DNA from: an uncultured Candidatus Saccharibacteria bacterium
GTDB taxonomy: Bacteria > Patescibacteriota > Saccharimonadia > Saccharimonadales > Saccharimonadaceae
Assembly: GCA_947304395.1 (NCBI GenBank)
Contig: CAMZBA010000004.1
Coordinates: forward strand, 29,530-93,529
DNA length: 64,000 bases
Direction: 5' to 3'
Shown: piece by piece, positions 1 through 64,000 of the stretch
Position numbering within the stretch: position 1 is the stretch's first letter
How the letters are laid out: every line of letters starts with the position of its first letter
Notes under the pieces: model-generated
What the model saw: the letters and a program-made list of their open reading frames with translations, nothing else
Databases searched by the model: none
Told to the model about the DNA's origin: nothing
Translations under genes and position numbers: made by a program

Positions 1-251
1 ATTGCCATTGGGGCAGCAGGCACATCTACGGCGACTTTGCCCTGTGCACGTTCGACCTGGTCAATGTCCACGCCGTTCTCGCGAAGAAGTCTCGCGCCGG
101 TACTTGTATCTTGAGCTAAAATACCCATCAAAAGATGCTCAGTGCCCATATATCCCTGATTGTAGCGTTTACTGTAAAAATCCGCCTTTTGCAGCGCAAA
201 ACGAGCGTTTTCGCTGAGGTGGTTCATAATCTCACTAAATTCATCTACCAT
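1..251 (-). CDS. clpC: ClpC/ClpB-type AAA+ chaperone, N-terminal fragment
   Basis: Only the first 83 codons lie in the window; the gene runs off the left edge. The protein begins MVDEFSEIMNHLSENARFAL and continues with YNQGYMGTEHLLMGILAQD, the first helical repeat of the Clp N domain. That domain binds substrates or adaptors ahead of the two ATPase rings of ClpC/ClpB unfoldases. The ATG at 251-249 is the first codon of the domain. A perfect HrcA operator lies just upstream, so heat-shock control is expected. ClpC is preferred over ClpB because of the EHLLMGIL pattern, but the ATPase part is not visible. Confidence 0.85.
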   Translation of the reverse strand, partial: MVDEFSEIMNHLSENARFALQKADFYSKRYNQGYMGTEHLLMGILAQDTSTGARLLRENGVDIDQVERAQGKVAVDVPAAPMA

Positions 252-262
252 ATGTACCCCTT

Positions 263-291
263 ATTGTATGCTTTTAGCACTCGCAAGTCAA
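263..291 (-). promoter_or_regulatory. clpC promoter
   Basis: On the minus strand TTGACT (291-286), 17 bases, TACAAT (268-263). The -35 hexamer lies within the CIRCE spacer. The -10 is about 11 bases before the clpC ATG, so the mRNA leader would be only a few bases long. Confidence 0.85.
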
Positions 292-300
292 GAGTGCTAA
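274..300. promoter_or_regulatory. CIRCE operator (HrcA binding site)
   Basis: TTAGCACTC, nine bases, GAGTGCTAA: an exact match to the CIRCE inverted repeat bound by the heat-shock repressor HrcA. The -35 box of the clpC promoter lies inside the nine-base spacer, so repressor binding would block RNA polymerase directly. It also sits just upstream of the divergent promoter at 305-333. Confidence 0.95.
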
Positions 301-304
301 AAGA

Positions 305-333
305 TTGACTTTTTATTCCGTTTGTGCTATAAT
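305..333 (+). promoter_or_regulatory. Promoter of the small secreted-type gene at 402
   Basis: TTGACT (305-310), 17-base spacer, TATAAT (328-333), with the extended element TGTGC just before the -10. The same TTGACT...TGTGnTATAAT layout recurs at 8683, 22004 and 37417. Confidence 0.85.
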
Positions 334-401
334 GATAATATTGGATACTACTAATCCCTGCACCTTAACGGTGACTACATTATTATAAAGGAGGGGCCTA
401 T

Positions 402-752
402 ATGAAAAAGGGCGAAAGACTTGCTTTCTTCATCGTAGTGATATTATTTTCTATCGCACTCGGGCTAAGCGCGAAGCTGGTCAAGATTGGCTACGACAGC
501 TACGTGGCTGCTAGAGAAGCCAAAGAAACTGAAGAGATCGAAAAGACCAACAGATGGCGGGATGTGCCTAAGCACGGTACGAAAGATCCCGTGAATCCCG
601 ACTACGTTTCGCCTATGGATCCCGACGCTGGTCCGCAGGGGACAAATCCCGATAATGCAGATTACGGCGGCGGCAGCAACGTTCACAACAACACGGAGGA
701 GTCGATCGAACCGGACTTTGAAGAACCCGAGTCCGACGAGTGGTACCTCTAG
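402..752 (+). CDS. Small membrane-anchored acidic protein (frameshifted)
   Basis: 116 residues starting with a charged MKKGER and one hydrophobic segment (about residues 9-27), then a hydrophilic tail rich in D, P, N, G and E. This looks like a signal anchor with an extracellular acidic region. The start has a strong ribosome site (GGAGGGG, about 10 bases upstream). The family is not recognised. The TAG at 750-752 is probably not the native end: the acidic reading frame continues in another frame directly downstream (see the entry at 402-926). Codon choice is more G/C-ending than in the flanking core genes. Confidence 0.65.
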   Translation: MKKGERLAFFIVVILFSIALGLSAKLVKIGYDSYVAAREAKETEEIEKTNRWRDVPKHGTKDPVNPDYVSPMDPDAGPQGTNPDNADYGGGSNVHNNTEESIEPDFEEPESDEWYL

Positions 753-926
753 ATCCCGAACCGCCGAAGGAGGAACACGGTTCCGACTCGAACGCCGACG
801 ACAAAGAGGACGACGAGGGCCACGAAGAGGAGGCCGAAAAAAGATCCGCCGCTAGTCGAATCAGGCACAAGCCAGAAGTCGAGCGCGCATGATTATACGG
901 ACAGAATGTTCGATGCGCCCGAATGA
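402..926 (+). pseudogene. Extended form of the 402 gene with two compensating frameshifts
   Basis: After residue 116 a -1 shift gives LDPEPPKEEHGSDSNADD and then further acidic residues up to an A-run near 838-844. A second shift returns to the original frame and reads KKDPPLVESGTSQ and then HDYTDRMFDAPE before a TGA at 924-926. A terminator starts 12 bases later. The composition and the position of the terminator argue that the ancestral gene spanned 402-926, about 174 codons. The shifts may be sequencing or assembly errors, or real decay. Confidence 0.6.
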
Positions 927-937
927 GTCACCGATCA

Positions 938-965
938 AGCTCCAGTCAGCCGACTGGAGCTTTTT
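938..965 (+). terminator. Rho-independent terminator after the 402 gene
   Basis: AGCTCCAGTC, loop AGCC, GACTGGAGCT, followed by five T. A perfect 10-bp stem located 12 bases after the in-frame TGA at 924-926. Confidence 0.9.
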
Positions 966-995
966 CATGTTTTTATTACAACACTTTTGGTGAGG

Positions 996-4075
<3,080 letters not shown>

Positions 4076-4089
<14 letters not shown>

Positions 4090-4957
4090 TTTCGAGCCTT
4101 TCTATACGTGCTTCAATTGGCGGATGAGTCGAGAAAAAACGGCTCAATACAGATTTTTTCAGTGGATTAGAAATATACATCGCCTCGGTCGCTACGTTTT
4201 GCTGGCGCATTGGGCGATTGTGTGCATCGAGTTTGCGCAAAGCGTTTATCATATCGTCCGCATTGCCGATTAACGAGGCCGAAGATGCATCCGCAAGGTA
4301 TTCACGCTGGCGCGAGACGGCCAATTGAACAACCGTTGCGACCAGTGGCGACAAAACCAGAACGCATAATACAAACAACATGCCGATTGGCGAATTATCC
4401 TCCTCTTCGCGGTCGCTATACCAAAGAACACGAAGCCCAAAATCCGACAGCAATCCAACCAGACAGGTCAAGCCAAAAGTTATCGTACTAATGCGAATAT
4501 CGTAATTGCGCACATGCGACATTTCGTGCCCAAGTACCGCGCGAAGCTCTTTATCGTCCATTATGTCGAGCAATCCGCGCGTAACGGCAATCGCCGAATG
4601 CTGTGGATCACGGCCAGTCGCAAAAGCGTTTGGCGCCGAGTCGTTAATGATATATAGGCGCGGCGTTGGGATTTTTGCGTTTTCGGCCAAAGATCCGACG
4701 ATGCGGAAATATCGCGATCCTTCGTCTGGATTAGCCTCCTTTGCGCCGGCACTAACTAGAGCGATTTTGTCGGAAAAGAAATATTGAAATATTGCATAGC
4801 CCGCCGATAGAATTGCGCACCATATTAGGATAGCTGGATTATTTGAAAGCCATGCAAATAGCCAGCCAATTAAGCTAATTATTGCTACAAAAACAAACAT
4901 AATTAATATTGTATTAATTTTGTTTTGTGCAATTTGCTTTTGCAAAGCTACTGCCAT
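4076..4957 (-). CDS. htpX: HtpX-like M48 membrane zinc metalloprotease
   Basis: 293 residues. Two N-terminal hydrophobic segments (about residues 16-36 and 42-60) are followed by the zinc site HEMSH (His144 and His148) and, further on, REYLADASS with the probable third ligand Glu. Two more hydrophobic segments lie between. This is the standard HtpX layout: a cytoplasm-facing protease that degrades misfolded membrane proteins. The -10 sequence TATAAT (4969-4964) is six bases before the ATG, so the message is probably leaderless. Confidence 0.93.
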
Positions 4958-4974
4958 GTCTTAATTATAGCATT

Positions 4975-5355
4975 TTAGAGTTTTTTGAGGTAGTTGCAGC
5001 CGTAAGCATAGTTTGAACAGTATAGAAAATCGCCATGTTTCCCGCGTTTTCGAATCAATTCGCCTGTATGGCATTTCGGACAAAGCCTGCCGTAAGCCTC
5101 CTTGATGTGGTTGGAAATTTCAAATATAAATGGCGATGGATTTTTGCGATTAGCAATTAAATATGTGGCCTCGCGCGCCCGCGTAATTGCTACATAAAAC
5201 AGTCGTCGTTCTTCCGCAAAAGGAAAATTGTCTTCCTTAGACAGCATAGCATCTAGAATCGGGTCAGACTCACGCGTCGCCGGCATGCCCATCATGTCTG
5301 AATTCATATTTAAGACAATAACAATGTCGCGCGTGATGCCTTTCGATTTGTGCAT
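4975..5355 (-). CDS. SF1 helicase fragment 3 (motifs V and VI plus zinc ribbon)
   Basis: Last segment: motif V begins MHKSKG, motif VI is YVAITRARE, and the tail is a four-cysteine zinc ribbon (CPKC ... CSNYAYGC) like those at the end of topoisomerase I and some HelD-type helicases. Sixteen coding-like codons (CDKTNPARTLKLEFCS) lie between the preceding TGA and this ATG in the same frame, so this is a continuation rather than an independent gene. Confidence 0.65.
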   Translation of the reverse strand: MHKSKGITRDIVIVLNMNSDMMGMPATRESDPILDAMLSKEDNFPFAEERRLFYVAITRAREATYLIANRKNPSPFIFEISNHIKEAYGRLCPKCHTGELIRKRGKHGDFLYCSNYAYGCNYLKKL

Positions 5356-5403
5356 TGAGCAAAATTCGAGCTTTAAAGTACGTGCCGGGTTCGTTTTGTC
5401 GCA

Positions 5404-6237
5404 TCATATCACGTCATAAATGTCTGATCCGCCGTCGCGTTTTTTAATTCTGAATGCATCTGACTCAATTCGTTTTATGTCGTGATTATAGCGTGATATG
5501 AGCTGCAGACTTTTTTGTTTTACTTTACCGTAACCGTATTTTGTGATTAATTCTTGCAGAATGATGACTAGCGACTCCGCATCCTGTCCAAAAGTCTTTC
5601 CGTTAGGCTTATTTAATATGATGCTTATCGTAGTTTTAGCGCTCTGAGTATTTTTGACTAATTTATGCGACTGCATGGGGTTGCGCTGTATGAAATCGCA
5701 ACTAATTTTAATCGTCGGCTCGCCAAAGCGATGCGTTGATTCGATAAAGCTACGGCGAGTTCTTAGTTCGAAAGTTTTCTCAAAATTATTTATTAGCGAT
5801 AAGTCGCTGCCCGTAAACCGGTAGATCGACTGCCAATCATCGCCAACGGCAAACAGCTTGCAGCCTGGATTTTTATGCAAAATAGAATGCACCAACATGC
5901 AACGATTGCGCGAAAGATCCTGAACTTCATCGAGCAATATATATTTATACCCTACTGAGCAATCTGCAATATTATCGATGGATTCTTTTGCAGCGTTTAT
6001 CATGTCTGCGAAATCATAGCACCGTTCGTGTTGCAGCATTTTTTCGTAGGCATAATAAACGCGTTGATATATCGATAAAAATAAATCATTTCGACGTTGG
6101 GAGTATTTTTCATCACTTTTTAAACGCTGTTTAATATCCGTAAAATCATAAAGGCCATTTTTGTGTAATGATAAAATGTTTTGTAGCATACCATAAAAAC
6201 CATCTAGTTCTTTGGCATAATATTGATTTTGGGACAT
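5404..6237 (-). CDS. SF1 helicase fragment 2 (motifs II to IV)
   Basis: Middle segment in the same frame as fragments 1 and 3. It carries the Walker B motif YILLDEVQDLS, motif III FAVGDDWQSIYRFTGSD and motif IV HRFGEP. It is opened by an internal ATG without a Shine-Dalgarno sequence, and about 31 coding-like codons precede that ATG after the first TGA. It stops at TGA 5406-5404 after DIYDVI. Not expected to be functional alone, because it lacks the Walker A loop. Confidence 0.65.
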   Translation of the reverse strand: MSQNQYYAKELDGFYGMLQNILSLHKNGLYDFTDIKQRLKSDEKYSQRRNDLFLSIYQRVYYAYEKMLQHERCYDFADMINAAKESIDNIADCSVGYKYILLDEVQDLSRNRCMLVHSILHKNPGCKLFAVGDDWQSIYRFTGSDLSLINNFEKTFELRTRRSFIESTHRFGEPTIKISCDFIQRNPMQSHKLVKNTQSAKTTISIILNKPNGKTFGQDAESLVIILQELITKYGYGKVKQKSLQLISRYNHDIKRIESDAFRIKKRDGGSDIYDVI

Positions 6238-6330
6238 TTCTTGATAAACTTCACAATCATCGCGACGATGAACATTTATCCGAAAACGTTTTAGCTCTTC
6301 GGTGAGATATTGAAAAATCGATAAGTCATT

Positions 6331-7176
6331 TCAGCGCCAGGATGGCAAAATTATATAACTTGTATGGTTGCGCATATGCAAATTCTGACGCCACTTTATA
6401 TCGCGCATATAGCTAGGACCATAAATGCTATGCCCTTTTTGGTTAATAATGAAATAATCCAAATAAATATTCCGCGGAGTTTTTATCGTGAAGCTAGGCT
6501 GATATTTTTCGTCACAGAATGGATATTGGCACTCGTGCACATGCGGCAAGTTGTTAACGTATAGCCAATTAGCTAATAATTGCTCATCCTTTGTACGGAT
6601 AAAGCTACCCGACTGCTCAAAAAGCGCATGTCGCAAGTAGATTCGATTAAAATTAATACGCCCAGAATGAGTTTGTACCCCTGCGGGACTGCTTGGTGCG
6701 GAATAGAAAAACAGAATAAAGTCCACGACCGCACGCGCAAAGTCCGCATCGTGTTTAATTAGAAACTCTACGTAACTACGAATAAAAGTCGCAATGCCCG
6801 TGTCGCTAAGAAGCTTTTTGAGCCCCAAGCCAGAATAGTCCGCATCTTTCAAAATGCTATTACCAAGACTATGAAAAGTATGAATATTAATCCCTTTTAT
6901 ATCGCAACGCTCTTTTAGCTCAGATACTGTTTTTTGCGTGAAAGAGATGACCAATATCCGTTCGGCCGGAATATCTAACTCGCGGTTCAAGTAATCTATC
7001 TTTGCCAATAGACTCATAGTCTTGCCGCTGCCAGCCGATGCTAATACAAGTTGAGCATCCTCACACGCTACGACTGCTTCAATCTGCTGACGATCTAGTA
7101 CGCAGCCACTATTCGACATTTTTTGCCTGCAAGCATACCGCAAATATAGCCAATTGTGACAACGCCTTAAAAGCAT
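6331..7176 (-). CDS. SF1 helicase fragment 1 (Walker A part)
   Basis: First open segment of the interrupted helicase, 281 codons as opened at ATG 7176. The start is more likely 7119, directly before the conserved LDRQQIEAV segment. It contains motif I (ASAGSGKT) and motif Ia (ISFTQKTVSELKERC), then a region like the insertion of HelD-type helicases (PRNIYLDYFIINQKG). It ends at an in-frame TGA after PSWR, and the next codons continue the same protein (NDLSIFQYLTEEL). Confidence 0.7.
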   Translation of the reverse strand: MLLRRCHNWLYLRYACRQKMSNSGCVLDRQQIEAVVACEDAQLVLASAGSGKTMSLLAKIDYLNRELDIPAERILVISFTQKTVSELKERCDIKGINIHTFHSLGNSILKDADYSGLGLKKLLSDTGIATFIRSYVEFLIKHDADFARAVVDFILFFYSAPSSPAGVQTHSGRINFNRIYLRHALFEQSGSFIRTKDEQLLANWLYVNNLPHVHECQYPFCDEKYQPSFTIKTPRNIYLDYFIINQKGHSIYGPSYMRDIKWRQNLHMRNHTSYIILPSWR

Positions 7177-7444
7177 GACTAATCATACGCAAAAACGTCG
7201 CCATCGACTGGGGCGAGGAGAAAGGAGCTGCGCGCAAAGTATGGACATGTCCGAAAAAGAAATATAGATTTTACCAAATAATAAACGACGCAACTTCCAA
7301 ATGAGCTGATAATACTTCGCACGCATAACTTAAATATAAAAAATCTTCAAAAATAAAAAAGCATCAGCATAATAGAAGTATTATAATGAAGGCAACCAGA
7401 ATATCGCGGCTCACACAAAAGAGATGGAAAGGAGGTGAAAAGCT
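7120..7444. other. Intergenic region between the helicase and the 7445 gene
   Basis: About 325 bases, A/T-rich in its right half. No RNA gene or strong hairpin was recognised. A TATAAT-like box lies at about 7381-7386, followed by a 20-codon ORF (ATGAAGGCAACC...) whose TGA overlaps the GTG start of the next gene. That ORF begins inside the box, so one of the two readings must be wrong. Confidence 0.4.
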
Positions 7445-7903
7445 GTGATAGGAGCACATTTCGAAGATGTCGCGAATCAAACCCTCAAGAATGCTGGAGA
7501 GTACGCTAGTACTTTAAAAATGTCACGTTATATAGTGTGCCTGAATGTATTGAAGCCTCCCGAGATCAATGGTGGCATTCAGACACTCAATCCGGTATAC
7601 TCCAAGACGGTCGCTTCTGACGATGCTGAAATCAGTGAGGGATTCTGCATAGTCGTACAATTCCGCACCGCCCAAAAGCACCGTAGTATTTTTTACTATA
7701 TTGGCGATAAACCCATGAGATGGGGAGAATCTCCGCTGGTGGCGAAACATGCCAAGTTTACAGAGGAGGGGACAACATACTCTGTTGCTGTGGGGGTAAT
7801 AGGCGGGACCGCCAAAGAAAACGCATCGATGGCCGACAAAATTTTCAATGTAATCGGGCGGAACAATATCGATTTGCGCGACATTAGACTCCTTGGCGAT
7901 TAA
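7445..7903 (+). CDS. Orphan protein of 152 residues
   Basis: Family not recognised. It starts at GTG 7445 with a very strong ribosome site (AAGGAGGTG, seven bases before the start). Soluble, no signal peptide, mixed alpha/beta composition, with motifs such as GFCIVVQFRTAQ and FYYIGDKPMRWGE. It stands alone with its own terminator 12 bases after the stop codon. Codon use is more G/C-ending than in the neighbouring helicase. Confidence 0.7.
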   Translation: MIGAHFEDVANQTLKNAGEYASTLKMSRYIVCLNVLKPPEINGGIQTLNPVYSKTVASDDAEISEGFCIVVQFRTAQKHRSIFYYIGDKPMRWGESPLVAKHAKFTEEGTTYSVAVGVIGGTAKENASMADKIFNVIGRNNIDLRDIRLLGD

Positions 7904-7915
7904 ACAACCAGGAGT

Positions 7916-7944
7916 AGCCGACCCTGCACAGAGTCGGCTTTTTT
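7916..7944 (+). terminator. Terminator of the 7445 gene
   Basis: AGCCGAC, ten-base loop, GTCGGCT, followed by six T. Confidence 0.9.
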
Positions 7945-7951
7945 ATTCTTG

Positions 7952-7986
7952 AAAAATCCCCCAAACCTTGTCTCGATTTTGGGGGG
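7952..7986 (-). terminator. Terminator of the 8019 gene
   Basis: On the minus strand CCCCCAAA, 12-base loop, TTTGGGGG, then ATTTTT. It is arranged back to back with the plus-strand terminator at 7916-7944. Confidence 0.85.
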
Positions 7987-8018
7987 AAAAGTAACTATAG
8001 TTGTTACCATAGGAACAT

Positions 8019-8564
8019 TCAAGACAGCTCAATGCAATAAATCGATGAGCGATCCAGAAGAGTCCCATAGGCCCTTTTGACGTACGGATCGGATTCAAAG
8101 AGATTTCTTAAGCTTCCGCGGCGAAAATGTGGCAGACATTCATTGATCAAATCTACAATTTCACGCATCATGGCTAATTCGTCGATCCTATGATTAGACT
8201 GGCTATTCGGGGACGGCTCTATCGCTACTACTATGTGACCATAGGAGCGTTTATTTGATCCGACATCCAGGATTAACCCTGGCGCCTCGCGCGTGTCGAA
8301 AAATAAGAGCGAATGCGACTTCTTAGCAGACGTTGCTATCTTTGTAGTCCGGTGCAGGAGATGTTCCCTTATTCCATCTGCCTGAGGGCAATGACTGGCA
8401 GACTTAACCGAAACGTAGCGCGGGAAAGATGCGCTATTATTAATATCACCATCAATCGCAACAGCAACGGCGGCTTTTGATGTGGTTACCATGTCAAAAA
8501 TACGCTGCGTCAAGGCAACGAACTGATTAGATAAAGAATCGAGTGTTTCCTTTTTTCTGTCCAT
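8019..8564 (-). CDS. Orphan soluble protein of 181 residues
   Basis: Family not recognised. The start chosen is ATG 8564 (MDRKKETLDSL), because GGAGGTG lies six bases upstream; the longer form from 8591 adds nine hydrophobic residues without support. Soluble, with segments such as AAVAVAIDGDINNSASFPRYVSV and GHIVVAIEPSP that suggest an alpha/beta fold, and a helical C-terminal half. Monocistronic, with its own terminator. The 11-base sequence TAACTATAGTT occurs on both sides of the gene (7992-8002 and 8591-8601). Confidence 0.65.
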   Translation of the reverse strand: MDRKKETLDSLSNQFVALTQRIFDMVTTSKAAVAVAIDGDINNSASFPRYVSVKSASHCPQADGIREHLLHRTTKIATSAKKSHSLLFFDTREAPGLILDVGSNKRSYGHIVVAIEPSPNSQSNHRIDELAMMREIVDLINECLPHFRRGSLRNLFESDPYVKRAYGTLLDRSSIYCIELS

Positions 8565-8682
8565 GTAGCACCTCCAGACAAAAAACAACATAACTATAGT
8601 TTTCTAAAGAACGAAAAAGCACCTTATGCTTAAGTCCGTTTTACAGAATAACATTTATACGCCCATATGACAACCGAGTAGA

Positions 8683-8711
8683 TTGACTTTTCATATAAAC
8701 TGTGATATAAT
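8683..8711 (+). promoter_or_regulatory. Promoter of the leader ORF / MFS unit
   Basis: TTGACT (8683-8688), 17 bases, TATAAT (8706-8711) with TGTGA just before the -10. The leader ATG is six bases after the -10, so the leader ORF would be translated from the very 5' end of the transcript. Confidence 0.9.
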
Positions 8712-8717
8712 TACCTT

Positions 8718-8819
8718 ATGAATATTAATGTTTTTGCATACTGGTTCTACGTTGTAGCTGCCGCCCTTGCAGGCGTGCATTTTGCTACGCTTCGTATTCC
8801 TGTTGCAGAAACTGTCTAA
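8718..8819 (+). CDS. Leader peptide upstream of the MFS transporter
   Basis: 33 codons: MNINVFAYWFYVVAAALAG then VHFATLRIPVAETV, hydrophobic, stop TAA at 8817. It begins six bases after a consensus -10 box, so translation would be leaderless. It is followed within 12 bases by a perfect inverted repeat and then the ribosome site of the transporter gene. This is the layout of leader-peptide attenuation as known for macrolide resistance genes. It could instead be a small membrane protein made for its own sake. Confidence 0.55.
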   Translation: MNINVFAYWFYVVAAALAGVHFATLRIPVAETV

Positions 8820-8830
8820 TTCTTGTAAAA

Positions 8831-8916
8831 CTAGATAAGTTTCAAAAGCGACTTATCTAGGAAAATCATCTCTCTATCGCCTTTGAAGTTTATCTAGCCG
8901 TATAAAAAAGACGGCT
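8831..8916 (+). promoter_or_regulatory. Alternative hairpins in the MFS leader (attenuator-like)
   Basis: CTAGATAAGT (8831-8840) pairs perfectly with ACTTATCTAG (8851-8860). The same 5' arm extended to 8851 can instead pair with 8877-8897 over 21 positions, with two G-U pairs and one mismatch. A third short hairpin AGCCGT/ACGGCT lies at 8896-8916 and overlaps the long one. A pyrimidine stretch (ATCTCTC, near 8869) could pair with the GAGGGAT of the transporter's ribosome site. Mutually exclusive structures of this kind fit a switch, but the mechanism is inferred. Confidence 0.55.
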
Positions 8917-8958
8917 GGCACTTTAATAATATACGCAACTTGAAAAGGAGGGATTCTA

Positions 8959-10125
8959 ATGCGTAAAAATGATCCAATGCGCAACTTGCGTCTAGTTATT
9001 CTAGAATCGGCGGTGACGGCTGGAATATTAGCCGTGCCGATTATGACACCGTTCTATTTAAGCATCGGCCTGAGCCAGGAGCAAATTGCGATGTCGCAGA
9101 TGGCTTTTACGGCCGCCACGATGATTCTCAATCTTCCCTTAGGTTGGGTAGCTGATCGCTTCAGCCGTAAGTGGGCCAACGTTATTGGCGACTCAATAGT
9201 GGCTATCTCGCTGTTGCTCTACTCTACGGCTCAGAGTTTCTGGTTTGTTGTCCTTTGCGAAACGCTCTGCGGAGTAGGAAACGCTCTTTCACAGGGAGTA
9301 GATTCGTCTCTTCTGAAGCATTTCTCGGAGAAAGTTGACGACTCCGGCCAAATATTCAGGAGTAAATACGCCAAGATGGCCTCTTGGCGCCAGATTGCAA
9401 CACTAACCATACTACTGCTTGGCGGGCCGATTGGTGCAATCAGCTTTCGCTTAGCTATAGCAGCATCGGCCGTAAACCATTTCGTGGGCGCTTTTGTCAG
9501 CCTACTAATCGTTGATGACAGCGAGCGGCTCGGCGCAACGAGTAATCCGCTTTCGGAGATTGCGGCATTGGTAAAGCGAAACATAAACAATCGCAAACTT
9601 AGAGTTCGCATTGCCGCCTATGCGGTAGCGCGCGAAATTACGCATGGCATTATTTGGGTTTTTACACCATTGATGCTCCGAGTCGGCGTTCCGTTGGCTG
9701 TAGTCTCAGTAGGCTGGGCAATTAATTTCGCTGTAGCATATCTGGGAACTAGACTTGCGCGCCGATTTGCGCCAAAAATGAAAGATTGGCAGCTGTTTAT
9801 CGCGCCAATTGCACTAATTAGTTTCGCGAGCGCGATAATGTATCTCAACCTAAACACTGCGACCATTTGCCTCTATGCCTGCTTCGGGTTAGCGCAGGGC
9901 TGGAGTTCTGCTACGATGATGCCGCTTGTAAAAGAGCAGACCCGTGCGGCCGAGCAAAGCTCAGTCGAATCTTTGGCGCGCGTCATCGCCCAGCTGCTCT
10001 ATATAGTAGCAGTGTGGGCAATTAACCGCGCAGCGGACATTCGATTGGAGTATTCTCTGCTGGCAACAATAGCTATTTTCGTGCCGCTCGCCATCCCGAT
10101 CGTCTTGAAGTTGCGTAAAGAATAA
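8959..10125 (+). CDS. MFS transporter, drug-efflux-like
   Basis: 388 residues with about twelve hydrophobic segments, consistent with a major facilitator superfamily proton antiporter. Between segments 2 and 3 lies the MFS signature A loop GWVADRFSRKW (about residues 73-83). The start ATG 8959 has AAGGAGGG upstream. Substrate unknown; the single-component form and the upstream leader ORF with alternative hairpins suggest an inducible efflux pump, possibly for ribosome-targeting compounds. Monocistronic apart from the leader, with a strong terminator directly after the stop. Confidence 0.85.
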   Translation: MRKNDPMRNLRLVILESAVTAGILAVPIMTPFYLSIGLSQEQIAMSQMAFTAATMILNLPLGWVADRFSRKWANVIGDSIVAISLLLYSTAQSFWFVVLCETLCGVGNALSQGVDSSLLKHFSEKVDDSGQIFRSKYAKMASWRQIATLTILLLGGPIGAISFRLAIAASAVNHFVGAFVSLLIVDDSERLGATSNPLSEIAALVKRNINNRKLRVRIAAYAVAREITHGIIWVFTPLMLRVGVPLAVVSVGWAINFAVAYLGTRLARRFAPKMKDWQLFIAPIALISFASAIMYLNLNTATICLYACFGLAQGWSSATMMPLVKEQTRAAEQSSVESLARVIAQLLYIVAVWAINRAADIRLEYSLLATIAIFVPLAIPIVLKLRKE

Positions 10126-10130
10126 AAACC

Positions 10131-10159
10131 ATCCCCAACCGTATAGTTGGGGATTTTTT
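10131..10159 (+). terminator. Terminator of the MFS gene
   Basis: ATCCCCAAC, six-base loop, GTTGGGGAT, then six T. Confidence 0.92.
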
Positions 10160-10177
10160 ATGGTATAATGTTCGCAT

Positions 10178-10251
10178 GGTGCGTTGGCGGAGCAGTTACG
10201 CAGAGGTCTGCAAAACCTCCTAGACCAGTGCAACTCTGGTACGCACCTCCA
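10178..10251 (+). tRNA. tRNA-Cys (GCA)
   Basis: Acceptor GGTGCGT pairs with ACGCACC; the anticodon loop CTGCAAA reads GCA; T stem ACCAG/CTGGT; discriminator T followed by encoded CCA. The D loop has A at position 18 instead of G, and the T loop reads TGCAACT instead of TTC, so the usual G18-U55 contact is replaced by A and G. A TATAAT at 10164-10169 is a likely -10 box. Confidence 0.93.
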
Positions 10252-10265
10252 CAATTGCTGTGCCT

Positions 10266-10352
10266 GCCCGAGTGGCGGAATTGGTATACGCGGCGGACTT
10301 AAAATCCGCTTCCTTTACCGGATTATGAGTTCGAGTCTCATCTCGGGCACCA
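10266..10352 (+). tRNA. tRNA-Leu (TAA)
   Basis: Acceptor GCCCGAG pairs with CTCGGGC, discriminator A, encoded CCA. Anticodon loop CTTAAAA reads TAA. It has a long class II variable arm, a D loop with GG and the canonical T loop TTCGAGT. It lies 14 bases after tRNA-Cys and is probably cotranscribed. Confidence 0.96.
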
Positions 10353-10362
10353 GACAAAAGAT

Positions 10363-10384
10363 GACCCATTGGCGGTCGTTTTTT
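10363..10384 (+). terminator. Terminator of the tRNA-Cys/tRNA-Leu unit
   Basis: GACC, seven-base loop, GGTC, then G and six T. The stem is short, but it sits 10 bases after the encoded CCA. Confidence 0.6.
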
Positions 10385-10399
10385 GTATTTCTATGACAT

Positions 10400-10425
10400 A
10401 AAAAAGAGGCGCGAGGGGCGCCCCT
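10400..10425 (-). terminator. Terminator downstream of uppS
   Basis: Minus strand GGCGC, CCCTC loop, GCGCC, TC and a run of T. It lies about 70 bases after the uppS stop; the intervening 10426-10494 holds no gene. Confidence 0.65.
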
Positions 10426-10494
10426 GTAATGTTGAGCCCTGGTTGATTCGCTAGCGCATATTGCGCCAATAGATAAGGCCGAAGGCCCTATTTT

Positions 10495-11211
10495 TTAACT
10501 TTTAATACTGCCAAAGCGGCGATCGCGAGATGTATATTCTATTATCGCTTGGTCAAAGTCGGCCTCATGAAAATCTGGGAATTTAGTTTCGGGAAAATAA
10601 AATTCCGCATAAGAGTTTTGCCAGAGTAGAAAATTGCTTAGGCGGAGTTCGCCGCTAGTGCGAATCATTAAATCAATGTCTGGCAAATCGTGATAGAGGT
10701 AGTGGCGAAAGTCGTCATCATTAAGCTCGTCTACGTCAACACCCGATTTTACGATCTTTTTCACCGCATCCATAATTTCCGCACGACCGCCATAGTTCAT
10801 GCAAAAGTTCACAATACCGCCAGTATTATTTTTCGTAGCCTCGATTAGTTCGTCTCGCGCCTTGATTACTGATTTTGGAAGTGGGGCATCCCGGCCGGAA
10901 AAGACTACTTTAATATTATCCTCCATAAATATCTTGAGTTCTTTTCTGTACATCAAGATAAAGAGATCCATCAGGTGGCCAACTTCTTCACTGGGGCGCT
11001 TAAAATTCTCCGTCGAGAGAACATAAAGGCTTAATACTTTTACGCCGCGCGACATTATATAACGCAGAAGCGTGCGCATGTTATTATAACCAGCATCGTG
11101 CCCTTTGATTCGTGGCAAACCTCGCTCTTTTGCCCAACGACCATTGCCGTCAACAATAATAGCTACATGATTGGGGACCTTTAGTTGCGAATAATCTACC
11201 GCAGTGTCCAT
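10495..11211 (-). CDS. uppS: Undecaprenyl diphosphate synthase (cis-prenyltransferase)
   Basis: 238 residues, normal length. It builds C55-PP, the lipid carrier for cell-wall precursors, from isopentenyl diphosphate. Seen: the catalytic Asp in IVDGNGRWA near residue 20, GHDAGY, LYVLSTENFKRP, NYGGRAEI, DIDLMIRTSGELRLSNFLLWQ and a C-terminal Arg-rich end. TATAAT (11225-11220) is eight bases before the ATG, so the transcript is nearly leaderless. Confidence 0.96.
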   Translation of the reverse strand: MDTAVDYSQLKVPNHVAIIVDGNGRWAKERGLPRIKGHDAGYNNMRTLLRYIMSRGVKVLSLYVLSTENFKRPSEEVGHLMDLFILMYRKELKIFMEDNIKVVFSGRDAPLPKSVIKARDELIEATKNNTGGIVNFCMNYGGRAEIMDAVKKIVKSGVDVDELNDDDFRHYLYHDLPDIDLMIRTSGELRLSNFLLWQNSYAEFYFPETKFPDFHEADFDQAIIEYTSRDRRFGSIKS

Positions 11212-11295
11212 ATACTGTTATTATATAACATTTGGTCCAGTACAACACTTTAAACTTGCGTTTTGGCGCGAAGTAGCATATAATCATGTAAGCGA

Positions 11296-11371
11296 GCGGG
11301 TTTAGCTCAGTTGTTAGAGCGCTTCCTTGCCAAGGAAGAGGTCGAGAGTTAGAGTCTCTTAACCCGCACCA
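11296..11371 (+). tRNA. tRNA-Gly (GCC) with altered D and T loops
   Basis: Acceptor GCGGGTT pairs with AACCCGC, discriminator A, encoded CCA. The anticodon stem CTTCC/GGAAG has loop TTGCCAA. The D loop reads AGTTGTTAGA, so G19 is T, and the T loop reads TTAGAGT, so C56 is A. The two changes compensate each other (T19 with A56). Confidence 0.94.
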
Positions 11372-11378
11372 CAAAGAA

Positions 11379-11402
11379 GGACGTCGTAAGACGCCGTTTT
11401 TT
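11379..11402 (+). terminator. Terminator of tRNA-Gly
   Basis: GG-A-CGTC, loop GTAA, GACGCC with one bulged A, then G and six T. Confidence 0.7.
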
Positions 11403-11436
11403 GTGCCTTGAGTTTGCTCAAACAAGAACCCACACC

Positions 11437-11464
11437 TTGACTATTCAAGCTTTTATGCTATGAT
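11437..11464 (+). promoter_or_regulatory. Promoter of the 11518 gene
   Basis: TTGACT (11437-11442), 16 bases, TATGAT (11459-11464). A leader of about 45 bases ends in AAAGGAG before the ATG. Confidence 0.65.
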
Positions 11465-11517
11465 AATAATGAGACACTAATTTTGCACATTTATAGCCAG
11501 AGATAAAGGAGCGATAT

Positions 11518-12831
11518 ATGCCGAAAGAACTTAAAGAATTAGACCGCGAATTCTTCGCGAGAACAGTAGCCGAATTACCCGCATATAAAAGATTGCAGTC
11601 ACTATTCAAAATGAATGGTTACACGTTTGGAAGATACATAAAGCACAGTATTGAACCTGGCCTACCGATAAGCAGCGCTCCAGTCGAAATAGTCAAAGAC
11701 TACCTCGCCTCAACGCTATCAACATTCGATAAAAGCCAAGTAAATTACGTGGCGAGCCACCCAACAACTTTCGACAAGGATTTTTACAAGAACCTTGTCG
11801 CATCAAAATATAGCGTACTGTCGGGGCCTAATAATGTTTTTGAATGGATGCCAGAAGAGATCCTCGATGAGGAGCTCGTAATGTGCGCTATATTCGAGAC
11901 GAGCAAAGAAGGCTCCAGAGAGGCGCATGATGACTATGCCGATTGGTTTTTCTCCGTACACAAGAGAAAGCCGGAACTGCTTACATATGATATGTACGCC
12001 ACATGTGCTAGGCTGTACGAAGCTAGGCGCAACGGCGAGAGTAAATTCCTCGCAATCACGCCAGATAGTTATCGCACACAGGAATACTATGCAGCAATCT
12101 GTACGACTAAAGCGCCTAACATAACAGCAGACGTCCCGGAAGCCGTCCTGACGGCCACTTTTCTTGCTTCATTGTTGCTGATTGATACAGAGAATGTTAT
12201 CGGTTTTACCGAAGAGATTCTTGAAAGAAGCATCTACGTGTCTGAACTTCAGACATATGTAAGGATTTGGCGTCTTTCCCTAATGATTGACGGGGACTCT
12301 ATTCTGTACATTCCTCTTAACGAGGAAAGGATAGAATATTGCAAGAAAAACTTCAGAAAGGGTTTCTGCGAATATTCAAGTTTCAAAGACCGTTATTATA
12401 GATATAAATACGGTGGCCCCCTGAATGAGTTCGAGAAGGTCGCGGGAAGTCTCGGCATTAACGAAGTATGCAACATAGCAACCGGCATCTCGATTGGCCC
12501 GGAAAAGGATTTATCCAAGAAAACTCCGTCAGGGCTTTGTAGGTTGCCACTTCGGTCACGCTACAATGTGCCCGAGGAATACTTCTCGCTATACGACAAG
12601 GACGAATATCTTGCGGCAGTTTATCGGGCGATCGGTATAAGAGTCGACGACACTAAGGCGGACTACAATTACTATTATGTCGAGTTACCGGACGGCATAT
12701 CCGTAGTTCAAGACGCGGCTGGTACATATCGCCTTACGATGGGCGAGGAGACCGTTCTTTGCTATTGCGATGATGGTCCCATCTACGACAGGCGAGCAGT
12801 ATATGTTACGAAAATCCTTATTTCGCTCTAG
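11518..12831 (+). CDS. Orphan soluble protein of 437 residues
   Basis: Family not recognised with confidence. Soluble, helix-rich, many Tyr and Glu. Segments of the type ITPDSYRTQEYYAAICTTKAPN and MPEEILDEELVMCAIF look like degenerate helical repeats similar to DUF4116-type repeats. Eight cysteines are present without a clear metal motif. The start has AAAGGAG upstream. Own promoter and own terminator, so it is a single-gene unit. Codon use (many AGG, ATA and AGA) is mixed. A repeat-scaffold role is only a guess. Confidence 0.65.
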   Translation: MPKELKELDREFFARTVAELPAYKRLQSLFKMNGYTFGRYIKHSIEPGLPISSAPVEIVKDYLASTLSTFDKSQVNYVASHPTTFDKDFYKNLVASKYSVLSGPNNVFEWMPEEILDEELVMCAIFETSKEGSREAHDDYADWFFSVHKRKPELLTYDMYATCARLYEARRNGESKFLAITPDSYRTQEYYAAICTTKAPNITADVPEAVLTATFLASLLLIDTENVIGFTEEILERSIYVSELQTYVRIWRLSLMIDGDSILYIPLNEERIEYCKKNFRKGFCEYSSFKDRYYRYKYGGPLNEFEKVAGSLGINEVCNIATGISIGPEKDLSKKTPSGLCRLPLRSRYNVPEEYFSLYDKDEYLAAVYRAIGIRVDDTKADYNYYYVELPDGISVVQDAAGTYRLTMGEETVLCYCDDGPIYDRRAVYVTKILISL

Positions 12832-12838
12832 GCCAGCA

Positions 12839-12864
12839 ACTGACCCTGTATGGGGTCAGTTTTT
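12839..12864 (+). terminator. Terminator of the 11518 gene
   Basis: ACTGACCC, six-base loop, GGGTCAGT, then TTTTT. Confidence 0.9.
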
Positions 12865-12872
12865 AATGTCTT

Positions 12873-13496
12873 TTACAAGTCGTCGTCAGTATATTCGTCA
12901 CTCTTATGGCTATTTTGACTCTTTTTAACGGTTTTTGCCTCTTCCCCTATATGATTGCGCTTTGCATAATCTTTGTACCACTTTTCGTACCCTTTGTGGG
13001 CAAATAGTAGGTAGTAGATTATATTCACTAAGATTACCAACGGCAACAATACCAAAATAAGATACACGGCCTCAACCGCCACTATTACAGCCTCGCCAAA
13101 GACTGCCGCTAAATCGGCCGTTAATATCGCTACAAAAGAAAAACCGAAGAAGCTTACCAAGATTAGACAGATTAATCCTATCAAGAGCGCCCAACCAAAG
13201 GCGTTGGGCGGGTTCATCTTCATTCTCATATATCGAGCCCCCAGAATTGCCAACCCGAACGAAGCAATAAACGTGGCGGCATGTACAGCTAACTGATTAA
13301 CAGAATATGAATTTTTACTAATAAAGAAGCTTACGATTGCAAGTAGGCCAAAAACCATGCCCGCTATGCCGACTACCCCCATGCTAAGACCCATTCGATA
13401 AACGCCAACTACAGCTTTTTTATATCGCTCAGGAATATGCTCGAGCACCGATGCTTCTATTCGGTCTAGAGAGCTTCTTCGTTTCGAACTACTCAT
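12873..13496 (-). CDS. Four-helix membrane protein of 207 residues
   Basis: Family not recognised. The start chosen is ATG 13496 (MSSSKRRSSLDRIEAS). The longer form from 13547 would translate through the terminator of the ncRNA upstream and is unlikely. About four hydrophobic segments lie between residues 35 and 165, followed by a charged tail (KGYEKWYKDYAKRN ... SDEYTDDDL). TATACT (13508-13503 on the minus strand) is close to the ATG, suggesting a leaderless message. Confidence 0.7.
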   Translation of the reverse strand: MSSSKRRSSLDRIEASVLEHIPERYKKAVVGVYRMGLSMGVVGIAGMVFGLLAIVSFFISKNSYSVNQLAVHAATFIASFGLAILGARYMRMKMNPPNAFGWALLIGLICLILVSFFGFSFVAILTADLAAVFGEAVIVAVEAVYLILVLLPLVILVNIIYYLLFAHKGYEKWYKDYAKRNHIGEEAKTVKKSQNSHKSDEYTDDDL

Positions 13497-13516
13497 AGTA
13501 AAAGTATAACAGAAAT

Positions 13517-13598
13517 AAAAAATACCCCATTGGGGCATTTTATACACTATCTCCCTAGACCGCTCGGGCGATCTCTCAAATTCGTCCGAACAAGTTCT
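13517..13598 (-). ncRNA. Candidate ncRNA with a tRNA 5'-half-like segment
   Basis: A minus-strand promoter (TTGACA 13632-13627, 16 bases, TAAAAT 13610-13605) is followed about 90 bases later by the terminator GCCCC-AAT-GGGG, TA and TTTTTT (13536-13517). The transcript, about 82 nt, has no ORF. Positions 13577-13551 read GAGAGAT, CG, CCC-GAGCGGTCTA-GGG, which matches the acceptor and D arm of a class II tRNA (Ser/Leu type), but no anticodon arm or T arm follows. It could be a tRNA relic or a tRNA-like regulatory RNA. Confidence 0.5.
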
Positions 13599-13604
13599 AC
13601 TTTT

Positions 13605-13632
13605 ATTTTAACGCAAGCATTTTTAGTGTCAA
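13605..13632 (-). promoter_or_regulatory. Promoter of the tRNA-like ncRNA
   Basis: TTGACA, 16-base spacer, TAAAAT on the minus strand. The remaining part of this intergenic stretch (13633-13796) is A/T-rich. It holds a possible plus-strand -35 box TTGACA (about 13701-13706) for the superoxide reductase operon, without a clear -10. Confidence 0.6.
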
Positions 13633-13796
13633 CATTGACTTTCATGTTTTTTATTGTTTTGTTATTTTAATTTTAACAGAGGTAATAATTCGAAATCTAT
13701 TGACATTCCATTTTTTTATCGTGAAATATATTTACACTTCAGCACGCCTTTTGATTGATGTTGTGATAAAATAAAGATATTCACTAAGGAGGTTAA

Positions 13797-14186
13797 ATGA
13801 AACAAGAAGGGCTAAAGTTTTACCGTTGTAATACTTGCGGCAATTTGTTTTTGACGATAATTGATCCAAATATTACTCCCACATGTTGCGGCTCGAGCAT
13901 GGAAATTCTTGAGGCAAACAAAGTTCATGAGGGTGCCGAAAAGCATGCCCCTATCATTGAAATCAATCACGACGAAGTAAAGGTTAAGGTCGGAATACAG
14001 CCACATCCAATGTCGGCCGAGCACCGAATAGAATGGATTGCTCTAACTGACGGCAGTAGTGTAAATATTCAAAAGCTAAGCCTTTCTTCCGAGCCGGTTG
14101 CTACATTTAGCGGCATGAAGCGCGACGGGAAATTCCGCGCCTACTCATTCTGCAATATTCATGGTTTATGGACTTCAGAAAAATAA
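13797..14186 (+). CDS. dfx: Desulfoferrodoxin / superoxide reductase
   Basis: 129 residues, two domains. The N-terminal desulforedoxin centre has CNTC near residue 11 and CC near residue 31, binding a rubredoxin-like iron. The C-terminal catalytic iron site carries the His ligands in EKHAPI, HPMSAEHRIEW and the CNIHGLW motif near the end, with cysteine and histidine ligands. It reduces superoxide to hydrogen peroxide without making oxygen, in the cytoplasm. The start has AAGGAGG upstream. It overlaps the next gene by 19 bases and heads a redox operon. Unlike Cu/Zn or Mn superoxide dismutase it needs an electron donor, which is not obvious nearby. Confidence 0.93.
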   Translation: MKQEGLKFYRCNTCGNLFLTIIDPNITPTCCGSSMEILEANKVHEGAEKHAPIIEINHDEVKVKVGIQPHPMSAEHRIEWIALTDGSSVNIQKLSLSSEPVATFSGMKRDGKFRAYSFCNIHGLWTSEK

Positions 14187-14803
14187 ACAAAAAGATTTAT
14201 AATTTTGCTACTACAGTTGTCGACCGTGCGAAGTTCGCTTTTGTTAGTATCGGTTACCTATTCAGAAAGCCTCGATATTTAGTAGTTTTTATAATATCCT
14301 TATTCGTGTCTCTATATCTGTTGAGCTTTTTTAAGGATGGGACGGGAAACTGGCTACTTCTCTGTTCGGGCTTGCCGTTGGGTGCGAAAATAGAGGTCTT
14401 AGGGCGCGTAGCACTAAAGATTCTAGATAACTTTGCCGATTTTTATGGCATATTAATTATTCTTATGTCGATACTTCAGGCGCTAACAATAATGCTATTA
14501 GTTTTCACCTGGCGGAATCGCGAAAAGGATTCTGCAATTGACGGCGCAAGCACAGGTGGGATAGGTGCAATATTTGGATTCGTCGCCTTAGGCTGCCCAA
14601 CTTGCGGCATTTCTATCTTGGCACCGATTTTCACTGCTATAGCGGGTGCTGGCGCAATTGCGGTCGCAGAAAACGTCAGTCGCGTGCTAATCATACTGGC
14701 TTTCGTTTTATTGATTTATACTGTAATAAAGTTGGGATACGTCAGTTTCATCACAATTGGCGCTAAGAAATATAAGGAGAAAAAACATGCAAAGAGCAAT
14801 TAG
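14168..14803 (+). CDS. Membrane protein with a CPTC motif
   Basis: 211 residues with about four or five hydrophobic segments (near 36-55, 88-115, 130-150, 155-170 and 175-195). The motif GFVALGCPTCGISILAP places a CxxC pair at or in a membrane segment. Family not recognised; similar small membrane proteins with GCPxCG occur next to thioredoxin-like proteins. Its start lies inside the superoxide reductase gene and its end inside the next gene's upstream region, so it is translationally coupled. The context suggests electron transfer across the membrane to the DsbA-like protein downstream, but this is inference. Confidence 0.75.
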   Translation: MDFRKINKKIYNFATTVVDRAKFAFVSIGYLFRKPRYLVVFIISLFVSLYLLSFFKDGTGNWLLLCSGLPLGAKIEVLGRVALKILDNFADFYGILIILMSILQALTIMLLVFTWRNREKDSAIDGASTGGIGAIFGFVALGCPTCGISILAPIFTAIAGAGAIAVAENVSRVLIILAFVLLIYTVIKLGYVSFITIGAKKYKEKKHAKSN

Positions 14804-15530
14804 AGTGGTCGCCATTCTGTTAGCGGTCGGTTTTTTATTTGCTTTAATTATGTACAACACTATGAATCCGCCCAAGCCAGAAACATTGGTCTGGAATCAG
14901 GGAATGACACTAGGCAATGCCGAAGAAGCAGAACATTTCTTTTATGACTATACCGATATCATGTGTCCTTACTGTGACAAATTTGCATTAGCAATGGACG
15001 AGCATTTGGAGGACTTTAAAAAAGAGTACGTCGAGGATAAGAAAGTCTTCTACGAATTAAGACTAACTGCCCTCCTAGCCGGTTTTCATCCCGGAGAAGC
15101 GGCCGTAGTCGAGAACAGTACCAATTCTGCATCGGCGGGCTATTGTGCGGCCGAACAAGGTAAATTCTGGGAATGGTACGGCTGGATCTTGAAAAAGCTG
15201 AATAACGATTATTTCTCAAAAGGCATTGGCGATAGCGCTACGGCCACCGAACATATTCCCCAACTTGACGTTGAATATTTTACTAAGGTTGGCGACAAAA
15301 TTGAAGGACTAGATGGAGAAAAGCTTCTTAGCTGCACAGAAAGCGACGAGGCGCGGGCGGCGATTGGAAAGAATACCGATAGGGCTGCCAAAATTGTTCA
15401 GGGCGGATTGCCATACTACGTCTTCAATACTTACGTTTCGCCAGGATTTGATGGCAACTGGGAAGTCGAGCACGACTGGAAAAGTGCAAAAATGTTGTTC
15501 GATGCCGGGATTGCTAGTAAGAAGAAATAA
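14787..15530 (+). CDS. Membrane-anchored DsbA-like thiol oxidoreductase
   Basis: 247 residues. The start chosen is ATG 14787 (MQRAIRVVAILL), eight bases after AAGGAG; 14757 lacks a ribosome site. One signal anchor (residues 4-22), then a thioredoxin fold with active site CPYC in DIMCPYCDKFA (near residues 59-62) and the cis-proline loop GGLPYYVF near residue 205, with a helical insertion between. DsbA/thioredoxin_4-type proteins form or rearrange disulfides outside the membrane. Third gene of the superoxide reductase operon. Confidence 0.88.
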   Translation: MQRAIRVVAILLAVGFLFALIMYNTMNPPKPETLVWNQGMTLGNAEEAEHFFYDYTDIMCPYCDKFALAMDEHLEDFKKEYVEDKKVFYELRLTALLAGFHPGEAAVVENSTNSASAGYCAAEQGKFWEWYGWILKKLNNDYFSKGIGDSATATEHIPQLDVEYFTKVGDKIEGLDGEKLLSCTESDEARAAIGKNTDRAAKIVQGGLPYYVFNTYVSPGFDGNWEVEHDWKSAKMLFDAGIASKKK

Positions 15531-15540
15531 AGATAAATAC

Positions 15541-15575
15541 AAAAAAGACGCTATCGCATGATGGCGTCTTTTTTT
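15541..15575. terminator. Bidirectional terminator between the redox operon and the stomatin gene
   Basis: AAGACGC, internal region, GCGTCTT flanked by A-runs on the left and T-runs on the right, so it can stop both convergent transcripts. Confidence 0.85.
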
Positions 15576-15590
15576 ATCTAACCTCTCGGC

Positions 15591-16343
15591 CTAGGACATC
15601 TTGCTGATAATGCCCTTGATATCGTTCGGCAAGAAGACGACCGTCTTTTGAGATGGATCGGAAGAGATCTTTTCCAAAGTCTGAAGAGTACGAATCTGAA
15701 TACCGCCAGGCGTATTCGCCAAAAGATGAGCCGCTTCCGCAACTGCTTTTGCGGAAGCCTTCTCACCATCCGCCACGATAATAGCAGCACGACGTTCACG
15801 CTCAGCTTCTGCCTGTTTCGCCATGGCGCGTTTCATGTCGCCCGGAAGCTCAATATTTTGAAGCTTAACGTTCTCAATATCAATACCCCATTTATCCGTT
15901 TCTTTATCAACAATCTCTTTAATCTGGGCAGAGATTTCATCGCGCTTACTAAGAAGCTCATCAAGTTCAAAGTTACCAGTAATGTCGCGCAATGCCGCCT
16001 GCGCAAAGTTAGTGGTAGCATAAATATAGTTAGTAGTTTCGAGCAAAGCTTTGCCTGGGTCGAGTACACGGAAATACACAATCGCATCCACACCAACAGT
16101 GACGTTATCTTTTGTGATTACTTCCTGCTTTGGTACATCGATTGGAGTGGTACGCACATCTACGCGTTGCATTGTTTGAATATACGGAATAATAACGCGC
16201 AAGCCTGGCCCCTTGATACCAGAAAACTTACCGAGAGTAAATACGACGCCGCGCTCAAACTGACGCACGATACGCATTCCCGGGATAACTACTAATATGA
16301 TTAATAATATTATGATGCCAAATATGACTTCAATGCCTTCCAT
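15591..16343 (-). CDS. SPFH/band 7 protein (stomatin/slipin family)
   Basis: 250 residues. The start chosen is ATG 16343 (MEGIEVIFGI), with AAGGAGA upstream; the 16370 form adds nine residues without support. One hydrophobic hairpin (residues 5-24), then the band 7 domain (VRQFERGVVFTLGKFSGIKGPG, RVDVRTTPIDVP, VTVGVDAIVYFRV, LRDITGNFELDELLSKRDEI) and an Ala/Glu-rich coiled coil (AEAERERRAAIIVADGEKAS). Such proteins form membrane microdomains and often work with membrane proteases such as HtpX or NfeD; no NfeD partner is adjacent. Confidence 0.93.
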   Translation of the reverse strand: MEGIEVIFGIIILLIILVVIPGMRIVRQFERGVVFTLGKFSGIKGPGLRVIIPYIQTMQRVDVRTTPIDVPKQEVITKDNVTVGVDAIVYFRVLDPGKALLETTNYIYATTNFAQAALRDITGNFELDELLSKRDEISAQIKEIVDKETDKWGIDIENVKLQNIELPGDMKRAMAKQAEAERERRAAIIVADGEKASAKAVAEAAHLLANTPGGIQIRTLQTLEKISSDPSQKTVVFLPNDIKGIISKMS

Positions 16344-16419
16344 TGATTTCTCCTTATTGCTTAAGTACATTTTATCAGAAAAAGTATATACAAGTATATT
16401 ATGTTAAAATCAAAAAGTA

Positions 16420-17112
16420 ATGAGTAGGGTTTTGCTACTAGATGACACTGACGACTTGAATACCGTTGGTCAACTTGGCTCGATTTTAGCCAAACTCGCC
16501 AAGAACGGAGTCAAGATTGTTGACGGTTTCATAATTCCAATTGACCAGAAAATAGAATTCGGCATGAGTAACGAAATATTGGCTGCTTTCGACCGCTTGG
16601 GCACAGAGCGCGTAATTCTCCGCTCCTCCATTAATTCTCAGACTTATGACACAGAGACGCTTCGAGATATCTATCGGGACAGCCTCCTAGGCGCAATCAG
16701 CTACTTGCGGCAAAACAATGCTAGACGCGGGCATTCGGCAGCGGTAATAGTACAACGTGATCTCAACGCTGAGTTGGCCGGCACAATTCACTCAATTAAT
16801 CCAGTCACAATGAGCCCAGATGAAGAAATGGTCGAGGCGCACCTATGGATGAATCGCACTGTTCTTGGCGGAGAATCGGAGCCAGACATGTTAATAATCA
16901 ACAAACGAACTGGCGCACTTTCGCTCGAGAGTGAGGAGGAGGCAGAAATCTGTCTTGGTCCAAAACAGATATCGCAACTGCACGCAATGGTTAGAAAGAT
17001 AGAAGATCGCCTAAAATGCGATGTTAGCGTAGATTGGGCATACGATAATGGAAAACTTTATGTTTTACGTGCCCGCCCAATAACCAATAAGACACTTGAA
17101 AGGTTTGAATAA
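16420..17112 (+). CDS. Short PEP synthase/PPDK-like nucleotide-binding domain protein
   Basis: 230 residues, compared with more than 300 for the usual ATP-binding half of pyruvate phosphate dikinase or PEP synthase. Recognisable: GQLGSILAKLAKNGVKIVDGFIIP, VILRSS (corresponding to VRSS), VIVQRDLNAELAGTIHSINP (corresponding to the Q-M-x-A-x-x-SG motif) and a C-terminal IEDRL ... DWAYDNGKLYVLRARPIT. The lysine of the usual GGKG loop is missing (VGQLG), and there is no His domain or PEP-binding half. It may be a regulatory or degenerate relative. It ends directly before the Nudix gene (TAAATG). Confidence 0.75.
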   Translation: MSRVLLLDDTDDLNTVGQLGSILAKLAKNGVKIVDGFIIPIDQKIEFGMSNEILAAFDRLGTERVILRSSINSQTYDTETLRDIYRDSLLGAISYLRQNNARRGHSAAVIVQRDLNAELAGTIHSINPVTMSPDEEMVEAHLWMNRTVLGGESEPDMLIINKRTGALSLESEEEAEICLGPKQISQLHAMVRKIEDRLKCDVSVDWAYDNGKLYVLRARPITNKTLERFE

Positions 17113-18114
17113 ATGCGTCATACAACTCTCATGCTTCTCAAAAAAGACGGAAAGCTCCTCTTGGGGCTTAAAAAACGTGGATTTGGCCTAGGGAAAATTA
17201 ACGGCATTGGTGGCAAAGTCGAAGAGGGAGAAAGCGTCGAAGCCGCAGCGGTGCGCGAAACATTTGAAGAGATTGGCGTTAATGTATCCGAAATGGAACA
17301 CATGGCCGACATCGTTTTTGACAATCTGTATTACAAAGGCGTACCTGAAAGCCACATGATGCATATTTTTATCGGCACGAAATGGTCCGGCAAGCCAATC
17401 GAAACAGATGAAATAAAGCCACAGTGGTTTAATATCTCCGATTTACCATATGATCGAATGTGGATTGACGATACGCATTGGCTGCCAGAAGTGCTACGCG
17501 AAAACAAGGTGGAAGCATGGTTCCATTTTAATGAGAAAGATGTATTTACGGATTTTTGGGTAAAGAAATTACCAGAAGAATGCGTATCGCGAATCACAGA
17601 TGAAAATGTCGGCCAGAACAACACTGGCGAAGATTCCTCTACTTTTGAAGAGAAAGAGGGCGCACGTGCCATACTGACGAACGAAAAGGGACAAATAGCA
17701 CTAATCCATGCCGTTAATAAAGGTTGGTATAAACTGCCTGGCGGCGGACGCAATAAAGATGAGCTGGTTTACCAATGCCTCGAACGCGAGCTGTTGGAAG
17801 AAACCGGCTATAAGATTAAAGACATCGAGCCGCTCGGAGTGGAGATTAATGTCCGCAGCCAATGGCGAATGATTGGCAAGGCATTTCTATTCACCTGTAA
17901 AACAGATAAGTTTATCGGAAAGCAACCGATGGCAGATGAGATAGAAGATGGCGATACGTTGGAATGGTTTGATTCTTTCGACGAGGCGATTCGAGCTCTA
18001 GAGTCGGTTAAGCTTGATAAGATTGGCTTTTATGGCGCATACTTCTTTACAAGAAGAGAAATCGACACACTGAAATATGCCAAAAGAAAATTTGAACGAG
18101 AGCGACACGCGTAG
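17113..18114 (+). CDS. Tandem Nudix hydrolase, MTH1-like domain fused to a second Nudix domain
   Basis: 333 residues with two complete Nudix boxes: GKVEEGESVEAAAVRETFEEIGV (residues about 37-59; domain 1) and GGGRNKDELVYQCLERELLEETGY (about 214-237; domain 2). Domain 1 (LLLGLKKRGFGLGKINGIGGK, HIFIGTKWSG) resembles 8-oxo-dGTP/MTH1-type sanitising enzymes. Domain 2 (LIHAVNKGWYKLPGG) resembles general NTP or mutator-type hydrolases. Likely role: removal of oxidised or non-canonical nucleotides. The ATG follows the stop of the previous gene directly, and the 3' end overlaps rarA by 38 bases. Confidence 0.9.
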   Translation: MRHTTLMLLKKDGKLLLGLKKRGFGLGKINGIGGKVEEGESVEAAAVRETFEEIGVNVSEMEHMADIVFDNLYYKGVPESHMMHIFIGTKWSGKPIETDEIKPQWFNISDLPYDRMWIDDTHWLPEVLRENKVEAWFHFNEKDVFTDFWVKKLPEECVSRITDENVGQNNTGEDSSTFEEKEGARAILTNEKGQIALIHAVNKGWYKLPGGGRNKDELVYQCLERELLEETGYKIKDIEPLGVEINVRSQWRMIGKAFLFTCKTDKFIGKQPMADEIEDGDTLEWFDSFDEAIRALESVKLDKIGFYGAYFFTRREIDTLKYAKRKFERERHA

Positions 18115-19276
18115 GCCACTAGCCGAGCGAATGCGACCACAAAAACTCGAAGATGTACTTGGCCAAGATGAAATAATTGGCGAAGGTAAAATTTTGACGG
18201 AAATCGTGCGAAAACAGGAGCCAGTCAATATTATCTTCTGGGGTCCGCCCGGTACAGGCAAAACTACTTTATCACGCATTATTGCAAAAGAATTTAAGGC
18301 AGATTTCATCGAAATCTCAGCCGTCACGGCTGGCAAGAAGGATGTCGAGAAGGTGGTTGAACGCGCCAAGCAAAATTGGAACCTAAAGACGCGCACTGTA
18401 TTGTTCGTGGATGAAATTCATCGTTTTAACAAAGCTCAGCAGGACGCCTTTCTGCCCCATGTCGAGAGTGGACTGATTACACTGATTGGGGCGACGACCG
18501 AGAATCCTAGCTTTGAAGTAATATCTCCCCTGCTCTCACGTAGCCGCGTTGTAATTGTTAAGCATTTATCCAAGAAGGACATCGTCGAAGTATTGAAGCG
18601 CGCAATCAAAGCAGAAAAGGCAACTAAACGCGTTTCGAAGGATGCAATTGACTATCTGGCAGAGTTATCTGGTGGCGATGCAAGGAGTGCTCTTGGAGAT
18701 TTAGAACTAGCCCTAAGCCTTTCAAATAAGATTGGCATCGAGGAAGTCAAAGAAGCTGCAGGCCGCAAAGTGCCCGGATACGATAAGAAGGGCGACATGC
18801 ATTATGATACAATTTCAGCATTCATAAAATCTATGCGTGGTGGCGATGCGGATGCGGCACTCTATTATCTCGCTCGTATGGTTCAAGCTGGCGAAGATCC
18901 GAAATTTATTGCACGTAGAATGGTAATATTTGCCTCAGAGGATATCGGCCTTGCTGGCAACGGCGCGCTTGGTTTAGCATTGAATGCTTTTATGGCGGTA
19001 GAACGAATCGGTATGCCAGAGAGCGGTCTGATTTTAGCGCACGTTGTAACCGCTTTGGCGAAATCAAAGAAATCTCGTCAAACTACAGATGCTTGGTATG
19101 CTGCGCAAGATTTAGCGCGCAAATCGCCGAATCTACCCGTGCCAATTTGGCTTCGCAATGCCCCAACCAAGCTGATGAAAGATCTTGGCTTTGGTAAGGG
19201 ACAAAAATGGGAAGCCGGCTTTAAGTTAGACAAGAATTACCTTCCCGATGAAATAAAAGACGCTAAAATTCTATAA
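18077..19276 (+). CDS. rarA: Replication-associated recombination protein A (RarA/MgsA)
   Basis: 399 residues. AAA+ ATPase acting at stalled replication forks. Visible: [19 protein letters not shown], Walker A GPPGTGKT (residues 56-63), Walker [21 protein letters not shown], sensor 1 [12 protein letters not shown], the arginine-finger segment LLSRSRV and the C-terminal tetramerisation region ([27 protein letters not shown]). It overlaps the upstream Nudix gene, and its 3' end overlaps the convergent DUF167 gene by 14 bases. Confidence 0.96.
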
Positions 19277-19481
19277 TTTTTTGACGCGATTTTGCGCCGG
19301 AGACAATCGATATTTGCGTCTTGGCGACATGAAACTCGTCAGATATCAATTCAAACAGAGCCTTATTTGCTTCGCCGTCGTGCGCGCGGGCATGCAAAAA
19401 GGCGACATAGCTGCCGTCTTCCTGCTTTTCGAGACGCGTTATTCCCTTTGTGCCAGGTTTGACACACACGGAGATTCGCAT
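19263..19481 (-). CDS. DUF167 (YggU family) protein
   Basis: 72 residues: RISVCVKPGTK ... YVAFLHARAHDGEANKALFELISDEF ... [17 protein letters not shown], the typical small alpha/beta YggU fold with the GxKSRxK ending. The biochemical role of the family is unknown. It lies three bases after galU in the same direction and overlaps the end of rarA on the other strand. Confidence 0.88.
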   Translation of the reverse strand: MRISVCVKPGTKGITRLEKQEDGSYVAFLHARAHDGEANKALFELISDEFHVAKTQISIVSGAKSRQKIIEF

Positions 19482-19484
19482 TAA

Positions 19485-20321
19485 TTATTTCCCGCAAATT
19501 ACATTATTAGCGTGTAGCCACCCCTCCATGGAGCCGCCGTCGAGATATTCGCCCTTAATCGGTACAACATGGATTTTGCCGCCAGCTTTAATGTGCTCAA
19601 TAATTGGGTCGGTAATAAGATATTCTTGGTCTTTGGGGCCAAAATCATTATCCTTACAATACTTTACGACGCGCTGCAAAAGTTCGGTAGACATAATGAA
19701 TTTACTAATACTAATCATATTGCTAGGCGCATCTTCACGCTTTGGCTTTTCATAAATCCCGGTTAAGAGGCCTTTTTCGACTTTTAGAACGCCGTAACGC
19801 TCGATAGTATCCATCGAAACTTCCGATGCGAGCATAGCGGAATCACTATCATCTTTAATATAATCTGCTAGACGCGCTAAGTCGGAAGAGCCGTCTTTGT
19901 TGTACACGAAGTCGTCTCCCATTAGCACCATGCACGGCTCTTCGATGCCAAACTCTTCAACTACTTGCGCAACTGGCTCAGCATTGCCATAGCGTTTATC
20001 TACATCTTTTTGTGCGAAGAAATGCAAAGTTAGACCGTCGTGATTGGTGTCAGTTAGCGATAGCTTATCTTCCTTACCGCGCGCAACAAGATAATTATTC
20101 AATGCAGCGTTTTCTTCATAATAGGCTTTTATTTGCGAGAAAGGCTTCTCGTCAATCACGATATAAGCCTCTTTAATTCCAGCCTTGGCGCAATCTTCTA
20201 CAACATAATCAGCAAGTGGACGATTCCCAATTGGAAGCATAGCCTTTTCGACGACTTTCGTGATTGGCAAACGACGCGTACCCCAACCAGCCACAGGAAT
20301 GATTGCTTTATTGATCTGCAT
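19485..20321 (-). CDS. galU: UTP-glucose-1-phosphate uridylyltransferase
   Basis: 278 residues. It makes UDP-glucose for glycans and lipid-linked sugars. Seen: AIIPVAGWGTRRLPITKVVEKAMLPIGNRPL, the nucleotide-binding start with Lys in VEKAMLP, then VLMGDDF, the catalytic Asp region, GIYEKPK and GEYLDGGSMEGW near the end. The usual GxGTRxLP appears as GWGTRRLP. A ribosome site AACGGAG precedes the ATG. Located between gpmI and the DUF167 gene in one minus-strand unit. Confidence 0.94.
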   Translation of the reverse strand: MQINKAIIPVAGWGTRRLPITKVVEKAMLPIGNRPLADYVVEDCAKAGIKEAYIVIDEKPFSQIKAYYEENAALNNYLVARGKEDKLSLTDTNHDGLTLHFFAQKDVDKRYGNAEPVAQVVEEFGIEEPCMVLMGDDFVYNKDGSSDLARLADYIKDDSDSAMLASEVSMDTIERYGVLKVEKGLLTGIYEKPKREDAPSNMISISKFIMSTELLQRVVKYCKDNDFGPKDQEYLITDPIIEHIKAGGKIHVVPIKGEYLDGGSMEGWLHANNVICGK

Positions 20322-20365
20322 GAGGTTTTTTCTCCGTTACAATTTGTGTTATTTTAGCATTTTAT

Positions 20366-21943
20366 CTATGCTTCTTCAATAATGCTCGGCAACCAAGCTT
20401 CGTCTGGCTCTTCGCCTAAAAGCATCGCGATTGTCGAGGCAAGGTTGGCAAGACCGCGGTCACCCTTGCTGAGCCGATACTTACTAGCGTTATCGGTCTC
20501 GTCAACAAAGATACACGGTACGCGATTAGTCGTGTGTGACGTCTTGGGCGTGCCGTCAGTATCCGCAAGCTCTTCAGCGTTGCCATGATCGGCAGTAATT
20601 ACCGTAATGCCTCCGAGCTTATTAACGGCGTCAACTATGCGCTTTAATGAGATGTCGATTGCTTCCATGGCCGTAATAGTTGCCTCCATGTCGGCAAAGT
20701 GACCAACCATATCGCCACCTGGATAGTTGATGCGCAAGAAATCATATTTTTGTGATTCAATGGCCGCCAGTAGTTTGTCGGTGATTTCGGCTGACTTCAT
20801 CCAAGGACGCGTATCAAAAGGTTCTAGGTAGGATGGAACTTCTTCCTCGACTTCTCCTTCCGGAACCTCGTAGCTATTACCATTGAAGTAATAGGTAATA
20901 TGCCCAAATTTGACAGTTTCCGAAACGGCATATTGCTTCTTCCCTCGGCTAGCAAGATGCTTCGTGAGTGTATGTTTAAAGACCGGCGAGCCCACCAAGA
21001 CATGCTCTGGCACATGCAAATCTTCGTTATACTCGGTCATGCCAGCAAAATATACGTCTGGACGCTTAACGCGATCAAAATGCGGAAAATCATTATAGGT
21101 GAAGGCCTGGGCCATTTCAATAGCGCGGTCAGCACGAAAATCGATATAAACTACCGCATCGCCGTCTTGAATTTTACCAATCGGCTCGCCATCCTTAGCA
21201 ATCACAAAAGCAGGCATATATTGATCTTGCAGGTCTTTTGTCTCCTTGCGGAAAGTTTCAATGGCCTCAGTGGCGCTTGCGAACTGGCGCCCTTCGCCAA
21301 GCACATGCGTATGCCACCCTTTCTCGACCATACCCCAGTCATTTTCATAACGATCACAGGTAATTACCATACGGCCACCGCCAGAGGCAATCTTGTAATC
21401 TGGGTCGCCCAGCTCGTGGACGAACTTCTCTAGACGCTGAATATATTTTGGCTCACTGTGCGGCGGCACGTCGCGGCCGTCAATCAAAGCATGTACGCGA
21501 ATGCGCTCAATGCCGTCCTTTTGTGCTTGCGCCATCATTTTTTCAAGATGGGAAATATTTGAATGAACATTACCATCACTAAAGATCCCCATAAAATGCA
21601 AAGTTGAATTGTTTTGATGAATCCGCTCGACTATATCGAGCCAAGTTTTTGTATTAAATATTTCACCCGTATTAACATCATTCTCAACAGCAGCCGAACG
21701 TTGCAAGACGATTTCGCCGGCACCCATCGCATTGTGCCCAACCTCAGAGTTGCCCATGTCGCCCTTTGGTATGCCAACATATTCGCCCGCGGCGCCTAGC
21801 TTGGCGGTTGGATATTTCTCCATTAACGAATGTAATGTTTCAAGATGTGCCTGCTTTACAGCGTTATACTTTTCATTGTCGGATAGGCCCACGCCATCCA
21901 TAACGACCAGTACTACTGGGCCTTTATAATTCAACTTGCTCAT
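20366..21943 (-). CDS. gpmI: 2,3-bisphosphoglycerate-independent phosphoglycerate mutase
   Basis: 525 residues from ATG 21943 (MSKLNYKGPVVLVVMDGVGL), which has AAAGGAAA directly upstream; the 21982 form adds 13 lysine-rich residues. It interconverts 3- and 2-phosphoglycerate using two Mn ions. Motifs: VVMDGVGL, the phosphoserine loop GDMGNSEVGHNAMGAG (Ser near residue 60), SDGNVHS, HALIDGRDVPP, RADRAIEM, NYPGGDMVGH and VITADHGNAEE with C-terminal metal ligands. The transcript starts divergently from tsaC. Confidence 0.96.
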   Translation of the reverse strand: MSKLNYKGPVVLVVMDGVGLSDNEKYNAVKQAHLETLHSLMEKYPTAKLGAAGEYVGIPKGDMGNSEVGHNAMGAGEIVLQRSAAVENDVNTGEIFNTKTWLDIVERIHQNNSTLHFMGIFSDGNVHSNISHLEKMMAQAQKDGIERIRVHALIDGRDVPPHSEPKYIQRLEKFVHELGDPDYKIASGGGRMVITCDRYENDWGMVEKGWHTHVLGEGRQFASATEAIETFRKETKDLQDQYMPAFVIAKDGEPIGKIQDGDAVVYIDFRADRAIEMAQAFTYNDFPHFDRVKRPDVYFAGMTEYNEDLHVPEHVLVGSPVFKHTLTKHLASRGKKQYAVSETVKFGHITYYFNGNSYEVPEGEVEEEVPSYLEPFDTRPWMKSAEITDKLLAAIESQKYDFLRINYPGGDMVGHFADMEATITAMEAIDISLKRIVDAVNKLGGITVITADHGNAEELADTDGTPKTSHTTNRVPCIFVDETDNASKYRLSKGDRGLANLASTIAMLLGEEPDEAWLPSIIEEA

Positions 21944-22003
21944 ATTTCCTTTTTTAGCATTAGCTTTTCTTAATTTTAGCATAGCTTCAGTAGCGATCTT
22001 ATC

Positions 22004-22032
22004 TTGACTTTTTTGCTTTTTTGTGCTATAAT
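22004..22032 (+). promoter_or_regulatory. tsaC promoter
   Basis: TTGACT (22004-22009), 17 bases, TATAAT (22027-22032), preceded by TGTGC. Nine bases separate the -10 from the ATG at 22042. Confidence 0.9.
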
Positions 22033-22041
22033 GGGGTTGTT

Positions 22042-22632
22042 ATGAGGTATGTTTCGCAAAAAAGAATAGAGGATGCTAAAAAGGCCCTAAACAGGGGTGA
22101 TGTTTTGGCTGTTCCAACCGAAAGCTTCTATGGCTTAACCGCAAAATTAGACAATACGGCAGCTATTCGTAAACTATTAGACCTTAAAAATCGCCAAATC
22201 GATAGTGCAAAAATTTTAACATTGCTAGTTGCCGATGTGGACGATATCAAGAAATATGCATCCATCGACCGCAAGACACTCAATACGGCGCGACATTATT
22301 TCCCCGGCGAACTTACCCTAATTCTGCCAAAGCATCAAGCATTAAAGCACCCCTATTTTGACCATTTCGAAACAGTCGGAGTTAGGATTCCTGAACACAA
22401 ATACCTATTAGAGCTTATACGCGCGACTGGACCACTACTAATCATAGGCGCAACTCCTCACGGTGAAGCACCCTGCCGCAGTGGTAAGCATGTCGCCGAG
22501 GTATTCCCTAAAGTCGACAGCATCGTTGAAGGTGAGTCAGACGGTAATATTCCACCCACAGTAATAGACTGGACGGAGAGCGAACCGATGCCGATTCGCC
22601 AAGGCGGTCTATTGATTGTGCGCTACGCCTAG
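22042..22632 (+). CDS. tsaC: Threonylcarbamoyl-AMP synthase (Sua5/YciO/YrdC)
   Basis: 196 residues. It makes threonylcarbamoyl-adenylate for the t6A37 modification of ANN-decoding tRNAs. Motifs: GDVLAVPTESFYGLTAK, KNRQIDSAKILTLLV, FPGELTLILP, VGVRIPEH, GATPHGEAPC and PPTVIDWT ... IRQGG. The start is ATG 22042 (MRYVSQKR), because the upstream codons lie inside the -10 box. Short leader, no Shine-Dalgarno sequence. Confidence 0.92.
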   Translation: MRYVSQKRIEDAKKALNRGDVLAVPTESFYGLTAKLDNTAAIRKLLDLKNRQIDSAKILTLLVADVDDIKKYASIDRKTLNTARHYFPGELTLILPKHQALKHPYFDHFETVGVRIPEHKYLLELIRATGPLLIIGATPHGEAPCRSGKHVAEVFPKVDSIVEGESDGNIPPTVIDWTESEPMPIRQGGLLIVRYA

Positions 22633-22633
22633 G

Positions 22634-23251
22634 TTACAATTCTGTTACTACAGAATCGTCTTTTAGTTTTTTATCTTTTAATCGTGGACTCTGTTCGTAT
22701 ATTAGTCGGCAGACATGCATGGCGGCCTCTTTATCGCTACTTAGGCTAAAATGACTGGTGCGATTGAAACAATCCTCGACGACAAGCATTTTGCCGTCCG
22801 TATTATGCGCATCGCCCGTTACATACGAATTCGTAATATCCTCCAGACGCATGATAGTACTAGGATTATCTAAGTCAACAATATACTTGTAGTTAAAGCG
22901 AAATCCGTCATGTTCGTACACGGCCTTGCCTTTAGCGACCTCATTGATAACTTCCGTTAATTGTTTTACGTCCTTAAAAACACGGAAAACTGGATCATTC
23001 GTCACTACGCTATCGTTTATGGCTGGAGCAATAAAGCGTCTCCAAATAATAAAATAATCAACAATGAAGCTTGCTATTACGCCGATCGCAAGCAGCGCAA
23101 TAGCAACAGCCAGTTGCTTCATTGCGCCCGGTACGGCGCAAAACGTGAGTAAAAATATCGACGGCATAATTAGCATCGTTAAGGCATACGAAAAGATTTC
23201 TTTCCGATGGTTTGATCTGATTTTTTTAATAATATCTTGCTCGGTATACAT
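22634..23251 (-). CDS. Two-helix membrane protein with a cytoplasmic domain
   Basis: 205 residues, family not recognised. Two hydrophobic segments (about residues 19-43 and 47-69) followed by a soluble domain of about 130 residues containing the positions VYEHDGFRFNYKYIVDLDN and MLVVEDCFNRTSHFSLSSDKEAAMHVCRLIYEQSP. The layout resembles small membrane proteins with a PH-like domain, but this is uncertain. TATAAT (23263-23258) is six bases before the ATG: leaderless. The convergent tsaC ends one base away. Confidence 0.72.
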   Translation of the reverse strand: MYTEQDIIKKIRSNHRKEIFSYALTMLIMPSIFLLTFCAVPGAMKQLAVAIALLAIGVIASFIVDYFIIWRRFIAPAINDSVVTNDPVFRVFKDVKQLTEVINEVAKGKAVYEHDGFRFNYKYIVDLDNPSTIMRLEDITNSYVTGDAHNTDGKMLVVEDCFNRTSHFSLSSDKEAAMHVCRLIYEQSPRLKDKKLKDDSVVTEL

Positions 23252-23299
23252 AAGCTAATTATATAACAAGCGTCCGTTAGCTACGATTGCCTTCGCTGT

Positions 23300-23329
23300 A
23301 AAAAGAACCGAATTGCTTCGGTTCTTTTT
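23300..23329 (-). terminator. Terminator of the ncRNA (and of obg read-through)
   Basis: AAAAAGAACCGAA, four-base loop, TTCGGTTCTTTTT; works in both directions. Confidence 0.92.
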
Positions 23330-23445
23330 CGCTGTTACGCGCCCACCCAGGGGCACATTGGTTTGTTTTAATCCGCTGTTTATTTTTGTTTCTAGTCTCC
23401 ACACTTTCCACATTTTCAGTGGAACCCCGTGAAGCGTACCAGCTT
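23300..23445 (-). ncRNA. Candidate structured ncRNA downstream of obg
   Basis: A minus-strand promoter (TTGACG 23480-23475, 17 bases, TTTAAT 23457-23452) is followed by about 145 bases without an ORF and then a perfect 12-bp terminator. The ends of the body pair: GCTGGTACGC (23443-23434) with GCGTAACAGC (23340-23331), one mismatch in ten. Inside are the hairpin TTCCAC/GTGGAA and an A-rich single-stranded stretch, with GGGG and CCCC facing each other. It does not match SRP RNA, tmRNA or RNase P RNA as far as I can see; a 6S-like RNA is conceivable. Confidence 0.5.
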
Positions 23446-23517
23446 GAATCTATTAAAGCAATTTAAAGCATAAACGTCAAGGGATTTATTACAAAAAAGA
23501 TGTTGTATTTTTTACCT

Positions 23518-24681
23518 TTAATCGTCAAACTCGCTGAATTCATCTTCTGCGTCTGCCATCGAGTCAAGCGTAATAATCGTGTTGCGGTCACCTTTTTGAT
23601 AACGCTCGTGGCGCGGGCGATGCTTGCGCTCGGTTTGCTCTAGCGTGATTACTGGAATATCTTCTACTTCCTCTTCGACTTCTTGCGCGGCTTCAACTTT
23701 GGATGCCTCGATTATTTGCCACAACTCACGCAATACTTCCGTAAGACCCTGATGGGCGGAAGCGGAGATTTTCATAATCTTTGCATCAGGATTTCGATCC
23801 AAAATGGACTTCATCTGCATTCCGATAATTTCCTCATCAACGCCTTCAGTCTTGGTAAGAACGACTAGTTCTGGGCGCTCGGCGAGCTCGGCAGAATAAT
23901 TAGCAAGCTCTGTGCGGATGTCCGCGTAGGCCTTGCCGGCGTCATCATTGTAGATATCTATCAGATGAAGCAGTACCTTCGTACGCTCAACATGGCGCAA
24001 GAAACGATCACCAAGGCCTTTACCTTCAGATGCGCCCTCAATTAGCCCTGGAATATCCGCAATCAAAATACCGTGGTCGTCGATTTTGGCAACACCGAGA
24101 TTTGGCGTAATAGTAGTAAATGGATAATCGGCAATTTCGGGGGTAGCATTGCTAACTACGGAAAGGAAAGTAGACTTGCCGGCATTCGGAAAGCCAATTA
24201 GACCAACATCGGCCAAGAGTTTTAGTTCTAACTCGGCATCGAAAGCCTCACCGGGATTACCGAGCTCGGCAATCTTTGGGACTTGGCGCGTACTGGAGCG
24301 AAAATGCCAGTTGCCATAACCGCCATCACCACCATGCGCAACGATTGCGCGCTCTTCGTCGCGAGTAAGGTCGGCTACTATTTCACCGTCGCGTTTAACA
24401 ACTGTGCCAATCGGTACTTTTACGATTAAATCTTTGCCGGATTTACCAGAGGATTTCTGGCTAGAGCCAGCTTTGCCATCTTCGGCGATTAGTTTCGGCT
24501 GGAAACGAAAGTCTATTAGGGTGTCGCAATCTTTACTGGCAACAAAAACCACGTCGCCACCTTTGCCACCATCGCCACCGTCTGGGCCTCCCTTTGGAAT
24601 ATAGATTTCATGGCGAAAAGAAATTGCGCCATTCCCGCCCTTGCCGGCTTTGATATAAACTTTCGCTGTATCAACAAACAT
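23518..24681 (-). CDS. obg: GTPase ObgE/CgtA
   Basis: 387 residues. Ribosome-assembly and stress GTPase. The glycine-rich Obg domain starts at residue 1 (MFVDTAKVYIKAGKGGNGAI, then GGPDGGDGGKGGDV). The G domain has G1 GFPNAGKST (about 166-174), G3 DIPGLIEGASEGKGLG and G4 VLTKTE. A short charged C-terminal tail ends EDEFSEFDD. A promoter with TAAAAT nine bases before the ATG implies a very short leader. Confidence 0.96.
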   Translation of the reverse strand: MFVDTAKVYIKAGKGGNGAISFRHEIYIPKGGPDGGDGGKGGDVVFVASKDCDTLIDFRFQPKLIAEDGKAGSSQKSSGKSGKDLIVKVPIGTVVKRDGEIVADLTRDEERAIVAHGGDGGYGNWHFRSSTRQVPKIAELGNPGEAFDAELELKLLADVGLIGFPNAGKSTFLSVVSNATPEIADYPFTTITPNLGVAKIDDHGILIADIPGLIEGASEGKGLGDRFLRHVERTKVLLHLIDIYNDDAGKAYADIRTELANYSAELAERPELVVLTKTEGVDEEIIGMQMKSILDRNPDAKIMKISASAHQGLTEVLRELWQIIEASKVEAAQEVEEEVEDIPVITLEQTERKHRPRHERYQKGDRNTIITLDSMADAEDEFSEFDD

Positions 24682-24690
24682 AATGTTTAT

Positions 24691-24719
24691 ATTTTAACAT
24701 ATTTTGCACTCTTTATCAA
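24691..24719 (-). promoter_or_regulatory. obg promoter
   Basis: Minus strand TTGATA (24719-24714), 17 bases, TAAAAT (24696-24691) with TGT before the -10. Confidence 0.75.
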
Positions 24720-24730
24720 AGTGCGACAGA

Positions 24731-25900
24731 CTATTTGTGTTCGTAAATATAGTTATATTTGAGAGCGTCAGACCAATTCATCGTTGATTGATAAACGTGA
24801 TTAAACATACCGTTTGGTCCAGCATAGTTCATCTCTTGAATAGTAATAGATTTTCCTGGATCAACACCTACGACGATGCCAACGTGGCCATAATATCCAC
24901 CCATAGACTGCATCACGGCGCCGTATTGTGGCGTGCGGCCGGTCTTATAGGAGCCGCCAAGGGTATAGAGCCAAGAACTAGCATTGCCAATAGCGCCCTT
25001 TGGAAGCCAGTAATTCGATGGCATATTATTGCGACGCCAATACCATGCAAACCAGGTACAGTTACCAAAAGCGCCAGGGTTGCCCTGCCCAGAAGTCTTG
25101 TAGTATACCGAACTCCAATAGGCGTAGCTACCAACTTCGACCATATTGTGACGATCACCAGAGTCGCCAGAGTATGAATAGTTATAAGCGGGCCTATAGG
25201 TTGTTACGGGTTTTGGCGCGACATATTCTGGGCGTTCTTTTTCGGGAAGCGTACCGCCTGGGAGCAATACCAAGGAACCAACCGTCAATTCCGAATCTTC
25301 AAGGTCGTTGCGAGAAATCATCTCTTCTTTATTGGCCTGATATTTCTTCACGATGCCGTCGATCGTATCGCCTTTTTTGACCTTATAGACGATGCCGGGA
25401 ACGCTTGGAAGATATAAGGTAGCACCCTCTTTAAGGGCTTCGGTTTTGAGGCCATTACTCCAGCGAACCTGGTCCTTGGTCACATTTACAAGACTATACT
25501 TCACGAGGATAGCAGTAATCGTCTCATTGGCAGCTACAGTATGCTTAATGACGCCGCGCGAATAGCTGGAGGTGTCGATAATGTTTGGTTTATCAATAAT
25601 TTGGCTACTGGTAGTATCGGTAGTACCAGTAGTCTCATAGAGAGTGTTAACCGTAACGTAGCTCTCGTTGATAGTCGTAGTTGACGGAAGCGAAACTGAG
25701 CTAGCAATATTGGCAACCGTATAAGATTCAGAAACTTGGTCGGACGTAATCTTAAAATCCGAATTGCCAAAATTAGCCGCAATCGGCGTACGAATCGTCT
25801 CGTCTGTCGTGCGCGAACCATAAATCATTACACCTAAAATCACCGCGAAAGCAATTGTGTATGGTAATAATTTTGTAATTAAAAGTTGGAATCTTTTCAT
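24731..25900 (-). CDS. LysM-CHAP cell-wall hydrolase
   Basis: 389 residues. Signal anchor (residues 11-27), a Ser/Thr-rich linker, two LysM-like modules (HTVAANETITAILVKYSLV near 116, YKVKKGDTIDGIVKKY near 172), then a C-terminal CHAP domain with the catalytic Cys in GAFGNCTWFAWYW (near 279), the His in YYGHVGIVVG (near 336) and an Asn/Glu-containing QEMNY. CHAP enzymes cleave peptidoglycan peptides or amides; LysM binds glycan. Likely used in cell separation or, in an episymbiont, at the host contact. It has a structured 5' leader. Confidence 0.9.
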   Translation of the reverse strand: MKRFQLLITKLLPYTIAFAVILGVMIYGSRTTDETIRTPIAANFGNSDFKITSDQVSESYTVANIASSVSLPSTTTINESYVTVNTLYETTGTTDTTSSQIIDKPNIIDTSSYSRGVIKHTVAANETITAILVKYSLVNVTKDQVRWSNGLKTEALKEGATLYLPSVPGIVYKVKKGDTIDGIVKKYQANKEEMISRNDLEDSELTVGSLVLLPGGTLPEKERPEYVAPKPVTTYRPAYNYSYSGDSGDRHNMVEVGSYAYWSSVYYKTSGQGNPGAFGNCTWFAWYWRRNNMPSNYWLPKGAIGNASSWLYTLGGSYKTGRTPQYGAVMQSMGGYYGHVGIVVGVDPGKSITIQEMNYAGPNGMFNHVYQSTMNWSDALKYNYIYEHK

Positions 25901-25981
25901 AACTAAACGACGCTACCCCCACCGTAGCGAGCCTAAGCCGGCATAATATGCTTATGCTAGCTAAAAGCTTCTTCTATTATA
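25901..25981 (-). promoter_or_regulatory. Structured leader of the LysM-CHAP gene
   Basis: Minus-strand TATAAT (25981-25976) is followed by a leader of about 70 bases with two perfect hairpins: GCATAA-gcata-TTATGC and CGCTAC, seven-base loop, GTAGCG. No known riboswitch class was recognised. Confidence 0.45.
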
Positions 25982-25996
25982 CCATAGTACTTATTA

Positions 25997-27109
25997 CTAG
26001 AATATCTCGCACAGGTCGCCACAATAATTACGGATGTTCGCTTCGTGTTCCGCGGCAGTGTGTGCATAGTACATCTTGACCTTGCCATCAGCGTCATAGC
26101 CAGAAATGAAATAAAGATAGTCCGTATTGCTTGGATTAGCTGCTGCTAATAATGCCGTTTTGCCTGGACTAGAAATCGGCGTAGGCGGAAGCCCTTGGCA
26201 TTTGCGTGAATTCCATGGGCAAGGCGTAGTCTCTAGATATGACATGTCGGATTTATCGCGATTAGGGTTAGCCTGGTTAGCGTAATATGCAATAATCGCA
26301 TCAGAACCAAGCACGATATTTTTCGAAAGGCGCGTCAGAAATACTTGCGCCACAGTCTGCTGATCCACCGCACTCATTACGCCTGCTTCACCTTGCACGA
26401 CCGAGGCGAGCGTAATGCCTTGATGGAGCGTGAGGCCCTTGGACTTATACTTTGCCTCAAGGCCGTTATCTTTAACTACTTGATACATTTCATCAAAGGT
26501 ACGCACTAGGACATCTTCAACGGAGGCGCTAGCATAGAATTCGTAAGTATCACCATAAACATAACCTTCGAGCGACGCACTAGCCGGTTTGCTCTTTAAT
26601 AACGGATGATCGTATTGTTTCTTGAAAGCTGCATCGATTTCTTCGGCCTTATAACCAGCTTCTAATAGGCGCCCGCGCACCGCGGTCATAGTGCCACCAG
26701 GCAGGAAAGTAATCCGAAAAGTCTTAGCTTTTGCTCCTTCATTGAATCTTTTGACGATTTCCTTCACGTCCATATCTTTGGAAAGTGTATAGGTGCCAGT
26801 CTTCAAAGTTTGGTCCGTCGCCTCGAGCTTCATATAAACACGAAAAGCCAGAGCCGATCTAATAATGCCCTCCTGCTCTAATTTATTGGCGATACTCGTC
26901 GTAGATTCACCCTCGTCAATTACGAAACTTGAAGTTTGACAGTTTTCGCCAGCGCATTTTTCAGCCTCGATGGCAGTGATTTGTTTTTTATACCAAAGTA
27001 CCGAGAAGATAGCCGCCGCAATTGCTAACGCTAGAAAAAACAGCAAAATGAAGCCAAAAATACGAAGACCTTTATGCTTCTTTTTGCCCGGTAAACTATT
27101 CTGTTCCAT
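25997..27109 (-). CDS. mltG: Endolytic murein transglycosylase MltG (YceG)
   Basis: 370 residues. One N-terminal membrane segment (about 17-39), a LysM-like subdomain (VIDEGESTTSIANKLEQEGII) and the YceG catalytic domain with PGGTMTAVRGRLLEAGY and ITLASVVQGEAG, where Glu241 matches the catalytic-loop Glu; the preceding Glu of the usual EKE is Gln. C-terminal NSRKCQGLPPTPISSPG and a DYLYFI segment are typical. It cuts nascent glycan strands and may act as a terminase. It overlaps ruvX by 14 bases in the same operon. Confidence 0.94.
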   Translation of the reverse strand: MEQNSLPGKKKHKGLRIFGFILLFFLALAIAAAIFSVLWYKKQITAIEAEKCAGENCQTSSFVIDEGESTTSIANKLEQEGIIRSALAFRVYMKLEATDQTLKTGTYTLSKDMDVKEIVKRFNEGAKAKTFRITFLPGGTMTAVRGRLLEAGYKAEEIDAAFKKQYDHPLLKSKPASASLEGYVYGDTYEFYASASVEDVLVRTFDEMYQVVKDNGLEAKYKSKGLTLHQGITLASVVQGEAGVMSAVDQQTVAQVFLTRLSKNIVLGSDAIIAYYANQANPNRDKSDMSYLETTPCPWNSRKCQGLPPTPISSPGKTALLAAANPSNTDYLYFISGYDADGKVKMYYAHTAAEHEANIRNYCGDLCEIF

Positions 27110-27554
27110 TTAACTCCTTTTCTAAATCATTAAAATTTGCACTCTCAATAAAATCTTGCAGGATAATTGCCGCTGCTTCCGCATCAACCTTCCCCGCTGC
27201 GCGTTCAGCGCGACTAATATTATCTCCAAAATGCGCCTCGGCCATCACAGAGGTAAGCGATTCGTCCTGAAATTTTACAAGAGGTTCTTTCTGCTCATGC
27301 TTGACAAAATAGTCTTTTAGTGCTATAATGAAGTTATCTACTATTTTTGTCTGTTCCGTTTCTTCCCCTTGATTATTACGAGGTAATCCCGATACGATTA
27401 AGTCGGCTTTTTCGAGTCGAAATTGCTTGGCAATTTCAGCCATCTCGTTGCCATCAACCGGGATCATGCCACGCGGAATAGCAATGCGGACTTTCGTGTC
27501 CGCAAATGCTACGCCAATGCGCTTAGTGCCAATATCTAAAGCTAAAATGCGCAT
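27096..27554 (-). CDS. ruvX: Holliday junction resolvase-like RuvX/YqgF
   Basis: 152 residues, RNase H fold: MRILALDIGTKRIGVAFAD with the first catalytic Asp (Asp7), ADLIVSGLPRNNQGEETEQT, FQDESLTSVMAE with the second acidic residue, and KVDAEAAAIILQDFI with the third Asp. Family role: 16S rRNA 5' processing and/or junction resolution. Its ATG overlaps the TAA of the upstream gene (TAATG), and its end overlaps mltG. Confidence 0.95.
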   Translation of the reverse strand: MRILALDIGTKRIGVAFADTKVRIAIPRGMIPVDGNEMAEIAKQFRLEKADLIVSGLPRNNQGEETEQTKIVDNFIIALKDYFVKHEQKEPLVKFQDESLTSVMAEAHFGDNISRAERAAGKVDAEAAAIILQDFIESANFNDLEKELNGTE

Positions 27555-29359
27555 TATTCTACTGTTATCTCGAAGGTGACTTTATTTGGGTCGCTCGGTA
27601 CGGAAGTTACCCAGAAGTATGAAGTATCTACCTTGACTTCGCTGATGCCCTTAATAGATTTAAGAAGCGACTGCACTTCGCCAATTTTTTTGCCGAGCGA
27701 CTTATCAGAAACCATTTGTTCAGTGACTTCTGGACCAGTTTTTACGACGGTCTTTAGCCTACCAACATATTTGTTGTCTTCTTTCTTGAAGGAGTCGATA
27801 TAGACTTTATTGTCTTCGCCGTCTTCACTCGATACGCCAGTCGAGTAGATGGTTTGCGTATCATCGCCAATTTCTGTTTTCGCTTCAATAAATTTACTAA
27901 GGTCATCACGTTTTACGGCAAAAATAGTATATTTAATTTCCTTAATCACCTTCGGTTTGATTCCGTCTTTTACTTCCTCATTAATAGATGGAGATGCGGT
28001 TATTTTGCCGCTAGTTGCCGTGAAGCTCTTCTCGATTAGTAAGTATTCGTTGCTGAATTGGCTAGCAAGCTCCTCGCGAGCATCGGATTCACCCTCACCC
28101 TCTAGGCCAGCTTCAGCCGTCTCGACGTCTTTTTGGGAAACGACTTTGACTTTTTTGCTCGTGCCGCCCGTCATAGCAGTGCCGGATACGTTGAAGGCTT
28201 TGCTAGTAGACAAGCTAGACGACCAACCAGAGTTTTTAGCTTCGATATTATACTTTTCGCCATTACTCTTCGCCACGACACTGATAGAGCCGGACGAGAT
28301 TACGCTTTTGAGAGTATAAGTACATTTTTGATTAAAGAATCCACCCGTACAATGCTTGTTTACCTGCCCGCTATTATTTACATCAACATTAACCGAGCCG
28401 CCCACCGATGTAACATAAGTCAGCCCGTCATTAGTAAACTCTGTACCGGCCGGAATAGAAAAGACCGCTTCGCTCTCATTACTAATCACCGTGCCGGCTG
28501 GACGCGTAACCGTAATCGAACCCGTCGCCTTAGTGCCCTTATCCACTTCTCCAGTGGCAACAAACTCCGTCTCGGCAGTCTTAGTCAAAGTTTTTTGCTC
28601 GATGAAGAATATGCCGTCTTCTGGCTTCGCTTTAGTCTCGTCGGTTACAAAAGTAATGCTCTCGTTGAAGTTTTGGGCAATAGTTTTAATCTTTACGGAG
28701 ATTTTTGCAGCCGGGGCAATACTAAAGGCCCAGAAGCCGATGCCAAAAATGAGCAATATCGCAATAACCGCAATTATGATTGGCGTGCGAACCTTCTTAA
28801 AGTCAGGGATATTCTTGTTGGCTTTTTTCTTGGCAGATTTCTTTTCTTCTTCGTCATCGTCGAAATCGTCATCATCTAGCTCTAAGTCCGCTTCTTTGCG
28901 CTTTGAGGCTGCGGCCGCCTTTGCACTGCTTTCTTTCTTGACGGGAATCTTTTTAGGTTCTTCCTCTATTACATCGTCATCATTACTATCGTTAGGGTCG
29001 TCATCTTCTTTAGTCACCTCTTCATTATCGTTCTCATCGGCGTCGTCTTTTTTCTCATCACCAAATTCCTCCGTATCCATATCAGACGGCAGTTTTGGTT
29101 TACTCTGCAGAGTGCGAGCCGTTGGCATCTTTACGTTCTCAGCAAGTTTCAAAAGTGATTCGTCGGAAGTAATCAGAACAACAGCCTTGCCGGCTTGGCG
29201 AGAAGTCTTGGCGATTAACTTAAAGTTGACAGCGCTACGCAAAACGCCAGCTTTCTTGGGCGGCACTAGAGCAACGATTTTATTCTTTGCGCTTTTAATA
29301 TTAGCCAGGATATCGGTAATATCATCCTCAGGCTCGATGTAGATGACGTCTTTATTCAT
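27554..29359 (-). CDS. Membrane protein with baseplate-J-like extracellular domain
   Basis: 601 residues. The N-terminal soluble part (1-80; IVALVPPKKAGVLRSAVNFKLIAKTSRQAGKAVVLITSDESLL) has a Rossmann-like look. An acidic, lysine-rich disordered linker (about 95-185) and a single membrane segment (about 193-215) follow. A large beta-rich domain then contains GTKATGSITVTRPAGTVI and SIPAGTEFTNDGLTYVTS, typical of baseplate-J-like proteins common in CPR genomes. Leaderless start: TATAAT (29371-29366) six bases before the ATG. It heads the operon with ruvX and mltG, which suggests an envelope role. Confidence 0.8.
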   Translation of the reverse strand: MNKDVIYIEPEDDITDILANIKSAKNKIVALVPPKKAGVLRSAVNFKLIAKTSRQAGKAVVLITSDESLLKLAENVKMPTARTLQSKPKLPSDMDTEEFGDEKKDDADENDNEEVTKEDDDPNDSNDDDVIEEEPKKIPVKKESSAKAAAASKRKEADLELDDDDFDDDEEEKKSAKKKANKNIPDFKKVRTPIIIAVIAILLIFGIGFWAFSIAPAAKISVKIKTIAQNFNESITFVTDETKAKPEDGIFFIEQKTLTKTAETEFVATGEVDKGTKATGSITVTRPAGTVISNESEAVFSIPAGTEFTNDGLTYVTSVGGSVNVDVNNSGQVNKHCTGGFFNQKCTYTLKSVISSGSISVVAKSNGEKYNIEAKNSGWSSSLSTSKAFNVSGTAMTGGTSKKVKVVSQKDVETAEAGLEGEGESDAREELASQFSNEYLLIEKSFTATSGKITASPSINEEVKDGIKPKVIKEIKYTIFAVKRDDLSKFIEAKTEIGDDTQTIYSTGVSSEDGEDNKVYIDSFKKEDNKYVGRLKTVVKTGPEVTEQMVSDKSLGKKIGEVQSLLKSIKGISEVKVDTSYFWVTSVPSDPNKVTFEITVE

Positions 29360-29429
29360 AAGCTAATTATATCTCATGAATGAAAAATAGCGCAAATCAT
29401 GAAGATGTTTATGCTAAAATAGCTACAGT

Positions 29430-30674
29430 ATGAGTTTCTGGAACAAGACAAAAAAGGTGGATGCGTCTTCAGCAGAGCAGCCAGAACGTAGCGAGTCGAC
29501 AGCGTCTCGTGAAAATCTAAATGAATTAGTATTGCAGTCTATCCATGAGGGAGTTATTATCGTAGGCCCAGATGGTAATATCCGTTTGGCTAACCCGTCT
29601 TTTTGTGAACTAACTGGGCGTAGCTTGTCCGAGCTAAACCGCGTTTATTATGATTCTGTAATTAATTTGCTTGATAAAACTGGCAACCGCGTTCCAGAAG
29701 GGCGCAACCCAATCAATATCGCACTCAAAAACAAAGAGTACGGCGAGAATCGTGAGCTTGGCATCGTAGCGGCAGACAGTAATAAAAATACCCCCGTTTC
29801 AATTATTATTACTCCTACTCGCGAAGAAAAACCAAGCCTAGTTGTAACATTTCGCGACATCGCTCAAGAATTAAAGGAAGAGCGTGAGCGTAGCGAGTTT
29901 ATTTCAACGGCCAGCCACGAAATGCGCACGCCGGTTGCTAGCATAGAGGGGTATCTAGGATTAGCGATGAATCCATCAACCGCCACCGTAGATGAGCGAG
30001 GTATGGAATATCTTGAAAAAGCCCACCAGGCATCACGGCATTTGGGACGGCTATTCCAAGATTTACTCGATACAACAAAGCTAGATGATGGGCAAATCGA
30101 GCCACGTATGGAGCCGGTTGATATTGTAGCGTTAGTAAAAAGCATCTCCGATGGACAAATTCCAAACATTACCGCAAAGGGCCTAGGCTACCAATTCGGT
30201 AGCGGCTCCGTGGATCAACAACTTAGTGGCGGAAAACGCATTGATCAGTTAGTGTACGCGTCTGTAGATCAAGACTTTTTGCGCGAAGTTATGAATAATC
30301 TGATTGAGAATGCTATAAAATATACCCCCGCCGGGTGGGTGACAGTAAATGTGCGTGCAGATAATTACAATGTCCAAATTATCGTTGAAGATACGGGCAT
30401 TGGTGTGCCACGCGAGGAATTAACGCATATTTTTCAGAAATTCTACCGCGTAGACAACCGCGAGACGCGCGAGATTGGTGGTACTGGCCTTGGTTTATAT
30501 TTAGTTAAGCAACGCGTTGAGGCAATGAATGGGCGCATTTGGGCCGAGAGCGAAGCGGGCAAAGGAACACGCTTTATCGTGCTCTTTCCGCGAATTTCCG
30601 AAGATACTTATCGGCAGCAGAGATTCTACATTGATAATCAGCAAGCGCAAAGCCGTGAAAATGTAGATTTTTAA
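29430..30674 (+). CDS. Soluble PAS-domain sensor histidine kinase
   Basis: 414 residues without a membrane segment. PAS domain (about 30-145: LVLQSIHEGVIIVGPDGNIRLANPSFCELTGRSLSEL), HisKA with the phosphorylated His in FISTASHEMRTPVASIEGYL (near residue 160), then HATPase_c with N box (MNNLIENAIKYTP), G1 (VEDTGIGVP), F box (FQKFYRVD) and G2 (GTGLGLYLVK). The complete motif set indicates an active kinase. A cytoplasmic or membrane-peripheral signal is expected. The response regulator gene follows after 28 bases. Confidence 0.95.
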   Translation: MSFWNKTKKVDASSAEQPERSESTASRENLNELVLQSIHEGVIIVGPDGNIRLANPSFCELTGRSLSELNRVYYDSVINLLDKTGNRVPEGRNPINIALKNKEYGENRELGIVAADSNKNTPVSIIITPTREEKPSLVVTFRDIAQELKEERERSEFISTASHEMRTPVASIEGYLGLAMNPSTATVDERGMEYLEKAHQASRHLGRLFQDLLDTTKLDDGQIEPRMEPVDIVALVKSISDGQIPNITAKGLGYQFGSGSVDQQLSGGKRIDQLVYASVDQDFLREVMNNLIENAIKYTPAGWVTVNVRADNYNVQIIVEDTGIGVPREELTHIFQKFYRVDNRETREIGGTGLGLYLVKQRVEAMNGRIWAESEAGKGTRFIVLFPRISEDTYRQQRFYIDNQQAQSRENVDF

Positions 30675-30702
30675 GCTTAAATGGAATATAATAAGCGTCA
30701 GT

Positions 30703-32607
30703 ATGGCCAAAATTATGTTAGTAGAGGACGATAAGTCCTTACAAGAAATCTATAGCATCAGGTTGGTCGCCGAAGGATATGATATCGCTAGGGCGGATGA
30801 TGGTGAGGAAGCTCTCGCTAAGGCCGTCCAGGAAAAACCAGATCTCATCATTGCAGATGTAATGATGCCTAAAATTTCTGGTTTCGACATGTTGGACATT
30901 CTTCGTTCTCAGCCTGAAACTCAAAATATTAAAGTAATCATGATGACGGCGCTCTCTAGCGACGATCAGCGGCAGCGCGGCGAAACGCTCGGAGCGGAAC
31001 GCTATCTTGTAAAATCGCAAGTTGGTATCGAAGACGTCATTAATGCAGTGCACGAAGTGCTCGGAGATGCTCCGAATGCAAACGCAAAAGCAAATATGCA
31101 GACCGCTTCGAATATCTCTACAGCCACAGCGCCAGCACAGGCGGCGCCAATACCAGACCCAAATGCCGCTGCAGCTTCATTAGCAGCTGTTCCAACGACC
31201 CCAACTACAACAATTCAACCAACAAACCCCGCCGCTGGACCGGCGCCGATGCCACAACAGACACAACAACCGACACCCCAAGATCCAAACGGAGGAGTTT
31301 CGGCAAATTTTAATCAAGCCCCTATTGCTATGCCGGGCGCGATTCCTGCTATGCAAAGCATGGCAAATCAGGCAATAGGGGCAACCCCAGCGCCCATGGC
31401 TCAAACAACTACGCAAATAGCAAACCCGATGGTCGGAGCAATGCAAGTACCCGCGACACAAATAGCTCAGGCGACAGTGCCGATGCAGGCCGCAGCGCCA
31501 CAAGTACCACAGCAAACGATGCAGCCTGCAAGTTTTACGGTCGCGGCTCCACCAATTCCGCAACTTGCGCCAAACGCGCCAGTTCCGACGGTGCCATTAC
31601 CAATGCCGCCGATCCCGCCGCAACTCTTACAGCAATATATGCAGCAAGGTAGCGTCTTACAGACGCCCGACCGCGTGCTACCAAATGTGCAACTATCTGC
31701 TGCAATCCAAGCAGCAGAAGCCAATGCGCGAATGCGGAACGAGCAAAAGCAAGAGTCGGCCGAGCAAAAAACGGCAGGCGGCGAGCGTATCATTCAACCA
31801 ATCCACGATCCCAATATGGACGCCATGCGCGAACAGATGCAGAAACGGATGGCTGATATTCTGGGCGATGACACGGACACGGATGCGAACCCTGCCATGA
31901 TTACTACGAAAACCGCAAAGAAAGTTGCGGTTGGTCCAATGAAAGTGCCAACCGCCGAACAGGCAGCATCAAAGGTGCCAGAGGCAGGTCTACCGCCAGA
32001 AACGCAGCAATCGCCCGTCGAGCAAGCGAAGAAAGTGAACCTATCTCCAGATACAAGCAAGCAACAAGATTTAGTCAAAGCACAACTAAAGGCTCAGCCG
32101 ACCGAAGACAATTCAGAGACCACTAATTCCCCTCAAGTGTCCACTGAAGCCGATACTGTTCCACAAGAGCAGAAAGACGAAGCAAAGGCTCAGAATGATA
32201 CCGAAGAACCGAAGCAAGAAGCACCTGCGAATAACGATGGCGAATTGAGCACTACAAAAACTGACAACTCGCCAGAAGAGGTAGTGGTAGCGATACAGCC
32301 AGGATACATTGCGCAACTAGAGGACGAACTTGCCGAAGACAGCAAGAATGACGCAAATAAGAGCATGGCTGAGCGTATGGCGGACGAATTAAAAGACGAT
32401 GAAATCACATTGGCAGCTAAACAAAAGGCCGAAACAGCTCCCAGTACGCCAGTCGAAGAAAAAATTATCGTCCCAGGAGAACAGAAGCTGGACCAATCCA
32501 TAGCAAATAGCCCGAACTTTCAAAGCGCCATAAGCTCTGAAGAAATAGAAGATCAAAATGCCGTGGCTTCAACCTCGCAATTGACTCCTCTACAACCAGG
32601 GGCATAG
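30703..32607 (+). CDS. Response regulator with a long disordered Pro/Ala/Gln-rich tail
   Basis: 634 residues. Residues 1-125 form a receiver domain: acidic pocket VEDD, phosphorylated Asp52 in IIADVMMP, Thr in MMTALSS and Lys in RYLVKSQ. The remaining 500 residues are low complexity: first P/A/Q/T/M-rich (about 130-340), then charged E/K/D/Q-rich with ADIL and MAERMADEL-like helices. No DNA-binding or enzymatic output domain is present. The tail may tether partners or cell-surface machinery. Partner of the upstream kinase. Confidence 0.88.
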   Translation: MAKIMLVEDDKSLQEIYSIRLVAEGYDIARADDGEEALAKAVQEKPDLIIADVMMPKISGFDMLDILRSQPETQNIKVIMMTALSSDDQRQRGETLGAERYLVKSQVGIEDVINAVHEVLGDAPNANAKANMQTASNISTATAPAQAAPIPDPNAAAASLAAVPTTPTTTIQPTNPAAGPAPMPQQTQQPTPQDPNGGVSANFNQAPIAMPGAIPAMQSMANQAIGATPAPMAQTTTQIANPMVGAMQVPATQIAQATVPMQAAAPQVPQQTMQPASFTVAAPPIPQLAPNAPVPTVPLPMPPIPPQLLQQYMQQGSVLQTPDRVLPNVQLSAAIQAAEANARMRNEQKQESAEQKTAGGERIIQPIHDPNMDAMREQMQKRMADILGDDTDTDANPAMITTKTAKKVAVGPMKVPTAEQAASKVPEAGLPPETQQSPVEQAKKVNLSPDTSKQQDLVKAQLKAQPTEDNSETTNSPQVSTEADTVPQEQKDEAKAQNDTEEPKQEAPANNDGELSTTKTDNSPEEVVVAIQPGYIAQLEDELAEDSKNDANKSMAERMADELKDDEITLAAKQKAETAPSTPVEEKIIVPGEQKLDQSIANSPNFQSAISSEEIEDQNAVASTSQLTPLQPGA

Positions 32608-32621
32608 TGATTATTACCTAA

Positions 32622-33299
32622 ATGGTTGAACAAAGACTTAATAAATATCTTGCAACAAATTTCGGCGTATCTCGGCGCGAAGCGGATTTTTTGATAGAAA
32701 AAGGTAGAGTATTGATTAACGATAAGGCAGCGGCAATTGGCCAGCGCGTCGGCGACGATGACGTGGTGAAAGTTGATGGGAAGAAAATCAAAAAACAAAA
32801 GTTAAGCTATCTGGCCCTTAATAAGCCTGCTGGCTACGTATGTAGTCGCAAACGTCAAGGTAGTACCCCGACAATATACGAATTACTTCCTCCCGAATTA
32901 AAAAGCTTCAAGAGCGTAGGGAGGCTCGATAAAGATTCTTCTGGGCTAATTATACTAACTAATGACGGCGATTTCGCTTTTGAAATGACGCATCCGAAGT
33001 TCTACAAAACAAAAAAGTATACCGTTACCCTAGATCGTGAATTGGCGCCATTGCATCAACAAATGATTGCCGATTTTGGCATTAAGCTAAACGATGGCGT
33101 GAGCAAAATGGAGCTCGAGCGTCTAGACGATAGTCGAACAAGATGGGACGTAACATTACATGAAGGCCGCAACCGTCAGATACGTCGCACTTTTGACGCT
33201 CTGGGTTATAAAGTAGTTAGTTTGCACCGCTACCAATTTGACAATTACTCTCTATCTGGACTAAAGCCCGGCCAATGGGTTGAAGTGCCAAAGAAATAA
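32622..33299 (+). CDS. rluB: rRNA pseudouridine synthase, RsuA/RluB family
   Basis: 225 residues. N-terminal S4 domain (VEQRLNKYLATNFGVSRREADFLIEKGRVLIND) and a catalytic domain with the active-site Asp in SVGRLDKDSSGLIILTND (near residue 107), KTKKYTV and the C-terminal HEGRNRQIRRTFDALG. It isomerises a uridine in 23S (RluB) or 16S (RsuA) rRNA; RluB/RluE/RluF cannot be separated by eye. It lies 14 bases after the response regulator gene. Confidence 0.9.
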   Translation: MVEQRLNKYLATNFGVSRREADFLIEKGRVLINDKAAAIGQRVGDDDVVKVDGKKIKKQKLSYLALNKPAGYVCSRKRQGSTPTIYELLPPELKSFKSVGRLDKDSSGLIILTNDGDFAFEMTHPKFYKTKKYTVTLDRELAPLHQQMIADFGIKLNDGVSKMELERLDDSRTRWDVTLHEGRNRQIRRTFDALGYKVVSLHRYQFDNYSLSGLKPGQWVEVPKK

Positions 33300-33321
33300 C
33301 ACCGCATCGGTGTTATTTTTT
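33298..33321 (+). terminator. Terminator of the kinase/regulator/rluB unit
   Basis: AACACCG, loop CAT, CGGTGTT, A and six T; it overlaps the rluB stop codon. Confidence 0.9.
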
Positions 33322-33323
33322 AA

Positions 33324-34601
33324 TTAATTCCTTAAAAGGCGCGCCAATTTAGCACGAAAGCTGTTGCTGTCAGTTCCGACTAAAGTATCGATGCCGACTC
33401 TTAACAGCCCCATGGCGGTTACAAAAGTGTGATCGAGTTCTCGGTCGGTGTCGTTTATGATTCCCGCCACATCATTCGGATCAATCAGCGAAACAATTGG
33501 GCGGCGTGAAAACGGCAAGCCTTTATACCAGTCACTGGTAGCTAGCGTTTCTGGAATTTCCGCCAAGCTTGCACCACCGCCACAAAGCAGAATCTGTCCA
33601 GGCATCGTTTCGACCTGATCAAATTCTTCAAGAGCCAACTCGACACCAGATTGCCAAACCTCTAGGTTACGTGCGATCGCTAAGTCAAATTTGTGTCGCA
33701 CTTCTGGCTTCATATTAGGGCTATCAGCAAGTAATTTGAGTTTTTCAGCATCGTCAAAACTGAGACCAAGCCTATTTGCAATCTGATTCGTAAATGAGCG
33801 CCCACCGATTGAGAACATTTTTGTACCCTCAACGCCACCATCGTCAACGATTGCAATATCAGTAGTGCCACCGCCAACATCCATTACGATGCCAGAAAAG
33901 CTTGAATCAATATCGTCACCCAGACACGCACGGCAGACCGCAAACGGCTCTACGGCTACTGTTACTAGATCTAGCTGCAGCTCATCACAAACACGTTCAA
34001 TGGCCGAAATATGCACAAGTGGCGCGAAAGCGGTATATATCTGCACGACAACATCTTTGCCCTTAAAGCCAATTGGATTAGCGACTTTGTAGCCATCGAT
34101 TCGCAACGACACGAGCGCGGAGTTTATGAGGCGAACTTCAACGTCAGGATTATTAGTTTCGACTGCCACCTCACGACGCGCACGTTCGCCGGCCTTTTGC
34201 TGAACCTTTTTGATGATTTGGTTCATTTCTTCCTCGGTAATTGGCTTTGTGGCATCAGAGCGGCGGTATTTAATAGAGGCTGTATTGCCTTTTATTAATT
34301 CCCCCGCAATACCAACAACCACTTCCTTTGCGCGGACTCCCGCCATTTTTTCGGCTTTATAAAGCGCCTCCTCGCACGTTTTTACGACGCCCGGAATGTC
34401 CGCAATGGCCCCAGAAAAGATATTAGTTGGTGCCTCGTGCGCTTTGCCAACTCCGACAATATGAATGCCATTTCTGCCCTTTTTCGCAATTAACGCCTTG
34501 ACGAACTCGGTACCTATATCGAGCGCCAAAAGATAGTCGTCGGGATCTTTCGGACGTTTAGACTTCTTTTTATCGTTATGGTTGCGAGATAAAAGGCTCA
34601 T
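33324..34601 (-). CDS. ftsA: FtsA-like actin-fold cell division protein
   Basis: 425 residues. Actin-like ATPase: phosphate 1 motif LALDIGTEFVKALIA (about 28-42), the SHS2/1C domain region (EVVVGIAGELIKG), phosphate 2 MDVGGGTTDIAIV (near 240) and the adenosine motif ILLCGGGASL. The C-terminus ends in a short basic helix (FRAKLARLLRN), consistent with the FtsA membrane anchor. FtsA tethers FtsZ to the membrane; a PilM-like role is the alternative, but no pilus genes are adjacent. Leaderless: TATAAT (34613-34608) six bases before the ATG. Confidence 0.8.
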   Translation of the reverse strand: MSLLSRNHNDKKKSKRPKDPDDYLLALDIGTEFVKALIAKKGRNGIHIVGVGKAHEAPTNIFSGAIADIPGVVKTCEEALYKAEKMAGVRAKEVVVGIAGELIKGNTASIKYRRSDATKPITEEEMNQIIKKVQQKAGERARREVAVETNNPDVEVRLINSALVSLRIDGYKVANPIGFKGKDVVVQIYTAFAPLVHISAIERVCDELQLDLVTVAVEPFAVCRACLGDDIDSSFSGIVMDVGGGTTDIAIVDDGGVEGTKMFSIGGRSFTNQIANRLGLSFDDAEKLKLLADSPNMKPEVRHKFDLAIARNLEVWQSGVELALEEFDQVETMPGQILLCGGGASLAEIPETLATSDWYKGLPFSRRPIVSLIDPNDVAGIINDTDRELDHTFVTAMGLLRVGIDTLVGTDSNSFRAKLARLLRN

Positions 34602-34689
34602 GGCTACATTATAACACTATTAGACGCGCGGCTCGAACAACGCGGACTCCTTTGCGCTATAATAGTTCCAATCGAGGAGTTAGATAAGA

Positions 34690-35481
34690 GTGATAAAACT
34701 AGGACATCTAGAACCGTTACTGAAAGCGAAAGGGCTAGATTTTGATGAAGGCCAAGATAGTAATATTAAATTACCAAAGGTAGCAATCGGTGTTTTTTCG
34801 AAGCATTTGTTTAATTCGATAGTTGATAAATACCACTGCAAAGAAGTTGGCCGAATAAGGAATGTAAATTTTATCAAAAGAGTCTATATTTTGAGCTACA
34901 AAAAATGCAAATTTACGATATTTTTGGCCGGCGTAGGCGCCTCAGCGATAGCATCAGATATCGAGATATTGCATGCTCAGGGGGTAGAAAAAGTCGTAAT
35001 ATTTGGAAGCTGCGGCGTTCTAGATTCGACCATCGAGGATTGTTCAATCGTGATACCAAATCTAGCCTTTCGCGAGGAAGGTACGAGTTACCACTACGTT
35101 GAGGCGAGCGATACGATTGAAGTTAATCCAAAATACCAAAAAGCTTTTATTAAAATACTCAAGAAATTCGGCTTTGGCTACACGATTGGCTCGGTCTGGA
35201 CGACGGATGCTTTCTATCGGGAAACTATCGACAAGATTGACTATTTCAAGAAAAAGGGAGCGAAGGCGGTCGACATGGAAGCATCGGCAATAGCTGCGGT
35301 CTGCCAAGTTCTCAATATGGAGCATTTTATTTTTTATTATGCCGGCGACAATCTCGATTGTGCCGTTTGGGATGCGCGTAGTCTAGAAGAATTAGCAAAT
35401 ATAGAAAAGAAGAAGGCTGTAGTTATTTTAGCCTTGGAGCTGGCACAAAAAATGAGCCAACAAGACAAAGCATCTCATTAG
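34690..35481 (+). CDS. Nucleoside phosphorylase (PNP/UDP family)
   Basis: 263 residues from GTG 34690, with GAGGAG upstream. Phosphorylase fold: FLAGVGASAIASDIEIL, VVIFGSCGVLDSTIEDCSIVIP, WTTDAFYRET, the substrate/ribose motif GAKAVDMEASAIAAVC (the DMExSA signature) and a final FYYAGDNLD with Asp. It cleaves purine or uridine nucleosides with phosphate; the base preference is not readable by eye. Single gene, convergent with alaS. A salvage role fits an organism that takes nucleosides from a host. Confidence 0.88.
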   Translation: MIKLGHLEPLLKAKGLDFDEGQDSNIKLPKVAIGVFSKHLFNSIVDKYHCKEVGRIRNVNFIKRVYILSYKKCKFTIFLAGVGASAIASDIEILHAQGVEKVVIFGSCGVLDSTIEDCSIVIPNLAFREEGTSYHYVEASDTIEVNPKYQKAFIKILKKFGFGYTIGSVWTTDAFYRETIDKIDYFKKKGAKAVDMEASAIAAVCQVLNMEHFIFYYAGDNLDCAVWDARSLEELANIEKKKAVVILALELAQKMSQQDKASH

Positions 35482-35494
35482 CTCATTTATGTTT

Positions 35495-37369
35495 TTATTC
35501 AACTACGGCTTTAATACGGCGAACGCCTGCAGAGCTAGACTCTTCTTTCTTAATCTTGAAATGGCCGATAACACCGGTATGTTCGACGTGAGGACCGCCA
35601 CAGACCTCGCGAGAAACTGGATTGTCGAAATCGCCAATCGTATAAACCGTTAGCTTCTCTGGATATTTATCCCAGAACTGGCCATGCGCCTTCAGAGTGT
35701 CGCGCGCATAGGCTTTGTCATATTCGTCATGAACGACTTTAAGGTCCGCCTTAATCCACTCATTGACTTGATCCTCAACTTTTTGCTTTTCTTCTGGAGT
35801 GAGCTTGCGGTCAAAATTAAAGTCGAAGCGAAGACGTTCAGCGGTAATATTGCTGCCCTGCTGACCAATATTTGGGTCAATTAGTTGTTGTAGGGCCGCG
35901 AGTAGCAAATGCGTAGCCGTATGATATTTCGTAGTCTGCTCGCCATGGTCTTCAAGGCCACCCTTAAACATGCCCTTACTAGCGGTCTTTGAGCGTTGGC
36001 GTTGCTCTTCAAGTGCCGCATCAAATTCTTTGCGCCAATCTTTACTGAGCTCAATATCCTGACGATAGGCCTCCTCTACGGATAGTTCCATTGGAAAACC
36101 ATAAGTATCCTGCAACATGAATAGTTCTTTGCCCGTAAGACCGTCTTTCTTGAAACGAGCGAGCTCTTTCATACCGCGACGGAGCGTCTTGCGGAAGGCT
36201 TGCTCTTCATGGCTGAGAACTTCTAGAACCTGCTCGCGCGTAGTAAGGATGCTATCCGGAAGATCTTTATAGTTCTCGGCTATCATTGGCAAGACTTCGG
36301 CCAAGAAATCCTGTTCGATACCGAGGTTGAGGGCTTTGAGTACTGCACGGCGAATGATACGTCGCAAAGCGTAGCCCTGTTGCTTGTTTGACGGTTTTAG
36401 GCCTTGAGCGGTCAGTAAGTAGGCACCGCGAAGATGGTCGGCAATTACGCGCATATCGGCAGTGTTAGATTCGTACTTTTTGCCAGATAAGTCAACGAGC
36501 TTATCGATAATTGGCTTAAGTAACGAGATTTGAAAGACGTCGTAGGAATTTAGAGAGGCCGCCGTAATACGTTCGAGGCCAGCACCAAAGTCGACATTCT
36601 TATCCTTGAGCTCCTCGAAGCTACCGTCCTCTAGGCGGCGGTATTGCATGAAGACCTGGTTGCCAATTTCCATAAAACGAGCGCCGTCGGAAGCCGGATG
36701 GGCTTTTCCGTACTTGGCTACGTCTTGATGCTCTTCGCCAAAGTCATAAAATACTTCCGAGTCTGGACCGCACGGGTCGCCAATTGGCGTAGTCTCAATG
36801 CCGCCACCGCGAGACCACCAGTTTTCTTTGTCGTTATAGAAGAAGATACGCTCATTACCTTTGATGCCGCGCTTGTCGCCATTTTCGGCCGTGTCAATTT
36901 CGGCAATATCCGCTTTGATGCCAACCTCGGCAAAAACCTTTTGCCAAATAGCAGCCGCCTCATCGTCGCGCGGAATGCCGTATTCTTTGTTACCAATAAA
37001 ACAAGTGACGTAAATTTTTTGCGGATCTAGACCGATTTCCTTAGTTAGAAAGGTAAAGAAGTTGCGAATTTGCTCTTCTTTGAAGTAGTCACCAAGCGAC
37101 CAGTTGCCAAGCATCTCGAAGACGGTAGTATGACGCGGATCGCCAACGTCATCAATATCCTGGAGACGCAAGCATGGCTGAGAGTCAGTCAAGCGCTTGC
37201 CCTCTTTGTGCGGTTTGCCGAGAAGATATGGCAATAATGGCTGCATGCCAGAACCGGTAAATAATGTCGTAGGATCATTCTCTAACACGAGCGGTGCGGG
37301 CTGAATTTGTACGTGCCCCTTAGATTTCATAAAATCGAGATATTTTTGGCGTACTTCACTTGCATTCAT
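35495..37369 (-). CDS. alaS: Alanyl-tRNA synthetase, short form
   Basis: 624 residues from ATG 37369 (MNASEVRQKYLDFMK), against about 875 in E. coli. Present: class II motif 1 region, motif 2 (VFEMLGNWSLGDYFK), motif 3 (GAGLERITA) and the editing domain with HTATHLLLAAL and CGGPHVEHTG. The protein stops right after SAGVRRIKAVVE, so the oligomerisation and C-Ala (DHHA1) domains are missing. Catalysis and editing look intact. TATAAT (37381-37376) is six bases before the ATG: leaderless. Confidence 0.95.
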   Translation of the reverse strand: MNASEVRQKYLDFMKSKGHVQIQPAPLVLENDPTTLFTGSGMQPLLPYLLGKPHKEGKRLTDSQPCLRLQDIDDVGDPRHTTVFEMLGNWSLGDYFKEEQIRNFFTFLTKEIGLDPQKIYVTCFIGNKEYGIPRDDEAAAIWQKVFAEVGIKADIAEIDTAENGDKRGIKGNERIFFYNDKENWWSRGGGIETTPIGDPCGPDSEVFYDFGEEHQDVAKYGKAHPASDGARFMEIGNQVFMQYRRLEDGSFEELKDKNVDFGAGLERITAASLNSYDVFQISLLKPIIDKLVDLSGKKYESNTADMRVIADHLRGAYLLTAQGLKPSNKQQGYALRRIIRRAVLKALNLGIEQDFLAEVLPMIAENYKDLPDSILTTREQVLEVLSHEEQAFRKTLRRGMKELARFKKDGLTGKELFMLQDTYGFPMELSVEEAYRQDIELSKDWRKEFDAALEEQRQRSKTASKGMFKGGLEDHGEQTTKYHTATHLLLAALQQLIDPNIGQQGSNITAERLRFDFNFDRKLTPEEKQKVEDQVNEWIKADLKVVHDEYDKAYARDTLKAHGQFWDKYPEKLTVYTIGDFDNPVSREVCGGPHVEHTGVIGHFKIKKEESSSAGVRRIKAVVE

Positions 37370-37416
37370 TTTGTTATTATACAATAATCCGACAGACAGG
37401 AGAAACATGAGCGTTA

Positions 37417-37445
37417 TTGACTTTTATGACGTTTTGTGATATAAT
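37417..37445 (+). promoter_or_regulatory. Promoter of the 37496 gene
   Basis: TTGACT (37417-37422), 17 bases, TATAAT (37440-37445), with TGTGA before the -10. Confidence 0.88.
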
Positions 37446-37495
37446 GGTGTTATGTAACAATACTTGCAAGTTCATTTCGGAAAGGGGATGATTTC

Positions 37496-37972
37496 TTGAA
37501 AAGAATAATCACTATACTGATCGTCATCGCATTCGGCGCTGCCATGTTTCGCCTGGGAGGCGAATACAAAACCTATTCAGAGAAGGAAGCTCTCAGAGAG
37601 AGTCTCGAGAAAGAGGTAACCGAGGCGGCCAATACATTCTCTGAATTAGCGACATCAAATCACTGTCTCATCGAGTCCATTGGTGATCCCAAGGTATACA
37701 TCGAAGAAAAGCGGGCAGAGACACTGATATCGCTGAGGAGAGAATTAATCGACGAGAACTGTTCCTCAACGATTCTCCATTGGTCGGTACTGGTTGAGAT
37801 CACGCCCGAACGCACAGTATACCGTTGCTGGAGCGGCAGCTATGGGCCGAAAGAATGGGAGAGCGCGCTCGAAGCCTACTCCAGCCAGGAGGGCATCACT
37901 CAAGAAATGCCCAAACCAGACCCATTTCAAGAGGGGCCAGGAGATCCCATCCAGCACCTCGCTAATTTTTAG
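37496..37972 (+). CDS. Small secreted or membrane-anchored orphan protein
   Basis: 158 residues from TTG 37496, with AAAGGGG upstream; no ATG is available in this frame. The N-terminus KRIITILIVIAFGAAMFRLGG is a signal anchor (about 3-20). The rest is soluble and Glu-rich with three cysteines (HCLIES, ENCSS, YRCWSGSYG) that could form disulfides outside the cell. Family not recognised. Own promoter and terminator. Codon use (GAG, CTC, ATC) is more G/C-ending than in alaS and mnmA on either side. Confidence 0.7.
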   Translation: MKRIITILIVIAFGAAMFRLGGEYKTYSEKEALRESLEKEVTEAANTFSELATSNHCLIESIGDPKVYIEEKRAETLISLRRELIDENCSSTILHWSVLVEITPERTVYRCWSGSYGPKEWESALEAYSSQEGITQEMPKPDPFQEGPGDPIQHLANF

Positions 37973-37981
37973 GGCCAACAC

Positions 37982-38009
37982 AACCACCCCCAATCCGGGA
38001 GTGGTTTTC
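37982..38009 (+). terminator. Terminator of the 37496 gene
   Basis: AACCAC and GTGGTT flank a C-rich/G-rich loop, followed by a short T-run. Confidence 0.75.
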
Positions 38010-39032
38010 TCATGCTTCAATAATGCCGCCGCCAAGGCAAATATCACCGCGATAGAAGACAACTGATTGCCCCGGCGTGAGAGATTTCTGCTCTTCGGAA
38101 AATGTTAGCTTACCGTCAAGATAATCAGCGTCGACAAGCGGAGCACGGTGACGGATACGCGCCCGAATATGACGACCATCATCGCCGTGACGCAAAATGA
38201 CCTCTTTCAGCTTTACTTCTTTAGTCCAAAGCTTAAGCGAGTTAAGGTTTTGCGAAACGTAGATAATGTTTTGCGCCATATCTTTCTTTACTACGTAATA
38301 TGGCAGCCCAGCCTGAATGTTCAACCCGTGACGCTGCCCTAATGTATAAAAGATAGCGCCGTCATGGGCCCCAAGTTCTTTGCCAGTCTCTAGCTCAATG
38401 ATTTTGCCAGGCTCTGTTTCGATAAACTCCGCCAGAAAATCTTTCATATTAGCCTCGCCAACAAAACAAACCCCCATTGATTCGGCCTTATGCGCGACGC
38501 TTAGCCCAATCTTCTCAGCCAACGCCTTAACCTCTGTCTTCAATATGCCGCCAACTGGAAAGATAGTCTTGGAAATAGCATCTTCAGTAATCCGATAAAG
38601 AAAATATGTTTGATCCTTGTTTTCATCAACCGCCTTCAATAGGGCGGGGCCATTCGTGCGCGCATAATGTCCCGTCGCAATCATTTCGGCGCCCTGCTCG
38701 AATGCTGTTTCGGCGAATAACTTAAACTTAATCTCTTGATTGCACATGATATCCGGGTTTGGAGTATTTCCCTTTTTGTATTCTTCCAGCATATAGTCGA
38801 CAACTTTTTGCTTGTATTCCGTTTCGAAGTCGAATACGCGGAAATCGAGGCCAAGCTTTACGGCTGTTCGTTTTGCATCGGCGAGATCCTCGGCCCATGG
38901 GCATTTCATCCCGGGCAAATTCTTGCTCCAATTCTTCATATAGACACCAACAACCTCGTGCCCTTGCTCGCGCAAAAGATAGGCCGAGACGGCAGAATCA
39001 ACCCCACCAGACATGCCCAAGAATACTTTCAT
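38010..39032 (-). CDS. mnmA: tRNA-specific 2-thiouridylase MnmA
   Basis: 340 residues. It thiolates U34 in tRNA-Lys, -Glu and -Gln. PP-loop GMSGGVDSAVSAYLL (residues 6-20), the first catalytic Cys in NPDIMCNQEIKF (near residue 98), the second in AESMGVCFVGE (near 195), GHYAR, the IFYTLGQRHGL motif and the C-terminal beta domain ending GQSVVFYRGDICLGGGII. The cysteine desulfurase at 44978 is the probable sulfur source. A -10 TATAGT and a ribosome site AAGGA precede the start. Confidence 0.96.
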   Translation of the reverse strand: MKVFLGMSGGVDSAVSAYLLREQGHEVVGVYMKNWSKNLPGMKCPWAEDLADAKRTAVKLGLDFRVFDFETEYKQKVVDYMLEEYKKGNTPNPDIMCNQEIKFKLFAETAFEQGAEMIATGHYARTNGPALLKAVDENKDQTYFLYRITEDAISKTIFPVGGILKTEVKALAEKIGLSVAHKAESMGVCFVGEANMKDFLAEFIETEPGKIIELETGKELGAHDGAIFYTLGQRHGLNIQAGLPYYVVKKDMAQNIIYVSQNLNSLKLWTKEVKLKEVILRHGDDGRHIRARIRHRAPLVDADYLDGKLTFSEEQKSLTPGQSVVFYRGDICLGGGIIEA

Positions 39033-39136
39033 TATCCTTAACTATATCATCACTCGAATATTTTTCAAGCATAGTAGTTTAGACATCTGAATTGAGTTTT
39101 TATTTTCATTTTTCAATAACGCATGTGCTAAAATAT

Positions 39137-39826
39137 ATGCAGAAGCATTATTTAATTGGAGGTGGCGTGTTCTATCCGAACAGACAAGTTTTGGGCGACC
39201 AGCTTGCGGAAAAGTTGACTCAATTTAAGGACACCGATTCGATTATTTTTTGCCTCAAACAGAGTTCCCTGCTCTCTTGCATAGAGCTAGCAGCGCACCT
39301 ACATGCCTATATTTACATTTTGGAGTATCAGGAAATTCAAGATCCGTTCGACATCACGCGCGTACTGGGAGCTATCACTCGAACGGGCGACTTTGTCTTG
39401 AATCCAGAGATCTCGCGTGGCGAATATGAGTATATTGCGATGGATTTCATGAGCGTCATTGAGGAGCGGAAGAGGGATGCCTTTTCAGCCATGAATGCGC
39501 GAGCCGATGCAAACCCAGCTTTCGACAAAAACGCATTCAATAACCGCAATATCTTGCTTTTTGCCGACATATTGCATACGCAATTTCAGATTCAAGTTGC
39601 CCTTAATATCCTCAAATCCTATAAACCTGCCCTTATCACGGGTGTTTGTGGCAATATAACGACTGAAATTTCAGACAAGTTCAATATAGAAACCGACGGC
39701 GTGACCTATATGGATATTTTACCGAATACGTTCTTTGAAGATGATCACTATTTCGATCAACCAGATAGTTTTAGTGACGAAGATAAAATTAGAATGGCAA
39801 ATAATATTAGCCTGTACTGGGCATAA
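39137..39826 (+). CDS. Degenerate type I phosphoribosyltransferase-like protein
   Basis: 229 residues. The start chosen is ATG 39137 (MQKHYLIGGGVFYPNRQ); the 39092 form adds 15 unsupported residues. The C-terminal half ILLFADILHTQFQIQVALNILKSYKPALITGVCGNITTEISD has the shape of the PRPP loop and following strand of type I phosphoribosyltransferases. The acidic pair and the TGxT of the usual VDDxxxTGxT motif are missing, so it is probably a binding or regulatory protein. It sits 11 bases before the MoxR gene and may belong to the Bat-like operon. Confidence 0.6.
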   Translation: MQKHYLIGGGVFYPNRQVLGDQLAEKLTQFKDTDSIIFCLKQSSLLSCIELAAHLHAYIYILEYQEIQDPFDITRVLGAITRTGDFVLNPEISRGEYEYIAMDFMSVIEERKRDAFSAMNARADANPAFDKNAFNNRNILLFADILHTQFQIQVALNILKSYKPALITGVCGNITTEISDKFNIETDGVTYMDILPNTFFEDDHYFDQPDSFSDEDKIRMANNISLYWA

Positions 39827-39837
39827 AAGGAGACCAA

Positions 39838-40845
39838 ATGGACCAACAAAACAACCAAGGTTTGCTCGTGGACAGCAACCTAATCGATGCAAAAAGCATT
39901 ATAGAAAAAATAACAACCGCCTACCAAAAGAAGGTTGTTGGTCAGGACGAACTTCGCTTATCCATGCTCGTTGCGCTAATAGCGGGTGGACACGTTTTGC
40001 TAGAGTCGGTACCAGGTTTGGCGAAGACTCTTGCTGCTAAGACTATCGCCGAAGCCGCAAGTGGCACTTTTAGTCGCATTCAGTGCACGCCAGATTTATT
40101 GCCAAGTGATATTATCGGCACACAAATTTACAACTACAATACTGGCGCATTCGAAACAAAAGTTGGTCCAGTCCATGCCAACTTTATTCTCCTTGACGAA
40201 ATTAACCGCTCTAGCGCTAAGACGCAGTCCGCCATGCTAGAGGCGATGCAGGAGCATCAGGTATCAGTCGGTGGCATTATGTATAAAATGCCAGATCCAT
40301 TTATAGTTCTCGCCACACAAAACCCGATCGAGCAAGAGGGTACCTATGAGCTCCCAGAGGCGCAGCTCGACCGCTTTTTGCTAAAAGAGATCGTAAGCTA
40401 TCCAAGCCGCGACGAAGAGTTGCAAATCCTCAACTCTACGCTTTCTGGCGTGATTGACGCACCATTATCTGAAGGTGAAAAGGTAGATATTGCTGGCATC
40501 AAAAGACTCCAAGATTACGCTACGAGAGTAGTGGTTGATGACTCTATTAAGAATTACATTATCAATATCGTATCGGCCACTCGTAACCCGCGCGAATTAA
40601 TCGATGCGAGCTTGGCGCGCTATGTTGAATACGGCGTCAGCCCTCGTGGCGGTATCGCATTGATGAAAATCGCTCAAGCACTTGCGATTATTGAGGGGCG
40701 TAGCTATGTAACTCCAGATGACGTGAAACGCCTCCGCTATCCAGCACTACGCCATCGTGTAATTCTGAATTTCGAAGCCGCCGCCGATGAAGTACACCCA
40801 GAGGCTATCATAGATGCAATTTTTGCAAAAATCCAAACACCATAA
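39838..40845 (+). CDS. MoxR-family AAA+ ATPase
   Basis: 335 residues. Walker A ESVPGLAKT (near 61-69), Walker B FILLDEINRSSAKTQSAMLEAMQE, sensor 1 VLATQNPIEQEGTYELPEAQLDRFL and the MoxR lid domain with SPRGG ... AHALI-type helices (YVTPDDVKRLRYPALRHRV). MoxR ATPases act as chaperones that load metal or remodel vWA-domain proteins, encoded here directly downstream. A ribosome site AAAGGAG precedes the ATG. Confidence 0.95.
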   Translation: MDQQNNQGLLVDSNLIDAKSIIEKITTAYQKKVVGQDELRLSMLVALIAGGHVLLESVPGLAKTLAAKTIAEAASGTFSRIQCTPDLLPSDIIGTQIYNYNTGAFETKVGPVHANFILLDEINRSSAKTQSAMLEAMQEHQVSVGGIMYKMPDPFIVLATQNPIEQEGTYELPEAQLDRFLLKEIVSYPSRDEELQILNSTLSGVIDAPLSEGEKVDIAGIKRLQDYATRVVVDDSIKNYIINIVSATRNPRELIDASLARYVEYGVSPRGGIALMKIAQALAIIEGRSYVTPDDVKRLRYPALRHRVILNFEAAADEVHPEAIIDAIFAKIQTP

Positions 40846-40879
40846 ATTAATCAGAGAAAACGAAAAACACGAAATATAA

Positions 40880-41770
40880 ATGGCAAGTTATCTAGTTAAA
40901 GTTCAGAAAAAGATGGATATCCACTCGCTCCGCCGAGTGCGGAATGTCCTGTCTGGCAACTACGGCTCCGTCTTTAAGGGTCGCAGTATGGATTTTGACG
41001 ATTTGCGCGAATATGATTACGGCGATGACGTTAAGGATATAGATTGGAAGGCCACTGCGCGTTCGCGCAAGATAATGGTAAGACGCTATATCGCCATTCG
41101 GAAACACAATATCTTAATTGTGGCCGACAGTGGCAATTCTATGTCAACACTGGCACCAAGTGGCGAACCAAAGAATGAAGTAGCAACCTTCTGCGCCGGA
41201 GTCATGACTTACGTAGCTCAACATCATGGCGACTTGGTTGGTATGGTTTACGGAAACCAAGCTGGCAACACGCGCTACGCAATGAAAGAGGATACTGCCT
41301 ACTTGGAGAACTTCTTGGGGCGCTATGCCCACTCGGTAAAAGCCGATGGACCAGAAAGCAATCTCAATTCCCTACTAACCTACATCATGAAGGGTTACCG
41401 TGAACGTTTATTTATTGTCGTAATCACCGATCCAGATAGTGCCGAGACGATTGATAGCGAGATTATCCGCAAGCTGAATGCGCGTCACGAACAGATGTAT
41501 ATTATGATAGAAGATTCTCCGCTTACGAATAGCCTCCTACACGAAAAAGACGTGCGCGACATAGTTGGAAAAATACGATTGCCACAATTCTGCCGTAGAG
41601 ATAAGCAGCTCGCCAAAGCCGAAAAAGAATATCGCGAGAACCAGAAGCTGAAGATAAAAAAAGCATTACATCACTTCCGTATAACTAGCACTTTTGTAGG
41701 TGGTAGCGACGAAGCGATTCCGGCGATCATTAAAATGCTAGAGGAGCAAAAACATGCGCGACGTAAGTGA
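40880..41770 (+). CDS. DUF58 protein (vWA-like fold)
   Basis: 296 residues. The DUF58 signature GRSMDFDDLREYDYGDDVKDIDWKATARSRKIMVRRYIAIR lies near residues 34-75. A vWA-like domain follows with an altered MIDAS, ILIVADSGNSMST, and later FIVVITDPDS. Cytosolic, no membrane segment. A constant partner of MoxR ATPases. It ends at TGA in a 17-base overlap with the next gene. Confidence 0.93.
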   Translation: MASYLVKVQKKMDIHSLRRVRNVLSGNYGSVFKGRSMDFDDLREYDYGDDVKDIDWKATARSRKIMVRRYIAIRKHNILIVADSGNSMSTLAPSGEPKNEVATFCAGVMTYVAQHHGDLVGMVYGNQAGNTRYAMKEDTAYLENFLGRYAHSVKADGPESNLNSLLTYIMKGYRERLFIVVITDPDSAETIDSEIIRKLNARHEQMYIMIEDSPLTNSLLHEKDVRDIVGKIRLPQFCRRDKQLAKAEKEYRENQKLKIKKALHHFRITSTFVGGSDEAIPAIIKMLEEQKHARRK

Positions 41771-42239
41771 ATTAATGTATGGTCCGTTTTATTACAGCTT
41801 TATTTGGCTAATTGTTGGCATTTTGTTTCTGGGTCTGGCGGTCGCGATAGTAGCATTGATATTCTATGCAACTCGTAAGAAAGAGATAAAAACTATCGCT
41901 AATCTAAAGCCACAAGCGCCAAAGGTTATAGATATTGAAGCATTGAAGGCTAAATATCTCGCAATGGTAGACGAAGCAGAAAGGCAGTTTAATAACCACA
42001 AAACGAAGGCATCTACGGCGCACCAACAATTAAGTTTAATTGCACGCCTCTTCTATTACGAGGCCTTGGGCTTTCATGCAGATATTCTAACGCTTGCAGA
42101 TTTAAAGAAATCGCGCCATGAGCACCTAACGCAGACGATTGAAAAATATTACCCAGACGAATTTGACGGCCTCGAAAAAGGCTCGGTCTCGAACTCTGCC
42201 GAAATGGCGCGTAATCTAATTAGGGAGCAGAAGGTATGA
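41754..42239 (+). CDS. Small single-pass membrane protein of the MoxR/vWA operon
   Basis: 161 residues with one hydrophobic segment (about 11-37) and a helical cytoplasmic domain (KAKYLAMVDEAERQFNNHKTKASTAHQQLSLIARLFYYEALGF). Its position between DUF58 and the first vWA gene equals that of the DUF4381-like subunit in other MoxR operons; no sequence signature proves it. It overlaps both neighbours (ATG within the DUF58 end, TGA within the next start). Confidence 0.8.
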   Translation: MRDVSELMYGPFYYSFIWLIVGILFLGLAVAIVALIFYATRKKEIKTIANLKPQAPKVIDIEALKAKYLAMVDEAERQFNNHKTKASTAHQQLSLIARLFYYEALGFHADILTLADLKKSRHEHLTQTIEKYYPDEFDGLEKGSVSNSAEMARNLIREQKV

Positions 42240-43246
42240 AATATTCTTGGCTATTCATATTTCCCATTTTTGCAATTATCGCTATCGTAGCCTATTCGAT
42301 ATACCATCGCAAAACTGGCCAGCAAAAGCTAAAAAAGTCAGTATTAATATCGCACAGTAAAAAGATAAGAGCTCTGCCCGAATATGAAAAAGCTAGCAAA
42401 AAATATCGCATTCTATTGTGTGTTGCAGCCGTGGCGCTCGTCTTTTCGATCATATCTATTACAATTACTGCGTCTCGGCCTATTTCCGTGGATATTATAG
42501 AGCCAGATTATGAAACTCGCGATATTATGTTATGTATTGACGTTAGCGGTTCACAAGCTACCGAGATTGCAAATGTCATTCTTTACTTTTCGAATGTTGT
42601 AGGTAGATTAAAAGGGCAAAGAATTGGCGTTGGCGTTTTTGCAGAAAAAGCGACAATTCTCTCGCCTTTGACAAACGACTATGTCATGGTCGAGAATTTG
42701 TTAAAAGAATTAGTTAGCCTGTATAGAGCAAGAGTGCCAGAGGCTGAAGGATATAACACAAGCCTCATAAAGAATTTAGGTAGCGCATCTGCAATTGGCC
42801 CGGGGATAATTAATTGCGCTTCTGGCTTTGATAAATTAACAGAAGACGGCCGTGCCCAATCGATGATAGTCGCTACGGATAATTTGCAAAACGTAGATGG
42901 CGTAACGGCTGAACAGGCCGGCAATTACTTGGCGCGTTACGGCATCACATTGTATGCAATCGACACCATAGACGCGGATAGAATAGTTGTAGGTAGCGTC
43001 AATGACCCAGCCAACCGTGCGGCCGGCTTGCGTAGAGCGGCGGGAGCTACTGGAGGGCTGTACTACAACTTACCAACGCAAGGCATTAATGGAGAGCAGG
43101 CAGCAGAAAGTATCATGAAACAGGAAGCCGCTAAACACGAAAACGTTGCGCAGTTCATACAAACAGATTCGCCAAAAATATCCACAGCGCTTGCTTTGGT
43201 TTCTGTTATCGTAATGCTGATTGCAATTTGGAGACTTAAACTATGA
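42236..43246 (+). CDS. vWA-domain membrane protein, BatA-like
   Basis: 336 residues: N-terminal membrane segments (about 3-23 and 61-82), an extracellular or cytoplasmic vWA domain with MIDAS DVSGS in DIMLCIDVSGSQATE (near 100), LKGQRIGVGVFAEKATILSPLTNDY and a C-terminal membrane segment (about 312-333). The vWA-between-membrane-segments layout is typical for BatA. Its TGA overlaps the start of the next gene (ATGA-type coupling). Confidence 0.9.
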   Translation: MKYSWLFIFPIFAIIAIVAYSIYHRKTGQQKLKKSVLISHSKKIRALPEYEKASKKYRILLCVAAVALVFSIISITITASRPISVDIIEPDYETRDIMLCIDVSGSQATEIANVILYFSNVVGRLKGQRIGVGVFAEKATILSPLTNDYVMVENLLKELVSLYRARVPEAEGYNTSLIKNLGSASAIGPGIINCASGFDKLTEDGRAQSMIVATDNLQNVDGVTAEQAGNYLARYGITLYAIDTIDADRIVVGSVNDPANRAAGLRRAAGATGGLYYNLPTQGINGEQAAESIMKQEAAKHENVAQFIQTDSPKISTALALVSVIVMLIAIWRLKL

Positions 43247-44229
43247 TTCTGAATCCTATACTACCCATCTATATCATTGCATTATTGGCTATCTTTATAG
43301 TAGCGCTTAGTGTTTTTTGTATTATTAAGAAAAAATACCGTAGCGTTGCAACGTTACGCAGAATCTTAGTATTGGTATTTCTATTAATAACCCTGCTTAG
43401 ACCCTCTCTCGCCGGCGGCACAGCCCAACAGGCCAGTATGGACGTAACGTTATTCTTAATTATCGATAACTCCAACAGCATGTATGTGGAAGATGTAAAT
43501 GGAGACACTCGTATGTCGGCCTTGAAAAAAGATGTCCTGAAAATAATAAAGTCATTTCCGGGTGCTCACTATTCTATCTTAGCGTTGGATAAAGCTACCT
43601 ATACATTGTTACCTACCACTACAGATCTTAATGCCACCATAGTCGGGGTAGATACTTTAGACGCCACAAGCAGCCAAGATAGTTCAGGTTCCAATTTAAA
43701 CGACTTGATAGTATTCGCGCAGGAAGGGATAAAACAATACAATAAAAAGCATCCGGAGTCGCAGAATATAGTAGTGCTCATGTCGGACGGCGAAACCACA
43801 ACGGATTCAGTTGATGCGATTTCATTTAGCAGTTTTAAGGCAGTAAGTGCTGGGCTAGTTTTGGGATATGGTTCAAGCGAGGGTGGCGTTGTCCCATATT
43901 TCGCGAGCGATATTGACCGTGGCGTAGTCAAAGGTGAAAATCGATACTGTTCGTCTTGCATCTCAAAGATAAATGAAGATTATTTGCAAAAAGTCGCGAG
44001 CAATTACCATTTTAAGTATACGCATAGCTACGGCGACATAGACACGGCACTAATCAATAATTTGAAAGATACCGCGAAGAGCAAAATCGATACGAGTTCC
44101 AATAAAAGCGCGGTTTCCAATACTGAGTTCTACTGGATTTTTGCATTGATAGTCCTAGTGCTATTGCTTTGGGAATTTGCAAGTAGCTTTAATGTAATCC
44201 TATCGGAATATGAGGTAAAAAATAAATGA
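43243..44229 (+). CDS. vWA-domain membrane protein, BatB-like
   Basis: 328 residues: two N-terminal membrane segments (about 7-27 and 37-55), vWA domain with MIDAS DNSNSMYVEDV (DxSxS, near residue 76) and VVLMSDGETTTDS, and a C-terminal membrane segment (about 290-310). A CSSC pair (RYCSSCISKI) is near residue 235. Paralogue of the gene before it. Function in the family: unclear, probably an envelope or stress-related complex with MoxR. Confidence 0.9.
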   Translation: MILNPILPIYIIALLAIFIVALSVFCIIKKKYRSVATLRRILVLVFLLITLLRPSLAGGTAQQASMDVTLFLIIDNSNSMYVEDVNGDTRMSALKKDVLKIIKSFPGAHYSILALDKATYTLLPTTTDLNATIVGVDTLDATSSQDSSGSNLNDLIVFAQEGIKQYNKKHPESQNIVVLMSDGETTTDSVDAISFSSFKAVSAGLVLGYGSSEGGVVPYFASDIDRGVVKGENRYCSSCISKINEDYLQKVASNYHFKYTHSYGDIDTALINNLKDTAKSKIDTSSNKSAVSNTEFYWIFALIVLVLLLWEFASSFNVILSEYEVKNK

Positions 44230-44966
44230 TTAATCTTGACCCATCCTTATTAGACCAAGACAAAATTCGAAAAGAAAAACGCAAACAACTCATGAAGCGT
44301 TATTCCGTGTCACTCGCCCTACTTCTATTAGCTGCACTATTCTTTCTTTCGACTTGGATATATAACTTAGTTTACCTAGTTAGCTATAGTGGTAAGAATT
44401 ATCCGATTTCCGAAGGCTTTACCGAGACGCGCTTTATCATAAATATACTCGAGCCATACATAGCGGATTATAACCAAGGCGCTGCCAGATTAAATATGGG
44501 AAAATACGAGGAGGCCGAGAAGAGCTTTACTGAGAGTCTCAAAAAGTCACCTGCGGAAGATAGATTATGTCAAATATACGTGAATCTTTCCCTCAGTATT
44601 GAATTCCAGGCCGACAAGCTATTAAAATCGAACAGCTTTAACAAATCGATGGAGCTTTACGGAAGAGCTCAAACTATCTTGTTAAATAACAATTGCGCAA
44701 AGAAAGGTGCAGAATCAAGCGGCAAAGATAGCAAAGCAGAGATTGCAGAAACTCGTTTAAACAAAAAACTTAGAGACGCAGCGGATATGATGAACCATAC
44801 CCAAACAGCCGATGACGATGCCAATACTGATCCGGACGAGAAACAGATAGACGACAACTCTTTAAAGGATATACAAAACCAGATGGTGTCGCCGAACGGT
44901 ATTCGCAGCGACTTATACAGCCAGACTAAGAAATATTGCGATTATAGCTCAGGTAAATGTCGGTAA
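44226..44966 (+). CDS. TPR-containing membrane protein, BatC-like
   Basis: 246 residues. A basic N-terminus, one membrane segment (about 28-50), then a TPR-type helical pair (YNQGAARLNMGKYEEAEKSFTESLKKSP) and further helices, ending in a D/N-rich tail and a short Cys-containing end. Last gene of the five- or six-gene MoxR/vWA operon; start and stop overlap the previous gene by four bases. TPR proteins close many such operons. Confidence 0.85.
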   Translation: MINLDPSLLDQDKIRKEKRKQLMKRYSVSLALLLLAALFFLSTWIYNLVYLVSYSGKNYPISEGFTETRFIINILEPYIADYNQGAARLNMGKYEEAEKSFTESLKKSPAEDRLCQIYVNLSLSIEFQADKLLKSNSFNKSMELYGRAQTILLNNNCAKKGAESSGKDSKAEIAETRLNKKLRDAADMMNHTQTADDDANTDPDEKQIDDNSLKDIQNQMVSPNGIRSDLYSQTKKYCDYSSGKCR

Positions 44967-44977
44967 ATAGTACTAAG

Positions 44978-46132
44978 CTATTTTTGGATTCGTTTGAGTT
45001 CCGCATGTATTACTTCATGCATTATCTCGCTAGCTTCGGATATAGCGGATTCGTCGGTTTGTTTTCCAATAGTGATACGCAAGGACCCGGATATTTCTGA
45101 GTCTGTTAGGCCAATTGCTTGGAGTGTAGGAGATTTGATACCTTTGCTAGCAGCGCATGCGGCACCGGTTGAGACGTAGACTCCCCTATCTTCGAGCGCA
45201 TAAATTAATCGCTCGGCGTCGAGCCCGGGAATACTAATTGGCAAAAAGTTTACAAGCTGGCTCTTATCTCTGCCAAGGAAGATTATATTCGGTAAGTCTT
45301 CAAGATTCTTGCGGAACTTCTGCTTTAATTCCCCTAGGCGCTTGCGCTCTCCGTTCAAATGCTTTTCCGCATCCGTAATTGCCGCCGCAAAAGCGATTGT
45401 AGCAGGGACATTTTCCGTCCCGCTACGTAAGCCCATCTCCTGGCCACCCCCAACGGTGAGTGGCTTTATTTTTACATTCCTCCCTACATATAGCGCGCCG
45501 ATACCCTTTGGGCCATATACTTTAGCCGCATTCAGAGTGAGTAAATCTACGCCTAGACGGTTTAGTTTTACTTCCATTAGTCCAAGCCCCTGCGAAGCGT
45601 CCGTATGAAGATACAGGGGAGTTCGCTCGCCCGCAAAAGCTCGCCGTTGGCGTTCCTCGGCGACTATACGCCCAAGTTCCGAAATTGGCTGAATTGTTCC
45701 TAATTCCGAAGAAACCAAACAGACTGATATGAATTGTGTTTTTGGCGTCAGCTTAGCACGAAAGTCGTCAAGGTCAATGCGCCCATATTTATCTACGTTA
45801 ATTAATTGATATTTTCCGGCCCGCTTAGCATTCTCTAATACGGAAGGATGCTCCGTTGCAGATATGAGAACCTCCGCATCGGCACTAGGCGAAATAACCG
45901 AAAAAGCAAGGTTAGTAGCCTCGGTTGCCCCAGAAGTCATAACTAAATCTGCACCCTTCGCGCCAATTACGTGCGCTATGTCATCTTTGGCTTTCTCATA
46001 TGCGCGCCGAACCTCGGCCGCAGGCAGATATGCGGCGGACGGGTTAAAAAAGTACTCACTAAAATACGGCAACATAGCCTTGAGGGCCTTGTCGGAAAGA
46101 GGCGTCGCCGCAGCGTAATCAAGATAAATCAT
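44978..46132 (-). CDS. iscS: Cysteine desulfurase (IscS/NifS family)
   Basis: 384 residues. PLP enzyme giving sulfur to tRNA thiolation and Fe-S assembly. Motifs: IYLDYAAATPL, TSGATEATNLA, SATEHPSVLE, HTDASQGLG and the PLP lysine in LNAAKVYGPKGIGALYVG. The HK usually seen before the lysine reads AK here, as in some other members. RSGTENVPATIAFA and the catalytic Cys in VSTGAACAASKG (near residue 325) follow. No IscU scaffold is adjacent, so supply to MnmA is the likeliest job. It overlaps the upstream MFS-like gene by four bases. Confidence 0.94.
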   Translation of the reverse strand: MIYLDYAAATPLSDKALKAMLPYFSEYFFNPSAAYLPAAEVRRAYEKAKDDIAHVIGAKGADLVMTSGATEATNLAFSVISPSADAEVLISATEHPSVLENAKRAGKYQLINVDKYGRIDLDDFRAKLTPKTQFISVCLVSSELGTIQPISELGRIVAEERQRRAFAGERTPLYLHTDASQGLGLMEVKLNRLGVDLLTLNAAKVYGPKGIGALYVGRNVKIKPLTVGGGQEMGLRSGTENVPATIAFAAAITDAEKHLNGERKRLGELKQKFRKNLEDLPNIIFLGRDKSQLVNFLPISIPGLDAERLIYALEDRGVYVSTGAACAASKGIKSPTLQAIGLTDSEISGSLRITIGKQTDESAISEASEIMHEVIHAELKRIQK

Positions 46133-47370
46133 GCTCTTATTTTATCACGAGACCACATTTTTGACGGAAGAGTCAAGTAAACAACCGGAAAGATGGCAAA
46201 TGACGACAAAAGCGCAAACGGCATTAGTAGGTAATCCAGTCCAAGATTAATTAGAGTCAGAACAATCGTAATCGTAACTATGCGTCCGACCGAAAGAAAA
46301 ACCTCTGCGATTGACTCGATTTCTACCCGATAAGAGTCATCGCGTAGGTGGCGGCTCAGAATATCTTGCAGGCGTGTAATCGTCAACGTGCTATTATAAA
46401 AGCTCTCGATGATTGATTGCGTATAAATATAAAACACAATTGCAATAACCGGATTATTCGGAAAAAGAATCGCGCATAATGGCAACAAAACTGCTGGAGG
46501 TAGAATTGAAAAAAGAATAGTCTTCTGAAGACGCGCGCGATGGCTAGATCGCCGATATAGCCACAGCACGACAATAGCAACCGCCGAAGCGGAAGCCGTA
46601 AAAATGCCTAGATTCAAATCGGAACCAGCACTGCGATAGACGTTGATTTGCGCAACCATTAAATACCCCGCGCTAGAAACGATTATTCCGCGCAAAAGCG
46701 ATAGGTAGATTATTTTATGCATAGAATCATGTTTTAGCATAAAACGCATTACATCCATGATCGTGTGTTCTTCGGCTTTTTTAACTTTGCCATCCCTATT
46801 AACAGGATGAAACATCATCGATAACAACAATTGGGAAATCGATATAATTAAGATAACATTCGCCGTACGCACATAGCTCGAATTGCTAATAATAATACCC
46901 AGCACTACTGGCATTGCAACTTTTGCAAGTTCTATCCAAGATTGCCCCACGCTCTTGAAGTGAAGCCGACGATCGTCTGCTATCTCGGTAGTATCGAAAT
47001 ACATTTTTGGCCGCCAATACAGTACCGATTCTAACGCTGAAAAGACGGCAATTACAAACGGAAAATATGGCGATGCGCTATTGAGGAAAATAACGCCGAT
47101 AATCTGAAAGATTGAGAATATCATACTCGTACGCCACGCCAGTAGAGTGTGACGACGTGTCAAGCGAAGCAAGACAATCGAAAATATCCCCATCAAAGCG
47201 TAGCGAACGATGCAGTAGATCAAAAAGCTGGCCGGCGAATCTTTTAACGAGGCGCGGATCATGAAAGCCATTAAAAATACGTTCATGAATGCAGATTTAC
47301 TATGCAACAGGATATCAACTGCAATCAGAACGTTTTCATTCGTGCGCATTTTACGCAATTTCTGAAGCAT
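46129..47370 (-). CDS. MFS-like multi-pass membrane protein
   Basis: 413 residues with about eleven or twelve hydrophobic segments. No clear MFS signature A; a short positively charged loop (RLTRRHTLLAWR) lies after the second or third segment. Transport substrate unknown. It is co-directional with iscS and overlaps it by four bases. TAAAAT six bases before the ATG suggests a leaderless message. Confidence 0.75.
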   Translation of the reverse strand: MLQKLRKMRTNENVLIAVDILLHSKSAFMNVFLMAFMIRASLKDSPASFLIYCIVRYALMGIFSIVLLRLTRRHTLLAWRTSMIFSIFQIIGVIFLNSASPYFPFVIAVFSALESVLYWRPKMYFDTTEIADDRRLHFKSVGQSWIELAKVAMPVVLGIIISNSSYVRTANVILIISISQLLLSMMFHPVNRDGKVKKAEEHTIMDVMRFMLKHDSMHKIIYLSLLRGIIVSSAGYLMVAQINVYRSAGSDLNLGIFTASASAVAIVVLWLYRRSSHRARLQKTILFSILPPAVLLPLCAILFPNNPVIAIVFYIYTQSIIESFYNSTLTITRLQDILSRHLRDDSYRVEIESIAEVFLSVGRIVTITIVLTLINLGLDYLLMPFALLSSFAIFPVVYLTLPSKMWSRDKIRA

Positions 47371-47416
47371 GAGTATATTTTAGCATAAACGCAATAAAAC
47401 GGCTAATAGCCGAATC

Positions 47417-47785
47417 TTACTTACTATAGATATGCGATTTAACTAAGCGTAAGTATGCCTTAGTGGCGTTACGAAAGTTTTCTAATTCTTCGCCAGTAAC
47501 CTTATGGTAATCGTTTTCTCTACCGACCTGCTTGTATACGCCGTTCTCGCGCACTTCGTAACGAATCGTAAGACCATCTTCATACCAGAGCCAAACATTC
47601 TTCTTTAGACAAAAGAACTCGCGCGAATGGCCTTTTTGAACCTCACCAAAAAGCGTACGCCCGAGCGCTGATTCTGCATTAATTAGGTCGCGCTCGACCG
47701 TTTTGCGACGCGCGTCTCGATTCGGATAGGCGACGTCTTTCTTTTTTATGCCTAGAAAATGTTGTTTAATATTGCGTTGCGGCAT
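47417..47785 (-). CDS. Small conserved-looking soluble protein
   Basis: 122 residues, basic N-terminus (MPQRNIKQHFLGIKKKD), then HSREFFCLKKNVWLWYEDGLTIRYEVRENGVYK, a beta-hairpin-like segment, and a C-terminal helix (EELENFRNATKAYLRLVKSH). Family not recognised. The start overlaps the end of the 110-residue gene upstream, so the two are coupled. Confidence 0.7.
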   Translation of the reverse strand: MPQRNIKQHFLGIKKKDVAYPNRDARRKTVERDLINAESALGRTLFGEVQKGHSREFFCLKKNVWLWYEDGLTIRYEVRENGVYKQVGRENDYHKVTGEELENFRNATKAYLRLVKSHIYSK

Positions 47786-48084
47786 GCTAATACCTCATCA
47801 GAGACAGCACTTAGCTCTTTATAGAGTTTCTTATCTTCATAAGTAGCTTTTGCCGAGTAATGAACTGGCACCAAAGACGAGACCTGAACCGTTTGAACAG
47901 GAGTGGTTTGCGCTACGGACACCGTTTGCGGAGATTGTGGGACTTCCACTGGAGTAGCAACAACAGGGGCGCTAACTTCTGGCGCGATTAGTTGTTTTTT
48001 CTGCTCCGCTTCTTCGACGGCGGCCTTAATAACGCTCGAGACAGGAATGTGGAATGTCGAATCAGCATCGTTATCGTCATACAT
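47752..48084 (-). CDS. Small protein with a Pro/Val/Thr-rich middle
   Basis: 110 residues. Acidic start (MYDDNDADSTFHIPVSSVIKAAVEEAEQKK), a low-complexity middle rich in V, P, Q and T, and a C-terminal part (YSAKATYEDKKLYKELSAVSDEVLACRNAIL). Family not recognised. A strong ribosome site (AAGGAGG) precedes the ATG. Between tatD and the 122-residue gene in one minus-strand unit. Confidence 0.65.
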   Translation of the reverse strand: MYDDNDADSTFHIPVSSVIKAAVEEAEQKKQLIAPEVSAPVVATPVEVPQSPQTVSVAQTTPVQTVQVSSLVPVHYSAKATYEDKKLYKELSAVSDEVLACRNAILNNIF

Positions 48085-48096
48085 AATTAAGCCTCC

Positions 48097-48849
48097 TTAG
48101 ATTTTAAATAGTTTTTCGGCATTTTTAGTAGTAATATCTGCCACTTTGTCGAAACTAATTTGATAGTATTGTGCTGCCCAATCGGCTATATTCTTTATAT
48201 AGCCCGGCTTATTTATTGTACCACGAAATGGCTTTGGTGTCAAGAACGGAGCATCGGTTTCAAGGATAATTCGTTCTAGCGGAGGGTGTGGGATTTTCGC
48301 AAATGTCGACAACCCATTAACTCCGAAATACAATCCCCTTTTCAGGCCTTGCTGAAGATTATCATCGTTATCAGAAAAAGAGTGCAAAACAGAGGTTGGG
48401 AGATGGAAATTATCATAAATTGGCCAAAAATCACTGAAGGCATCTCGCACGTGGAAACTTACAGGTAGTTTATAATCTTGCGCAATTTGCAGCATGTTTT
48501 CAAGTAAATAGGCTTGCCACTCGCGATTATAACCATCAAAGTGATAATCTAGGCCAATTTCGCCGATTGCAACCAATTTAGAGTCATCTAGGGCATTAGT
48601 GGTAACATTCTTAAGGTCCTGCTCTAGCTTAGCACGATCTCCATCATAATCGTTCGGATGATAGCCGAAGGTCCACCATACTTCGTCGTGTGCCGCGGCA
48701 AAATCACGTGCCGCTAGTGAATCTTGTGGGTCCGTGCCGATTACGATTATTTTATCGACGCCGTTCTGATGCGCATGTTCAATTGCCGCATCTAATGGCG
48801 GGTCAAAAAACTGTTTATCATGAATATGACAATGCGTGTCGACAAGCAT
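48097..48849 (-). CDS. tatD: TatD-family metal-dependent DNase
   Basis: 250 residues. TIM-barrel hydrolase: MLVDTHCHIHDKQF with the HxH metal site, GYHPNDYD, AIGEIGLDYHF with the bridging Glu, LPVSFHVRDAF, VLHSFSDN and ILETDAPFLTP with the final Asp. Family members are 3'-5' exonucleases or tRNA/DNA processing enzymes. It starts one base after the DUF4868-like gene ends. Confidence 0.94.
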   Translation of the reverse strand: MLVDTHCHIHDKQFFDPPLDAAIEHAHQNGVDKIIVIGTDPQDSLAARDFAAAHDEVWWTFGYHPNDYDGDRAKLEQDLKNVTTNALDDSKLVAIGEIGLDYHFDGYNREWQAYLLENMLQIAQDYKLPVSFHVRDAFSDFWPIYDNFHLPTSVLHSFSDNDDNLQQGLKRGLYFGVNGLSTFAKIPHPPLERIILETDAPFLTPKPFRGTINKPGYIKNIADWAAQYYQISFDKVADITTKNAEKLFKI

Positions 48850-48850
48850 A

Positions 48851-49852
48851 TTATCCGCGCGGAGGCTCCCCTTCCGGTTCGTCTAGAAGTTTCTTGCTCT
48901 TAATCTCATATCGGCGACCGTTGACGGGCGAAACGAAGTAATCTTCGCTTAGTAAATTCACGAACATATTTAGGTCTTTATCGTCCATAATAATAATTTT
49001 GCCGTCATCGTCGGTCATAAGTTCCAGCTGCATTTCGTCTGCGTAATCCAGAAGTTGATCCTGCTTCATCTCACCAATTTCAACCGCCTGAAGCTTCTTT
49101 ACGAGAGGTTTTTTATCTTCTAGCAAAGCGTTCAATGTTAGGCCTTCTGGGAAACTGAGGCTATATGCGTCCTGAAGCTCCTTGGCCTTTTGCTCGGAGA
49201 TTACCTGCTGTTTGTAATCGTATTGAAAGAGCTTTTCAAACTTGGACTGATTAAAGATGACGATATTGCCATCTACAATCGCCGTCTCGTTGCCTTCTGG
49301 CACCTTAATGGCAACATCGGCAGTAAGCGGCTCAAAGCTTTCGCCGTTTAGCTCCCAGCTAAGTTTTCCTTTTAGTGCAGAGCTAGCCGCTAGCCCCTTG
49401 GCAATATAGAAAGTCTTCTGCCCTTCATCGCCAGGGTAGGTAAACTTTGCCACGATACCTTTTATGCGTTTAAATTCGTACTCATTATCTGTAAAAAACG
49501 CTATGTCTTTATATTCATTTTCGATTAGATGAATTAACGTCTCTGCGCGACCGACTTTTTCTAGATCGATACGATAAATTACCTTATCTTCCCCATCGGA
49601 TAGCTCATATTCGCGACATTCTAGCCCCTTGTCGGCTTCTTTGATAACAAACTCTACCGCCTCGAGCATAAACATTGAGCGAATCGTCTGCATCAAAACA
49701 TCGCTGTAACGCACCTTATATGGCGTATAGTTCTTGTTGAATAGAAATAATTCTACGGAAATGTTATTTTTAACTTCATCGACGGAGTTTGCCCACTGAA
49801 ATACGTCAAATTCTGTCTGGCCAGCCGCCTGGCCTTCTTCTGTTTGCTCCAT
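48851..49852 (-). CDS. KwaB-like DUF4868 protein (Kiwa defence component without KwaA)
   Basis: 333 residues. The order of segments resembles DUF4868/KwaB: EYELSDGEDKVIYRIDL near residue 82, then a central beta-rich part, TAIVDGNIVIFNQSKFEKLFQYDYK near 195, LVKKLQAVEI, and a C-terminal LNMFVNLLSEDYFVSPVNGRRYEIKSKKLL. In Kiwa, KwaB binds DNA and works with the membrane protein KwaA against phages. No KwaA-like four-helix protein is next to it; neighbours are tatD and ctpA. Strong ribosome site (AAGGAGG). The family call is by eye and moderate. Confidence 0.55.
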   Translation of the reverse strand: MEQTEEGQAAGQTEFDVFQWANSVDEVKNNISVELFLFNKNYTPYKVRYSDVLMQTIRSMFMLEAVEFVIKEADKGLECREYELSDGEDKVIYRIDLEKVGRAETLIHLIENEYKDIAFFTDNEYEFKRIKGIVAKFTYPGDEGQKTFYIAKGLAASSALKGKLSWELNGESFEPLTADVAIKVPEGNETAIVDGNIVIFNQSKFEKLFQYDYKQQVISEQKAKELQDAYSLSFPEGLTLNALLEDKKPLVKKLQAVEIGEMKQDQLLDYADEMQLELMTDDDGKIIIMDDKDLNMFVNLLSEDYFVSPVNGRRYEIKSKKLLDEPEGEPPRG

Positions 49853-49884
49853 TTAGCCTCCTTATACTTAATTAGTATAGCAAA

Positions 49885-51126
49885 TTATTCTTTTAATGCA
49901 GCGTCCAACTGAGGGTCTTCTTCTTTATTAATCTGATCAAAAGTGCGTTCAACTTCTTTGTCTGGCACAATTCCCTCGCCGTTGATATTCTTGCCTTTAG
50001 GTGTATACCATTTCGCTACCGTCACGCGAAGCAGCTCACCGCCAGTGAGTTTTTGAAGCGCCTGTACGCTCCCCTTGCCGTAAGTTTTCTCGCCGATTAG
50101 TTTAGCGAGACCATAGTCTTGCAAGGCGCCAGCTACAATTTCGGAAGCCGAGGCGGTTGAACCGTTTACGAGCACGATCGTTTTTGTGTTTTTTAGAATG
50201 GCGCTCCCGCCTTTTGCATAGACTTTTTCGTTATATAATCCGCTTTGCGATTTTTGCTCAACAATTAGCTTGCCAGACTCAACCCACAATGAGGCAACTT
50301 CCTGAGCGGCCGTGACATACCCACCACCATTTCCACGAAGGTCAATGATGACTTTTTTGACTTTTTTATCAATAGCTTCCTGCGCCTTTTTGCGAGCTAA
50401 TTTTCCAGTATCGCTGTCGAAACGAGTAATCGTGATGATAGCCGCATCGCCTTTATAATCTGAATATACACTGACGTTATTAATGATTTCTCGAACTAAA
50501 TCAAAGCTGACTTCTTTATTGTCGCGCATGACGGTCAATTTGACTTTTGTACCCGCTTCGCCACGAAGTTTTTTCGCCACATCTTCTACGCCTAAACCGC
50601 TAATATCTTCGTCGTCTGCTTTGTAGATGATATCTCCCGCGAGAACCCCCGCCTTGCGAGCTGGGTTATCTGGCGTAGTGCGAAGAACTTTTACTAAGCC
50701 ATCACGCTCACCGATCTCTACGCCAATGCCGGCACCAACATCACCCTCGAGTTCCTTATCGAATTCATCGGCCTCTTTGGCGTTCATGTAATATGTATAT
50801 TTATCACCGGCGGCATTGACGAGGCCTCGCTTCGCCTCCTCGATAACTTTTTTCCGATCGAGTGAGCCATCAAAACTCGAAGAAAGCTCACCGTAGACAT
50901 CGTTAAGCTCATCAAAGCTAATACTCGTGGCGGCTCGATTGCCCAATGCGGTATTTATATTATTGCTAATTTTATCGAAATTAATCCCGACTATGACACC
51001 AATCGCCATCGTAACAGCGGCGACAATTACAGTCGTAGTGAGATTTACTTTCTTTTCGGGTTTGGACGGCGCATTGTAGATAGAACGCGTCGGATTATTA
51101 GATTCTTTCGCAGTTATTTTAGCCAT
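49885..51126 (-). CDS. ctpA: C-terminal processing protease (S41 family)
   Basis: 413 residues. One N-terminal membrane segment (about 28-50), a PDZ domain (GIGVEIGERDGLVKVLRTTPDNPARKAGVLAGDIIYKADDEDI) and the S41 domain with the catalytic Ser in NGSTASASEIVAGAL (near residue 330) and the catalytic Lys in GEKTYGKGSVQ (near 353). It degrades or processes secreted proteins, often cell-wall hydrolases. TAAAAT six bases before the ATG: leaderless. Directly downstream of the CHAP hydrolase gene. Confidence 0.95.
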   Translation of the reverse strand: MAKITAKESNNPTRSIYNAPSKPEKKVNLTTTVIVAAVTMAIGVIVGINFDKISNNINTALGNRAATSISFDELNDVYGELSSSFDGSLDRKKVIEEAKRGLVNAAGDKYTYYMNAKEADEFDKELEGDVGAGIGVEIGERDGLVKVLRTTPDNPARKAGVLAGDIIYKADDEDISGLGVEDVAKKLRGEAGTKVKLTVMRDNKEVSFDLVREIINNVSVYSDYKGDAAIITITRFDSDTGKLARKKAQEAIDKKVKKVIIDLRGNGGGYVTAAQEVASLWVESGKLIVEQKSQSGLYNEKVYAKGGSAILKNTKTIVLVNGSTASASEIVAGALQDYGLAKLIGEKTYGKGSVQALQKLTGGELLRVTVAKWYTPKGKNINGEGIVPDKEVERTFDQINKEEDPQLDAALKE

Positions 51127-51173
51127 AAGAATATTTTACCACAGTATGGCACGAATGATTTGGAGCTGAACGG

Positions 51174-52328
51174 CTATTTGAAGTAGATATATACGTAAGC
51201 GCCTTGATCGACCCATTGCTCAGAATAATCACCTGGAAGCCAGTTAGTTGCTTCGTTGGCGTAATTATATTGAGAGATATAAACTCGCCCACCGCTTACG
51301 GCTTCCACCCAAACAGCATGCCCATAAGGGCCACTTTGAGAAATACCAACCGTGCGCGCCCTTGGCACACTGCTAACCGTATATCCCGCCGCGCGAGCAT
51401 TGGCTGGCCACTGCGATGCATTCCCGCGACCACCCCAATATGGCATGTAGCCATAATTCTGGAACACCTTCCAGGCCGCGTAGCTAACACATTCGCAAAT
51501 ATACATACCCCATTGATCAGAGTATTGAGTTCCGTTTAGGCTGGCGGCAGGACATTGGCCGCTATACGGATAACCGCCCTTTCTAGGGTCGCCAGCAGTT
51601 ACGCCCGACACATTGTTTTGACGAGCTAATTCCCGCAAAATTGATTGCTGTTGCTCTTCAAGAGCTTTGCGCTCTTTGGCAGCCTCGCTTTTTAGGCTAT
51701 TATACTTGCTCTCATTGCTGCGCGTTTGCGCTAATAGTTCCTGTTGTTGCTGTTCGGACGCAGCAAGCTGCTCTTTTTGCGCATCAAGATCGGCTAGAAT
51801 TTGTTCGGCGCGCTTTTTCTTCTGAACCAAGCTCTCTTTTAGAGCCTTATTTTCTTCTACAATTTGGCCCAAAGTGTCAGAAACACTGCTGAGATGCGCT
51901 TCCTCGTCGACGAATGACGAGAAACTTTCAGATGAAGCAATGCGTTCTATCGTAGAAACACCATCATTGTAATAGTATTGCGCTATGACGTAACCGATTA
52001 ATTCATAGTTGTCATTAATACGTTTTTGAACCGCCTCAATCTCTAAGACAATTTGATCATGCTCGGCCTGTTTGAGTTCTATTTGTTTCTTGAGCTTCGC
52101 TTGTTCGTTTTGCAAAACGGCAATCTGCCTAGAGATAGAGTCTGCTTGCTTAGCTAATTCTTTTGCCTGTTTTTCGTAAGAATCAATCTGGTCATTGAGC
52201 TCTGTGATTTTTGAGTTTACGGCGTTTAGGTCTTCTCTCAAGGTAGCGGAAGCCGGAAGTGAGGTAAAACTAGTAACAAGAATCGCCGCAGCGACTGCCA
52301 TATAGGAAATGTTGCGCCAGATTTTCAT
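51174..52328 (-). CDS. Secreted coiled-coil CHAP hydrolase (PcsB/EnvC-like)
   Basis: 384 residues from ATG 52328 (MKIWRNISYMAVAAAIL); the 52364 form would include the -10 box. Signal peptide with a likely cleavage after PASA (about residue 29), a long coiled coil (about 30-235), then a CHAP domain with the catalytic Cys in WGMYICECVSYAAWKVF, His in GPYGHAVWVEAV and an Asn in SQYNYANEA. This is the PcsB architecture: a hydrolase held inactive by its coiled coil and triggered by FtsEX, encoded directly upstream. TATAAT seven bases before the ATG. Confidence 0.92.
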   Translation of the reverse strand: MKIWRNISYMAVAAAILVTSFTSLPASATLREDLNAVNSKITELNDQIDSYEKQAKELAKQADSISRQIAVLQNEQAKLKKQIELKQAEHDQIVLEIEAVQKRINDNYELIGYVIAQYYYNDGVSTIERIASSESFSSFVDEEAHLSSVSDTLGQIVEENKALKESLVQKKKRAEQILADLDAQKEQLAASEQQQQELLAQTRSNESKYNSLKSEAAKERKALEEQQQSILRELARQNNVSGVTAGDPRKGGYPYSGQCPAASLNGTQYSDQWGMYICECVSYAAWKVFQNYGYMPYWGGRGNASQWPANARAAGYTVSSVPRARTVGISQSGPYGHAVWVEAVSGGRVYISQYNYANEATNWLPGDYSEQWVDQGAYVYIYFK

Positions 52329-52335
52329 GTTATCA

Positions 52336-52364
52336 ATTATAGCATAAGCGAAAAGGCTTGGCAA
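52336..52364 (-). promoter_or_regulatory. Promoter of the CHAP gene nested in a terminator
   Basis: TTGCCA (52364-52359), 17 bases, TATAAT (52341-52336). The -35 box lies inside the loop and stem of the terminator at 52351-52375, so termination of the upstream transcript and initiation of this gene share the same DNA. Confidence 0.7.
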
Positions 52365-52461
52365 GTATCAAGCCTCGGCATCAAGCTGATTTTCTTTCCT
52401 GTCCGCGATTTGATGTATAGGTGAAATTGCTGCGAAGAGTAATCGTCTGACATATCTTATC
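52351..52461 (-). ncRNA. Candidate small RNA between ftsX and the CHAP gene
   Basis: A minus-strand promoter (TTGGCG 52495-52490, 17 bases, TATAAC 52472-52467, with TGTGC before the -10) is followed about 110 bases later by a terminator (AGGCTTG, loop, CAAGCCT, TTTT at 52375-52351). The transcript could be a small RNA or an attenuated leader of the CHAP gene. A 31-codon ORF (MIRYVRRLLFAAIS...) starts at about 52464, but its ATG lies upstream of the expected transcription start. Confidence 0.4.
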
Positions 52462-52466
52462 ATTTC

Positions 52467-52495
52467 GTTATAGCACAAATCTTGTTTGCCGCCAA
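52467..52495 (-). promoter_or_regulatory. Promoter downstream of ftsX
   Basis: TTGGCG, 17 bases, TATAAC on the minus strand with the TGTGC extension seen at other promoters here. Confidence 0.6.
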
Positions 52496-52574
52496 CTGGC
52501 AAAAGCCCCCACTGCCATGCGGATGACATATAATCGCTCCGTTGCGGAGACCGAAACTACAAATGTAGACGCCT

Positions 52575-53606
52575 TTATCTCTGTTTTAGGTATTTTCTAG
52601 TGGCAAGTAGCGACGAAATAACGCCAATCAATATGCCCACTATCAATAAGGCCGCCCCTACTAAGTACCAATACTGAGTCATATTAGCATAGGTAGAATC
52701 GAGCATTCCTTCAAAATACGGCCGCAAGAAGTAGACGCTGACATAAATAGCAGCACACGATACGATTGCGGCGATTATGCCATAAATACTCGCCTCGACT
52801 ACAAACGGCCCTACGATAAACCAACGGCTTGCACCCACCAGCTTCATCATGTAGATTTCTTCTTTGCGGTTAAAGATAGCCATTCGAATTGTATTAAAGA
52901 CGACTAAGATAGCAATGATTGCAAAAACACCCGCTGCCGCAAGCCCGACAATTTGAATTTCGTTCATTATCTTAGCAATATTATCAATAGTTGCGCGGTG
53001 ACTAGAGGCAAAGCTCGGCTTCTTGGTTTCGTCGAGGAGATTTTGAATTGCGTCATCTCTATTAACGAAATCTTCTAGCTCACCCGTATTGTCTAGACTC
53101 TCCATCTTGACGTTTAGTGTCCAAGAAATCTTATTCGGCGCTTCGCGCATCGTACGAATTAGATCTTGGTCGGTGATATTAAACTCGGAAATAATTTTTT
53201 CATTAGTTCGCCTATTGGCCTCCTCTGGAGAGAGAACTTTAACTTCCGCAACGCTATCGAGCGCCTTGATTTTCTTAACGATTTCATCGATTTGATCCTG
53301 AGTGGCACCCTGCTTGAAATAAATTGAGATATCAATCTGGTGCTCGACTTGGCGAATTGCCGTGCGCATCGCATCGGCGGCAATGAGAGTGGCAGACAAA
53401 ACAACTAGCGTGACGACCATAATTGCAATAGCAGCGACACTTAGCCAAGTATTGCGAATAAAGCTCTTGACACCATATTTAATCACGCGATGATTTGTGC
53501 GCAAATGATGCTTACGAGTCTTCGTAATGCGGTTAAGGCGTTCCTTGCTTACCGCAGCGGTCTTTTTGAGCTCTTCTTTTTCTTCTTGTGTTTTTTTCTT
53601 TGTCAT
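52575..53606 (-). CDS. ftsX: Cell division permease FtsX
   Basis: 343 residues. Basic N-terminus, first membrane segment (about 53-75), a large extracellular loop (about 80-215; VRQVEHQIDISIYFKQGATQDQIDEIVKKIKAL), then three membrane segments (about 220-245, 270-295 and 310-333). The standard FtsX topology; the loop contacts a coiled-coil hydrolase, matching the PcsB-like gene downstream. Its ATG overlaps the stop codon of ftsE. Confidence 0.94.
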   Translation of the reverse strand: MTKKKTQEEKEELKKTAAVSKERLNRITKTRKHHLRTNHRVIKYGVKSFIRNTWLSVAAIAIMVVTLVVLSATLIAADAMRTAIRQVEHQIDISIYFKQGATQDQIDEIVKKIKALDSVAEVKVLSPEEANRRTNEKIISEFNITDQDLIRTMREAPNKISWTLNVKMESLDNTGELEDFVNRDDAIQNLLDETKKPSFASSHRATIDNIAKIMNEIQIVGLAAAGVFAIIAILVVFNTIRMAIFNRKEEIYMMKLVGASRWFIVGPFVVEASIYGIIAAIVSCAAIYVSVYFLRPYFEGMLDSTYANMTQYWYLVGAALLIVGILIGVISSLLATRKYLKQR

Positions 53607-54466
53607 TATTGAATAAATTTCCTTTTTGGCATTGCAGCGTTAGTCTGTCTAGCAGCGTGAGCATGCGCTTGCGCGGTGGGCACTGGGCGAGAATTAGTAG
53701 CGCGGCGTATTTCTTCTGCAGTCGGCGCAGCACGACGAGTGGCGGCTAACGGACGCTTGACGATGCGCGTACGTACGGCATCGAGGTCGTAATGACCATC
53801 ATTCTTTTGATCGCCAATCATCTTGCCATTTCGAATCGTAATCACGCGCTTACGTAACTGATTAACGATTTGCTCATCATGCGTAGTAATAAGAATCGTC
53901 GTACCGAAATTATTAATCTCCTCAAGGAGCCGGACAATTCCCCAAGATGTTTCCGGGTCGAGGTTGCCCGTAGGCTCATCAGCAATCAGAATTTTTGGTT
54001 GACGCGCCATTGAACGCGCAATCGCTACGCGCTGGCGCTCACCGCCGGATAGCTCGGACGGGAATTTATGCCCTTTATCTGCAAGACCAACTAATTCAAG
54101 AACTTTTGGCACAGTTCGACGAATTTCGGCATTCGAAACACCTACGATTTCAAGAGCGAATGCAACATTTTCATAAACCGTACGATTCGGCAATAGTTTA
54201 AAATCTTGAAACACTACACCAAGACGACGTCGAAGATGTGGAATGTGGCGCTTTTTTAGATAATCGTAATCTATGCCACCAACCATGATTTTGCCAGAAG
54301 TTGGCTTTTCTTCACGCGTAAGCATTTTGATTATCGTCGATTTTCCTGCGCCGGATTTGCCTACCAAAAAGACAAATTCCTTTGGTTCTATCGACAAAGA
54401 AACGTGGTCTAGAGCAGGCTCTTTATCGCCTGGATAATACTTGACAACGTCATCGAGTAATATCAT
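53606..54466 (-). CDS. ftsE: Cell division ATP-binding protein FtsE with a basic C-terminal tail
   Basis: 286 residues against about 220 usual. ABC ATPase: Walker A GKSGAGKST (about 36-44), Q loop VVFQDFKLLPNRTVYENVAFALE, signature LSGGERQRVAIAR, Walker B LIADEPTGNLDP and H loop ILITTHDEQ. An additional 60 or so residues rich in R, A and T (ATRRAAPTAEEIRRATN ... KRKFIQ) follow. It powers FtsX, which controls the extracellular CHAP hydrolase. A TACGAT box lies close to the ATG. Confidence 0.95.
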   Translation of the reverse strand: MILLDDVVKYYPGDKEPALDHVSLSIEPKEFVFLVGKSGAGKSTIIKMLTREEKPTSGKIMVGGIDYDYLKKRHIPHLRRRLGVVFQDFKLLPNRTVYENVAFALEIVGVSNAEIRRTVPKVLELVGLADKGHKFPSELSGGERQRVAIARSMARQPKILIADEPTGNLDPETSWGIVRLLEEINNFGTTILITTHDEQIVNQLRKRVITIRNGKMIGDQKNDGHYDLDAVRTRIVKRPLAATRRAAPTAEEIRRATNSRPVPTAQAHAHAARQTNAAMPKRKFIQ

Positions 54467-54490
54467 GTTTCTATCGTAACATAAGCGCTA

Positions 54491-55561
54491 TTAATTGTCC
54501 AAAAATGCTTCAATAAAATTATCGATTTTGCCATCAAGAACGGCGTCGGCGTCGTTTTCCTCGTACTTTGTACGCGTATCTTTAACAAGCTTATACGGAT
54601 GAAGGACATAATTTCGAATTTGCTGCCCCCAGCCCGCCGATTCGCCAGCGCGAAGCTTATCGACGGATTCGGCATTTTGGTCTTGCATCATTTGCTGCAA
54701 CTTGCCGCGAAGAATTTCCATGGCTTTTTCCTTGTTCTGCAACTGACTACGTTCATTCTGAATTGCGACCACGGTATTGGTTGGAATATGCGTAATGCGC
54801 ACTGCGGAATTAGTTGTATTAACCGATTGACCACCATGTCCACCCGAGTGATAAACATCGATGCGCAGATCTTTGGGGTCGATTTGCACCTCAGAATCAT
54901 CTCTTATAACTGGTAGCACTTCCACGAGCGCAAATGACGTCTGGCGAAGATGATCGGCATTGAATGGACTAAGGCGGACTAGCCGATGTGTGCCATGTTC
55001 AGATTTTAGCCTGCCATACATATTCGGGCCAGATAGCTCCATTACGCAAGTCTTAATCCCAGCTTCCTCCCCAGCAACGCGGTCGAGAATCTGGACTTTA
55101 ATATTATTGCGCTCCGCCCAACGAAGATACATACGCTCAAGCATGCTAGACCAGTCCATTGCTTCAGTGCCACCAGCGCCAGCCGTAATGCGCAAGATTG
55201 CGTCATTATGATCATACTTGCCAGTGAAGCGTAGTGCTTGACGCAGTTTGGCGAGGTTTTCTTCCATAGCGTCGAGCTGCCCCGCAAACTCTTCCGCCAG
55301 AGAATCGTCGCCGAGCGACATCAAATCTGAAATATCTTTAATTTGCGTCTTTAACAGTTGCCATGGATCCAGCTCGTCGTGGAGATTAGATAACTGGGTA
55401 GTTTTTTCACGAGCATTATCTGGGTTGTTCCATATTTCTGGAACCGCCACCTCCTCCTCTATTTTTTGCATATCGGAGAGCTTCTGGTCGATGTTGAGTT
55501 TTTGCCAAGTTGCTTCAAACTCTGCCGTAAGAGCGTCTAGTCGTTTCTGAAGGTCAAACAT
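54491..55561 (-). CDS. prfB: Peptide chain release factor 2
   Basis: 356 residues. It recognises UGA and UAA: the anticodon-like tripeptide SPF appears in VRLSPFNADHLRQTSFALVEV, and the catalytic GGQ in YHSGGHGGQSVNTTNSAVRITH. One uninterrupted frame; the autoregulatory +1 frameshift known in many prfB genes is absent. The presence of RF2 shows that UGA is a stop codon in this organism. TATAAT seven bases before the ATG. Confidence 0.97.
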   Translation of the reverse strand: MFDLQKRLDALTAEFEATWQKLNIDQKLSDMQKIEEEVAVPEIWNNPDNAREKTTQLSNLHDELDPWQLLKTQIKDISDLMSLGDDSLAEEFAGQLDAMEENLAKLRQALRFTGKYDHNDAILRITAGAGGTEAMDWSSMLERMYLRWAERNNIKVQILDRVAGEEAGIKTCVMELSGPNMYGRLKSEHGTHRLVRLSPFNADHLRQTSFALVEVLPVIRDDSEVQIDPKDLRIDVYHSGGHGGQSVNTTNSAVRITHIPTNTVVAIQNERSQLQNKEKAMEILRGKLQQMMQDQNAESVDKLRAGESAGWGQQIRNYVLHPYKLVKDTRTKYEENDADAVLDGKIDNFIEAFLDN

Positions 55562-55604
55562 GTAATTAATTATAACTTAATCTATAGTCTTGATTTAGTT
55601 TTTC

Positions 55605-56255
55605 TTATTCGGGCACCTCGAAAAGGGGCAATTTATTTATATCATAATCGGCAATTTTGGTGCGCCGAAGTTCTGTCGTATACGCATCGCAGCCGAGCGC
55701 TTTACCAATATCCTCTGCAAGAGTACGAATATAGGTTCCGCTGCCCACATGGGTGCGTATTTTTAAAAATGGCGGCGCGTAATCTATGATGTCGATAGAA
55801 TATATTTGGACTTTTCGGGTCGGAATTTCAACTTCCTTTCCCGCCCGCGCGAGCTTGTAGGCGCGCTGACCGTTGACCTTGATGGCAGAAAAAATCGGCG
55901 GTCTTTGCTCGATTTCTCCTACGAATCGTACGAGCGTCTTCTCAATTTGTGCACGCGAAATATTAATCCCGTCGTCAGTGATAGTTATTTCACCCTCCGG
56001 ATCGCCAGTACTAGACTTTGCGCCAAGGCGGATAGTTGCTTCATATTCTTTATCAAGCTTCGTAAGTTCGGGGGCTTTTTTCGTAGCCTTGCCAGCCAAT
56101 AGTATTAATAGCCCCGTCGCAAACGGATCAAGCGTGCCAGTATGACCAACTTTCACCTTATGGCCCATTCGCTCAGATAGTATTCGGCGCACACGCGCAA
56201 CGGCACCAAAGCTACTCATGCCGGACGGCTTATCGACAAATATAATCTGTTCCAT
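55605..56255 (-). CDS. truB: tRNA pseudouridine-55 synthase TruB
   Basis: 216 residues, slightly shorter than the E. coli enzyme because the C-terminal PUA part is missing. Motifs: IIFVDKPSGMSSFGAVARVRRIL, the catalytic Asp in VGHTGTLDPFATGLL (near 42), KEYEATIRLGAKSSTGD, RPPIFSAIKVNGQRAYKLAR and HVGSGTYIRTLAEDIG. It makes pseudouridine 55 in the T loop; note that tRNA-Cys in this window has G at that position. TATAAT (56267-56262) six bases before the ATG: leaderless. Confidence 0.95.
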   Translation of the reverse strand: MEQIIFVDKPSGMSSFGAVARVRRILSERMGHKVKVGHTGTLDPFATGLLILLAGKATKKAPELTKLDKEYEATIRLGAKSSTGDPEGEITITDDGINISRAQIEKTLVRFVGEIEQRPPIFSAIKVNGQRAYKLARAGKEVEIPTRKVQIYSIDIIDYAPPFLKIRTHVGSGTYIRTLAEDIGKALGCDAYTTELRRTKIADYDINKLPLFEVPE

Positions 56256-56294
56256 AGCTATATTATATCAACAGATATTTGTTATACTAAGATT

Positions 56295-56546
56295 ATGGAA
56301 AGAGAGCCAAACCACCCCGAAAAACAAAGAGCTAAATGGGAGGAAATTACGAGGGGGCCTAGCACGACCGGGGCGTCTAACAGACTAGACAGAGTCGAAG
56401 CCCCCATTCAAATAGCAGAACAAATCGACATTGTGAGCAGTTCTGAGAAAGAAGAAGGACTGACTCCGCCAGAATGGGTACGCAGCGTTTTGGACAGCTA
56501 TGAACAACAGCAGGCGATTGAAGGGTCAGGTCTGGCTGAAGAATAG
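56295..56546 (+). CDS. Small hydrophilic orphan protein
   Basis: 83 residues, MEREPNHPEKQRAKWEEI ... LTPPEWVRSVLDSYEQQQAIEG, charged, without cysteine or membrane segment, probably largely helical or disordered. Family not recognised. TATACT lies about six bases before the ATG, so the message may be leaderless. It is followed by 54 bases and a strong terminator. Confidence 0.5.
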   Translation: MEREPNHPEKQRAKWEEITRGPSTTGASNRLDRVEAPIQIAEQIDIVSSSEKEEGLTPPEWVRSVLDSYEQQQAIEGSGLAEE

Positions 56547-56600
56547 ACTACAGACATTGAGACGATAAGATTAGAAAAAGGCTTCATAAACAAAAAACAG

Positions 56601-56634
56601 GGCCGCCTCCTAAAGGGGCGGCCAATTCTTTTTT
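56601..56634 (+). terminator. Terminator of the 56295 gene
   Basis: GGCCGCC, nine-base loop, GGCGGCC, AATTC and a T-run. Confidence 0.88.
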
Positions 56635-56643
56635 GCAGATAGA

Positions 56644-57189
56644 TTATTTATATTTAGCCAAGAAGGTTGAGAGATCCGAGTCGCTATTAGCATCATCTAA
56701 GCGATCATAGACCGCGCCTTCGCGTACATAGACAAGGACAGGAGAATCCTCTTTGCCGATGGTTACATTGCGAGCCGCCACCTCTGCGTTGCCCGCGCCT
56801 TCAGCAACATGCTCATAGTGGTAAATATCGGATATTTCAGCCGATGCTGCGATGTTCGCTAGACGAGCACCAAAATCCGCGCAATTGTTACATTCCTCAT
56901 CTGACGCAAAAATGAAGCCGGTTTTTCCAGAAGTGAAGAAATCCACCACAGCCTCGCCGCTAACTAGCGTAATGCCGCTGACGTCTTTTTCTTTATTTTC
57001 GAGAGCTTCTTTAAATGCGCCAGAAACATCAAGCGGCGTTTTAGTTTCGAGCTTAAATGAACGCACGAAGGCTATCGAAAACACTAATGTTACTAGCACT
57101 GCAGTCAAAATACTTATGAGAACGCAAATCGGCAGAATACTGCAAAACTGACCGTACTGTTCCGACTTGTTTTTATCTTTCTTGTTCAT
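56644..57189 (-). CDS. Membrane-anchored thioredoxin-like protein with CNNC motif
   Basis: 181 residues. A lysine-rich start, one membrane segment (about 17-42), then a thioredoxin-like domain: FFTSGKTGFIFASDEECNNCADFGARLANIA with CNNC (near residues 99-102) and a later SPVLVYVREGAVYDRLDD, where the usual cis-proline stands before VLVYV. Probably an extracytoplasmic disulfide or redox protein; it may also be of the accessory type known from bacteriocin export. Monocistronic. Confidence 0.75.
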   Translation of the reverse strand: MNKKDKNKSEQYGQFCSILPICVLISILTAVLVTLVFSIAFVRSFKLETKTPLDVSGAFKEALENKEKDVSGITLVSGEAVVDFFTSGKTGFIFASDEECNNCADFGARLANIAASAEISDIYHYEHVAEGAGNAEVAARNVTIGKEDSPVLVYVREGAVYDRLDDANSDSDLSTFLAKYK

Positions 57190-57235
57190 TGCGCATAATT
57201 CTCCTATATTGCTTATGTTAAATTATACCACAACT

Positions 57236-57263
57236 AAAAATACCGCCATATGGCGGCATTTTT
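57236..57263 (-). terminator. Terminator of rnj
   Basis: CCGCCA/TGGCGG palindrome flanked by A-rich and T-rich runs, six bases after the rnj stop in the minus direction; also works for plus-strand transcripts. Confidence 0.85.
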
Positions 57264-57268
57264 AAAGA

Positions 57269-59431
57269 TTAGACTTTGTTTATAACTGGTATCACGATTG
57301 GTGTATGACCAGTGGCGTCAAAGAGGATATGTGTTACATCTTCTTTGATTTCTTCTTTCATAGTCTTAATATCATCGTCAGATGCGATACTGCGGTCGGT
57401 CTTTGCGCGAAGATAATGGCGAATCTTGCCGATTAACTCTTCTGAATTGTCTAGGTAAATAAACGCGCGCGAAACGATATCTGGGGTCTTAATGAGACGT
57501 CCAGTCTTTTTACTGAGCGTAAGAATAACCACGAAGATGCCCTCGCGAGAAATATGAATACGGTCTTTTACGACAGCTTCGTTGACCTGGCGATCGGCGT
57601 CATCGTAAAGCTTATTGCCGACATGAATGCGACCATTTTTATGAATCGTCCGATCCGGCATCAATTCAACAATATCGCCATCGTCCGCCACAATAATGTT
57701 GTCTTTCGGAATACCCACAACATTCTCAGCCATCTCGGCATTATGTTGCAACATGTAAAACTCACCATGATAAGGCATGTAATTCTTCGGCTGCATATCG
57801 GTGACGAATTTAACGTGATCCTCATAGTAGGCATGGCCAGATAGATGCAATGGGCCAATATTCGTCAAATGGGTTTTGCCATTCTGAATTACTTGCGCCC
57901 CTTCACGCAAGAGGCCACCAACAGTAGACACAACCTTCGGTTCGTTGCCTGGAATTGGATTAGAACTGAAAACAATTGTATCGGTAGCCTTAATCTTAAT
58001 ATAGCGATGCGAACCAGAGACCATGCGGTTTAAAACTGCATTCATTTCGCCCTGCGAACCCGTACAGACAATCGTAACTTTCTCATCTGGAAGCTTAATT
58101 ATATCTTCCATCTTCATAATGGTATCTTTTGGAATCTTGATAGCTTTGGCGCGCAGAGCTACTTCTACGTTATTAATCATCGAATATCCCGCAAAGGCAA
58201 CTTTACGCCCACGCGCAGCCGCCTCTTTTAGGACTAGTTCGATACGCTTAACCTGGGAGGAGAAACAGGAAATAATAACACGACCATTCGCGTAGTGATC
58301 CATGACGCGGCCCATATTTTCGCCCACGTCATATTCTGAATGCGGATGCGTGCCTGGAGTATCAATGTTTGTAGACTCATTGAGGAGTAAGGCGTACCCT
58401 TCTTTATCACGAATCTCAAGGAGGCGGTCATAATCGGCTGGCGTACCCATTGGGTTAGCCTCAAAGCGCCAGTCGCCAGACAATAAGATGTTGCCATTTG
58501 GCGTACGCACAACAATGGACGTATTGCCAGGAATAGAATGCAAGATATGAACAAATTCTGCCGAAAGATGCTCAGACAATTTTATGCTTTCGTGTTTGAA
58601 CGGATCGACTTCGTGATAATTCATATCCGGCACATCGGATAACTCGGACATCTGCTTTTTAATCATACCAATCGTAAAGCTTGTTGCATAAATTGGTACA
58701 AGCGGGCCAAAATACGGCAAAAGATGCTTACAGGCGCCAATATGATCTAGATGAGCATGGGTAAAGAGAATTGCTTTTACATTGTCGCGGTTATCTTCTA
58801 GCCACTTTGCGTCTGGCACCATATAATTTACGCCCGGATAATCTTCGCTTGCAAAGAGCGTACCCATATCGATAAGGATTATCTCTCCTTGATACTCAAT
58901 GGCGGTCATATTTTTACCAATGCCAAACTCGCCGAGGCCGCCAATTGGAATTATACGAACCGCATCACGATGTTGGCGAGCTGACTTAATCTGCGCCATC
59001 GTAACTTGCTGGCCATTATACCCGTTGTAGCGAGATTTATTGACTGGAATACCGATGATGTGCTGCGTAGCTTGCGCGTTAACATCCTGGCTCAACATGC
59101 GCTGATGATGGACCATCTCGCCTTTACGCGTACTAACGAGCAAGTTAACCTCACGTTTTTTATCGGTAGCAGTCGGGGCGGCCTTTGTGGCCTTTGTAGC
59201 TTTAGTATTACTCTTCTTTATAGGCTTTTTTGCTACAGACTTAGCAGCTTTGCTAGCAGCCTTTCTCTTGCCATGCACGAGTTTTTCATCTTTGCCGCCG
59301 GGCGCAAAATTCGCATTAAAGTTGCGTTTTTGATTTTCTTCAAATTGCTTTTTGATGTCTGGTAGGCGTTCGGCGCGCATTTTGAGCAATTTTGCTCGGC
59401 GTGCCGCCTCGGCCTGTTTTTTATTCTCCAT
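57269..59431 (-). CDS. rnj: Ribonuclease J with a long basic N-terminal extension
   Basis: 720 residues against about 555 usual. Residues 1-155 are extra: lysine/alanine-rich (KRKAASKAAKSVAKKPIKK) and probably RNA-binding. Then comes the metallo-beta-lactamase core: IIPIGGLGEFGIGKNMTAIEY, IDMGTLFASEDYPG, LFTHAHLDHIG with the metal-binding His and Asp, SGDWRFEANP, the beta-CASP domain (ISCFSSQVKRIELVLKEAAARGRKV) and LHLSGHAY with the later His ligand, plus a C-terminal domain. Endo- and 5'-3' exoribonuclease for mRNA decay and rRNA processing. It has a structured 5' leader. Confidence 0.95.
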   Translation of the reverse strand: MENKKQAEAARRAKLLKMRAERLPDIKKQFEENQKRNFNANFAPGGKDEKLVHGKRKAASKAAKSVAKKPIKKSNTKATKATKAAPTATDKKREVNLLVSTRKGEMVHHQRMLSQDVNAQATQHIIGIPVNKSRYNGYNGQQVTMAQIKSARQHRDAVRIIPIGGLGEFGIGKNMTAIEYQGEIILIDMGTLFASEDYPGVNYMVPDAKWLEDNRDNVKAILFTHAHLDHIGACKHLLPYFGPLVPIYATSFTIGMIKKQMSELSDVPDMNYHEVDPFKHESIKLSEHLSAEFVHILHSIPGNTSIVVRTPNGNILLSGDWRFEANPMGTPADYDRLLEIRDKEGYALLLNESTNIDTPGTHPHSEYDVGENMGRVMDHYANGRVIISCFSSQVKRIELVLKEAAARGRKVAFAGYSMINNVEVALRAKAIKIPKDTIMKMEDIIKLPDEKVTIVCTGSQGEMNAVLNRMVSGSHRYIKIKATDTIVFSSNPIPGNEPKVVSTVGGLLREGAQVIQNGKTHLTNIGPLHLSGHAYYEDHVKFVTDMQPKNYMPYHGEFYMLQHNAEMAENVVGIPKDNIIVADDGDIVELMPDRTIHKNGRIHVGNKLYDDADRQVNEAVVKDRIHISREGIFVVILTLSKKTGRLIKTPDIVSRAFIYLDNSEELIGKIRHYLRAKTDRSIASDDDIKTMKEEIKEDVTHILFDATGHTPIVIPVINKV

Positions 59432-59544
59432 TCGTCCCCTTTTTATTAAATTCTATTATTGATTTCCCACACTTAAGGCACAATTTCCTACCGATTGACA
59501 TAATTCAGAACTGATTGTGCTAAAAGTAAATAACTTAGTGTTTA
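59432..59544 (-). promoter_or_regulatory. Structured 5' leader of rnj
   Basis: Between the promoter and the ATG the minus-strand transcript can form a long-range stem: GCACAAT (59520-59514) with ATTGTGC (59484-59478), extended by CACTAAG (59539-59533) with CTTAAGTG (59477-59470) around an internal loop. RNase genes often control their own mRNA through such leaders; this is inferred here. Confidence 0.5.
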
Positions 59545-59573
59545 TATTTTACCAAAGATAATTATTGCCGTCA
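59545..59573 (-). promoter_or_regulatory. rnj promoter
   Basis: TTGACG (59573-59568), 17 bases, TAAAAT (59550-59545), placed directly after the terminator of the upstream gene pair. Confidence 0.8.
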
Positions 59574-59575
59574 AA

Positions 59576-59601
59576 TAAAAAGCCTCCCCCATAGGGGGAG
59601 G
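59576..59601 (-). terminator. Terminator of the secreted paralogue pair
   Basis: Minus strand GCCTCCCCC, three-base loop, GGGGGAGGC, then TTTTT. Confidence 0.93.
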
Positions 59602-59607
59602 CGGAGG

Positions 59608-60057
59608 TTAGCGATTAGCCCAACGGACCACCTCGGCCAGAGCTTCTTTCGGCAAGATGACGCAATAGGTTCCATAGTCACCCAAGTCAACATCATCACT
59701 GATCCTCGCGAGGTAGCACTCGTAGAGTTGACCTGAACTTAGTCCATATTGCTGGGACGTGCCTTTGCCGTTACCGATGCGCACGTAGCCCTCGTCCTTA
59801 TAGACCTGAATGGAGACGATCTTCTCTACGTTCTGATAGACGTAGCAGTCCTCATCCTCACTGATGGGCATATAACCTTTACCCCAGAGGTATCCATCGA
59901 CGTCGAAACCGTCCTCGAGCCTGTTATTATCAAGCTTCTCGATGGCCTGATCGTCAGACCAGTTGTCTGCGCGGGTACCGTAGAGCACCGACAATACGAT
60001 GATCAAGATTGAAGCTGCCGCGAGAAGCGTCAGACCGATTTTTTGCGAACTTGTCAT
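59608..60057 (-). CDS. Membrane-anchored secreted protein, paralogue 2
   Basis: 149 residues. Signal anchor (about 7-26), then a soluble domain DGFDVDGYLWGKGYMPISEDEDCYVY ... LSSGQLYECYLARISDD ... YGTYCVILPKEALAEVVRW with three cysteines. It shares spaced motifs with the gene just upstream (DxDG-aromatic-L, LxEC, the final LPxEA), so the two look like diverged tandem duplicates. Start and stop overlap by four bases. Family not recognised. G/C-rich codon use. Confidence 0.7.
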   Translation of the reverse strand: MTSSQKIGLTLLAAASILIIVLSVLYGTRADNWSDDQAIEKLDNNRLEDGFDVDGYLWGKGYMPISEDEDCYVYQNVEKIVSIQVYKDEGYVRIGNGKGTSQQYGLSSGQLYECYLARISDDVDLGDYGTYCVILPKEALAEVVRWANR

Positions 60058-60650
60058 TTTAATACTCGCACCCCCTCTCCTTCGGATTCAAGAATTGTTG
60101 CGACCGCCTCCACGGGGAGAAGAATATTCCTAGCCCCAGGGTCTTCCGGATTGTCTCTCGGAAGAATCCAGCAAACATGGCATTCTTTAAGATTGCCACA
60201 TCTCGGATCGTAAGTATTGGTTCCAATGTCGGTGCCCTTCACAACGATAGATTCGCCGTAATCGATGATCTCAATTTCCGTCCCGTCGTTCTTCCGGTAC
60301 CGGATGTCGACGCCGCTCAGCCCGCAGGGGAAGAACTTCTTCGATCTGAGAAAGCCATCCAGATCGATATGGTCGCCGCGGATATAGAATCCGTCCTCAA
60401 CCAGACCAACCTGCCGCTCTTCGGCGGACGTGGCGAAAGCCACCCCGATACAAACGATTACGATAATTGTTATGGCAATCAGAATGCCCTTTGCCATAGC
60501 GCGCGTGCGCCTGGTGGCGCCTACGCTCGAGTAGACATCGGGCGGAATCGGATCATTGTGACGCGCGGTACCGTGATGGATATAATTCCCCTTTCTTGCG
60601 CGTTTTTTGCCGTCGCTCATGTAATCGGGATTCGTTTTGCGTTTGCCCAT
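60054..60650 (-). CDS. Membrane-anchored secreted protein, paralogue 1
   Basis: 198 residues. A basic N-terminal 50 residues, one membrane segment (about 52-73), then a soluble domain with HIDLDGFLRSKKFFPCG, GNLKECHVCWILPRD and ILLPVEAVATIL, parallel to the motifs of the neighbouring gene. Four cysteines suggest disulfides outside the membrane. Strong ribosome site (AGGAGGTGA). A minus-strand promoter (TTGATT 60724-60729, TATACT) overlaps the nusA promoter. Family not recognised. Confidence 0.7.
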   Translation of the reverse strand: MGKRKTNPDYMSDGKKRARKGNYIHHGTARHNDPIPPDVYSSVGATRRTRAMAKGILIAITIIVIVCIGVAFATSAEERQVGLVEDGFYIRGDHIDLDGFLRSKKFFPCGLSGVDIRYRKNDGTEIEIIDYGESIVVKGTDIGTNTYDPRCGNLKECHVCWILPRDNPEDPGARNILLPVEAVATILESEGEGVRVLK

Positions 60651-60713
60651 TTTTTCACCTCCTAAAATACTTCGCTAACTATAGTATCAACGATTAGTCT
60701 AGTATAACACATT

Positions 60714-60742
60714 TTGACAAAAAAATCAATATCTGATATACT
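60714..60742 (+). promoter_or_regulatory. nusA promoter, overlapping a divergent promoter
   Basis: TTGACA (60714-60719), 17 bases, TATACT (60737-60742). On the minus strand TTGATT (60729-60724), 18 bases, TATACT (60705-60700) drives the secreted pair, so the two -35 regions interleave. Confidence 0.88.
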
Positions 60743-60760
60743 GTTGACATACAGATGAAG

Positions 60761-60787
60761 ACCGGCTCGAAAAGAGGCGGTTTTATT
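60761..60787 (+). promoter_or_regulatory. Terminator-like hairpin in the nusA leader
   Basis: ACCGGCTC, loop GAAAA, GAGGCGGT with one G-G mismatch, then TTTTATT, located between the promoter and the ribosome site of nusA. It could act as an attenuator through which NusA controls its own mRNA. Confidence 0.5.
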
Positions 60788-60814
60788 AGTGTAATTAATC
60801 AACGAAAGGAAAAT

Positions 60815-61954
60815 ATGGATCTAGACTTAAAGCAGATGGTCGCAATGGTCGACATTATTGCTGAAGAAAAGAATCTACCAAAAGAGACTGTGATTGATGT
60901 GATCCAGCAGGCAATTGCGGCAGCGTGGCGCAAAGATAACGGCGACAAAGATATGGATGTTCGTTGCGAACTCAATCTAAATACCGGCGAGGCTGATATT
61001 TATATTATTCGCGAAGTCATCGAAGATGACGTAGCCTATAATCCAGCTACCGAAGTCCCACAATCCGAGGCTAATGGTAAAGAGATTGGCGATCATGTTG
61101 AAGAAAAGCACAAAGTCGAAAGCTTTGGCCGCGTCGCATCGCAAACCGCGAAGCAGGTCGTCATTCAGCGTCTACGCGAAGCGGAACGTGATGCTGTATT
61201 AACGATGTATGAAGACAAAATTGGCAGCGTCGTGAACGGCACAATTGTGCGCGTAGAACCAAAATTAGTTCGCATCGACCTAGGCAAAGCCACCGGCATC
61301 ATGCCAAAAAGTGAACAAATTGAAGGAGAGTATTACGCAGTTGGCTCACGCGTGAAGGTATATATCAAAGAAATCGAGCGCAATGAACGTGGTGCACAAT
61401 TAATCCTAAGCCGCGGCTGCGCAGAATTCATCGAGTATCTCTTCCGCCAAGAAGTTCCAGAAATTGAGAATGGTTCAGTCGAAATCAAAGCTATTGCGCG
61501 CGAAGCTGGCCGTCGTACCAAGATTGCCGTTGCTGCCACTATGCCTGGCATCGACCCGGTTGGCACCTTCGTTGGCGGACGCGGCGTACGCGTACAGGCT
61601 GTTATGAATGAAATCGGCGATCGCGAAAAGATCGACATCGTTAACTGGAGCGATAATATTTCTGAGTATATCCGCGAAGCTCTCAGCCCAGCCGAAATCC
61701 AAAAAGTCGAGACCGATAAAATCGAGAACAAAAAAGGCGAAATGGTCGACCATGCTACCGTTTATGTTTCTAAAGATCAGCAATCAATTGCAATTGGTCG
61801 CGTCGGGCAAAACGTTCGCCTCGCCTCTAAATTGACCGGATACGAAATCGACGTCGAAATCGCCAAGGCGCCAGAGAAAAAGAAAAAGAAAAACGTCGAA
61901 GATTCCTTACTATCTGCAGTCGAAGAGAGCGAAGACGAATCTGCCGAAGAGTAG
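60815..61954 (+). CDS. nusA: Transcription elongation/termination factor NusA
   Basis: 379 residues from ATG 60815 (MDLDLKQMVAMVDIIAEEK), with GAAAGGAAAA upstream; the 60755 form would start inside the leader hairpin region. N-terminal RNA-polymerase-binding domain (1-125), S1 domain (GSVVNGTIVRVEPKLVRIDLGKATGIMPKSEQ), KH1/KH2 region (PGIDPVGTFVGGRGVRVQAVMNEIG, SIAIGRVGQNVRLASKLTGYEIDVE) and a short basic-acidic tail. It lacks the extra acidic repeats of E. coli NusA, as in most bacteria. Single gene with its own terminator. Confidence 0.96.
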   Translation: MDLDLKQMVAMVDIIAEEKNLPKETVIDVIQQAIAAAWRKDNGDKDMDVRCELNLNTGEADIYIIREVIEDDVAYNPATEVPQSEANGKEIGDHVEEKHKVESFGRVASQTAKQVVIQRLREAERDAVLTMYEDKIGSVVNGTIVRVEPKLVRIDLGKATGIMPKSEQIEGEYYAVGSRVKVYIKEIERNERGAQLILSRGCAEFIEYLFRQEVPEIENGSVEIKAIAREAGRRTKIAVAATMPGIDPVGTFVGGRGVRVQAVMNEIGDREKIDIVNWSDNISEYIREALSPAEIQKVETDKIENKKGEMVDHATVYVSKDQQSIAIGRVGQNVRLASKLTGYEIDVEIAKAPEKKKKKNVEDSLLSAVEESEDESAEE

Positions 61955-61962
61955 AATCTGCT

Positions 61963-61992
61963 AAAAAAGAAGCCCCGTGAGGCTTCTTTTTT
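61963..61992. terminator. Bidirectional terminator between nusA and the 61991 gene
   Basis: AAAAAAGAAGCC, six-base loop, GGCTTCTTTTTT. Confidence 0.92.
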
Positions 61993-62236
61993 AGTTGTGA
62001 CTCTTTTTGTTGCATTTAACTGGCGCTTTTATGCCTGCCTGATTCATGGCGCGTTGCGCTTGCGCGTCCCCACATTCTTCTTGCGCTTCTTCGCCAGACG
62101 TGATAGTCAAAGTGTCACCATCTATGCGCTTCAGTATGGTTGAGGCCAGAATACCAATCATCACGATAATAAACAGGATAAAGAATGTATGGAGAACCTT
62201 ATTAACGCCTTTTGATGTTTTATCATTGCTATACAT
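61991..62236 (-). CDS. Small single-pass membrane protein
   Basis: 81 residues: one membrane segment (about 15-36), then a hydrophilic outer part (RIDGDTLTITSGEEAQEECGDAQAQRAMNQAG) with two cysteines about 20 residues apart (ECGD, KCNK). Family not recognised. TAAAAT lies nine bases before the ATG. Confidence 0.65.
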   Translation of the reverse strand: MYSNDKTSKGVNKVLHTFFILFIIVMIGILASTILKRIDGDTLTITSGEEAQEECGDAQAQRAMNQAGIKAPVKCNKKSHN

Positions 62237-62285
62237 TTTAGCTAAATTTTAGCACTGCTTATGTTTTTTATACAAGGTGGCAGCC

Positions 62286-63479
62286 TTAGTTTTTTAATTC
62301 GGCAAATTTTTCCGCCATAGTTGGATTGCCGCGCGTGAGTCGCTTAATTGTCAGGTCTTCGGCCTTATTATTGGCCAGACGAAGATTATTCTCGGAGCTC
62401 AAAAGCGCTTCTTTAGTCTTTTGAAGATGAGTAATAGTCTTGTCGATTTCCTCAATCGCAGTACTAAATTTTTTACTAGCAAGCTCATAGTTGCGCGCAA
62501 AAGCCTGCTTGAAGTTCTCCATATTTTCCTCAAAATGCGTAATATCGATATTTTGATTGCGCACTACGGCTAGCTCTTGCTTGTATTTTAAGGAGTTAAG
62601 TGCCGCATTACGCAGAAGTGTAATCATCGGAATAAAGAATTGTGGGCGAATCACATACATCTTGTCGTATCTGTAACTCACATCAACAATGCCAGTGTTA
62701 TAAAGTTCAGAATCAGCCTCTAGTAAAGTAACCAATACTGCATATTCGCAATTCTTTTCTTTGCGATCCTTATCAAGTTCTTTGAAGAAGTCTTCGTTTT
62801 TATGCTTCGTGGCGGTAGTTTCATTCTCATTCTTCATTTCAAACATAATCGAAACTATCTCGTTGCCCTGCCCGTCGTTTTCGCGATAAATATAGTCGCC
62901 TTTGCTACCAGTGCGCGCATCGTTGTCTTTTTCGAAATAAGCATTCTGAAATGCGGTCGCGCGCAAACGATTAAACTCCGTTTGGCAATGTTGCTCAAGT
63001 GATTCGCCGACCATTTTTGTGCTTAGCTTGGATTTGAGATCTTTGAGACGATCAATTTCTTCATCTTTGAGCTTTAGTGCGCCTTCGTATTGTGTTTTGA
63101 GGGCCGACTCGCGCAGCTTGACCTGTGCCGCCAACGACTCCTCGCGCAGCTTGGCTTCAGAAGTCTTCGTTCTGAGGTCGGACTTGGTCGATTCTAGCTC
63201 TCTTTCGACTGGAGCGAGCGCGCGTGCGACTGCAAGTTCCCTATCCGTATCGGCCTGTTTTAGCTTCGCCTCGAGCTCAGCAATCTTTTTCGTCTGTGCC
63301 GCTTCTTGCTTGGCGAGCGCCAAGTCTCTGTCGGCATGCGCCTGCTTTTCGACATCTTTCAAACGCGCATGTAACTCTTCTTCGAATTCCCTATTGCGAA
63401 CTTGACTCAAAATATCAGCATAGCTCGTATCGTCAACTTTAAAGGTTTTACCACAATGTGGACATTTTAGTTCTGCCAT
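62286..63479 (-). CDS. DUF2130 protein: zinc ribbon, coiled coil and nuclease-like domain
   Basis: 397 residues. N-terminal zinc knuckle CPHCGKTF (residues 5-12), then a long coiled coil (about 30-160), then the DUF2130 domain with [11 protein letters not shown] and [15 protein letters not shown]. The spaced Asp and ExK pattern is that of PD-(D/E)XK nucleases. A final coiled coil follows. The first zinc pair has only two cysteines visible, so a second pair may come from a partner. Function of the family unknown; a nucleic-acid role is likely. Confidence 0.85.
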
Positions 63480-63513
63480 ATATTCTCCGTATTTGTATAT
63501 ATTTTAACCTATA

Positions 63514-63542
63514 TTGATTTTTTGCGTATTCTGTGATATAAT
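63514..63542 (+). promoter_or_regulatory. Promoter of the 63593 gene
   Basis: TTGATT (63514-63519), 17 bases, TATAAT (63537-63542), preceded by TGTGA. Confidence 0.85.
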
Positions 63543-63592
63543 AATAAAAGCAGTTATTGCGTACATTAAACCCCCAAAAGAGAGGTGAAAAT

Positions 63593-63946
63593 ATGAGGGA
63601 CTTTTTTTATAACCTCGCCAACAAGTTCGAGGAGAACCCTGCAGACGCAGCTTCCACGCTTGCCGCTTATGTGCTTATTGGCTTCGGCGTTATCGGAGGA
63701 GGCATGTGGATCCTGGGAGCAATCTTTGGTCTGATGTGGCCTCCGATATTAGTGCTCTCCACCATAGGTAAGGTTGCCTTCGCTTACGGCGTAGCGGCTG
63801 CGGGTTGCTTCTTTGTCGCGTTCATAGCGATGACCGTTGCAAAAGCATTCGATGCACCCTATGAAGCCCACTACATCATCATATCCGTAGCGTTCATCGC
63901 CGGAATCGTGGCAACGGCATTCTACCATGGACTGCTGCTCCTGTAA
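63593..63946 (+). CDS. Small multi-pass membrane protein
   Basis: 117 residues from ATG 63593 (MRDFFYNLANKFEENP), with GAGAGGTGA upstream; the 63557 form adds twelve unsupported residues. Three hydrophobic segments (about 22-45, 50-80 and 90-113), rich in Gly and Ala. Family not recognised. Single-gene unit with promoter and terminator; codon use is more G/C-ending than in the DUF2130 gene beside it. Confidence 0.7.
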   Translation: MRDFFYNLANKFEENPADAASTLAAYVLIGFGVIGGGMWILGAIFGLMWPPILVLSTIGKVAFAYGVAAAGCFFVAFIAMTVAKAFDAPYEAHYIIISVAFIAGIVATAFYHGLLLL

Positions 63947-63953
63947 CCTCTTT

Positions 63954-63979
63954 GGCCTTCCTGAGTGAAGGCCTTTTTT
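63954..63979 (+). terminator. Terminator of the 63593 gene
   Basis: GGCCTTC, loop CTGAGT, GAAGGCC, then six T. Confidence 0.93.
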
Positions 63980-64000
63980 CATTTCTTATCAAAACGGGAA

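Follow-up and report, generated by a model that had tools for sequence, protein, structure and literature searches.

The helicase gene and its in-frame TGA codons

The analysed window, a 64,000-nucleotide stretch of DNA from an uncultured Candidatus Saccharibacteria bacterium, carries on its reverse strand a UvrD/helicase IV-like superfamily 1 (SF1) helicase gene (positions 4975–7326) of 783 codons, which ends at TAA and encodes a C-terminal Top1-type zinc ribbon. Three TGA codons lie in frame, at codon 48 (7183–7185), codon 332 (6331–6333) and codon 641 (5404–5406), all on the reverse strand. The gene is adjoined by an M48/HtpX-like protease gene (4076–4957, reverse strand) with no internal TGA. 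The original prediction had placed one open frame of about 714 codons at 4975–7119 on this strand, with two TGA codons as its only interruptions; codons 332 and 641 are indeed the sole interruptions there, but the true gene is longer and its third TGA, codon 48, lies upstream of the frame reported earlier. The predicted SF1 helicase with a zinc-ribbon tail was recovered, with matches to the UvrD N- and C-terminal domains and to the zinc ribbon, the family search with the read-through protein giving E-values of 1.3e-38 for PF00580 and 9.9e-11 for PF13361. The protein is nearest to DNA helicase IV, being related to the family of model NF008276 without being a member of it (268.6 bits against a curated cut-off of 543 bits). 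Translation most likely starts at ATG 7326, because the N-terminus is conserved in the orthologues, which in the alignment extend upstream of the ATG reported earlier, and because a promoter box, GCTGATGCTT (consensus RCTNATGCTT; 7359–7368, reverse strand), lies 32 nt before this ATG. A −10-like TATATT (7333–7338, reverse strand; read by eye) is found 6 nt before the same ATG.

The gene was followed through 61 genomes, namely the source genome, 36 others of the same genus and 24 from other families of the order. The query was the read-through protein, and it had matches of at least 43% identity in 25 same-genus genomes, of which 21 gave full-length frames; the pieces from G004, G009, G011 and G012 were left out, that of G011 being broken at a run of N. 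With corrected starts, TGA was present at varied positions in 18 of the 21 full-length orthologues, amounting to 45 TGA against 134 TGG codons, while none of the 21 frames, at 48–95% identity, contained an internal TAA or TAG. The remark that a single type of stop had appeared with nothing else damaged thus holds across the genus and is more than chance. The TGA at codon 48 is common to the four closest genomes, the source genome included. A second helicase of G007, which seemed to carry two TGA codons, was not counted, its best coding segment being TGA-free and stopping short of the end of the match. The dN/dS values of the helicase were 0.080–0.104 over six close pairs, which shows purifying selection, and those of its neighbour genes, compared between the source genome and G036, were 0.009–0.205.

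At both TGA sites reported earlier, tryptophan dominates the rows without TGA (10 of 11 and 15 of 15, respectively). The column of codon 332 (alignment column 297; n = 21) holds 10 TGA, 10 Trp and 1 Phe, and that of codon 641 (alignment column 608; n = 21) holds 6 TGA and 15 Trp. Within helicase motif III, GDD[W]QSIY, the tryptophan is encoded by TGA in two genomes and is Trp in 19. Tryptophan is not conserved at codon 48, since 12 of the 18 rows hold other residues, next to 5 TGA and 1 Trp. The helicase of G015 has three TGA sites, at two of which the relatives are likewise mostly non-Trp.

Further UGA-bearing genes and a shared promoter box

Scanning 400 kb of the source genome led to ComEC (PF03772, E = 4.6e-35, the match spanning a TGA), whose gene holds two in-frame TGA codons and whose product scores above the cut-off of TIGR00360 and below that of TIGR00361. 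TGA was found in comEC of 20 of 37 same-genus genomes, with one to five per gene (the maximum of five in G006 and G024), and in none of 18 out-group genomes; one column (n = 23) contains 17 Trp, 4 TGA and 2 Phe. Other stops also occur in comEC, as TAG before the last residues in G034 and G035, whose rows were for this reason dropped from the tally of starts, boxes and TGA codons, and as TAA in G008, G032 and G050. Scanning also yielded the gene of a lamin-tail (LTD) surface protein; it contains TGA in 27 of the 35 same-genus genomes and in none of the nine out-group ones, in six of which an LTD match is no more than 2 kb away from comEC. A search of the source genome for the promoter box yielded ComM (TIGR00368, 517.8 bits, above cut-off), with TGA in 14 of 30 same-genus and 0 of 19 out-group genes, one out-group row showing TAA; a comM column (n = 29) holds 13 TGA and 11 Trp. 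YifB/ComM acts in transformation. DprA was sought because of this pattern (TIGR00732, above cut-off), and its gene has a TGA at codon 27, within L[W]YRG, where the column (n = 30) shows 11 TGA, 13 Trp and 6 Tyr; TGA was present in dprA of 17 of 34 same-genus genomes and absent from the 19 of the out-group. The comFC gene of the source genome (TIGR00201, E = 1.3e-16, 60.1 bits against a cut-off of 233.55) contains one TGA, known from this genome alone. The fetched loci gave 21–23 aligned rows for comEC, 27 for LTD, 22–29 for comM and 30 for dprA. No TGA was found in any of the five families (helicase, comEC, LTD, comM and dprA) in G034 and G035. The dN/dS values were 0.06–0.09 for comM and 0.10–0.26 for LTD, and were higher for comEC (0.19–0.32). 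According to the consulted portion of one report, ComEC, DprA and ComFC belong to the conserved core of com components in Saccharibacteria, and a cultured Saccharibacterium was transformed as the wild type and not at all as a comEC deletion, its com genes making no significant contribution to fitness (PMC10633639).

A wider scan of the source genome, covering 762 coding segments with 2033 TGG codons, gave no further verified TGA gene; the same scan caught four of the seven known TGA genes of its stretches and missed comFC and two small proteins. TGA occurred in 38 segments, comprising four verified genes, three candidates (pilin-like, sortase and C3:74575), nine others assessed by eye from a full reading and 22 judged by the TGA lying no more than 50 codons from the segment end. 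The verified UGA cases in this non-exhaustive scan are confined to a small gene set. The pilin-like gene and the sortase gene hold one TGA each, so the set may not be one of competence only.

The box RCTNATGCTT is common to the helicase, comEC, comM, LTD and dprA genes, mostly 32–35 nt before the ATG, dprA of the source genome having the variant GTTCATGCTT. It was found 28–38 nt before the start in 18 of 21 helicase, 18 of 21 comEC, 25 of 27 LTD and 17 of 22 comM genes, and a looser form of the word precedes 21 of 30 dprA genes; these counts lean upwards because starts with a box at the expected spacing were favoured. As a control, among 762 gene models of the source genome, seven have the box at 32–34 nt, compared with 0.2 genes on average at each of the other distances. 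No Shine-Dalgarno sequence was seen before the boxed genes of the source genome read by eye, and a TATAAT-like word is often near their ATG. These features suggest that the box is a regulated promoter giving leaderless mRNAs; for the helicase, a leaderless mRNA is predicted because TATATT stands 6 nt before an ATG that lacks a Shine-Dalgarno sequence. The box does not entail the use of UGA, since boxed genes without TGA exist, namely topA, a KAP-type gene and an alaS-like gene in the source genome and a radA-like gene in G030 and G036, and since comFC has a TGA and no box, with GGAGG before a possible GTG start. The alaS-like gene, named by eye, lies in the window (35495–37369, reverse strand), is preceded by a box at 37403–37412 and a TATAAT, and contains no in-frame TGA. 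The tRNA-Trp gene was considered as a member of the boxed set and was rejected, box-like words being present upstream of only four of the listed tRNA-Trp genes.

A cis element or a dedicated factor that directs tryptophan to every UGA of a message, in the manner of a SECIS, would account for the acceptance of UGA at many places per gene and for the verified cases falling in one small set. Such an arrangement is nevertheless improbable, as the one shared element found among these genes is the promoter box, which would be outside the mRNA because it lies upstream of the predicted leaderless start, and which comFC does not have.

Reading of UGA within the set and in the rest of the genome

Over the helicase, comEC, LTD, comM and dprA families, 159 TGA codons were counted, one ambiguous codon of G006 comM being excluded here and from the comM column. 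For 103 of the 159 TGA codons the column has Trp in another row, compared with 1296 of 58160 (2.2%) of the other residues in the same five families. For the remaining 56 TGA codons no other row shows Trp. This concerns LTD most of all, with Trp in another row for 10 of 34 TGA codons; many TGA codons of LTD fall within its signal peptide, which is variable. At least 46 switches between TGA and TGG were counted over 20 columns on a 25-genome tree; the tree was built from the same genes as the columns, and gene exchange would inflate the count. The first Trp codon was TGA in 10 of 18 helicase (5.3 expected), 14 of 20 comEC (7.1 expected) and 17 of 24 LTD genes (9.7 expected) in a permutation test that ignores relatedness and uses starts chosen to fit the box. 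Taken together, the alignments suggest that UGA is likely read as tryptophan in the competence gene set of a genome otherwise using the standard code.

A recent pseudogene had been offered as one of two explanations for the helicase, and this was rejected because TGA recurs across the genus in frames that are otherwise open and whose dN/dS is 0.08–0.10. In its wider form, in which the helicase and the com genes are all young pseudogenes that gained TGA by chance, decay can draw on the fact that TGA at a Trp column is one transition away from TGG. It is considered very improbable in the face of 21 helicase frames without TAA or TAG, of four more families that behave alike throughout the genus and of the excess of TGA at Trp columns. 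The other explanation, a gene read through at UGA, is supported by such recurrence in selected frames.

UGA has also remained a stop codon. The prfB gene for RF2 (54491–55561, reverse strand) is intact, as had been stated; it scores above its family cut-off and retains the GGQ and SPF motifs. It had also been stated that other genes end at TGA, and this was found for 8 of the 58 open reading frames of the window and for 87 of 600 gene models outside the set, taken from 841 kb of the source genome, the rest of these models ending in TAA (371) or TAG (142). The exclusion of a global recoding made on these two grounds therefore stands. A genome-wide code with UGA as tryptophan, for which no UCA tRNA was found either, was given next to no weight together with assembly or sequencing errors. 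The latter are conceivable because the source genome and most of its relatives are incomplete or draft assemblies, but TGA codons occur at identical codons in separate assemblies, including three named records.

The end codons of the set differ from those of the rest of the genome. Among 76 UGA-bearing orthologues from four families, 75 end in TAA or TAG and the exception reads TGATAG (binomial p = 9e-5 against 87 of 600, with relatedness ignored). TAA and TAG would be the expected end codons of genes for which UGA is a sense codon every time they are translated. Within the set, the bias does not depend on whether a given gene carries UGA, as the UGA-free orthologues all share it (15 of 15).

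In the tRNA complement, no anticodon UCA, UUA or CUA occurred in 179 tRNA calls over all loci, with repeats counted, and no tRNA-Sec (UCA) was present among them by anticodon. Likewise, no UCA anticodon was seen among the 39 tRNA places of the source genome, a draft assembly that is 96% complete, and none of the tRNA calls over all loci revealed a suppressor tRNA encoded with the gene set. The source genome has two tRNA-Trp(CCA) genes, one base apart. Their anticodon stem, read by eye, is of 5 bp with C27-G43, unlike that of the 4-bp-stem mechanism, in which positions 27 and 43 are unpaired. No altered tRNA was found among the same-genus tRNA-Trp called, all of which have a normal 5-bp anticodon stem, uniform except that one pair differs in G002 and G013; G034 and G035, TGA-free in the five genes, have the same anticodon stem as the TGA-bearing genomes. 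The two tRNA-Trp copies were discarded as a cause, no other listed same-genus genome having two at more than 95%. Two sequence contexts were also compared. A UGA-CTA readthrough context was set aside, since CTA made up 24 of 48 Leu codons after TGA but was also abundant among Leu codons after TGG in the source genome (78 of 223). At the +4 base, A followed 47 of 140 TGA against 28 of 296 TGG codons of the same genes, but was equally common after sense NGA.

A proposed competence-linked reading of UGA and its significance

The favoured reading is that the helicase gene is one of at least six genes in which UGA is read as tryptophan, probably in the competence state, by tRNA-Trp(CCA) outcompeting RF2; we hold this to be the probable explanation, with some reserve. 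The ordinary tRNA-Trp(CCA) would be the simplest decoder, because no UCA, UUA or CUA tRNA was called and the 5-bp stems are normal, and a competence state of low RF2 activity is proposed because RF2 must serve the other genes, although neither a trigger nor a control of RF2 was found. The box would drive the transcription of leaderless mRNAs during competence, and full-length proteins would then be made with tryptophan at each UGA. In the competence state TGA would thus be free to replace TGG and would be avoided as an end codon within the set. The helicase and the LTD protein may act in DNA uptake, the helicase being linked to that process by the shared box and the use of UGA alone. A bolder version, advanced tentatively and somewhat short of being probable, is that two codes would be used in turn, with competence switching UGA from stop to tryptophan and with comEC, comFC, dprA, comM, the LTD gene and the helicase gene written accordingly. 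The UGA codons could then act as a lock, in that stray transcripts made out of season would yield fragments, whereas in season the whole set would be translated; TGA as the first Trp codon would suit a lock that acts early.

The main rival is that weak reading of UGA as tryptophan is constant and is tolerated in rarely needed genes such as the com genes because a small amount of product suffices, with no switch and no lock. It is compatible with the frequent interchange of TGG and TGA (46 switches), with a comM column near half (13 against 11), with the single TGA codons of the pilin-like and sortase genes and with a comFC gene that has no box; PMC10633639 also describes the com genes of a cultured relative as having no significant effect on growth. 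On the other hand, up to five TGA codons in one comEC gene (G006 and G024) would multiply the losses, no other verified TGA gene emerged from the non-exhaustive scan of 762 segments, TGA is rarely the end codon of UGA-bearing genes, and the first Trp codon is TGA above chance, in a comparison that ignores relatedness and uses box-fitted starts. Tolerance of this kind is thus regarded as unlikely, and the competence-linked decoding by tRNA-Trp(CCA) is preferred.

Each of the known recoding systems compared with the use of UGA in this gene set departs from it in a defining feature. In selenocysteine decoding, UGA is sense in particular genes beside ordinary UGA stops, whereas no UCA tRNA was found here and the conserved columns hold Trp rather than Cys. 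Normal tRNA-Trp competes with RF2 in the leaky UGA readthrough of E. coli, and the same competition between an ordinary tRNA-Trp(CCA) and RF2 would be used in this genus. In classical readthrough a single stop is passed and the protein gains a C-terminal extension; here, in contrast, up to five UGA codons lie inside one gene, some of them at conserved motif residues. Mycoplasma-type code 4 and JAKLIH01 resemble the present case in having UGA at Trp positions. JAKLIH01 is a family of the same phylum, Patescibacteriota, that uses UGA as tryptophan throughout the genome and, as far as the portion of the source at hand goes, has lost RF2 and UGA stops and has a UCA tRNA in two of four genomes (PMC13092985); here, on the contrary, prfB and TGA ends are kept and verified UGA tryptophan codons are confined to a few genes. 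Absconditabacteria and Gracilibacteria, related candidate-phyla bacteria, also read UGA as sense, in their case as glycine (PMC10746230, in part), whereas here the residue is most likely Trp, prfB is present and the change is not genome-wide. The closest parallel, in how decoding may work, is the recoding of late phage genes. Lak and other recoded phages carry stage-specific genes with in-frame stops in a cell of standard code, an arrangement thought to prevent the early production of late proteins, and such phages are able to supply suppressor tRNAs, synthetases or release factors, as given in the consulted part of PMC10746230. The present set differs from them in being chromosomal and bacterial, in a genome that has prfB and in which no UCA tRNA was found. 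Among the matches listed from the open-licence literature, judged by title and the start of the abstract and with preprints outside its scope, no report of UGA in competence genes was found.

Gene finders that use code 11 will fragment ComEC, DprA, ComM and the helicases in many species of the genus, and such fragmented genes may look like a loss of competence in this group of Saccharibacteria. Should the proposed reading hold, the cell would have a set of chromosomal genes whose code is unlike that of the rest of the genome, while RF2 is kept and with no dedicated suppressor tRNA found for it. It would then offer a natural system for testing the dual meaning of a codon in one cell and the transition of a codon from stop to sense, and it would suggest a translational lock on gene transfer in these epibiotic bacteria.

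Small boxed proteins as candidate regulators

The promoter box RCTNATGCTT, together with an in-frame TGA, was found at the genes of two small proteins, one of 111 aa (locus L121:6281-6616, minus strand) and one of about 134 aa on contig C2 of the draft genome containing the window (C2:119927-120337, minus strand). The two proteins resemble each other, with the TGA at codon 43 or 41, and the one member of the pair that was searched had no match in Pfam or NCBIfam. Since their N-terminal part has the look of a helix-turn-helix, as judged by eye, these proteins may be regulators of the genes carrying in-frame UGA.

Further frames with an in-frame TGA

Another boxed reading frame (locus L235; contig C3:74545-75111, plus strand) has a TGA at codon 54, ahead of a MazG-like domain; it is either one fused gene translated across the UGA or a pair of separate genes. 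On contig C5, a pilin-like gene (DUF7601; L126:3639-4712, plus strand) and the adjoining class B sortase-like gene (L126:4989-5696, plus strand) each contain one in-frame TGA. The box is absent from both, and other copies in the genome, which resemble them weakly, show no TGA; these TGAs can be read as decay or as marking additional UGA genes.

Tryptophan codon context and tRNA

A Trp–Leu codon pair bias independent of UGA is present in the same genome: across 605 gene models, CTA encodes 78 of the 223 leucines directly after tryptophan, against about 18% of all leucines. Two tRNA-Trp(CCA) genes, at loci L039 and L040, differ by one T-loop base, and similar open reading frames (MYDKF...) lie close to both, one copy at each.

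Possible exchange of ComM, and the LTD surface protein

The helicase, comEC, LTD and dprA of the same-genus genome G036 are at 93–97% to those of the window's genome, versus 57% identity for ComM (L256), a low value that looks like gene exchange, or else contamination, which is listed at 9% for G036. In six out-group genomes of other genera, an LTD match lies within 2 kb of a comEC match (G038 C70, G041 C1, G042 C20, G045 C31, G050 C5 and G051 C57), and this proximity points to a putative role of the LTD surface protein in DNA uptake.
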